A stretch of 24,640 bases of DNA from a virus. Of the stretch, positions 1 through 24,640 are shown in pieces. The stretch lies in the IMG/VR virus record IMGVR_UViG_3300043449_000262, positions 1 through 24,640 of that record; one strand, 5' to 3'. Every line of letters starts with the position of its first letter. Position 1 is the first letter of the stretch. The translations under genes were made by a program, and so were the position numbers. The notes under the pieces were generated by a model. That model was not told the DNA's origin and did not search any database. It saw nothing but the letters and a program-made list of their open reading frames with translations.

Positions 1-1046
1 CAAGAACCAACCTAGCTGCACATTCACAAAATCCATCTGACCTCAACTGGTCTGGAACAGCTTGCACAAAAACATCAACAAATAATGCTGATCCCTTTAA
101 TACTTCTACTGCCTTGTTGCTTACGGCAGATGGAACCAGTGCTGGGCACTTTCTAGCTGTCGGTGTAGTATCAACAATTTTATACACCTCCGGCACAACA
201 TATACGATTAGCTGCTTTGTTAAGGCTGGGACTACTAACCGCATTCAACTTACTGGCCCAGGCGCTGCTTTCGGCACAGGTCAGTATGCGAATTTTCTAT
301 TGACTGGTGCTGGCAGCATCACTGCGTCAGCGGGTGGAACTGCGACTATAAATCGTGCGCCTAATGGATTTTACCGCATAACATTATCCGTAGCTGCAAC
401 TGCGACTACTGCCAGCAGCGGTGGAATTTTGGTTTTTATCACAACGGGCCTAGAAGCACGCTTACCGACAAATACATCTTCTAGTTCTATTATTGTAATT
501 GGATGGCAAACAGAAGCAGGCGCATTTGCTACCAGCTACATCCCCACTACTACGGGCAGTGTGACACGTAACGCTGACGTTGTGACCATGACAGGAACAA
601 ACTTCAGCAGTTGGTATAATGCCAGCGAAGGTGCATTTGTGTTTTGGGGAAATCAGAATGCGGTTGCGGCGGAAATAGGATATTTCGCTGAAGCGCGAAC
701 CGATAACAGCAACCGTCTACAGATGTTTGCCAACAACGGCGGTGGCCAAAATCAATTCACTGTTCGTAATGGTGGGGTTATTCAAGCTGATTACACTAAT
801 TCCGGCACAATCACGCAGGGAACGGCATTCAAAACTTCTTTTGCGTATAAGCTAAATAGCTTTGCTCTTGCACGAGATGGTGGCACTGTGGCGACTGATA
901 CGGTTGGCACAATACCGTCCGTAACAGATTTTCTGATCGGACATTCTGGAGCTGCATCTAATTTGCAGTTAAATGGCCATATCGCAAAAATACTTTATTA
1001 TCCTCAGCGTATAATTAACGCTGAAGTCCAAGCCTTTTCGAAATAA
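1..1046 (+). CDS. Phage receptor-binding/tail fibre protein, 5' end missing
   Basis: The reading frame is open from the left edge (first whole codon at base 3) to TAA at 1044-1046, so the start lies outside the window; the TTG at 114 is not a convincing start. The visible part has a carbohydrate-binding-like beta-sandwich pattern common in phage fibres: a Trp near the left edge (DLNW), then a stretch with SCFVKAG, then NGFYRITLS, then a segment ending [17 protein letters not shown]. That last motif is frequent at the end of such domains. A second beta-rich region follows ([11 protein letters not shown], then [14 protein letters not shown]), resembling a LamG/concanavalin-like fold, and the protein ends with [13 protein letters not shown]. 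It probably binds host surface glycan. The next gene starts 11 bases later and is also a receptor-binding protein. Role is fairly sure; exact fold is inference. Confidence 0.75.
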
Positions 1047-1057
1047 GGAACCGTATC

Positions 1058-2479
1058 GTGTCACTCACTAAAGTCACCTATTCGATGATCTACACCGCAC
1101 CGCTTAACGTGGTTGACTATGGGGCAACTGGCGATGGAGTCACTGACGATACGGCCGCTATCCAAGCAGCTATTAACGCAGCGGCAGCGGCAGGAAAGTC
1201 TGTCTTGATACCCGCTGGAACATATCTTATTGCTGGCGCTCTCACTGCTGGCGCTAATGCGGTAATTTTCGGTGAAGGCGCTGGAATATCAATTCTAAAA
1301 AAGAAAACCGCTACAACAGGTCATATTCTTGATATTTTGGGAACGATTGACAAGCCCAACATTGAAATTAGAAACCTTGGTTTTGACGTAAACGACATCG
1401 ACAGTGCGATTGTCGCTGAATATGTAACTAATTTTGTGGTTGCCGATTGTGCGTTTAAAAATATGAATTTGTGGGGTGTTCATGTAGGTTCGCAAAATGG
1501 AGCCGATACGGTCATCCGCAATACCAACGTAAACATTCAAAACTGCACGTTTAAAACAAGCTCTTCAACATATGAGCAGTTTTTAATTTATAACTCGCAA
1601 GACGTTAATGTTCAGTCTTGCCGATTTGAAACTGGCGCGTCGGCAATTGGCGTTGGCATTTATCAAAATGTTGAGCGGATTGTAATTGATAATTGTTTCT
1701 TTTCGTTAAATAAAGGCATCTACTACAGCCTATCTACAAATAATATTACCATATCAAACTCGGTTTTTAAAACCTGTACATCAGCCGTTAAAGGGTCAAA
1801 CCAATCTGACAACGGCGCTTTTGGCGCTACACACGTTTATAATTTAACGATACTAGGTTGCCAGTTTTTGACTAACACAACTGGTGTTCAGTTTGGTGCT
1901 GTTGTTGGCGCTACACTTTCTAGCTGCGTGTTTACAGGAACACTTGAGCAAAGTGTTGTAATTGATGCAGGGAACACACCTGTTTCAGCGCAACCATCGA
2001 ATATTAGTCTAATCAACTGCATTTTCCGCAACAACAATACCTCGGCAGTCCCTGGCGTCGGCGGCGCTTCGGTATTGTTTCAATCTGTTGGAGGGACGCA
2101 AAATGTCAGCATATCAGCGTGCAATTTTGTTGATGATAATGGAACACCTAAACAAGACTACCCAATAGGTTTTGTCGGAGCATTTACATGGAACGGCATA
2201 AACATCAGCGGATCAACACTTAACGCATATGACGGCGCGTTTAGTGTTGGCACAGGCGGTGGAGCGGCTCTCGGCACAAATGTTTGGTTAACAAGCAATG
2301 TATTGGAAACAGCAGATATGGCTGATGGTGTGCGCCGCATTTCACGTGGTGCTGGAACACCTGAAACTGTAGTGCGTGGCGGTATTGGTTCGCAATGGCT
2401 TCGCACTGATGGCGGCGCTGTAACAACTTTGTATATTAAAGAATCTGGAATAGCTAAAACTGGCTGGGTCGCAAAATAA
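1058..2479 (+). CDS. Tailspike with pectate-lyase-like beta-helix
   Basis: A 473-residue protein with a GTG start at 1058, preceded by AAGGAA at 1045-1050. Residues about 17-42 carry the hallmark [20 protein letters not shown] of the Pectate_lyase_3 (glycosyl hydrolase 28-like) family found in phage tailspikes. Behind it come many short repeats rich in Asn, Val and Ile (for example [13 protein letters not shown] and [10 protein letters not shown]), as expected for rungs of a right-handed beta-helix. The C-terminus ([22 protein letters not shown]) is a common phage-spike ending. Such spikes bind and often cleave capsule or LPS polysaccharide; I cannot identify catalytic acids from sequence alone. 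The short N-terminus before the helix suggests it attaches through another protein, perhaps the upstream fibre. Confidence 0.85.
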
Positions 2480-2517
2480 CCGATATTGCCAGACTGCATT
2501 AGATAAAGGAATAAACA

Positions 2518-2931
2518 ATGGCCGACAAAAAAATCTCTCAGTTAACAGCGGTCACTACTCCGCTTGCCCTAACAGAAGAACTTCCTGCTGTTCAGAGCGC
2601 CACGACTAAGAAGGTCACGGTGCAACAAATGCTAACTGGCGTAATTGTAACTGATGCTACAACCTCACGCACGCTGTCTGCAACGGACAACGGCAAGATC
2701 ATCTACTGCACATCTGGTTCTGCTGTGACGATCACTTGTGCTGCCAGCTTGGGCGCAGGGTTTAACGTCACCATCATTCAGGGCGGCGCTGGCAAGGTTA
2801 CTGTTGCTGCTGGTGGACAAACGCTTGTGTCTTACTCGTCGCTGTTCAGCACAATGGGCCAATATGCTGTAATCTCGCTTATAGCGCCTGTAGCTAACAC
2901 ATTCATCGCTGCGGGTAATCTCGGCGTTTAA
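2518..2931 (+). CDS. Small virion-associated protein with fibre-type N-terminal motif
   Basis: A 137-residue protein starting at ATG 2518 with AAAGGAAT upstream at 2507-2514. The N-terminal 40 residues (KISQLTAVTTPLALTEELP, then KKVTVQQML) match a short motif often found at the N-terminus of phage head-fibre or tail-fibre proteins. A related motif opens the protein at 20282-20608. The rest is rich in Thr, Val, Ala and Gly with alternating hydrophobic residues, indicating beta structure (SAVTITCAASLGAG, then FNVTIIQGGAGKVTVAAGG). There are no catalytic motifs or membrane segments. It lies between the tailspike and the lysis genes, so a structural or decoration role is likely. No precise function can be assigned. 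Confidence 0.6.
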   Translation: MADKKISQLTAVTTPLALTEELPAVQSATTKKVTVQQMLTGVIVTDATTSRTLSATDNGKIIYCTSGSAVTITCAASLGAGFNVTIIQGGAGKVTVAAGGQTLVSYSSLFSTMGQYAVISLIAPVANTFIAAGNLGV

Positions 2932-2954
2932 TTTACGAATACGGGTGAGATTAA

Positions 2955-3137
2955 ATGGCTACCATTGACGAAACACAAGCACAACTTAACACTCATGAAC
3001 AGGTCTGCGCGTTTCGATATGAAAGCATCTGTGCGCGGATGAAGCGAATCGAAAGCTTGGGTATATCTGCTTGCGGCACAATCATTGTGTTGCTGATAGG
3101 CATACTAGTAAGCGTGCTGCAAAAGGGTGCTGTGTGA
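2955..3137 (+). CDS. XhlA-like small membrane protein (lysis cassette)
   Basis: A 60-residue protein with an N-terminal charged amphipathic region (THEQVCAFRYESICARMKRIE) and one C-terminal hydrophobic helix (ISACGTIIVLLIGILVSVLQ, about residues 37-56). This layout is that of the haemolysin XhlA family, which acts with a holin and endolysin in host lysis. The ATG at 2955 has GGTGAGATTAA just upstream. Its TGA stop overlaps the GTG start of the endolysin gene, so the two are translationally coupled. The position directly ahead of an endolysin strongly supports a lysis role; the XhlA assignment rests on topology rather than clear sequence identity. Confidence 0.6.
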   Translation: MATIDETQAQLNTHEQVCAFRYESICARMKRIESLGISACGTIIVLLIGILVSVLQKGAV

Positions 3138-3526
3138 GCATTGTTCTAGGTCAACGCAGTTTATCACGGCTTGAGGGTGTCCACCCTGATCTAGTGCGCG
3201 TTGTAAAGAAGGCCGCTGCATTATCTGATTTAGACTTTACTGTGCTTGAAGGTCTCCGCACTCTTGAACGGCAGCGTAAATTGGTTGCAGAGGGCGCATC
3301 GAGGACAATGAAGTCTCGGCACCTTACTGGACACGCAGTCGATCTTGCTCCGCTGATTGATGGGAAGGTGTCATGGGACTGGCCAATTTACCATAGATTA
3401 GCTAAGATCGTAAAAGCTGCTGCGGCAGATGAGAAAGTCCCTCTACAATGGGGCGGTGATTGGCGTTCGTTCAAGGATGGCCCACATTGGGAATTACCTT
3501 GGGCTTTTTATCCGAAAGGGAAGTAA
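3134..3526 (+). CDS. M15-family peptidoglycan endopeptidase endolysin
   Basis: A 130-residue VanY/L-alanyl-D-glutamate-peptidase-type endolysin that would cut peptide cross-links of peptidoglycan. Visible family signatures are GLRTLERQ near residue 38, the zinc-binding stretch SRHLTGHAVDLAP (His and Asp ligands) near residues 57-69, and the C-terminal GPHWELPW, which supplies the catalytic acid and last zinc-binding His. I start at GTG 3134, which overlaps the upstream stop and has AAAAGGG at 3121-3127; a longer frame from 3071 would overlap the upstream gene and adds a Cys/His-rich extension with no family counterpart. There is no signal peptide, so export should depend on the holin encoded next. 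Confidence 0.88.
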   Translation: MSIVLGQRSLSRLEGVHPDLVRVVKKAAALSDLDFTVLEGLRTLERQRKLVAEGASRTMKSRHLTGHAVDLAPLIDGKVSWDWPIYHRLAKIVKAAAADEKVPLQWGGDWRSFKDGPHWELPWAFYPKGK

Positions 3527-3527
3527 C

Positions 3528-3710
3528 ATGAATAAAGATCAATTGTTTGGAATCGTTCGTACACTTGCTGCGGCTGGCTTTGGCTATCTGGCAGGAAAAG
3601 GTCTCATCGACGGTGCAACGGCTGAAGCATTGGCTGGCGCAATAGCAACCATCGGCGTTGCTGTATGGTCTGTGATAAGCAAGCAGCCAGTAGTAGAGTC
3701 CGCAGAGTAA
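3528..3710 (+). CDS. Holin, Pam3 gp28-like
   Basis: A 60-residue membrane protein starting MNKDQLFGIVRTLAAAGFGY, followed by a second hydrophobic stretch (ALAGAIATIGVAVWSVIS). Two hydrophobic helices separated by a short polar turn (KGLIDGATAE) and the opening pattern match the small holins often annotated as Pam3_gp28-like in proteobacterial phages. The ATG at 3528 is preceded by AAAGGGAAG at 3516-3523. It starts one base after the endolysin stop and its own stop overlaps the start of the inner-membrane spanin gene, giving a compact lysis cassette. It would form the inner-membrane lesions that release the endolysin. Confidence 0.8.
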   Translation: MNKDQLFGIVRTLAAAGFGYLAGKGLIDGATAEALAGAIATIGVAVWSVISKQPVVESAE

Positions 3711-3922
3711 TGAAGTTCCTGACGCTCTTTTTGGGCATTCTGGATAAGCTGTTGGGTGCTTGGGCAGAGAGCCGTTGGAAGCAGCAAGGGCGTCAGGAAA
3801 CAATCAAGGAAACGAACGATGCTATTAATAAGCAAATCGCACTTGGCGAAGCTGCTATTATCGTCCCTGATCCTGAGCGCACTGAACGGCTGCGCGACCG
3901 TTTCGACCGTTCCCGTAAATAG
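3710..3922 (+). CDS. Inner-membrane spanin (Rz-like)
   Basis: A 70-residue protein with an N-terminal hydrophobic segment (MKFLTLFLGILDKLLGAW), followed by a charged helical region with coiled-coil character (KQQGRQETIKETNDAINKQI) and a basic tail ending RDRFDRSRK. This is the topology of an i-spanin. The ATG overlaps the holin TAA by one base. The second half overlaps, in another frame, the lipoprotein gene at 3819-4052, the classic Rz/Rz1 nested arrangement. Together they would fuse inner and outer membranes in the last step of lysis of a Gram-negative host. It is shorter than lambda Rz (153 residues); assignment rests on topology and context. Confidence 0.75.
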   Translation: MKFLTLFLGILDKLLGAWAESRWKQQGRQETIKETNDAINKQIALGEAAIIVPDPERTERLRDRFDRSRK

Positions 3923-4052
3923 CTATTGCGCTATTGCTAAACCCATTACCTATGACGCAAAGCAAGACACGCCTGAAACGGTAGCGGAAGTCGAGCTGCA
4001 TAATGGCGTATTTATTTGCTTATGCGAGGATGACTGTCCGAAAGGCAAATAA
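3819..4052 (+). CDS. Outer-membrane spanin lipoprotein (Rz1-like), overlapping the i-spanin gene
   Basis: A 77-residue protein whose first 25 residues form a lipoprotein signal: basic start, hydrophobic core (LAKLLLSSLILSA) and a lipobox LNGC with Cys25. Asn at -2 is less usual but tolerated. The mature part contains SYCAIAKPITYD and DTPETVAEVELHNG, followed by a Cys-containing end (ICLCEDDC). The CA-x-KPI / DTPET pattern recurs in small phage lipoproteins of this kind. I chose ATG 3819 because it places the signal peptide at the N-terminus and has CAAGGAAACG upstream; an earlier start at 3756 adds a charged extension that would disturb the signal. It overlaps the i-spanin gene by 104 bases, and its stop overlaps the next ATG. 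Confidence 0.82.
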   Translation: MLLISKSHLAKLLLSSLILSALNGCATVSTVPVNSYCAIAKPITYDAKQDTPETVAEVELHNGVFICLCEDDCPKGK

Positions 4053-5290
4053 TGGTTGCTTCCCTAAAAATCGACGAGGGCTTGTTTGCATACGCCACGC
4101 CCCGTCAACGTGAATTGCTTGAGGCAATAAATCTGCATGGCAGTGCTAAGGCTGCATCAATTGCATTAGGCATTAATCATGGCGCAGCCAGTGATGCTCA
4201 TATCGCAGTTAAGAAGAAGGCGGCTCAAGCTGGATATGCACCAGAATCAGGAATCAACCATCCCGTAGCACAAGGCTTCCAGCTAAAGGGCTATAGCCAT
4301 CTAACTAAGACAGCATCTGGCGAAAACATCTGGCTCAAGACAGAGGCAGTGCGCGAACGCTGGGAGAAAGCTGTAACAGATTCCATTGCTAATTGTGCAA
4401 TGCGGCAAATTAACATTCCACCACCTAAAGTGCAGACGCTTGATGGCGCTGACATTATCCCCTGGCTGAATATAGGGGACGCGCATATAGGAATGCTGGC
4501 CCACAAGGATGAAGTTGGACAGAATTTCGACCTCAAGATTGCCAAGATAGAACTTTTGCAAGCAGCGTTTGATCTGATTGATATGGCTCCTGATTGTGAG
4601 CGCATGGTAGTTAATGACTTGGGTGATGGCACGCACTACGAAAACATGGCTGCGATGACAGAGCGCAGCGGTCACCAAGTTGACTTTGATAGCCGCTTTC
4701 CAAAGATGATCGAAGCCTATCTAGACATTATGGAAGCCATTATTGAAAAGGCTCTCACAAAGGCCGTTACAGTTGATGTAATCATTAACCAGGGCAATCA
4801 TAGCGAGACCAACGACTATTGGGCTGCACACTACTTCAGGCGGCTGTATGGGCGGCTGGGAAGCAATCGCGTCAACGTGCTAAAGAACGAAAGCCCATTT
4901 ATAGGCTATCGTATGGGAGATACGTTTGTTCTGGTTCACCACGGTCACAAGTGCAAGCCAGAAGCATTGCGCCAGATCATGTCAACGGACTACAGGATCG
5001 ACTGGGGAGAGGCTAAGTTTTGCTATATAGATGGAGGCCATATACACCATTTTAGCGCCAAGGAACTGGGTGGCGCTCAATGGGAGAGCTTCAATAACCT
5101 AGCCCCTATGGATAAATATGCTCATGATGGCGGCTGGCGCTCTAAGCAAGCCATGACGCTTGTATTGCGCTCTCGCACCTATGGAGATGTAGGGCGCTAT
5201 AAGATGCCCATTGAAAAGGTCTGGAACGCAATATCTAAGGTTAATCCAAAGCATTACATTCCAGAACCCAAACGAGCTTTCTCTGCTTAA
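4052..5290 (+). CDS. Metallophosphoesterase with N-terminal helix-turn-helix-like region
   Basis: A 412-residue protein with calcineurin-like phosphoesterase motifs in order: GDAHIG (D143, H145), LGDG (D192), QGNHSE (N249, H250), VHHGH (H297, H299) and GGHIHH (H330, H332). These are the metal ligands of the superfamily, which includes Mre11/SbcD nucleases and phosphatases. Residues about 16-57 (TPRQRELLEAINLHGSAKAA and onward) look like a helix-turn-helix similar to those in small terminases and sigma region 4. A DNA-directed phosphodiesterase is therefore plausible, but the substrate is not known. The ATG overlaps the upstream o-spanin stop, so it is read with the lysis genes. It is the last plus-strand gene before a convergent hairpin. 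Confidence 0.8.
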   Translation: MVASLKIDEGLFAYATPRQRELLEAINLHGSAKAASIALGINHGAASDAHIAVKKKAAQAGYAPESGINHPVAQGFQLKGYSHLTKTASGENIWLKTEAVRERWEKAVTDSIANCAMRQINIPPPKVQTLDGADIIPWLNIGDAHIGMLAHKDEVGQNFDLKIAKIELLQAAFDLIDMAPDCERMVVNDLGDGTHYENMAAMTERSGHQVDFDSRFPKMIEAYLDIMEAIIEKALTKAVTVDVIINQGNHSETNDYWAAHYFRRLYGRLGSNRVNVLKNESPFIGYRMGDTFVLVHHGHKCKPEALRQIMSTDYRIDWGEAKFCYIDGGHIHHFSAKELGGAQWESFNNLAPMDKYAHDGGWRSKQAMTLVLRSRTYGDVGRYKMPIEKVWNAISKVNPKHYIPEPKRAFSA

Positions 5291-5305
5291 TTTTGTTTGA
5301 TGTGC

Positions 5306-5346
5306 ATATCCCGCAAACCAAAGCCATAAGCCAGTTTGCGGGATAT
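5306..5346. terminator. Hairpin between convergent transcription units
   Basis: A perfect 13-bp inverted repeat (ATATCCCGCAAAC at 5306-5318, GTTTGCGGGATAT at 5334-5346) with a 15-base loop. It lies 15 bases after the metallophosphoesterase stop and downstream of the minus-strand early genes, where a bidirectional terminator is expected. Neither side has a long U tract, so termination would be weak or factor-assisted. The rest of the gap to 5458 is A+T-rich and shows no gene; it includes a small palindrome at 5406-5420. Confidence 0.55.
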
Positions 5347-5458
5347 TGTTGTTAGAAAAGTGACACGTTTTATCGCGGATGTATGCCGTTATCCTCTCCG
5401 CATATATAAGCAGCGCTTATTATGAATGCGAACCAGAAGAATAATATAGTGGTCTGCG

Positions 5459-5641
5459 TCATTTGCTATCTCCAATATATTCCAGCACCCACTTCAACGC
5501 TTTAATGTCCTTCTTGTATTGCTTTGCGTCATCGGGATGGACGTAACTACGTGCTGCGTTGTGTTGCACCGTTTTCAGCGTATCCTTTAGCCATGCGCGG
5601 ACAATTCCGTCTAGCTGGCTTACATCTATATCAATTAGCAT
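5459..5641 (-). CDS. Small conserved phage protein, function unknown
   Basis: A 60-residue acidic protein, last gene of the minus-strand early operon. It begins MLIDIDVSQLDGIVRAWLKD and contains YVHPDDAKQYKKDIKALKWV, a pattern I recognise from many small phage proteins (first helix, a HPDD turn, then a second helix ending in VLEYIG). No catalytic residues or metal ligands are seen. The start is 5 bases downstream of the preceding gene's stop, so the genes are co-transcribed; its own ribosome site is weak (GGGATAAG). It is followed by the convergent hairpin. Real gene likely; role unknown. Confidence 0.65.
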   Translation of the reverse strand: MLIDIDVSQLDGIVRAWLKDTLKTVQHNAARSYVHPDDAKQYKKDIKALKWVLEYIGDSK

Positions 5642-5646
5642 TCTGC

Positions 5647-5832
5647 TTATCCCAATCTAGTTATAAACGTGACGCCATTCACAGTCCGACACCGAAAGCA
5701 TTTGCCGTGGCGTATCGAATATTGTGAGACATTCCTGGACGTGCGCCGTGCCCAACCCTTCTCAGTTGCTGGCATCGTTTCTACATCACCAACAACCATT
5801 CTTCCCATTGGATATGTCATTGGGCGACTCAT
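5647..5832 (-). CDS. Small early protein, function unknown
   Basis: A 61-residue basic protein. The N-terminus (MSRPMTYPMGRMVVGD) is followed by RRTSRNVSQYSIRHGKCF and RCRTVNGVTFITRLG; the last part resembles the ending (...R.V.G...V.R...) of several short phage proteins and may be a small beta hairpin. The ATG at 5832 has a strong AAAAGGAAT ribosome site 8 bases upstream, inside the end of the preceding 45-residue gene, whose TGA overlaps this ATG. Good start signals and operon fit support it being real. No function can be proposed. Confidence 0.55.
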   Translation of the reverse strand: MSRPMTYPMGRMVVGDVETMPATEKGWARRTSRNVSQYSIRHGKCFRCRTVNGVTFITRLG

Positions 5833-5966
5833 TTATTTGATTCCTTTTCTCGCTCTGCGCGTCTTTCCGCAAATGTTTTTCCATCTAATCCACGCAAGGG
5901 CCATGCGCTCTCAGAAGATACGCGATACGTCTTGCCTAAAGGCGCTGCTTGTGCTGGCTTAATCAT
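5829..5966 (-). CDS. 45-residue early protein, function unknown
   Basis: A very short gene that fills the space between two neighbours. Its ATG (5964-5966) overlaps the stop region of the gene at 5959-6147 by 8 bases and its TGA overlaps the next gene's ATG in an ATGA junction. The protein starts MIKPAQAAPLGKTYRVSSES and continues AWPLRGLDGKTFAERRAERE; it is basic and probably helical at the C-terminus. Without it there would be an unusual 126-base gap in an otherwise gapless operon. Nothing is recognised in the sequence. Confidence 0.5.
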   Translation of the reverse strand: MIKPAQAAPLGKTYRVSSESAWPLRGLDGKTFAERRAEREKESNK

Positions 5967-6147
5967 CTGCAAGCATTTCTGGCGCTGGCTGCAAGCCCTC
6001 CATGAACTTTGCCCATACTGCTAAAGCGCCTATAATGAATGGGCCATCATCCTGCTCACCATTTCTGATTTGGCGGATAAATTCTGGGTTGCCGTGCATC
6101 ATTTGAACATGATCCGCGACGATGTTTCTAAGTTCGATCAATGTCAT
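5959..6147 (-). CDS. Small acidic early protein, function unknown
   Basis: A 62-residue protein starting MTLIELRNIVADHVQMMHGN and containing QIRNGEQDDGPFIIGALAVW and a tail ending PEMLADD. It appears mostly helical. I use ATG 6147 rather than a TTG 24 bases upstream, because GAGAGGA lies about 10 bases ahead of the ATG. The start follows directly on the stop of the 29-residue gene at 6149-6238, and the end overlaps the following 45-residue gene by 8 bases. No family recognised. Confidence 0.55.
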   Translation of the reverse strand: MTLIELRNIVADHVQMMHGNPEFIRQIRNGEQDDGPFIIGALAVWAKFMEGLQPAPEMLADD

Positions 6148-6148
6148 C

Positions 6149-6238
6149 TTAAAATGTCCTCTCCGTTGCAAACATTGTTATCATTATTCCTAGCCATATT
6201 ACGGTCAGCCAGAATTGAGTCTTTGATAATTTAGTCAT
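6149..6238 (-). CDS. 29-residue single-span membrane peptide
   Basis: A tiny gene: MTKLSKTQFWLTVIWLGIMI followed by TMFATERTF. Residues about 9-24 form one hydrophobic helix flanked by Lys on the N-terminal side. The ATG at 6238 is preceded by a strong AGGGGAG at a good distance, and the gene fits exactly between the stop at 6240 and the start at 6147. These signals make it more credible than a chance frame. Small early phage membrane peptides sometimes inhibit host functions or exclude other phages, but nothing here shows which; function unknown. Confidence 0.5.
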   Translation of the reverse strand: MTKLSKTQFWLTVIWLGIMITMFATERTF

Positions 6239-6239
6239 G

Positions 6240-6530
6240 TCAAACTCCCCTTGAAGTTAGGTAATCAAAGCGTCCGCCATCATAATCATCTGGCTCGTCT
6301 TTGCTGTGTAGCTCAAACTCTGCAAGCGTTCCCATTGGATCGCAGTCGAAGTCGGTAATAACCTCAAGCAATTCTAAGTGCAGATGTTCTGCAATCTCTG
6401 GACGGTTGCTGATGTATTGGCCGTGGCCGCTTTTGAGCTTTAATTGCTCAATCCAATCCTTGTGGATGGCATTAATAGCTGTCAGCGCGTCAATCGCAGC
6501 TTGGGCTAGTTCGTTAATATTCGCGCTCAT
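6240..6530 (-). CDS. Acidic early protein, function unknown
   Basis: A 96-residue protein. The first half is helical (MSANINELAQAAIDALTAIN, then KDWIEQLKLKSG), the middle has EIAEHLHLELLEVITDFDCD, and the end is strongly acidic (DEPDDYDGGRFDYLTSRGV). The net negative charge could make it a DNA mimic or protein-binding factor, but this is only a possibility. Its ATG overlaps the TGA of the upstream 66-residue gene by an ATGA junction, so translation is coupled. No family recognised. Confidence 0.55.
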   Translation of the reverse strand: MSANINELAQAAIDALTAINAIHKDWIEQLKLKSGHGQYISNRPEIAEHLHLELLEVITDFDCDPMGTLAEFELHSKDEPDDYDGGRFDYLTSRGV

Positions 6531-6727
6531 GCTGCGCCTCCCGAAATGATTTGAAGTTTGTATACTTCGTCATAGCGGTTTGCGAGCGCCTTGACGTAGG
6601 CGCGGAGCACCCAGAGCGAGGCCGTGCGCGTGTCTGCTACCCGCCACTTGCTACCACCGCCGCCTTCAATGGCGCGGTGGTCGTCTGAACCTTCGATGTA
6701 TTCAAGAATGTATGCGGTGGTCTTCAT
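6527..6727 (-). CDS. First gene of the second early operon, function unknown
   Basis: A 66-residue protein starting MKTTAYILEYIEGSDDHRAI, with a GGGGSKW turn, then RTASLWVLRAYVKALANRYD and EVYKLQIISGG. The pattern suggests a small alpha/beta fold. I start at ATG 6727 because AAGGAG sits 6-7 bases upstream; a longer frame reaching 6802 would run through the promoter at 6771-6799. It is the first gene behind that promoter and its stop overlaps the next start. No function recognised. Confidence 0.6.
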   Translation of the reverse strand: MKTTAYILEYIEGSDDHRAIEGGGGSKWRVADTRTASLWVLRAYVKALANRYDEVYKLQIISGGAA

Positions 6728-6770
6728 GTCAGTCTCCTTATTGGCGGGATTATTCCCTTGCTGATACCCT

Positions 6771-6799
6771 CTTATAAAAAGCCATTTATCATATGTAAA
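6771..6799 (-). promoter_or_regulatory. Sigma70-type promoter for the second early operon
   Basis: Read on the minus strand, the -35 box is TTTACA (6794-6799) and the -10 box is TATAAG (6771-6776), separated by exactly 17 bases; each box differs by one base from the E. coli consensus. An A-rich stretch (GATGAAAAAAG) precedes the -35 box and could act as an UP element. Start of transcription is expected near 6764, leaving a short leader to the ATG at 6727. The promoter lies directly behind the terminator of the upstream operon, making the two units separately controlled. Confidence 0.65.
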
Positions 6800-6819
6800 C
6801 AACTTTTTTCATCACGCAT

Positions 6820-6855
6820 AAAAATAATGGCGGGAAGCGCATTGCCACCCGCCAT
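6820..6855 (-). terminator. Intrinsic terminator of the recombination operon
   Basis: On the minus strand an 8-bp stem ATGGCGGG / CCCGCCAT (arms at 6848-6855 and 6827-6834 in plus coordinates) with a 13-base loop is followed by ATTATTTTTA. It starts 4 bases after the stop of the gene at 6859-7092. G+C-rich stem plus U-rich tail is the standard form of a rho-independent terminator. Confidence 0.75.
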
Positions 6856-6858
6856 CTC

Positions 6859-7092
6859 TTACAGCCAGGAATGTTGTAGAAGTGCGTATTGCCAGCCATA
6901 TTTCTTAGCTATGCCGACAAATGATTCCTTTGTAAGCACATGCTGACCAGCTTGAAGCTGTGCCTTTAGTAGCTGTCGGCTACTTTCAGCAATCCGTTTG
7001 TGGATCTCAGCGTTCTTAGCCTCGAGATGCTCAGAAGGTGGAAGAATGTTTCTGGATCGTGTCGGCAGTTCGTTGCGAGTTTTAATTGACAT
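6859..7092 (-). CDS. Last gene of the recombination operon, function unknown
   Basis: A 77-residue basic protein: MSIKTRNELPTRSRNILPPS, then a predicted long helix (EAKNAEIHKRIAESSRQLLK), then KESFVGIAKKYGWQYALLQH. The C-terminal part has the spacing of a small helix-turn-helix, but too weakly to call. ATG 7092 is preceded by GAGGATGCAACC. It begins 10 bases after the SSB stop and is followed by the intrinsic terminator at 6820-6855. No family is recognised; co-transcription with SSB suggests a DNA-metabolism role. Confidence 0.55.
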   Translation of the reverse strand: MSIKTRNELPTRSRNILPPSEHLEAKNAEIHKRIAESSRQLLKAQLQAGQHVLTKESFVGIAKKYGWQYALLQHSWL

Positions 7093-7102
7093 GGTTGCAT
7101 CC

Positions 7103-7486
7103 TCAAAATGGAACTTCCGAATCTAGATCATCATCGTATGAAGTGTGCTGGTTCTGGCTAGGCGCACTGGATTGCGTATTGCTTGAGCCAGCTTCAGAAC
7201 GAGGCGCAGTGTCGATACTACCGACCCGCACATTAAACTGTGGCTTGCCTTCGTATTCGTCGTGCGTCAGGTCTCCAGTGATAAACACTTTGGTTCCCTT
7301 CTTTATACTGCCAGAGAATGATTCAGCCGCTTTCCCCCACAAGCTGCACCGATACCAAACGCTACCAGCGTCTTTGCCGAATCCGTTCTTAACGCCTACG
7401 TTGAAGCTTAGAACCTTGCTATCCCGAGTATCACGCAACTCAGCATCCTTGCCTACGTTACCTGATATTATAATTTGCTGTGTCAT
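7103..7486 (-). CDS. ssb: Single-stranded DNA-binding protein
   Basis: A 127-residue SSB. The OB-fold runs over residues 1-95 with typical strands: IIISGNVGKDAELRDT, VLSFNVGVKNGFG, VWYRCSLWGKAAES, KGTKVFITGDLTHDEYEGKP and FNVRVGSI. A disordered Ser/Gln/Asn linker follows, and the protein ends DDDLDSEVPF, the acidic tip that in SSBs recruits replication and repair partners. It is somewhat shorter than E. coli SSB (178 residues), as usual in phages. GGGAGG lies 8 bases ahead of the ATG. It sits in the operon with ERF annealase, exonuclease, NinB and GapR, and would coat single strands during recombination and replication. Confidence 0.95.
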   Translation of the reverse strand: MTQQIIISGNVGKDAELRDTRDSKVLSFNVGVKNGFGKDAGSVWYRCSLWGKAAESFSGSIKKGTKVFITGDLTHDEYEGKPQFNVRVGSIDTAPRSEAGSSNTQSSAPSQNQHTSYDDDLDSEVPF

Positions 7487-7489
7487 GGC

Positions 7490-7723
7490 TTAACCTCCCA
7501 ATGCGTTCATGTATGTTTCAAGCAGGACTTCGTATTCTGCCCGTTCGTTCTTTTCCATCTTGCGAAGGCGGATCACAGCGCGAAGAATTTTGACATCGTA
7601 TCCGTGTCCCTTTGCCTCGCTGTAAATCTCTCTAATGCTGTCGGAGATAGTTTTCTTTTCTTCCTCTTGGCGTTCAATGCGCTCAATTAGCAAACGCAGC
7701 ATATCATCATTCGTATCACTCAT
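7490..7723 (-). CDS. GapR-like DNA-binding protein (DUF2312)
   Basis: A 77-residue protein with nearly its whole length matching the GapR/DUF2312 family: [20 protein letters not shown], then [20 protein letters not shown], then [20 protein letters not shown]. Caulobacter GapR is a nucleoid-associated protein that clamps overtwisted A+T-rich DNA ahead of replication forks and stimulates topoisomerases. The family is typical of alphaproteobacteria, which hints at the host. I use ATG 7723 (GGAG 8-9 bases upstream) rather than GTG 7732. The gene overlaps ninB by 8 bases and ends 3 bases before the ssb start. A role in phage replication topology or host nucleoid takeover is inference. Confidence 0.88.
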
Positions 7724-8096
7724 ATTCTTCACTCCATTTTATATCGTGTTTGCTTCCATAAAAATACATATATTCAATTAAATCAGCCATTTGTGTTTTG
7801 CTTAGGTTCGATGACCTAAAGCCGATTGGGAATGGCTTATTGTCCAGGCCGTTTTCAAACTGCACCTCATGCCCACAAGCAGCCATAAAGATTGCTTTCC
7901 ATACCTCTGGCACATGGGTTCGACCTTCTGGCTTCTGTCTGCTAACGTCTGAGATCATGGCCCACATTTTATTGTTTTGGTCGAGTGAGCGTTGCTCAGG
8001 CGATATTTTAACCACCGCATTAATTGGCGCTTTGTCAATTAGCTGGTGCGCCAGCCTTCTTTGATGCTCACCACGAAGCCAAACTGTTTGTGTCAT
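7716..8096 (-). CDS. ninB: NinB-type recombination mediator
   Basis: A 126-residue protein matching lambda NinB (Orf), a factor that loads recombinases or annealases on SSB-coated single strands. Typical pieces are [19 protein letters not shown] near residues 36-54, [19 protein letters not shown], and the C-terminal [20 protein letters not shown] followed by [13 protein letters not shown]. Length is close to lambda NinB (146). The ATG overlaps the TGA of the HNH gene in an ATGA junction. With ERF and the YqaJ exonuclease upstream and SSB downstream, it completes a phage recombination set. Confidence 0.9.
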
Positions 8097-8425
8097 TGGC
8101 TTTGTGCCTCTTTAATCTCACGAGCCTTTGGGCTGGCTTTGCAGAACGCTTCTATCAGGGCTTCTACGTCGATGCCCTTCCAGAACGTCTGCTCACCAAC
8201 TGTATGCTGCTGGCCGTGATGTTCGCGGCATAATGGGACTACTCGCCAATCATCTGGCTTTTGTCCCATCCCTGCACCGCTACCATTACGAACATGGGCG
8301 CATTCAATTGGCATCCCCTGGCAACCATCTCTGGCGCAATGGAATGATCGAATGAAGTTTAAGTGCCCCTGTGATCGCCACCGCGCTGTCCGCTTAGGCT
8401 TCTTGGCAATGCGATTAGGCAGCAT
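8093..8425 (-). CDS. HNH-type nuclease, DUF968/Ref-like
   Basis: A 110-residue protein with a zinc-ribbon HNH layout: C30 and C35 (HCARDGC), the catalytic-type His in ECAHVRNGSG (H44), the conserved GMGQKPDDWRVVPLC, then C66, H69/H70 and H74 in CREHHGQQH, and an FW pair at 81-82. This pattern is that of phage DUF968 and the RecA-dependent nuclease Ref of P1. It probably nicks or cuts DNA, perhaps at recombination intermediates. I start at ATG 8425, inside the end of the upstream HTH gene (11-base overlap); a longer frame to 8530 would cross most of that gene. Its stop overlaps the ninB start. Confidence 0.78.
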   Translation of the reverse strand: MLPNRIAKKPKRTARWRSQGHLNFIRSFHCARDGCQGMPIECAHVRNGSGAGMGQKPDDWRVVPLCREHHGQQHTVGEQTFWKGIDVEALIEAFCKASPKAREIKEAQSQ

Positions 8426-8636
8426 CTTCAAGTTCCAAGCTATATTCAGCGATGTAAGATGATTCACCCCAGCGATTGACCACCTCAACCTTTTTGGTTT
8501 TAATCTTATGCCCAGCCTTTCGCAGATCATTAATCCTCGATGCCAAGCGATAAACTCCTAGCTCATGCAATGCTACCATTGGACGGATTGGCCCAACAGC
8601 TAACAGATGATCGTATATTCTTTCGTTCTGTGTCAT
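8415..8636 (-). CDS. Winged helix-turn-helix DNA-binding protein
   Basis: A 73-residue protein of the small phage winged-helix type: TQNERIYDHLLAVGPIRPMV forms helix 1 and the turn, ALHELGVYRLASRINDLRKA the recognition helix, and GHKIKTKKVEVVNRWGESSY the wing, with YSLEL closing the sheet. The RLASRINDLRK.GH.I.T pattern is that of the HTH_39 family. Such proteins are common in phage early operons and may regulate or recruit replication or recombination factors. The ATG overlaps the TGA of the exonuclease gene. No target can be deduced. Confidence 0.75.
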   Translation of the reverse strand: MTQNERIYDHLLAVGPIRPMVALHELGVYRLASRINDLRKAGHKIKTKKVEVVNRWGESSYIAEYSLELEDAA

Positions 8637-9265
8637 TTTGATTCTCCCAACTCTAATAACGCTTTTACGTCTACGTCAACTTCTACAAGGAATGCGGCAA
8701 CCTCTGATTCCAGAATTGCAAGCATATCATTGTCACGTTCGATCCGCTGGATGTAGAGCGATAGATTGTCTGGCATCCGTGGATCAAAGCTTACAAAATC
8801 GCACCACTGCCTATCAGCGCAAGCCATCTGCCATTGCATTTGGAGTATATATTTGTGTGCAATTTGATTGTTTTTGAGCACTTCTATGTGTGTGCTACTG
8901 TTTGGGCACTTGATCTCTATGCACCCATCATCCCCTACAAGCCCGTCAGGGCTGGCGTGTGAGCCTATAATGGTCGGGTGCTTATACAGCCCTACCTCAA
9001 TCACATCGTTGCCTGTAACGAAGCTGTAGGCGGTTCTGGCTTCTTCTTCTTTCTCAACGCCCCAGATCATAGCGGCGCTGCTGAAGCTTTCCTCCTGCCG
9101 ACCTGTAAGCCGTTCGATCACAAGCTTGGCTTGCAAGTTAGAGCGAGATGCTCCCCAGCCTGATTTGGTTTTGGCTAGTGCGTCTGCCAGTTGGGAAGCG
9201 CCAAGGCTCCCACAACGTGCTGCAAACCATTCTGGGCTGCGTTGGATAATAGCTGCGTCTGTCAT
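8633..9265 (-). CDS. YqaJ-like viral exonuclease (lambda Exo type)
   Basis: A 210-residue nuclease of the YqaJ/lambda-exonuclease family, which digests 5' strands of duplex ends to give 3' tails. The N-terminus has the family signature QRSPEWFAARCGSLGAS (residues 8-24). The PD-(D/E)xK core is seen in SPDGLVGDDGCIEIKCP with D107, E117 and K119. A Gln-rich helix follows (YILQMQWQMACA). Length is close to lambda Exo (226). The ATG overlaps the TGA of the upstream ERF gene, so exonuclease and annealase are made together, as expected for partners that act as a two-component recombinase. Confidence 0.93.
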   Translation of the reverse strand: MTDAAIIQRSPEWFAARCGSLGASQLADALAKTKSGWGASRSNLQAKLVIERLTGRQEESFSSAAMIWGVEKEEEARTAYSFVTGNDVIEVGLYKHPTIIGSHASPDGLVGDDGCIEIKCPNSSTHIEVLKNNQIAHKYILQMQWQMACADRQWCDFVSFDPRMPDNLSLYIQRIERDNDMLAILESEVAAFLVEVDVDVKALLELGESK

Positions 9266-9822
9266 GCCAGCTTCTTTTCTAATGCAGCCTTGACAGCATC
9301 GAAGCGGCTGTCCTGCAATTCTTTGAGTGCATTGATTTTGTAATGCTTGCAGAGCAAGGCCAAGTCGGTGTTTGTTTCGTCTACCAAGGCTTGCAATTCC
9401 GCAAACTGCTTATCGCTGATAAACTTAATGCGAGGCGCTGGTTCGCTTTTGCCTGTGGTAGCATCCAGTGCGTCATGCTCAACGATGCAAAGGGCTGCTG
9501 TCCAGAGGTAGCGGGTGGAGTAGGTCTCGCAAGCGCCAATGTTCTGAATCTCGTGACAGCCTTTAAGATTGGCTGATCCCATTGGGCTGTGAATGATAAC
9601 CTGTGAGCCATCCTCTACATCGACGATGTGCATAGACGCTGTGCTTTCGGAAAAGCTGATAACCGCGCAAAGCCCAACATCGTTAAAGATTCGCAGGGCT
9701 GGGACAAGAAAGTCGGAAAGCTCAAAGTATTTATATCCAGCAAAAGTATTCTGCCCAGACTTCTTTAGCGGTAAAGCATGAAACGCTAATCGCGCCTCGT
9801 TAAGTTTTTTATGTATTGCCAT
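9262..9822 (-). CDS. erf: ERF-family single-strand annealing protein
   Basis: A 186-residue protein matching the ERF family of P22. Key pieces are NTFAGYKYFELSDFLVPALR (residues about 25-44), VGLCAVISFSES, SPMGSANLKGCHEIQNIGAC and ETYSTRYLWTAALCI followed by an acidic HDALDA. The C-terminal part (FAELQALVDETNTDLALLCK) is helical and family-variable. I choose the second ATG (9822), because AAGGAG lies 8 bases upstream of it but only 2 bases from the ATG at 9828. It would bind 3' tails made by the neighbouring exonuclease and anneal them. P22 ERF circularises the terminally redundant chromosome, which fits the P22-like head module here. Confidence 0.88.
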   Translation of the reverse strand: MAIHKKLNEARLAFHALPLKKSGQNTFAGYKYFELSDFLVPALRIFNDVGLCAVISFSESTASMHIVDVEDGSQVIIHSPMGSANLKGCHEIQNIGACETYSTRYLWTAALCIVEHDALDATTGKSEPAPRIKFISDKQFAELQALVDETNTDLALLCKHYKINALKELQDSRFDAVKAALEKKLA

Positions 9823-9834
9823 CTTCATTTCTCC

Positions 9835-10041
9835 TTATGCAAAACGTGGAAATTTATAGCGGATCGGTTCTGCTGACCAATTCCGAATCGTCATAACGTC
9901 ACCAATAAGTTCGGCTAGGTGTTCGCCATAGTTTGCATGGCAAGCGCCAGCATTGATTGCCATCTCAACAAAGTCGCATGGCAAGCATTCAAATGTGTCG
10001 GTCATGGTGTGACCACAAACTGTGCATTTTTCTTTCGGCAT
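9835..10041 (-). CDS. Small Cys-rich (zinc-ribbon-like) protein, first gene of the recombination operon
   Basis: A 68-residue protein with two Cys pairs near the N-terminus, CTVCGHTM (C6, C9) and FECLPC (C19, C22), a spacing consistent with binding one zinc. The rest (EMAINAGACHANYGEHLAEL, then IRNWSAEPIRYKFPRFA) has no recognised domain. I start at ATG 10041, which has AAAAAGGAAG 7 bases upstream; the frame stays open to 10083 but that part is promoter DNA. It is the first gene transcribed leftward from the divergent control region. Could be an early regulator; unproven. Confidence 0.6.
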   Translation of the reverse strand: MPKEKCTVCGHTMTDTFECLPCDFVEMAINAGACHANYGEHLAELIGDVMTIRNWSAEPIRYKFPRFA

Positions 10042-10131
10042 GGTTGCTTCCTTTTTATTTTGTAAATACCTTGTAAACATCATGAACGGGAATTAAAAGC
10101 GTTTTTTATCGCAAATCGAAAGAAAAGTTAA
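10042..10131. promoter_or_regulatory. Divergent early control region
   Basis: A 90-base A+T-rich spacer between the leftward recombination operon and the rightward regulator gene. It holds two direct copies of TTGTAAA (10060-10066 and 10071-10077), 11 bp apart, that is one DNA turn. A weak leftward promoter can be drawn: TTTTAA (minus strand, 10093-10098) and TACAAG (10070-10075) with 17 bases between. A weak rightward one is TTGTAA (10071-10076) and TAAAAG (10094-10099). The adjacent HTH protein is the natural candidate to bind the repeats. Its role as control region is inferred from gene orientation. Confidence 0.5.
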
Positions 10132-10338
10132 ATGGACTATACCGCACACGCAATTGCAGAGCTTTACGCTGTGGCAAAGCATCACAAAATCAAGGCTTAT
10201 GAGATCGCCAACGAAGCTGGCATTACTCGCGTCACGCTATCTAACTGGAAAAACAAACGCAGCGAACCAATGCTAGGCGCATACCTGGCAGCGTTTCATG
10301 CACTCGAGCGCATAATTGCAGCCAGGGCAGTTGATTGA
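10132..10338 (+). CDS. Cro/C1-type helix-turn-helix regulator
   Basis: A 68-residue single-domain DNA-binding protein. After MDYTAHAIAELYAVAKHHKI, the HTH is KAYEIANEAGITRVTLSNWK (residues about 21-40), with the turn at EAG-IT and recognition helix RVTLSNWKN. The rest (LGAYLAAFHALERIIAARA) is a dimerisation-like helix. No cleavage or ligand domain exists, so it resembles Cro more than CI. It is the first rightward gene and borders the divergent spacer with TTGTAAA repeats, so it probably represses one or both early promoters. The ATG is preceded by a purine-rich GAAAGAAAAG. Confidence 0.82.
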   Translation: MDYTAHAIAELYAVAKHHKIKAYEIANEAGITRVTLSNWKNKRSEPMLGAYLAAFHALERIIAARAVD

Positions 10339-10340
10339 AC

Positions 10341-10685
10341 ATGAAGCGATTCGGCAAATACCGCGCTGTCAAGGCTCAGTGCAAGACTGGTCACACCCAT
10401 GATAGCAAGCGGGAAGCTGTAAAATGTGACGAGCTACACATATTGCAAGCGGCTGGGGAGATCACTGATCTAACGATTCACCCCCAATACTGGTTCGTGA
10501 TCAATGGTCGCCAGCTAAAGCATCCCAATGGTCGGCGCGTTGGATACAAGTCTGATTTTGAATATGTCGAAAACGGAATGCTGGTGACGGAAGATGTTAA
10601 GGGAGTCGTTGTCAGGGATTGGCCCCTGCGCCGCGCTGTCTTTGTTGCGCTGTTCCCTAACTACCATTTGCGAGAGACCAAATAA
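10341..10685 (+). CDS. DUF1064 nuclease-like protein
   Basis: A 114-residue protein matching phage DUF1064: KRFGKYRAVKAQCKTGHTHD, SKREAVKCDELHILQAAGEI followed by TDLTIHPQYWF, then GRRVGYKSDFEYVENGMLVT and EDVKGVVVRDWPL. The conserved E (SKREA), D (KSDFEY) and E-x-x-K (VTEDVKG) have the look of a PD-(D/E)xK restriction-endonuclease fold, and the family is often described as Holliday-junction-resolvase-like. Activity is not shown. I use ATG 10341, two bases after the upstream stop; a TTG at 10335 is also possible. It would serve recombination or replication with the neighbouring genes. Confidence 0.8.
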   Translation: MKRFGKYRAVKAQCKTGHTHDSKREAVKCDELHILQAAGEITDLTIHPQYWFVINGRQLKHPNGRRVGYKSDFEYVENGMLVTEDVKGVVVRDWPLRRAVFVALFPNYHLRETK

Positions 10686-10688
10686 AAA

Positions 10689-10708
10689 TGGGTGACCGAA
10701 GCCACCCA
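10689..10708 (+). terminator. Possible weak terminator after the DUF1064 gene
   Basis: A 6-bp stem TGGGTG / CACCCA with an 8-base loop begins 4 bases after the TAA of the DUF1064 gene. It is followed by AGGTTGTTTTGG, which is only moderately U-rich. It may reduce read-through into the replication operon, which seems to have its own promoter near 10786-10814. Confidence 0.35.
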
Positions 10709-10785
10709 AGGTTGTTTTGGTAAGGAGCACCAAGCGGCGGATAATACGGGAAAACTGTGCGCTGGTCAATGATGTATAAATTCGC

Positions 10786-10814
10786 TTTTATAAATCACGG
10801 AATGCGGTTATATA
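10786..10814 (+). promoter_or_regulatory. Candidate promoter of the replication operon
   Basis: TTTTAT (10786-10791) and TATATA (10809-10814) are separated by 17 bases; an alternative -10 is TATAAG at 10811-10816. The region is A+T-rich (ATGTATAAATTCGC ahead of it) and shares CGCTTT and a TATAAG-type -10 with the promoter-like region at 12337-12366. Transcription would start near 10821-10823, so the RNA would begin with the hairpin at 10820-10861. The -35 box is a poor match, which limits confidence. Confidence 0.4.
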
Positions 10815-10819
10815 AGAGC

Positions 10820-10861
10820 GAGCGGGGAGTGCCAGAAAAGGGAAAGGCACTCAACCCGCTC
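10820..10861 (+). promoter_or_regulatory. Strong stem-loop at the 5' end of the replication mRNA
   Basis: GAGCGGGGAGTGCC (10820-10833) pairs with GGCACTC (10846-10852) and CCCGCTC (10855-10861); only an AA bulge (10853-10854) interrupts 14 base pairs. The 12-base loop is all purine except nothing pairs (AGAAAAGGGAAA). No U tract follows, so it is not a normal intrinsic terminator. Lying just after the -10 box and before a leader peptide, it could stabilise the mRNA 5' end or be a binding site for a regulator. Confidence 0.6.
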
Positions 10862-10889
10862 TAACAACGCCTATCTAGGAGGCATCGCT

Positions 10890-10940
10890 ATGTTGAGTAA
10901 TACACGCCACAGAACCATCACGCAAGTGTTTGCGTCATGA
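10890..10940 (+). CDS. 16-residue leader peptide coupled to the replication gene
   Basis: A short frame, MLSNTRHRTITQVFAS, starts at ATG 10890 with a near-perfect TAGGAGG ribosome site 7 bases upstream. Its TGA (10938-10940) overlaps the ATG of the replication gene (10937-10939). The replication gene has no equally good site of its own, so this frame probably delivers ribosomes to it. The peptide may have no other function. It contains no run of a single amino acid that would suggest attenuation. Confidence 0.55.
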   Translation: MLSNTRHRTITQVFAS

Positions 10941-11677
10941 GTGGCTTACAATGGTTCCGACTATATCACCGAATAGTTGATGACGAAAAGCTGCGCCTGT
11001 TAGCTTTTGAGGATCGCTGGCACTTTGTTGCCCTATGCTGCCTAAAGGCTGATGGCCTTCTGGACACGCCAAATGACAATCTCAGATCGCGTAAAATTGC
11101 CGTCAAGTTAGGCGTGCAGTTGCGTGAATTAGATGAGATTGGAAGGCGCTTGCAAGAGGTCAATTTGGTTGATGAAAACCTGTCGCCAGTTGCTTGGGAT
11201 GAATTGCAATACAAAAGCGATAACAGCACAAACCGTGTAAAAAGATACAGGGAAAAACAGCAGCATAACGCTATGAAACGGGAACGAAACGTTTCAGTAA
11301 CGGGCCAAGAGACAGAGACAGATACAGATACAGAAGTTAATACTAACGTATTAACAGCAAAACGCAGGAGCGTTTCCGCTGCCAAGCCTGATGGATTTTG
11401 TGACCAGCTTTGGAAGGATTGGAAGAACCATCGCAAAGCAGCTTTTACTGAAACCGCATTGAAAGGCATTGAGCGTGAAGCTGCACAGGCGGGATGGACG
11501 CTAGAGGCTGCAATTACGGAAGCCATTGAACGAGGATGGCAGGGATTCAAATCAGATTGGGTAGAGGGAAAGAAGAATGGCACAACAAATCGGACAACTG
11601 GTAAGCCTAGAAACCAAAACGGCTTTGCCGCAGCACTTCGACACGTCGCGGATGGACGCTCTGATGAGCCTTTCTGA
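10937..11677 (+). CDS. Putative phage replication initiator
   Basis: A 246-residue protein. The N-terminal 100 residues (GLQWFRLYHRIVDDEKLRLL, then AVKLGVQLRELDEIGRRLQE) look like a winged-helix DNA-binding domain as in phage gpO/DnaD-type initiators. A low-complexity acidic linker (ETETDTDTEVNTN, about residues 124-136) is followed by a helical C-terminal region (LWKDWKNHRKAAFTETALKG, then AAITEAIERGWQGFKSDW) like those contacting helicases or loaders. It ends AALRHVADGRSDEPF. The DNA coding for the linker carries repeats typical of an internal origin. Assignment is from layout, not from clear sequence identity; it is translationally coupled to a leader peptide and overlaps the next gene by 101 bases. 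Confidence 0.6.
   Translation: MSGLQWFRLYHRIVDDEKLRLLAFEDRWHFVALCCLKADGLLDTPNDNLRSRKIAVKLGVQLRELDEIGRRLQEVNLVDENLSPVAWDELQYKSDNSTNRVKRYREKQQHNAMKRERNVSVTGQETETDTDTEVNTNVLTAKRRSVSAAKPDGFCDQLWKDWKNHRKAAFTETALKGIEREAAQAGWTLEAAITEAIERGWQGFKSDWVEGKKNGTTNRTTGKPRNQNGFAAALRHVADGRSDEPF
11286..11355. repeat. Repeat cluster, candidate replication origin inside the initiator gene
   Basis: Within 70 bases there are a 10-bp palindrome GAAACGTTTC (11286-11295), four tandem hexamers (two GACAGA then two TACAGA, 11311-11334) and a perfect inverted repeat GTTAATAC / GTATTAAC with a 4-base spacer (11336-11355). The segment encodes the low-complexity linker of the initiator, where lambdoid phages keep their origin (iterons within gene O). 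Function is inferred from this position and the repeat structure. Confidence 0.45.
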
Positions 11678-12158
11678 ACTTACGGTAGCAGAGTGCGATG
11701 AGCTACGTTCGATTGCCTTAGCTATGCCTGTAGAGAATATCCCAGTTGAAACCCGCGAACTTGCCAAGCAACTGCAATTTATTGAAGCAACCCTGCCAAG
11801 CAAGAACACCGACGAGCAAAGCGGACAGATGCGGACAGCAGTCTATGCAAGGATTCTAGGCGGCTACACAAAGGAAGCCCTTAGCTACATGACAGAGCGC
11901 GTTTGCAAGGAGCTTGATTGGTTCCCCACGCCTCGCCAGTGCTTGCAGATATTGGAGAGCTACACGCCGCGCACCAGCCGAAAGGACAAGGCGCTTCTGA
12001 TCTGTTCAAATCACACGCAGAAAAGGTTCGAAGAATTTATTTCGAAGCTACACTGTGGTGAGCCAGTAGAGCTTGCAGACAAACCAGATCGTTGGTTACG
12101 CATTGCTGAAGATCGCGGCTACCTTCGATTGATTGATGGGGAATTTACAATCAGATGA
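11577..12158 (+). CDS. Replication-operon protein, possibly a helicase-loader-like factor
   Basis: A 193-residue protein with no domain I recognise firmly. It is mainly helical: LMSLSELTVAECDELRSIAL, ETRELAKQLQFIEATLPSKN, MRTAVYARILGGYTKEALSY, then ERVCKELDWFPTPRQCLQIL and a C-terminal RWLRIAEDRGYLRLIDG that may be a winged helix. In lambdoid-type layouts the gene after the initiator encodes the helicase loader, hence the guess. I keep ATG 11577 because GAGGGAAAGAAG precedes it, though this overlaps the initiator by 101 bases. ATGs at 11652 and 11664 would shorten the overlap. Its stop overlaps the next ATG. Confidence 0.6.
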   Translation: MAQQIGQLVSLETKTALPQHFDTSRMDALMSLSELTVAECDELRSIALAMPVENIPVETRELAKQLQFIEATLPSKNTDEQSGQMRTAVYARILGGYTKEALSYMTERVCKELDWFPTPRQCLQILESYTPRTSRKDKALLICSNHTQKRFEEFISKLHCGEPVELADKPDRWLRIAEDRGYLRLIDGEFTIR

Positions 12159-12322
12159 CCCAAAGCGCAGCCACAGTGTTGATGTGTGACCTGGCTAAGT
12201 ATCAGGCAGGAAAGCTATCACTAAATGATATACGCCAGAACTGGGCTAATGGTAAGTATGCTGAAGCGCCCAGAGAATGGGCTATTGCTGCGATTGACCA
12301 TGCAAAACGGCAAAAATCATAA
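12155..12322 (+). CDS. 55-residue protein, function unknown
   Basis: A short gene whose ATG overlaps the upstream TGA (ATGA junction). The protein MTQSAATVLMCDLAKYQAGK continues LSLNDIRQNWANGKYAEAPR and EWAIAAIDHAKRQKS, likely three helices with a Trp in each of the last two. The tight coupling and sensible composition make it a probable real gene of the replication operon. It is followed by an A+T-rich promoter-like region. No family recognised. Confidence 0.6.
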   Translation: MTQSAATVLMCDLAKYQAGKLSLNDIRQNWANGKYAEAPREWAIAAIDHAKRQKS

Positions 12323-12416
12323 TTAATTGAAAAAAACGCTTTACATATAAAATCACCAATTATAGAAGGGTGGCACAGCAACTGAGGCAACGCCTCGCCT
12401 TTAAGGAGTAAGTTTT
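12323..12416 (+). promoter_or_regulatory. Promoter-like leader ahead of the methyltransferase operon
   Basis: This spacer contains an A tract plus CGCTTTACAT (12331-12346), giving a possible -35 TTTACA (12340-12345) and -10 TATAGA (12361-12366), but with only 15 bases between them. A 5-bp hairpin GAGGC / GCCTC (12384-12396) precedes a strong AAGGAG that serves the ATG at 12417. The A tract and TTTACATAT match the minus-strand promoter at 6771-6799 closely. Promoter call is tentative because of spacing. Confidence 0.4.
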
Positions 12417-12620
12417 ATGCTAGTAAAGTTTTCCACACTCGCTGACGGTGTTTTTATCGAAGTAACTGATGCTATGGAGTATCAACCTTCAGACCGTTGC
12501 TTTCGCTTTGATGCTAACGGCAATGCCGAATATGCAATTTTTGCTGATCTAATCAGCACTAACCCAGCACCACGCTGGTTTGGGCATTGCTTCAACGAAC
12601 GGGAGTTTACGTTTGCATGA
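12417..12620 (+). CDS. Small protein, function unknown
   Basis: A 67-residue protein with a strong AAGGAG 8 bases before the ATG. It begins MLVKFSTLADGVFIEVTDAM and continues YQPSDRCFRFDANGNAEYAI, ending APRWFGHCFNEREFTFA. Alternating hydrophobic and aromatic residues suggest a small beta barrel or sheet. No motif is recognised. Its TGA overlaps the ATG of the methyltransferase-like gene, so both are made together. Confidence 0.6.
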   Translation: MLVKFSTLADGVFIEVTDAMEYQPSDRCFRFDANGNAEYAIFADLISTNPAPRWFGHCFNEREFTFA

Positions 12621-13174
12621 AAGTTCTAGTAGCTTGTGAATATTCAGGCCGTGTGCGTGATGCTTTCATAGGGGGGGGGGCTGATGCCATGAGTTGCGAT
12701 TTGTTGCCTACAGAAGCTCCTGGGCCGCATTACCAAGGTGATGTGCGTGATGTATTAGATTACCCTTGGGATCTAATGATAGCACATCCACCATGCACTG
12801 ATCTTTCTGTTAGCGGTGCAAGGCATTTTGAAGCAAAACGGCTCGATGGTCGCCAGCAATCAAGCGCATCTTTTTTTATGATGTTGGCAAAATCTGACAT
12901 TCCACGCATTGCAATTGAAAATCCAGTCTGTGTTATGTCTAGACTATGGCGCAAACCTGACCAGATTATTCAGCCTTGGCAGTTTGGGCATGGAGAAACC
13001 AAAGCGACTTGCCTCTGGCTAAAGGGACTTTCAAATTTGACTCCGACGAATATTGTTGAAGGCCGTGAGCAACGTATGCACCGACTTCCGCCTTCACCAG
13101 ATCGCTGGAAGATTCGCAGCACGACATACAAAGGTATTGCAAAGGCAATGGCTGACCAGTGGGGGCAGATATAA
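12617..13174 (+). CDS. Cytosine DNA methyltransferase-like protein with poly-G tract
   Basis: A 185-residue protein of the short phage methyltransferase-like family. It opens with a Rossmann SAM-binding pattern (MKVLVACEYSGRVRDAF), then CDLLPTEAPGPHYQGDV with the acidic strand end. The C5-cytosine-methyltransferase-type motif HPPCTDLSVSGARHF has the Pro-Pro-Cys at 58-60, and IAIENPV (101-103) replaces the usual ENV. It is much shorter than full C5 enzymes and lacks an obvious target-recognition domain. Codons 19-21 plus one base come from ten consecutive G residues (12671-12680). The start at ATG 12617 overlaps the upstream stop. Methylation of phage DNA to evade host restriction is the likely role; activity is unproven. 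Confidence 0.75.
   Translation: MKVLVACEYSGRVRDAFIGGGADAMSCDLLPTEAPGPHYQGDVRDVLDYPWDLMIAHPPCTDLSVSGARHFEAKRLDGRQQSSASFFMMLAKSDIPRIAIENPVCVMSRLWRKPDQIIQPWQFGHGETKATCLWLKGLSNLTPTNIVEGREQRMHRLPPSPDRWKIRSTTYKGIAKAMADQWGQI
12671..12680. repeat. Ten-G homopolymer in the methyltransferase-like gene
   Basis: Ten consecutive G residues lie at codons 19-22 of the gene at 12617-13174. As written the frame is open. One G more would give GGC-TGA at once; one fewer would give a TGA after three further codons. Such tracts are typical sites of slipped-strand mispairing. Confidence 0.9.
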
Positions 13175-13386
13175 TGACACCAGCAAAGCTTAAACTAGCT
13201 AGAGTAGCTATGGGCTACAGCGTAACAGAGATGGCTGACGCTTTACGCCTATCACCAGACAACGGCGCAACAAGCATACGCAAGATGGAATCTGGCAAGG
13301 TGCGTATCAGTGGGCCTATTATGGTTGCAGTCGATGCAATGCTAAAGGGCTATGACCCATTCGGTGATGATTATGACGCAGAATGA
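13174..13386 (+). CDS. XRE-type helix-turn-helix protein
   Basis: A 70-residue DNA-binding protein: MTPAKLKLARVAMGYSVTEM is helix 1 plus the first HTH helix, ADALRLSPDNGATSIRKMES gives the turn and recognition helix, and GKVRISGPIMVAVDAMLKGY packs behind. The order (LKLAR...G.S..EMA..L...) is that of XRE/lambda-repressor-like domains. ATG 13174 overlaps the methyltransferase stop by one base; a GTG at 13159 would only add five residues. A regulatory role in early-to-late switching is possible, but its operator is not identified. Confidence 0.78.
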   Translation: MTPAKLKLARVAMGYSVTEMADALRLSPDNGATSIRKMESGKVRISGPIMVAVDAMLKGYDPFGDDYDAE

Positions 13387-13621
13387 CTATCAGGTAGGTG
13401 GAGATCACTACGCATCTAAAAGCGTTCAACCTTGGCAAGCAATGGAGTCATGGATGACCAAAGAAGCGTTTGCTGGATATTTACATGGCAACTGCATAAA
13501 ATATCTGTCGAGATATAAAGACAAGAACGGAGTGCAGGACTTACAGAAGTGCCAGCACTATCTTTCAAAGCTTATTGAGTTGGAATATGGACACAGTGAT
13601 GAAGATGCTTTAAAAGGTTAG
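13373..13621 (+). CDS. DUF3310 (SaV-like) phage protein
   Basis: An 82-residue protein matching DUF3310, a family common near phage nucleotide-metabolism genes: YQVGGDHYASKSVQPWQAME, then EAFAGYLHGNCIKYLSRYKD and KNGVQDLQKCQHYLSKLIEL. The GGDHY, GN-x-IKY-x-xRY and D-x-x-K patterns are the family core. Some members have been described as nucleotide-kinase-associated; the biochemical function is not established. ATG 13373 lies 14 bases inside the end of the XRE gene. It is the last gene before the packaging block, which begins 30 bases later. Confidence 0.85.
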   Translation: MTQNDYQVGGDHYASKSVQPWQAMESWMTKEAFAGYLHGNCIKYLSRYKDKNGVQDLQKCQHYLSKLIELEYGHSDEDALKG

Positions 13622-13650
13622 CACCAGACCTTTTATGGAAGCTGAGACAC

Positions 13651-14055
13651 ATGGCATTAACACCTAAACAAGAGCGTTTTGCTTTAGAAATTGCACAAGG
13701 CAAAAGCCAAGCGGATGCTTACAGAGCCGCATTTAATGTTAGGCCAGCAACCAAGCCAGAAAGCGTTCATCAAAACGCATCGCGCCTTATGACGGATGTC
13801 AACATTTCATCAAGGATTGCAGAACTCAAAGCAGCCGTTGCTGAACGTGTTACATGGACGCTTGCAGACAGCCTTGATGTACTGTCAACGATAGCCAAAG
13901 GATTAGACGCAGACGCAAAGCCAAGCGACAAGGTAAACGCTGTAAAGGCCATTAACGCAATGATTGGGTTAGACGCTCCGTCGAAGCTTAATGTCACAGG
14001 TAATCTCGTTACACATATCCAGCGCGAAGTTATTGATGACAACGCTGAAGATTAA
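13651..14055 (+). CDS. terS: Terminase small subunit
   Basis: A 134-residue protein of the Terminase_2 family. The N-terminus LTPKQERFALEIAQGKSQAD and AYRAAFNVRPATKPESVHQN followed by ASRLMTDVNISSRIAEL form the characteristic DNA-binding helices. A helical oligomerisation part (LADSLDVLSTIAKGLDADAK) follows, then a tail that would contact the large subunit. It would recognise the pac site, often located in or near its own gene. It corresponds to P22 gene 3 in order, although it belongs to a different sequence family. Its end overlaps the large-subunit start by 20 bases. Confidence 0.9.
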   Translation: MALTPKQERFALEIAQGKSQADAYRAAFNVRPATKPESVHQNASRLMTDVNISSRIAELKAAVAERVTWTLADSLDVLSTIAKGLDADAKPSDKVNAVKAINAMIGLDAPSKLNVTGNLVTHIQREVIDDNAED

Positions 14056-15259
14056 AACCCCGCGATGGTTCAAGCCATTCCTAAAGCCAAGCCGCTATAA
14101 GGGCGCTCATGGTGGGCGTGGTTCAGGTAAGAGCCATGCCTTTGCGGAAATGGTTATTGAGGCGCACGTTATGGATCAGCGGCGCAGAACAGTTTGCGTT
14201 CGTGAAATACAGAAGTCCTTGTCGCAGTCCGTCAAGCGTTTGCTGGAGCTAAAGATTGAGCAGCTTGGCGTTCAGGATTACTTTGAGGTGCAGGAAGCAC
14301 AGATCAAGTCACGGCATGGCGATGGCCTAATCATCTTTCAGGGGATGCAGAACCACACTGCCGATTCCATTAAGTCTCTAGAAGGTTACGACTGCGCTTG
14401 GGTTGAGGAATCACAGACGCTATCGCAACGCTCTCTCGATCTATTACGGCCGACAATCCGTAAGCCAGACAGCGAGCTATGGTTTACATGGAACCCGCTG
14501 AACAGCACCGACCCGATTGATATGTTGCTGCGAGGCCCAAGCCCACCACCTGATGCTGTGGTTGCACAGGTAAACTATCGAGACAACCCTTGGTTCCCTG
14601 ATGTTCTTAAAGCAGAGATGGAATACGACAGGGACAGAGACCCTGACAAATACAAGCACGTCTGGCTGGGAAGCTATTCATCAAACAGCGAGGCGCGTGT
14701 ATTCCGTAACTGGAAGGTTGAGGACTTTGAAACGCCAGATGACGCAACGCACCGCTTTGGCGCTGACTGGGGCTTTGCATCTGACCCGACAGTCTTAATC
14801 CGCTGTCATGTTGTTGGCCGCACAATCTATGTTGACCACGAAGCCTATCGTGTAGGCTGTGAGATTATGGACACGCCTGACCTGTTCTTTACTGTGCCTG
14901 ACTCTGAAAAGTGGCCCATCGTTGCTGACAGCGCCAGACCTGAAACAATTAGCCATATGCGTAAACATGGCTTCCCAAAGATCATGGCAGCAGTCAAAGG
15001 GCCGAAGTCTGTAGAGGAAGGCGTCGAATGGTTGAAGTCTTACGACATCATTGTTCACCCTCGCTGCCAACACACGATTGACGAATTAACGTGCTATAGT
15101 TATAAAACTGACCCCTTGACAGGACAAATCTTGCCAATCCTTGCAGATCGTGATAATCACCTTATAGACGCGCTACGTTATGCGTGCGAGGCCATACGTC
15201 GAGCAGTCCCTGCAAAGACTTTCGATGTGCAACCTTTGGCAACTGTGAGTAGGTGGTAA
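14036..15259 (+). CDS. terL: Terminase large subunit, PBSX type
   Basis: A 407-residue packaging motor and nuclease. The ATPase has Walker A GGRGSGKS (residues 26-33) and Walker B DCAWVEES (119-126, catalytic Glu 124/125), with TWNPLNSTDP as coupling-type motif near 151-160. The RNase H-like nuclease shows FGADWGFASDPT (D244), VADSARPE (D298) and DRDNHLIDALRY (D373, D378). This is the Terminase_3/PBSX arrangement; headful packaging is usual for it. I start at ATG 14036 inside terS; upstream starts would lengthen it within the terS frame overlap. Portal follows immediately. Confidence 0.95.
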   Translation: MTTLKIKTPRWFKPFLKPSRYKGAHGGRGSGKSHAFAEMVIEAHVMDQRRRTVCVREIQKSLSQSVKRLLELKIEQLGVQDYFEVQEAQIKSRHGDGLIIFQGMQNHTADSIKSLEGYDCAWVEESQTLSQRSLDLLRPTIRKPDSELWFTWNPLNSTDPIDMLLRGPSPPPDAVVAQVNYRDNPWFPDVLKAEMEYDRDRDPDKYKHVWLGSYSSNSEARVFRNWKVEDFETPDDATHRFGADWGFASDPTVLIRCHVVGRTIYVDHEAYRVGCEIMDTPDLFFTVPDSEKWPIVADSARPETISHMRKHGFPKIMAAVKGPKSVEEGVEWLKSYDIIVHPRCQHTIDELTCYSYKTDPLTGQILPILADRDNHLIDALRYACEAIRRAVPAKTFDVQPLATVSRW

Positions 15260-17332
15260 ATGGCTCGATTGAATAAAGAACAACGGTTCCAGAACATCCA
15301 TCAACAGGCGATGACGGAGTTCGACCGTGTTCAAACATCTGTGCGTGATGAACGCTTGCAGTGCTTACAAGATCGACGCTTCTACTCCATAGCTGGAGCG
15401 CAGTGGGAAGGCCCACTAGGTGACCAATACGAAAACAAACCACGCTTTGAGGTAAACAAGATTCACCTTAGCGTCATTCGTATCATCAACGAATACCGTA
15501 ACAACCGCATCGCTGTAGACTTTGTGAGCAAAGATGGCGAAGCAAACGACAAGCTAACCGAAACGTGCAACGGTCTTTATCGTGCAGACGAACGGGACAG
15601 CGGCGCAGAAGAAGCATACGACAACGCTTTTGAGGAAGCAGTCGGCGGTGGCTATGGCGCTTGGCGTTTACGCACTGCGTATGAAGATGAAGAAAACGAT
15701 GAGGACGAACGCCAGCGCATCCGCATAGAACCAATCTATGACGCTGATAGCTCTGTGTTCTTTGATCTGGATGCAAAGCGCCAGGACAAGGCTGACGCTA
15801 AGTATTGTTTCGTGCTGTATTCAATGACCTATGAGGCTTACAAAGCTGAGTGGAATGATGACCCAGCAACATGGCCCAAAGTAATCCATCAATATGAGTT
15901 TGATTGGGATACGCCTGACGTTGTGTTCGTTGCTGAATATTATCGCGTTGAAGAAGTGCGTGAGACAGTCCGCATCTTCCTGACAATCCAAGGCGAAGAA
16001 GAACGCTATACGCAAGCGGACTTCGATGCAGACGAAACGCTAGAGGAAACACTAGCCGCTGTTGGAACTGTAGAAGTACGCCAGAAGCGTACTAAGCGTA
16101 AGCGCGTCCGCAAGTATATCATGAGCGGTGGCGGCATCCTTGACGATATGGGTTACATCGCTGGCAAGAACATTCCTATTGTTCCTGTCTATGGCAAGCG
16201 TTGGTTCGTTGATAACGTCGAGCGTTGCATGGGCCATGTGCGCCTAGCAAAAGATCCACAGCGTCTAAAGAATATGCAGCTGTCAAAACTGGGCGAGATC
16301 AGTGCGCTTTCGTCGATTGAAAAGCCTATCTTGATGCCAGAGCAAGTCTCAGGCCATCAGGTAATGTGGGCAGAGGATAACCTACGCAATTATCCCTATC
16401 TGTTAATCAATCCAATCACGGGGCCAAACGGCGAGACTACTGCTGCTGGCCCAGTTGCTTACACCAAGTCCGCACAGATTCCGCCAGCAATGGCAGCACT
16501 ACTTGCGCTAACTGAGCAGGACATGGCTGAGATACTGGGAAGCACCCAGCAAGCCGACAAGATGGTCAGTGGCATCAGCGGCAAGGCTGTAGAGCTTATC
16601 CAGACCCGCTTAGATATGCAGACGTTTATCTACATGAGCAACATGGCTAAGGCTGTGCGGCGCTGTGGTGAGATATGGCTGTCAATGTCGAAAGACATCT
16701 ACGTTGAAGAAAAGCGCAAGATGAAAACTGTTGGCGCTATGGAAGAAGTTGGTTCGATTGAACTGATGAAGCCACAGATCGACGAAGAAACAGGCGAACT
16801 GATTTACGAAAACAACCTAGGCGATGCCTTGTTCGATGTTGCCGTAGACGTTGGCCCATCGTCGAGCAGCCGCCGTGATGCCACAGTGCGTGCGCTTACT
16901 GGCATGATGCAAGTCACCACCGATCCAACAACCCAACAGGTTCTGCAAGCTATGGCTATCATGAACATGGAAGGCGAAGGCATTGGAGACATCAAGGAAT
17001 ACTTCCGCAAGCAGCTAGTCCAGATGGGCGTTCTGAAACCAACGGAAGAAGAACAGCAGCAGATGATGGACGCACAAGCAAACGTGCAACCTGATCCACA
17101 GACCGCTTATCTGTTGGCTGAAGCTGCGAAGGCACAGGCACTGGCTATCAAGGCACAGGCTGACACTGAATATACCTTGGCGCGTTCGGAAGAAACGAAG
17201 GCCAAGACAATTCAAACGCTATCAAGCGTCGATATAGACGAACGCAAGTCCGCTATTGAGACTGCTGAAAAGATTGGGGCTGCAATACAGCCGCAAATGA
17301 ATGTGGTTCCACCCTCCACACAATTTGGGTGA
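15260..17332 (+). CDS. Portal protein, P22 type
   Basis: A 690-residue portal (P22 gp1 has 725). The start RFQNIHQQAMTEFDRVQTSV, the sequence RRFYSIAGAQWEGPL, and IHLSVIRIINEYRNNRIAVD belong to the P22-type portal family. Its acidic wing segment carries DEENDEDERQRIRIEPIYDA. The crown and stem follow, and the C-terminus from about residue 590 is a long helical region (QTAYLLAEAAKAQALAIKAQ, then DTEYTLARSEETKAKTIQTL) like the P22 barrel. Twelve copies would form the DNA entry vertex and tail attachment. The ATG starts one base after the terL stop. Confidence 0.93.
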   Translation: MARLNKEQRFQNIHQQAMTEFDRVQTSVRDERLQCLQDRRFYSIAGAQWEGPLGDQYENKPRFEVNKIHLSVIRIINEYRNNRIAVDFVSKDGEANDKLTETCNGLYRADERDSGAEEAYDNAFEEAVGGGYGAWRLRTAYEDEENDEDERQRIRIEPIYDADSSVFFDLDAKRQDKADAKYCFVLYSMTYEAYKAEWNDDPATWPKVIHQYEFDWDTPDVVFVAEYYRVEEVRETVRIFLTIQGEEERYTQADFDADETLEETLAAVGTVEVRQKRTKRKRVRKYIMSGGGILDDMGYIAGKNIPIVPVYGKRWFVDNVERCMGHVRLAKDPQRLKNMQLSKLGEISALSSIEKPILMPEQVSGHQVMWAEDNLRNYPYLLINPITGPNGETTAAGPVAYTKSAQIPPAMAALLALTEQDMAEILGSTQQADKMVSGISGKAVELIQTRLDMQTFIYMSNMAKAVRRCGEIWLSMSKDIYVEEKRKMKTVGAMEEVGSIELMKPQIDEETGELIYENNLGDALFDVAVDVGPSSSSRRDATVRALTGMMQVTTDPTTQQVLQAMAIMNMEGEGIGDIKEYFRKQLVQMGVLKPTEEEQQQMMDAQANVQPDPQTAYLLAEAAKAQALAIKAQADTEYTLARSEETKAKTIQTLSSVDIDERKSAIETAEKIGAAIQPQMNVVPPSTQFG

Positions 17333-17349
17333 GTTAATGGGGTTAAAAC

Positions 17350-18207
17350 ATGAAAACGGCAGAACTGGATAACGACAACATCGACACAATAGACATCGAC
17401 ACAGACATCAATGACCAAGCGGAAGATGAGACCAATTCCATCGACCAGGCTGATGATGAGGAAGAAGATGACGAAGATGAAGTCGTAATATCTATCGGAG
17501 AGGAATCGCCACCTCAAGATGAAGAAGTTCGTGCGCCTGCTTGGGTGCGTGAATTGCGTAAATCAAATCGGGAAAAAGAGCGGAAGATACGCGAACTGGA
17601 AGCAAAGCTAAATACGGCAGCAACTGAGACCAAACCAGTTGCATTAGTAACTAAGCCAACGCTTGAAAGTTGCGACTATGACTCCGACGAGTACGAACAA
17701 AAGCTTGCTGATTGGTATGAGCATAAACGCGAATACGATTCAGTGGAAGCCAAGGCAGAAGCGCAGCGAGATGCTGAGTCTAAAGCATGGCAGGACAAGC
17801 TTGATTCCTATGCGAAGGCAAAATCTTCGTTGAAGGTGCGGGACTATGACGAAGCTGAAGCTACGGCTTTAGATACGTTTAACGTCACGCAGCAAGGGAT
17901 AGTTCTACAAGGCTCTGACAACCCCGCTTTGCTTATTTACGCAATTGGCAAAAGCACTAAGCGAGCTAAGGAACTGGCAGCAATCACCGACCCCGTAAAG
18001 TTTGCCTTTGCGGTAGCAAAACTGGAGACTCAGTTGAAAGTAACTAACCGTAGAGCGACAACCGCGCCAGAACGTACAATCACCACAAGCGGTGGGCGTG
18101 TGTCTGGTTCCATTGATTCACAACTTGAACGCTTACGCGCTGAAGCTTTGAAGACCGGAGACTTATCAAAGGTCATGGAGTATAAGCGTCGTAAGAAACA
18201 ATCTTGA
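17350..18207 (+). CDS. Scaffolding protein
   Basis: A 285-residue protein between portal and coat, as P22 gp8 (303 residues). The N-terminal third is extremely acidic (DQADDEEEDDEDEVVISIGE), followed by a coiled-coil region (RELRKSNREKERKIRELEAK) and helical middle. It ends with a short basic helix-turn-helix (QLERLRAEALKTGDLSKVME, then YKRRKKQS); the corresponding P22 segment binds coat protein. It would template procapsid assembly and leave before or during packaging. Sequence identity within the family is always low; position and charge pattern make the call. Confidence 0.85.
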   Translation: MKTAELDNDNIDTIDIDTDINDQAEDETNSIDQADDEEEDDEDEVVISIGEESPPQDEEVRAPAWVRELRKSNREKERKIRELEAKLNTAATETKPVALVTKPTLESCDYDSDEYEQKLADWYEHKREYDSVEAKAEAQRDAESKAWQDKLDSYAKAKSSLKVRDYDEAEATALDTFNVTQQGIVLQGSDNPALLIYAIGKSTKRAKELAAITDPVKFAFAVAKLETQLKVTNRRATTAPERTITTSGGRVSGSIDSQLERLRAEALKTGDLSKVMEYKRRKKQS

Positions 18208-18223
18208 TTAAAAGGAATTAAAT

Positions 18224-19498
18224 ATGGCGAATGCCTTTAGTAAAGAAGAAATTGTTGCCTTTGAGAATATTCTTGAAGGCTTCCATGACGCTTTGATCCT
18301 TTCAAAGAACGTCAACATCTACAACACCAATGGCGTAACTATGGAACGCGCTCGTGACACCATGTGGCGTCCGCAACCATACATCGCTCAGTCGTTCACT
18401 CGTACTGTTGGCACGACCATTGCTTCTAATGTTCAGACGATGACCCAGCTTTCTGTTCCTTCGACCTTGGGCTTCAGCCCTTGCTCTGCGTGGGAAATGA
18501 ATGCTTTGGAACTTCGTGATGCTCTACAGGAAAATCGTCTTGGCGATGCTGCAAAGCAGAAGCTTGCTTCGGACATCAACCTTTCCGTTATGGATTTGGC
18601 TGCTGCTCAGGGTACGCTTGTTGTTGACGTAGCTACCGCTGCTGGCGATTATGACGATGTTGCACTTTGCGACAGCATCATGAACGAACAGGGTGTTATG
18701 GCTGGTGATCGCTACCTCGCATTGTCGAGCCGCGATTATAACGGCATGGCTGGTAACTTGGCAGTAGCGACTCGCTCGTTCACTGGCACGAAGTCGGCTA
18801 ACGCATATGAGCGTTCGTTCGTTGGTGAAGTCGCAAGCTTCTCAACCTACAAGCTCGACTATGCTAACCGTTGCGCTGCAAACGCTGCAACTGTCACCAT
18901 CGCTACCAATGGCGCTCAGGTTCGTTATGTTCCTCAGGCGACCACCACCAGCACTGGCGGCGTTCTCAACGTTGACAACCGTTATCAGACTGTCACTGTC
19001 TCTACGACAACTGGCGTTGTTGCTGGCGATGCGTTCACGATCGATGGCATTGAAGCTGTTCACCACATCACGAAGCGTTCGACTGGCGAACTCAAGACGT
19101 TCCGCGTCATTGAAGTTGTCAACGGTACGTCGATGGTTATCAGCCCTCCAATCATCGGTGCAAACTCGGCTCCAACTGATGCTGAACTTCAGTATCAGAA
19201 CGTTGAAGTAGTCTCGACCTCGGCAACTGCCCCGATCAACTTCTTGAACGTAGCGGCTTCGAACATCAACCCGTTCTGGCGCAAGGATTCGATTGAACTC
19301 CTCCCAGGTCGCTATGCTGTTCCAGATGGCGCTGGCGTTGACGTTCTTCGTGCATCAACGGATCAGGGTATCGAATTGGTTATGACCAAGCGTTTCGATC
19401 CACTGACCTTCCAGACGCTTTACACGCTGGACACACTGTATGGTGTGGTTATGACGAACCCTGAAATGGCGGGTATCCTGCTTTTCAACCAAGTGTAA
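18224..19498 (+). CDS. Major coat protein, P22 gp5 type
   Basis: A 424-residue capsid protein (P22 coat 430). It starts MANAFSKEEIVAFENILEGF, with the N-arm and the typical RARDTMWRPQPYIAQSF segment. The centre, residues about 215-330, is the beta-rich insertion domain (VRYVPQATTTSTGGVLNVDN, then FTIDGIEAVHHITKRSTGEL). The C-terminal part WRKDSIELLPGRYAVPDGAG and MTKRFDPLTFQTLYTLDTLY is highly characteristic. AAAGGAATT precedes the ATG. Codons tend to end in C or T with few rare-looking ones, as expected for the most abundant protein. A strong terminator follows. Confidence 0.94.
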   Translation: MANAFSKEEIVAFENILEGFHDALILSKNVNIYNTNGVTMERARDTMWRPQPYIAQSFTRTVGTTIASNVQTMTQLSVPSTLGFSPCSAWEMNALELRDALQENRLGDAAKQKLASDINLSVMDLAAAQGTLVVDVATAAGDYDDVALCDSIMNEQGVMAGDRYLALSSRDYNGMAGNLAVATRSFTGTKSANAYERSFVGEVASFSTYKLDYANRCAANAATVTIATNGAQVRYVPQATTTSTGGVLNVDNRYQTVTVSTTTGVVAGDAFTIDGIEAVHHITKRSTGELKTFRVIEVVNGTSMVISPPIIGANSAPTDAELQYQNVEVVSTSATAPINFLNVAASNINPFWRKDSIELLPGRYAVPDGAGVDVLRASTDQGIELVMTKRFDPLTFQTLYTLDTLYGVVMTNPEMAGILLFNQV

Positions 19499-19505
19499 TA
19501 GGGAT

Positions 19506-19537
19506 GGGGGGAGCTTCGGCTTCCCCCTCTTTTATTC
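19506..19537 (+). terminator. Intrinsic terminator directly after the coat gene
   Basis: GGGGGGAGC (19506-19514) pairs with GCTTCCCCC (19519-19527), nine pairs including one G-U, closed by a TTCG tetraloop and followed by TCTTTTATT. This is a near-ideal intrinsic terminator. It lies 8 bases after the coat stop, so most transcripts may end here while a fraction continues into the tail-completion genes. Confidence 0.85.
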
Positions 19538-19550
19538 AGAGGAAACAAAG

Positions 19551-19739
19551 ATGGCAAAGAAACCTACCAAAGCCGCTAAGAAAATCGCCAAAGTTATGGG
19601 CGAGTTTAAGGCTGGCAAGCTACACGCTGGTGTGAATCCCAAAGGGCCAAAGAAAGCTCCTATGGCTAAGAACGCCAAGCAAGCTATTGCCATCGCTCTT
19701 TCTGAAGCTGGTATGACCAAGAAGATGAAAAAGAAATAG
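19551..19739 (+). CDS. Small lysine-rich protein (DUF6496-like)
   Basis: A 62-residue very basic protein: MAKKPTKAAKKIAKVMGEFK, then AGKLHAGVNPKGPKKAPMAK and NAKQAIAIALSEAGMTKKMK. The pattern GEFKAGKLH...KG......NAKQAIAIALSEA is that of the phage DUF6496 family, whose function is unknown. AGAGGAAAC precedes the ATG. The Lys-rich ends suggest binding to nucleic acid or to an acidic surface. It is read past the coat terminator and opens a cluster of basic mini-proteins. A head-internal or DNA-condensing role is possible, not shown. Confidence 0.75.
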   Translation: MAKKPTKAAKKIAKVMGEFKAGKLHAGVNPKGPKKAPMAKNAKQAIAIALSEAGMTKKMKKK

Positions 19740-19798
19740 TTATTCGTTTAATGTGCTAGTTTCTGATATAAGGCAGCGCATTGAACTTGGAGGTCTAA

Positions 19799-20278
19799 AT
19801 GGGTTACACAAAGCGCCAGTTCGTAACGTCAGCCTTTGAAGAAATAGGCTTGGCAGATTACGTCTTTGACCTTCAGCCTGAACAGTTAGAGGCCGCTTTG
19901 CGCCGTTTAGATTCCATGATGGCTGAATGGAACGCTGCTGGCATACGCCTTGCATACGCAATGCCAAGCAGCCCACAAGATAGCGACTTAGATACAGAAA
20001 CCAATGTGCCTGACAGCGCATGGGAAGCTATCATCACCAACCTAGCCATTCGGATTGCTCCTGGCTATGGTAAGGCTGTATCTGCTGACACTAAGGTATC
20101 AGCTAAGGGCGCTTACAATGTATTGCTGCAACGCGCTACATTCCCGCTTGAACAACAACTTCCATCAACAATGCCATTAGGTCAGGGCAACAAGCCTTGG
20201 CGGTGGGATAATCCTTATGTGCGGATTCCTTATGATTCTGTAAATGCTGGGCCTGATGGCCCCCTTGATTGGAGTTAA
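19799..20278 (+). CDS. Head-completion/tail accessory protein, P22 gp4-like
   Basis: A 159-residue protein (P22 gp4: 166) matching the family that binds under the portal and starts tail assembly. Typical parts are GYTKRQFVTSAFEEIGLADY, FDLQPEQLEAALRRLDSMMA, the EWNAAGIRLAYAMPSSPQDS segment, and DSAWEAIITNLAIRIAPGYG. A strong TTGGAGG precedes the ATG. The order portal-scaffold-coat-gp4-gp10 is that of P22. The family has a muramidase-like activity reported for P22 gp4, but no active-site residue can be pointed out here. Confidence 0.87.
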   Translation: MGYTKRQFVTSAFEEIGLADYVFDLQPEQLEAALRRLDSMMAEWNAAGIRLAYAMPSSPQDSDLDTETNVPDSAWEAIITNLAIRIAPGYGKAVSADTKVSAKGAYNVLLQRATFPLEQQLPSTMPLGQGNKPWRWDNPYVRIPYDSVNAGPDGPLDWS

Positions 20279-20281
20279 ACC

Positions 20282-20608
20282 ATGCCTACCATTAATCAGC
20301 TACCAACCGTAACACAGGTCTCTGGCGGAGATCAGTTACCATTATTCGTAACCAACCAAGGCGATGCTCGTCGTTGCTCTGTCACAACGCTTATTGAATA
20401 TGTTGAGGAAAACTTTGACGCTGTTGTTTGTAATTCGGTTCAGACAACGCCATCAACCTTTGCCCAGCTTATCAATCCTGTTGGTAACACTGGCGCACGG
20501 GCTTTTATTACTGACGGAAGCACTACGACATTTGCTGCTACTGTTGCTGGCGCGGGTGCTAACTTTGTTCCCGTATACAGCGATGGCACTGTGTGGAGAG
20601 TGGGATAA
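20282..20608 (+). CDS. Small structural protein with fibre-type N-terminal motif
   Basis: A 108-residue protein beginning MPTINQLPTVTQVSGGDQLP followed by ARRCSVTTLIEYVEE. This N-terminal pattern (I-x-QL-x-x-VT...D-QLP...S-V-x-x-L) is shared with the protein at 2518-2931 and resembles anchoring modules of phage head or tail fibres. The C-terminal half (VGNTGARAFITDGSTTTFAA, then AGANFVPVYSDGTVWRVG) is beta-rich and recurs in other phage structural proteins. The gene starts 3 bases after the gp4 stop. Decoration or fibre-anchor role is inferred. Confidence 0.6.
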   Translation: MPTINQLPTVTQVSGGDQLPLFVTNQGDARRCSVTTLIEYVEENFDAVVCNSVQTTPSTFAQLINPVGNTGARAFITDGSTTTFAATVAGAGANFVPVYSDGTVWRVG

Positions 20609-20635
20609 ATCAAACTTAGTTGATGGAGAATTGAA

Positions 20636-20758
20636 ATGAAAATGAGCGGTGGAAAAGGTTATAGCTACGGCGAAAAGGGTATGGCAATGGCAAAGAAAGC
20701 CCCTGCTAAATCTGGCAAGTCAATGATGATGACCAAAGCAAAGAAGAAAAAGAAGTAA
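20636..20758 (+). CDS. 40-residue lysine/methionine-rich protein
   Basis: A very short gene: MKMSGGKGYSYGEKGMAMAK, then KAPAKSGKSMMMTKAKKKKK. ATG 20636 has GATGGAGAATT upstream at a good spacing, and the frame fits between two real genes. It has 15 Lys and 7 Met in 40 residues and would be largely disordered. Its N-terminus and Lys-tail resemble the basic protein at 19551-19739. It may bind nucleic acid or phosphate-rich surfaces; nothing more specific can be said. Confidence 0.6.
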   Translation: MKMSGGKGYSYGEKGMAMAKKAPAKSGKSMMMTKAKKKKK

Positions 20759-20767
20759 GACGCCTCA

Positions 20768-21049
20768 GTGAAAAAGGATTCGCGCCTTACTCGTGCTGGT
20801 GTCGCTGGGTATAATAAGCCCAAGAAAACACCATCGCATCCGAAGAAGTCGCACGTTGTTGTAGCTAAAGAAGGTGATAAGGTTAAGACAATCCGCTTCG
20901 GGCAGCAAGGCGTAATGGGTTCACCCGCCAGCAAAGGCGAAAGCGAATCCGATAAGAAGCGCCGCGCATCGTTTAAGTCTAGGCACGCAAAGAATATAGC
21001 TAAAGGTAAAATGAGCGCGGCATTCTGGGCCGACAAAGTTAAGTGGTAA
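20768..21049 (+). CDS. Conserved basic phage protein of the head block, function unknown
   Basis: A 93-residue basic protein with GTG start: KKDSRLTRAGVAGYNKPKKT, then PSHPKKSHVVVAKEGDKVKT, IRFGQQGVMGSPASKGESES, and KSRHAKNIAKGKMSAAFWAD. I recognise the core (RAG..GYNKPK.TP.HP.KSHVVVA..G..VK.IRFG.QG, and RHAKNI..G..SAA.WA...KW) as a widespread phage protein usually encoded among virion genes, with no established function. The start lacks a clear ribosome site and lies 9 bases after the previous stop, so translational coupling is likely. Confidence 0.75.
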   Translation: MKKDSRLTRAGVAGYNKPKKTPSHPKKSHVVVAKEGDKVKTIRFGQQGVMGSPASKGESESDKKRRASFKSRHAKNIAKGKMSAAFWADKVKW

Positions 21050-21061
21050 AGGAATTAAATT

Positions 21062-21364
21062 ATGGATGATATTAGAACATTTGCACCAGCTTACGGACAA
21101 GCTATTGCCGTAACCCCTGGCGCTGCTAGTGCGAACTCCGTTTTTGGTAAGAACGTGACATCGCTGTGCATCACCAGCCGCAATTCGGTTGAGTGCTTTG
21201 TGCGCGTTGGCACTGGCGCTGGTCTAGCTGCAACGACTGCTGACTATCTGGTTCCGCCAAACGGTCAGGTAAGCATTAGCAAATTCTTGGATTATGATCG
21301 GATCGCATACATCGCTCCTGCTGGCGGTGGTTCGCTCCACATCATTCCTGGCGAGGGCTTCTAA
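21062..21364 (+). CDS. Small beta-rich virion protein
   Basis: A 100-residue protein with AAAGGAATT ahead of the ATG. Sequence includes TFAPAYGQAIAVTPGAASAN, then KNVTSLCITSRNSVECFVRV and VPPNGQVSISKFLDYDRIAY, ending GGGSLHIIPGEGF. The alternating pattern suggests a compact beta sandwich as in capsid decoration or small tail proteins. No enzyme motif or membrane segment. Its TAA overlaps the ATG of the next short gene. Position between gp4- and gp10-like genes supports a structural role. Confidence 0.6.
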   Translation: MDDIRTFAPAYGQAIAVTPGAASANSVFGKNVTSLCITSRNSVECFVRVGTGAGLAATTADYLVPPNGQVSISKFLDYDRIAYIAPAGGGSLHIIPGEGF

Positions 21365-21495
21365 TGTTTCTGCTGACGCGCCTTCGGACTCGTCTGCGTT
21401 ACTTTAACACAGGCGGTGGCCCCGTTCCTGGTGCGCTTCTTCAAGAGAATGGCGACTTCCTGCTTCTTGAAGATGGCGGCTACATTCTGCTTTAA
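21364..21495 (+). CDS. 43-residue protein with LLLEDGG-type motif
   Basis: A short gene whose ATG overlaps the upstream TAA. The protein is a basic N-terminus (MFLLTRLRTRLRYFNTGGGP) followed by LLQENGDFLLLEDGGYILL, a duplicated unit L-x-E-N/D-G-D/G-x-x-L-L that recurs at the ends of various phage structural proteins. The duplication would make a small beta hairpin. It ends 12 bases before the gp10-like gene. Being coupled on one side and tightly spaced on the other, it is likely real; function unknown. Confidence 0.6.
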   Translation: MFLLTRLRTRLRYFNTGGGPVPGALLQENGDFLLLEDGGYILL

Positions 21496-21507
21496 TAGAG
21501 TATATCC

Positions 21508-22920
21508 ATGACGCAGATTCCAATCCTGAGCGGCATATTTACAGACAACGGGCCAGACTTTAGAACGTCTTATCCTGTGAACTTTGTTCCTGTGCCAAAA
21601 GCAAATGGAATCAGTAATGGATTCTTACGACCCGCTGAAGGCATTGTTGGCAACGGCACTGGCCCTGGCATTGATCGCGGTGGCATAAACTATAACAACG
21701 TTTGCTATCGCGTCATGGGTTCTAAGTTTGTATCAGTTGCCAGCAACGGCGCTGTGACGATCTTAGGCGATGTTGGCAATGATAACCAATATGTAACGCT
21801 CGACTACAGCTTTGAATATATCGGCATTGCGTCGAACAACAATCTATTCCTTTGGGATATAGCAACAGGCGTTCTCGCTCAGAACACCGACCCTGATCTT
21901 GGCGTGGTTCTTGATACAGTGTGGGTGGATGGCTACTGGATGACCACTGATGGCGAGTTTCTGGTGGTCACTGAACTTAACAATCCGTTCGCAGTGAACC
22001 CGCTGAAATATGGTTCGTCAGAAGCTGACCCTGATCCAGTAGTGGCCTTGTTGAAGCTACGCAATGAAGTCTATGCGCTCAACCGTCACACCATAGAAGT
22101 GTTTGACAACCGTGGTGGAGACCTATTCCCGTTTCAACGTATCGAAGGCGCTCAAGTCGAAAAGGGCGTGGTCGGCACACACGCTTGCTGCGTATTCCTT
22201 GAGAACATCGCATTTCTTGGTAGTGGATTTAACGAAGCGCCATCTATTTATCTTGCCGCAAACGCAACCGCAAATAAGGTTAGCACGCAAGAGATTGACG
22301 AACTGCTGGCAACATTCACTGAAGCGCAGTTAGCGACTGTAAAGCTAGAGGCACGGAACGATAGAGCGCACGAGCTTCTATATATCCATCTTCCAGATCG
22401 CACGATTGTATTTGACGCAGCGGCATCGCAAGAACTGGGCCAGCCTGTGTGGTTCACGTTGACAAGCAGCCTTGTAGACTTCTCCCGTTATCGCGCTCAG
22501 AACTTCGTGTGGTGCTATGACAAGTGGTTGCTAGGCGACCCTACCAGCAATGCCATTGGGTATCTGGTAAAGGATATATCGACGCACTGGGGGCAAAAGG
22601 TGCGCTGGGAGTTCGGCACAACCATTCTATACAATGAGGGTCGCGGCGCGATATTGCAGAACCTTGAACTGGTTTCGCTAACAGGCTCTGTCGCGTTTGG
22701 CTTAGACCCAACGATTAACACCAGCTACTCGACTGATGGGCAGAACTGGAGCCAGCAGAAGTTTATCAAGGCGGGTAAGACGGGAGAGCGAGCCAAGAGA
22801 CTTGTATGGTTCCACCAAGGCTGGATGCGTAACTGGCGCGTTCAACGCTTCCAAGGCACATCAGACGCTCATATGTCTTTTGCTAGGCTAGAGGCGGCAA
22901 TAGAGCCGTTGGCTTACTGA
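21508..22920 (+). CDS. Packaged-DNA stabilisation/tail hub protein, P22 gp10-like
   Basis: A 470-residue protein (P22 gp10: 472). The N-terminus IPILSGIFTDNGPDFRTSYP followed by VNFVPVPKANGISNGFLRPA is diagnostic of the Phage_stabilise family. The rest is beta-propeller-like, with repeated strands (YNNVCYRVMGSKFVSVASNG, then DYSFEYIGIASNNNLFLWD, WVDGYWMTTDGEFLVVTEL, and NEVYALNRHTIEVFDNRGGD). In P22 six copies plug the head after gp4 and attach the needle and tailspikes. Its stop overlaps the following ATG. High confidence from motif plus order. Confidence 0.9.
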   Translation: MTQIPILSGIFTDNGPDFRTSYPVNFVPVPKANGISNGFLRPAEGIVGNGTGPGIDRGGINYNNVCYRVMGSKFVSVASNGAVTILGDVGNDNQYVTLDYSFEYIGIASNNNLFLWDIATGVLAQNTDPDLGVVLDTVWVDGYWMTTDGEFLVVTELNNPFAVNPLKYGSSEADPDPVVALLKLRNEVYALNRHTIEVFDNRGGDLFPFQRIEGAQVEKGVVGTHACCVFLENIAFLGSGFNEAPSIYLAANATANKVSTQEIDELLATFTEAQLATVKLEARNDRAHELLYIHLPDRTIVFDAAASQELGQPVWFTLTSSLVDFSRYRAQNFVWCYDKWLLGDPTSNAIGYLVKDISTHWGQKVRWEFGTTILYNEGRGAILQNLELVSLTGSVAFGLDPTINTSYSTDGQNWSQQKFIKAGKTGERAKRLVWFHQGWMRNWRVQRFQGTSDAHMSFARLEAAIEPLAY

Positions 22921-23693
22921 TGGCTGTAACTCCACGAAGATTAAGCCTGACACGGGATCAGTTTGCCTCGTTCCTTCAGGACTTCGAGCAGATTAAGCAA
23001 TTCGAAAATCTATTTGCTACCGTTGATACGATCTCCAGCATTACTCTTGATGAGATTAACATTGAGGCTGGCAACGCTAATGCTAGTGCGAATGAAGCAA
23101 ATGACAGCATTCAAAGGCTTCTGGACTCTTTAGACAGAGGGCCACCAGCAGCATCACAAGAACAGATTGCAGCACTGCAAGAGCAGATAACGGCGCTTCA
23201 GCAGATGCCACCACCTAAGCAGCATCGCACACCTCGCTACGGTTCTTTCTACGATACGACAACGCAGACAGCAGCCGTTATTAACACGGCGTATCCAATG
23301 ACTTTTAACACAACAGATTTATCATTTGGTGTGACTAGAGGTAGCCCGACGTCGCGCATTTATATAGATCGACCAAATGTTTACAATGTACAGTTTTCGG
23401 CTCAAGTAGATAAGACTGCTGGAGGTGTTGGATTGGTATGGATATGGTTACGCAAGAATGGTGTTAACGTTCCTGACAGCTCTGGTCAAATACGCATACA
23501 AGGTAATAACGCTGAATTAGTTGTAGGGTGGAATTATATCATCGAATTAAACTCTGGCGACTACATCGAATTAATGTGGGAAGTTGACAATACATCTGTT
23601 ATTTTATTGGCTGATCCGGCATCTGCCGTACATCCTTCCGTTCCGTCAATCATCTTAACGGTGACTGACAATATAAGTTCTATGGAGACTTGA
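22920..23693 (+). CDS. Putative tail needle with coiled coil and jelly-roll-like tip
   Basis: A 257-residue protein in the place of P22 gene 26 (needle, 233 residues). The N-terminal 95 residues are helical with coiled-coil spacing (SFLQDFEQIKQFENLFATVD is not fully written here; key parts are EANDSIQRLLDSLD and EQIAALQEQITALQQM). A Pro-rich hinge (PPPKQHRTPRYG) leads to a C-terminal beta domain of about 145 residues, with IYIDRPNVYNVQFSAQVDKT, VWIWLRKNGVNVPDSSGQI and LNSGDYIELMWEVDN. The latter pattern is that of C1q/TNF-like jelly rolls; the Sf6 needle carries such a knob. Trimeric needle function is inferred from order and architecture; a small fibre is the alternative. Confidence 0.6.
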   Translation: MAVTPRRLSLTRDQFASFLQDFEQIKQFENLFATVDTISSITLDEINIEAGNANASANEANDSIQRLLDSLDRGPPAASQEQIAALQEQITALQQMPPPKQHRTPRYGSFYDTTTQTAAVINTAYPMTFNTTDLSFGVTRGSPTSRIYIDRPNVYNVQFSAQVDKTAGGVGLVWIWLRKNGVNVPDSSGQIRIQGNNAELVVGWNYIIELNSGDYIELMWEVDNTSVILLADPASAVHPSVPSIILTVTDNISSMET

Positions 23694-23694
23694 T

Positions 23695-24030
23695 ATGGCT
23701 GTAACAACTAAAGTTCTGATTCCAGCTAAGACGGCTGAGAACACACAAACAACGCAATATACCTCTGTGAACGTTACAACGGTCATTGATAAGTTCACCG
23801 CGACTAATTACACCGCAACGGCTGCAACGATCAGCGTTAACCTTGTGGCAGTGTCTGGCAGCGCAGGAAATGACAACCTTATCGTCAAGACCAAGACGCT
23901 TCAGCCATCGGAAACCTACACGTTTCCTGAGCTAGTCGGCCAGGTAATTGCGTCAGGCGGGTTTATTTCAACTATTGCGGGAACAGCGACAGCCATTAAC
24001 ATCCGCGCATCTGGACGGGAAATATCGTAA
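23695..24030 (+). CDS. Small beta-sandwich structural protein
   Basis: A 111-residue Thr-rich protein: KVLIPAKTAENTQTTQYTSV, then TVIDKFTATNYTATAATISV, SAGNDNLIVKTKTLQPSETY and TFPELVGQVIASGGFISTIA. The arrangement of strands with a conserved KTL-x-P-x-ETY-x-FPELVGQ turn is seen in other phage head-tail region proteins. No catalytic motif is present. It is packed between the needle-like gene (1-base gap) and the Cys-rich gene (overlapping start), so it is co-expressed with virion genes. Exact role unknown. Confidence 0.6.
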   Translation: MAVTTKVLIPAKTAENTQTTQYTSVNVTTVIDKFTATNYTATAATISVNLVAVSGSAGNDNLIVKTKTLQPSETYTFPELVGQVIASGGFISTIAGTATAINIRASGREIS

Positions 24031-24431
24031 TGAAAAAGCCAATGATGATTATTGAAGGCTTTGCTGGTCTGCGTGAGAGCGAACCATTCATCACCACTGC
24101 TGAGAACAAGAAGAACACGAAGATCGTGATCGACGATTGGATGCTTGGCCCTGAAAACCCAAGCAACGAGCGTGGCGCTAATCCTGAATACTGGATTGCC
24201 TTGGGTGTTGCTATGCAAGTGGATGAAGCTGAAGCTCGTCGGCGCAGATGTTCTAACTGCGAGTATTACGACAACAGCACCATGACCCAAGCCAAGATGG
24301 AAAAGATTCCATTTAACGAGTGGGACGTTGATGCTGGCTTCCGTGGCTACTGCCATAAGTTCGAGTTTATCTGTCACGATCTGCGCTCTTGTCAAGCACA
24401 AGAAGAACGAGAGTTTGAATTTGAAGATTGA
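24030..24431 (+). CDS. Cys-rich, possibly metal-binding phage protein
   Basis: A 133-residue protein. The N-terminal half is ordinary (MKKPMMIIEGFAGLRESEPF, then NPEYWIALGVAMQVDEAEAR). The C-terminal half contains five Cys: RRRCSNCEYYD (CxxC), then GYCHKFEFICHDLRSCQ (CxxxxxxC, CxxxxxC), and an acidic end REFEFED. This Cys layout with a following Tyr/Asp pair recurs in phage proteins that may bind zinc or an iron-sulphur cluster. The ATG overlaps the previous TAA. No function is known to me. Confidence 0.6.
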   Translation: MKKPMMIIEGFAGLRESEPFITTAENKKNTKIVIDDWMLGPENPSNERGANPEYWIALGVAMQVDEAEARRRRCSNCEYYDNSTMTQAKMEKIPFNEWDVDAGFRGYCHKFEFICHDLRSCQAQEEREFEFED

Positions 24432-24447
24432 TTGTGATATGGTTTTG

Positions 24448-24475
24448 CCACAGAGCTTTTAAGAGCAGCCTGTGG
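24448..24475 (+). terminator. Possible hairpin after the Cys-rich gene
   Basis: CCACAG (24448-24453) pairs with CTGTGG (24470-24475), with a further short inner pairing GCTT/GAGC around a TTAA loop. There is no U tract after it, so it may be a processing or attenuation structure rather than a terminator. Confidence 0.3.
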
Positions 24476-24496
24476 CTCAATAGTAGAAAGCTTACT

Positions 24497-24640
24497 ATGC
24501 TTAAAAGCGGAACGCCTGAATACTGGTTGCGTCGTAACTTTGCGGAAGCATTAGACTTGCCCGAAGATGCCATTGAATGGCTTATTGACCTATGGCAAGT
24601 TGTTCAGCTTTTTGATGACATTGTTGATGGCGACAAGATA
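24497..24640 (+). CDS. Phage protein of unknown function, cut by the window end
   Basis: The frame from ATG 24497 is open to the last base (48 residues visible). AGAAAG precedes the ATG. The visible sequence has TPEYWLRRNFAEALDLPEDA and IEWLIDLWQVVQLFDDIVDG, a pattern (LP...I.WL.DLW...Q.FDD.-DGD) I associate with small helical phage virion-block proteins of unknown function. A GTG at 24434 in the same frame would be an alternative start but runs through the hairpin region. Confidence 0.5.
   Translation, partial: MLKSGTPEYWLRRNFAEALDLPEDAIEWLIDLWQVVQLFDDIVDGDKI

Follow-up and report, generated by a model that had tools for sequence, protein, structure and literature searches.

Slipped-strand mispairing at G tracts during replication is an established mechanism in bacteria, and simple-repeat phase variation is usually viewed as a bacterial strategy, defence against phages included. 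Phages have switches of other kinds, such as DNA inversion of tail-fibre genes (Mu gin, P1 cin), diversity-generating retroelements (BPP-1) and the Dam/OxyR-controlled gtr operons of P22-like phages. Like the switch proposed here, they are carried by the phage and make its progeny or lysogens heterogeneous, but they place surface genes under a recombinase, a reverse transcriptase or epigenetic control and do not involve a homopolymer in a DNA-modification gene. Bacterial genes with phase-variable poly-G, methyltransferases among them, are known from Campylobacter, Helicobacter and Neisseria (e.g., PMC6321876, PMC4889913 and PMC12003011), and our locus resembles them in its in-frame homopolymer, one-base length changes, frameshift between ON and OFF, and methyltransferase target. 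Unlike the bacterial systems, this gene occurs in many lineages of tailed phages and encodes a minimal C5-type protein of 185 aa. Its immediate neighbours in the genome studied here are HTH, DUF3310 and terminase genes, and no cognate restriction gene was recognised next to it, with the reservation that not every ORF was scanned for a restriction enzyme. Phage DNA methyltransferases of the same family, PHROG 757 (Burkholderia phage Bcep1 gp12, cyanophage 9515-10a gp12, Pseudomonas phage PA11), match over the full length at 58-70% identity; they differ in that none of the seven named phage relatives examined has a tract at this site. We found no report of a phage-encoded, homopolymer-switched methyltransferase in the open-licence literature, which is weak evidence of absence. 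Phase variation of methyltransferases through poly-G is familiar from bacteria; for a phage gene it has, as far as we found, not been described.

The window, that is, the whole stretch of 24,640 nt analysed, is a 24.6 kb virus record; it has genes for a terminase, a portal and coat of P22 type, O-like replication and Erf. The uncultured phage record MW202867 has the most similar terminase (77%), followed by Xanthomonas phage PBR31 (69%). The methyltransferase-like gene sits between the replication and packaging genes, and the features of the region are as follows.

12417..12620, + strand: 67-aa ORF upstream of the methyltransferase-like gene, no family match in Pfam and PHROG searches
12617..13174, + strand: C5-cytosine-methyltransferase-like gene, 185 aa, PHROG 757 (ORF; phrog_757, E=1e-69), ON with G10
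12671..12680, + strand: G10 tract, codons 19-22, proposed slippage switch (same-site G7-G12 in relatives; structure model)
12682..12684, + strand: TGA closing the +1 (G11) frame (from the sequence)
12690..12692, + strand: TGA closing the -1 (G9) frame (from the sequence; natural example in contig L307)
12788..12796, + strand: PPC catalytic-type motif (P58, P59, C60), with P58 and C60 invariant in the alignment
12917..12925, + strand: ENP motif (E101, N102, P103), the ENV-type motif of C5 methyltransferases, invariant in the alignment
13174..13386, + strand: small helix-turn-helix protein (family search), directly downstream of the methyltransferase-like gene

The start of the methyltransferase-like gene overlaps the stop of the 67-aa ORF in an ATGA at 12617-12620, which suggests translational coupling of the gene to this ORF.

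The original prediction had placed ten G at 12671-12680, in codons 19-22, and had called the run the longest homopolymer in the window; both statements proved correct. Counted from the ATG at 12617, the tract forms codons 19-21 and the first base of codon 22, and reads ...DAFI-GGG-ADAM... in the protein. The next longest homopolymers are three 7-nt runs of A or T and the second-longest G run has 6 nt, while about 0.02 runs of ten G would be expected in the window at 24.6% G. As had also been foreseen, ten G leave the frame open, an eleventh (+1 frame) leads into the TGA right after the tract, and the loss of one (-1 frame) leads into the TGA four codons past it. The latter case exists in nature: contig L307, from the window's lineage (~94% identity), carries G9 and is OFF, its product being MKVLVACEYSGRVRDAFIGGGLMP-stop with the stop at the predicted TGA.

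The match of the product to Pfam PF00145 (C5-methylase) lay below the cut-off (13.1 bits vs 22), and we therefore name it only methyltransferase-like; a PDB sequence search and NCBIfam gave no match. An AlphaFold model built with 36 relatives (mean pLDDT 79.7) was matched by Foldseek to DNMT3A/B, M.HaeIII, M.HhaI and the E. coli prophage Cp-933R enzyme, with a probability of 1.00 and TM-scores of ~0.5-0.6. P58, C60, E101, N102 and P103 were invariant in 40 aligned sequences, the second motif reading ENP. Because of these fold matches and the invariant P58, C60 and ENP, we call the 185-aa product C5-cytosine-methyltransferase-like, a name that rests on the predicted model and the motifs, with enzymatic activity only putative. 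As regards a separate target-recognition domain, M.HhaI, M.HaeIII and the Cp-933R enzyme measure 327-348 aa compared with 185 aa here, and loop 66-74 of the model is of low confidence. In the model, the tract codes for the turn that joins the first helix (10-19) to the second strand (23-27), and according to the alignment and the model this turn varies freely among relatives apart from one glycine.

We then compared the site across related genes. The 80 closest IMG/VR relatives gave 78 unique usable genes, 18 of which had G7-G11 at the same codons. Pattern scans anchored on VRDxF yielded 84 + 75 = 159 contigs, including a few chance hits, and a scan of cellular assemblies with the same anchor found five, namely two Pseudoxanthomonas isolates and three MAGs. 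When more cellular examples were sought in 395 Xanthomonadaceae genomes, only the two Pseudoxanthomonas loci were recovered. Altogether, 194 unique genes were collected: 128 with a tract of 7-12, 65 without a tract, and one contig-end artefact (L270, G16) that was left out of the counts. A comparison of tract lengths among related phages, as the original prediction had proposed, thus returned lengths from 7 to 12, both in and out of frame. The prediction had further held that the tract replaces a less repetitive sequence of the relatives. This is true of the tract-less relatives, which have mixed codons at the site (e.g., GCG AAA GGC CAT in Burkholderia phage Bcep1), but not of the many other relatives that share the tract. 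Throughout 1.16 Mb of tract loci, 118 G/C runs of at least 8 lay at the tract site and 11 elsewhere, several of the latter being contig-end artefacts. Tract presence was inherited on the tree (26 changes vs 50 with shuffled labels), with gain or loss at least 5 times on well-supported branches and 26 times on the best tree. In one sub-lineage (L279, L144, L187 and L285) the histidine codon after the tract has been lost and the tract has merged into G11/G12, with G12 in frame in one contig and G11 out of frame in three.

Among the 128 unique tract genes, 88 were in frame and 40 were off by one (17 at +1 and 23 at -1), whereas none of the 65 tract-less relatives was out of frame (Fisher ~1e-8, uncorrected for relatedness). 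Among the genes retrieved by protein similarity only, 5/18 with a tract were out of frame vs 0/60 without (p=4e-4). Frameshift breaks in the methyltransferase-like family map to the G tract or to a second, C tract. Near-identical genomes differ as well: L121 (G10, ON) and L124 (G11, OFF) align over 7211 nt with 2 mismatches and a single indel, which is the tract, and L125 (G7) and L288 (G9) align over 4134 nt with zero mismatches, the tract being their sole difference; these last two are both OFF and flank the ON length of 8. ON/OFF state showed no phylogenetic signal on the tree (28 changes vs 29.6 for shuffled labels). All 40 OFF copies were without a stop across at least the next 106 codons, and dN/dS was 0.02 for OFF-OFF pairs, 0.06 for ON-OFF pairs and 0.08 for ON-ON pairs, with 46 synonymous and 0 non-synonymous changes between the OFF copies of L037 and L198. 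Judged by their sequences, the out-of-frame copies are otherwise intact and under strong purifying selection, and are not dead genes.

The recurrence at the same codons, and the 40 of 128 copies that are out of frame yet intact, also between near-identical genomes, bear out the original prediction of a phase-variable switch. We conclude, from sequence comparison only, that the G10 tract is very probably a phase-variation (contingency) switch in a phage methyltransferase-like gene; the switching rate and the loss of activity in the OFF state have not been shown. Under this model, replication slippage (slipped-strand mispairing), which is itself inferred, would add or remove single G's near the gene start. 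G10, or G10 plus or minus 3, would give the full enzyme, and other lengths would bring a stop a few codons further on, with a peptide of ~20-25 residues as the product, which is presumed to be inactive. A phage lineage would then hold both ON and OFF genomes, and an OFF genome, whose gene is otherwise unbroken, could return to ON.

The methyltransferase-like family carries a second homopolymer, a run of C8-C10 at the WLKN(L/T)PP codons, in seven contigs, all of that family. Five of them are in frame; in L324 the run is one C too long and the conserved C-terminus lies in the shifted frame, and in L323 the site is interrupted and apparently out of frame. Screening the tract loci for further G runs revealed a PAPS-reductase-like gene (PHROG 424), in which 8/79 relatives have G9-G10 after the first helix, 4 in frame and 4 shifted. 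Its relatives without the tract were in frame in 71/71 cases, and 4/8 vs 0/71 would arise by chance with a probability of 4.7e-5, near-duplicates kept. Three contigs (L106, L137 and L174) have G runs in both genes, the methyltransferase-like run of L106 being only G7 and in frame. The sites are located as follows.

L049:3413 and L319-L325: C8-C10 site of the methyltransferase-like family
L106:5093, L137:2322 and L174:9452: tract of the PAPS-reductase-like gene, with relatives in L326-L405

On balance, we lean towards a broader proposal: poly-G/poly-C contingency loci, a few per phage, would be widespread among tailed phages in genes for DNA or nucleotide modification (the methyltransferase-like family with its two sites and the PAPS-reductase-like PP-loop gene). 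The ON/OFF combinations arising within one lineage would hedge against host defences, and phages, as bacteria do, would have a phasome.

Sequencing or assembly error, with the gene really always in frame, had been named beforehand as the main alternative. The data are mostly metagenome assemblies, homopolymers are error-prone, and an isolate assembly of P. koreensis has an obvious poly-G artefact elsewhere; moreover, purifying selection on OFF copies and the absent phylogenetic signal would also fit errors. However, the tract recurs at a single site in more than 100 genes, and near-identical contigs, that is, repeat assemblies of the same phages, mostly share one length (19/21 groups; the contigs are distinct, and some assemblies may share reads). 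Agreeing OFF groups of four (L116, L196, L197 and L200), three (L153, L159 and L314) and two contigs (L148 and L276) are among them, an agreement that random error at a rate of 31% of calls would not produce. In same-contig-pair comparisons, A/T runs of 7-8 differed in 2/65 cases vs 25/59 for the G tract, although the A/T runs are shorter. OFF copies were also seen in isolate genomes (L256, and L037, which bears an IMG genome number and not a metagenome number). With reproducible lengths in repeat assemblies, and with the isolate genomes (L256 and L262), we regard error as highly improbable. The agreement within 19/21 groups also means that switching, if it occurs as proposed, is not extremely fast.

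A tract that is mutable without being adaptive is harder to set aside: a glycine-tolerant turn would let G runs drift up, slippage would break the gene, and OFF copies would be short-lived mutants. The tract does lie in a variable turn, nothing suggests that OFF copies persist for long, and ON is the commonest state (88/128). We still consider this quite unlikely, given the many tract state changes on the tree, the strong concentration at one early site, and the like behaviour of the second C-tract site and of the early poly-G of the PAPS-reductase-like gene; synonymous interruptions (GGT, GGC or GGA) would also be expected if the tract were purely harmful. We give hardly any credence to programmed slippage, in which slipping of RNA polymerase or the ribosome on the tract would let every length yield some enzyme, with the tract controlling the amount. 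A run of G could be slippery, and programmed frameshifts are used by phages in other genes (cited in PMC8008677), but the length is not fixed at one out-of-frame value, unlike at programmed sites, most copies are ON, and there are shifts in both directions (+1 and -1).

With a phase-variable switch as the preferred reading, its possible benefit can be considered. C5 methylation can block ordinary restriction, yet it makes the DNA a target of McrBC and other methylation-dependent enzymes (PMC12707154). Fluctuating exposure to Type II and methylation-dependent restriction would, by inference, favour a switch, and as the likeliest of the possible benefits we tentatively suggest that the tract may hedge between hosts with restriction blocked by methylation and hosts with methylation-dependent (Type IV, McrBC-like) enzymes, a suggestion made without restriction data. 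The main alternative use, which competes only with this benefit and not with the switch itself, is regulation of genes of the phage or its lysogenic host via methylation. Bacterial phase-variable methyltransferases often control gene sets, and some tract genes lie in isolate chromosomes, probably as prophages (L256, and L262 from Pseudoxanthomonas dokdonensis DSM 21858); however, no regulatory target was identified, and we hold regulation to be rather unlikely. If phages do switch their own DNA-modification genes in this way, the progeny of a single infection could carry different modifications, and chance would in part decide which restricting hosts a phage can infect. Frameshifted phage genes that are now dismissed as damaged or misassembled would then have to be read anew.

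Several further observations were made. Another G10 run is present at L310:8922 in a tract-bearing phage contig, and poly-C/poly-G stretches resembling sequencing artefacts were seen at L089:10-62 and in the P. koreensis genome at G002:C5:70515-70621, which calls for caution with G runs in assemblies of this type. An apparent link between the tract and an early -1 stop (ATG-AGY serine codons; 99/115 vs 26/60) was rejected, as independent tree pairs gave it no support. The frameshifted methyltransferase gene of Levilactobacillus brevis plasmid pl12112-1 was likewise rejected as an example of the tract, the break lying near a different G6 run at another site. This gene (L290:4001-4600) is an unannotated methyltransferase relative whose frame is broken near that run, late in the gene, and pl12112-1 may be a phage-plasmid, given a terminase gene in the same region.
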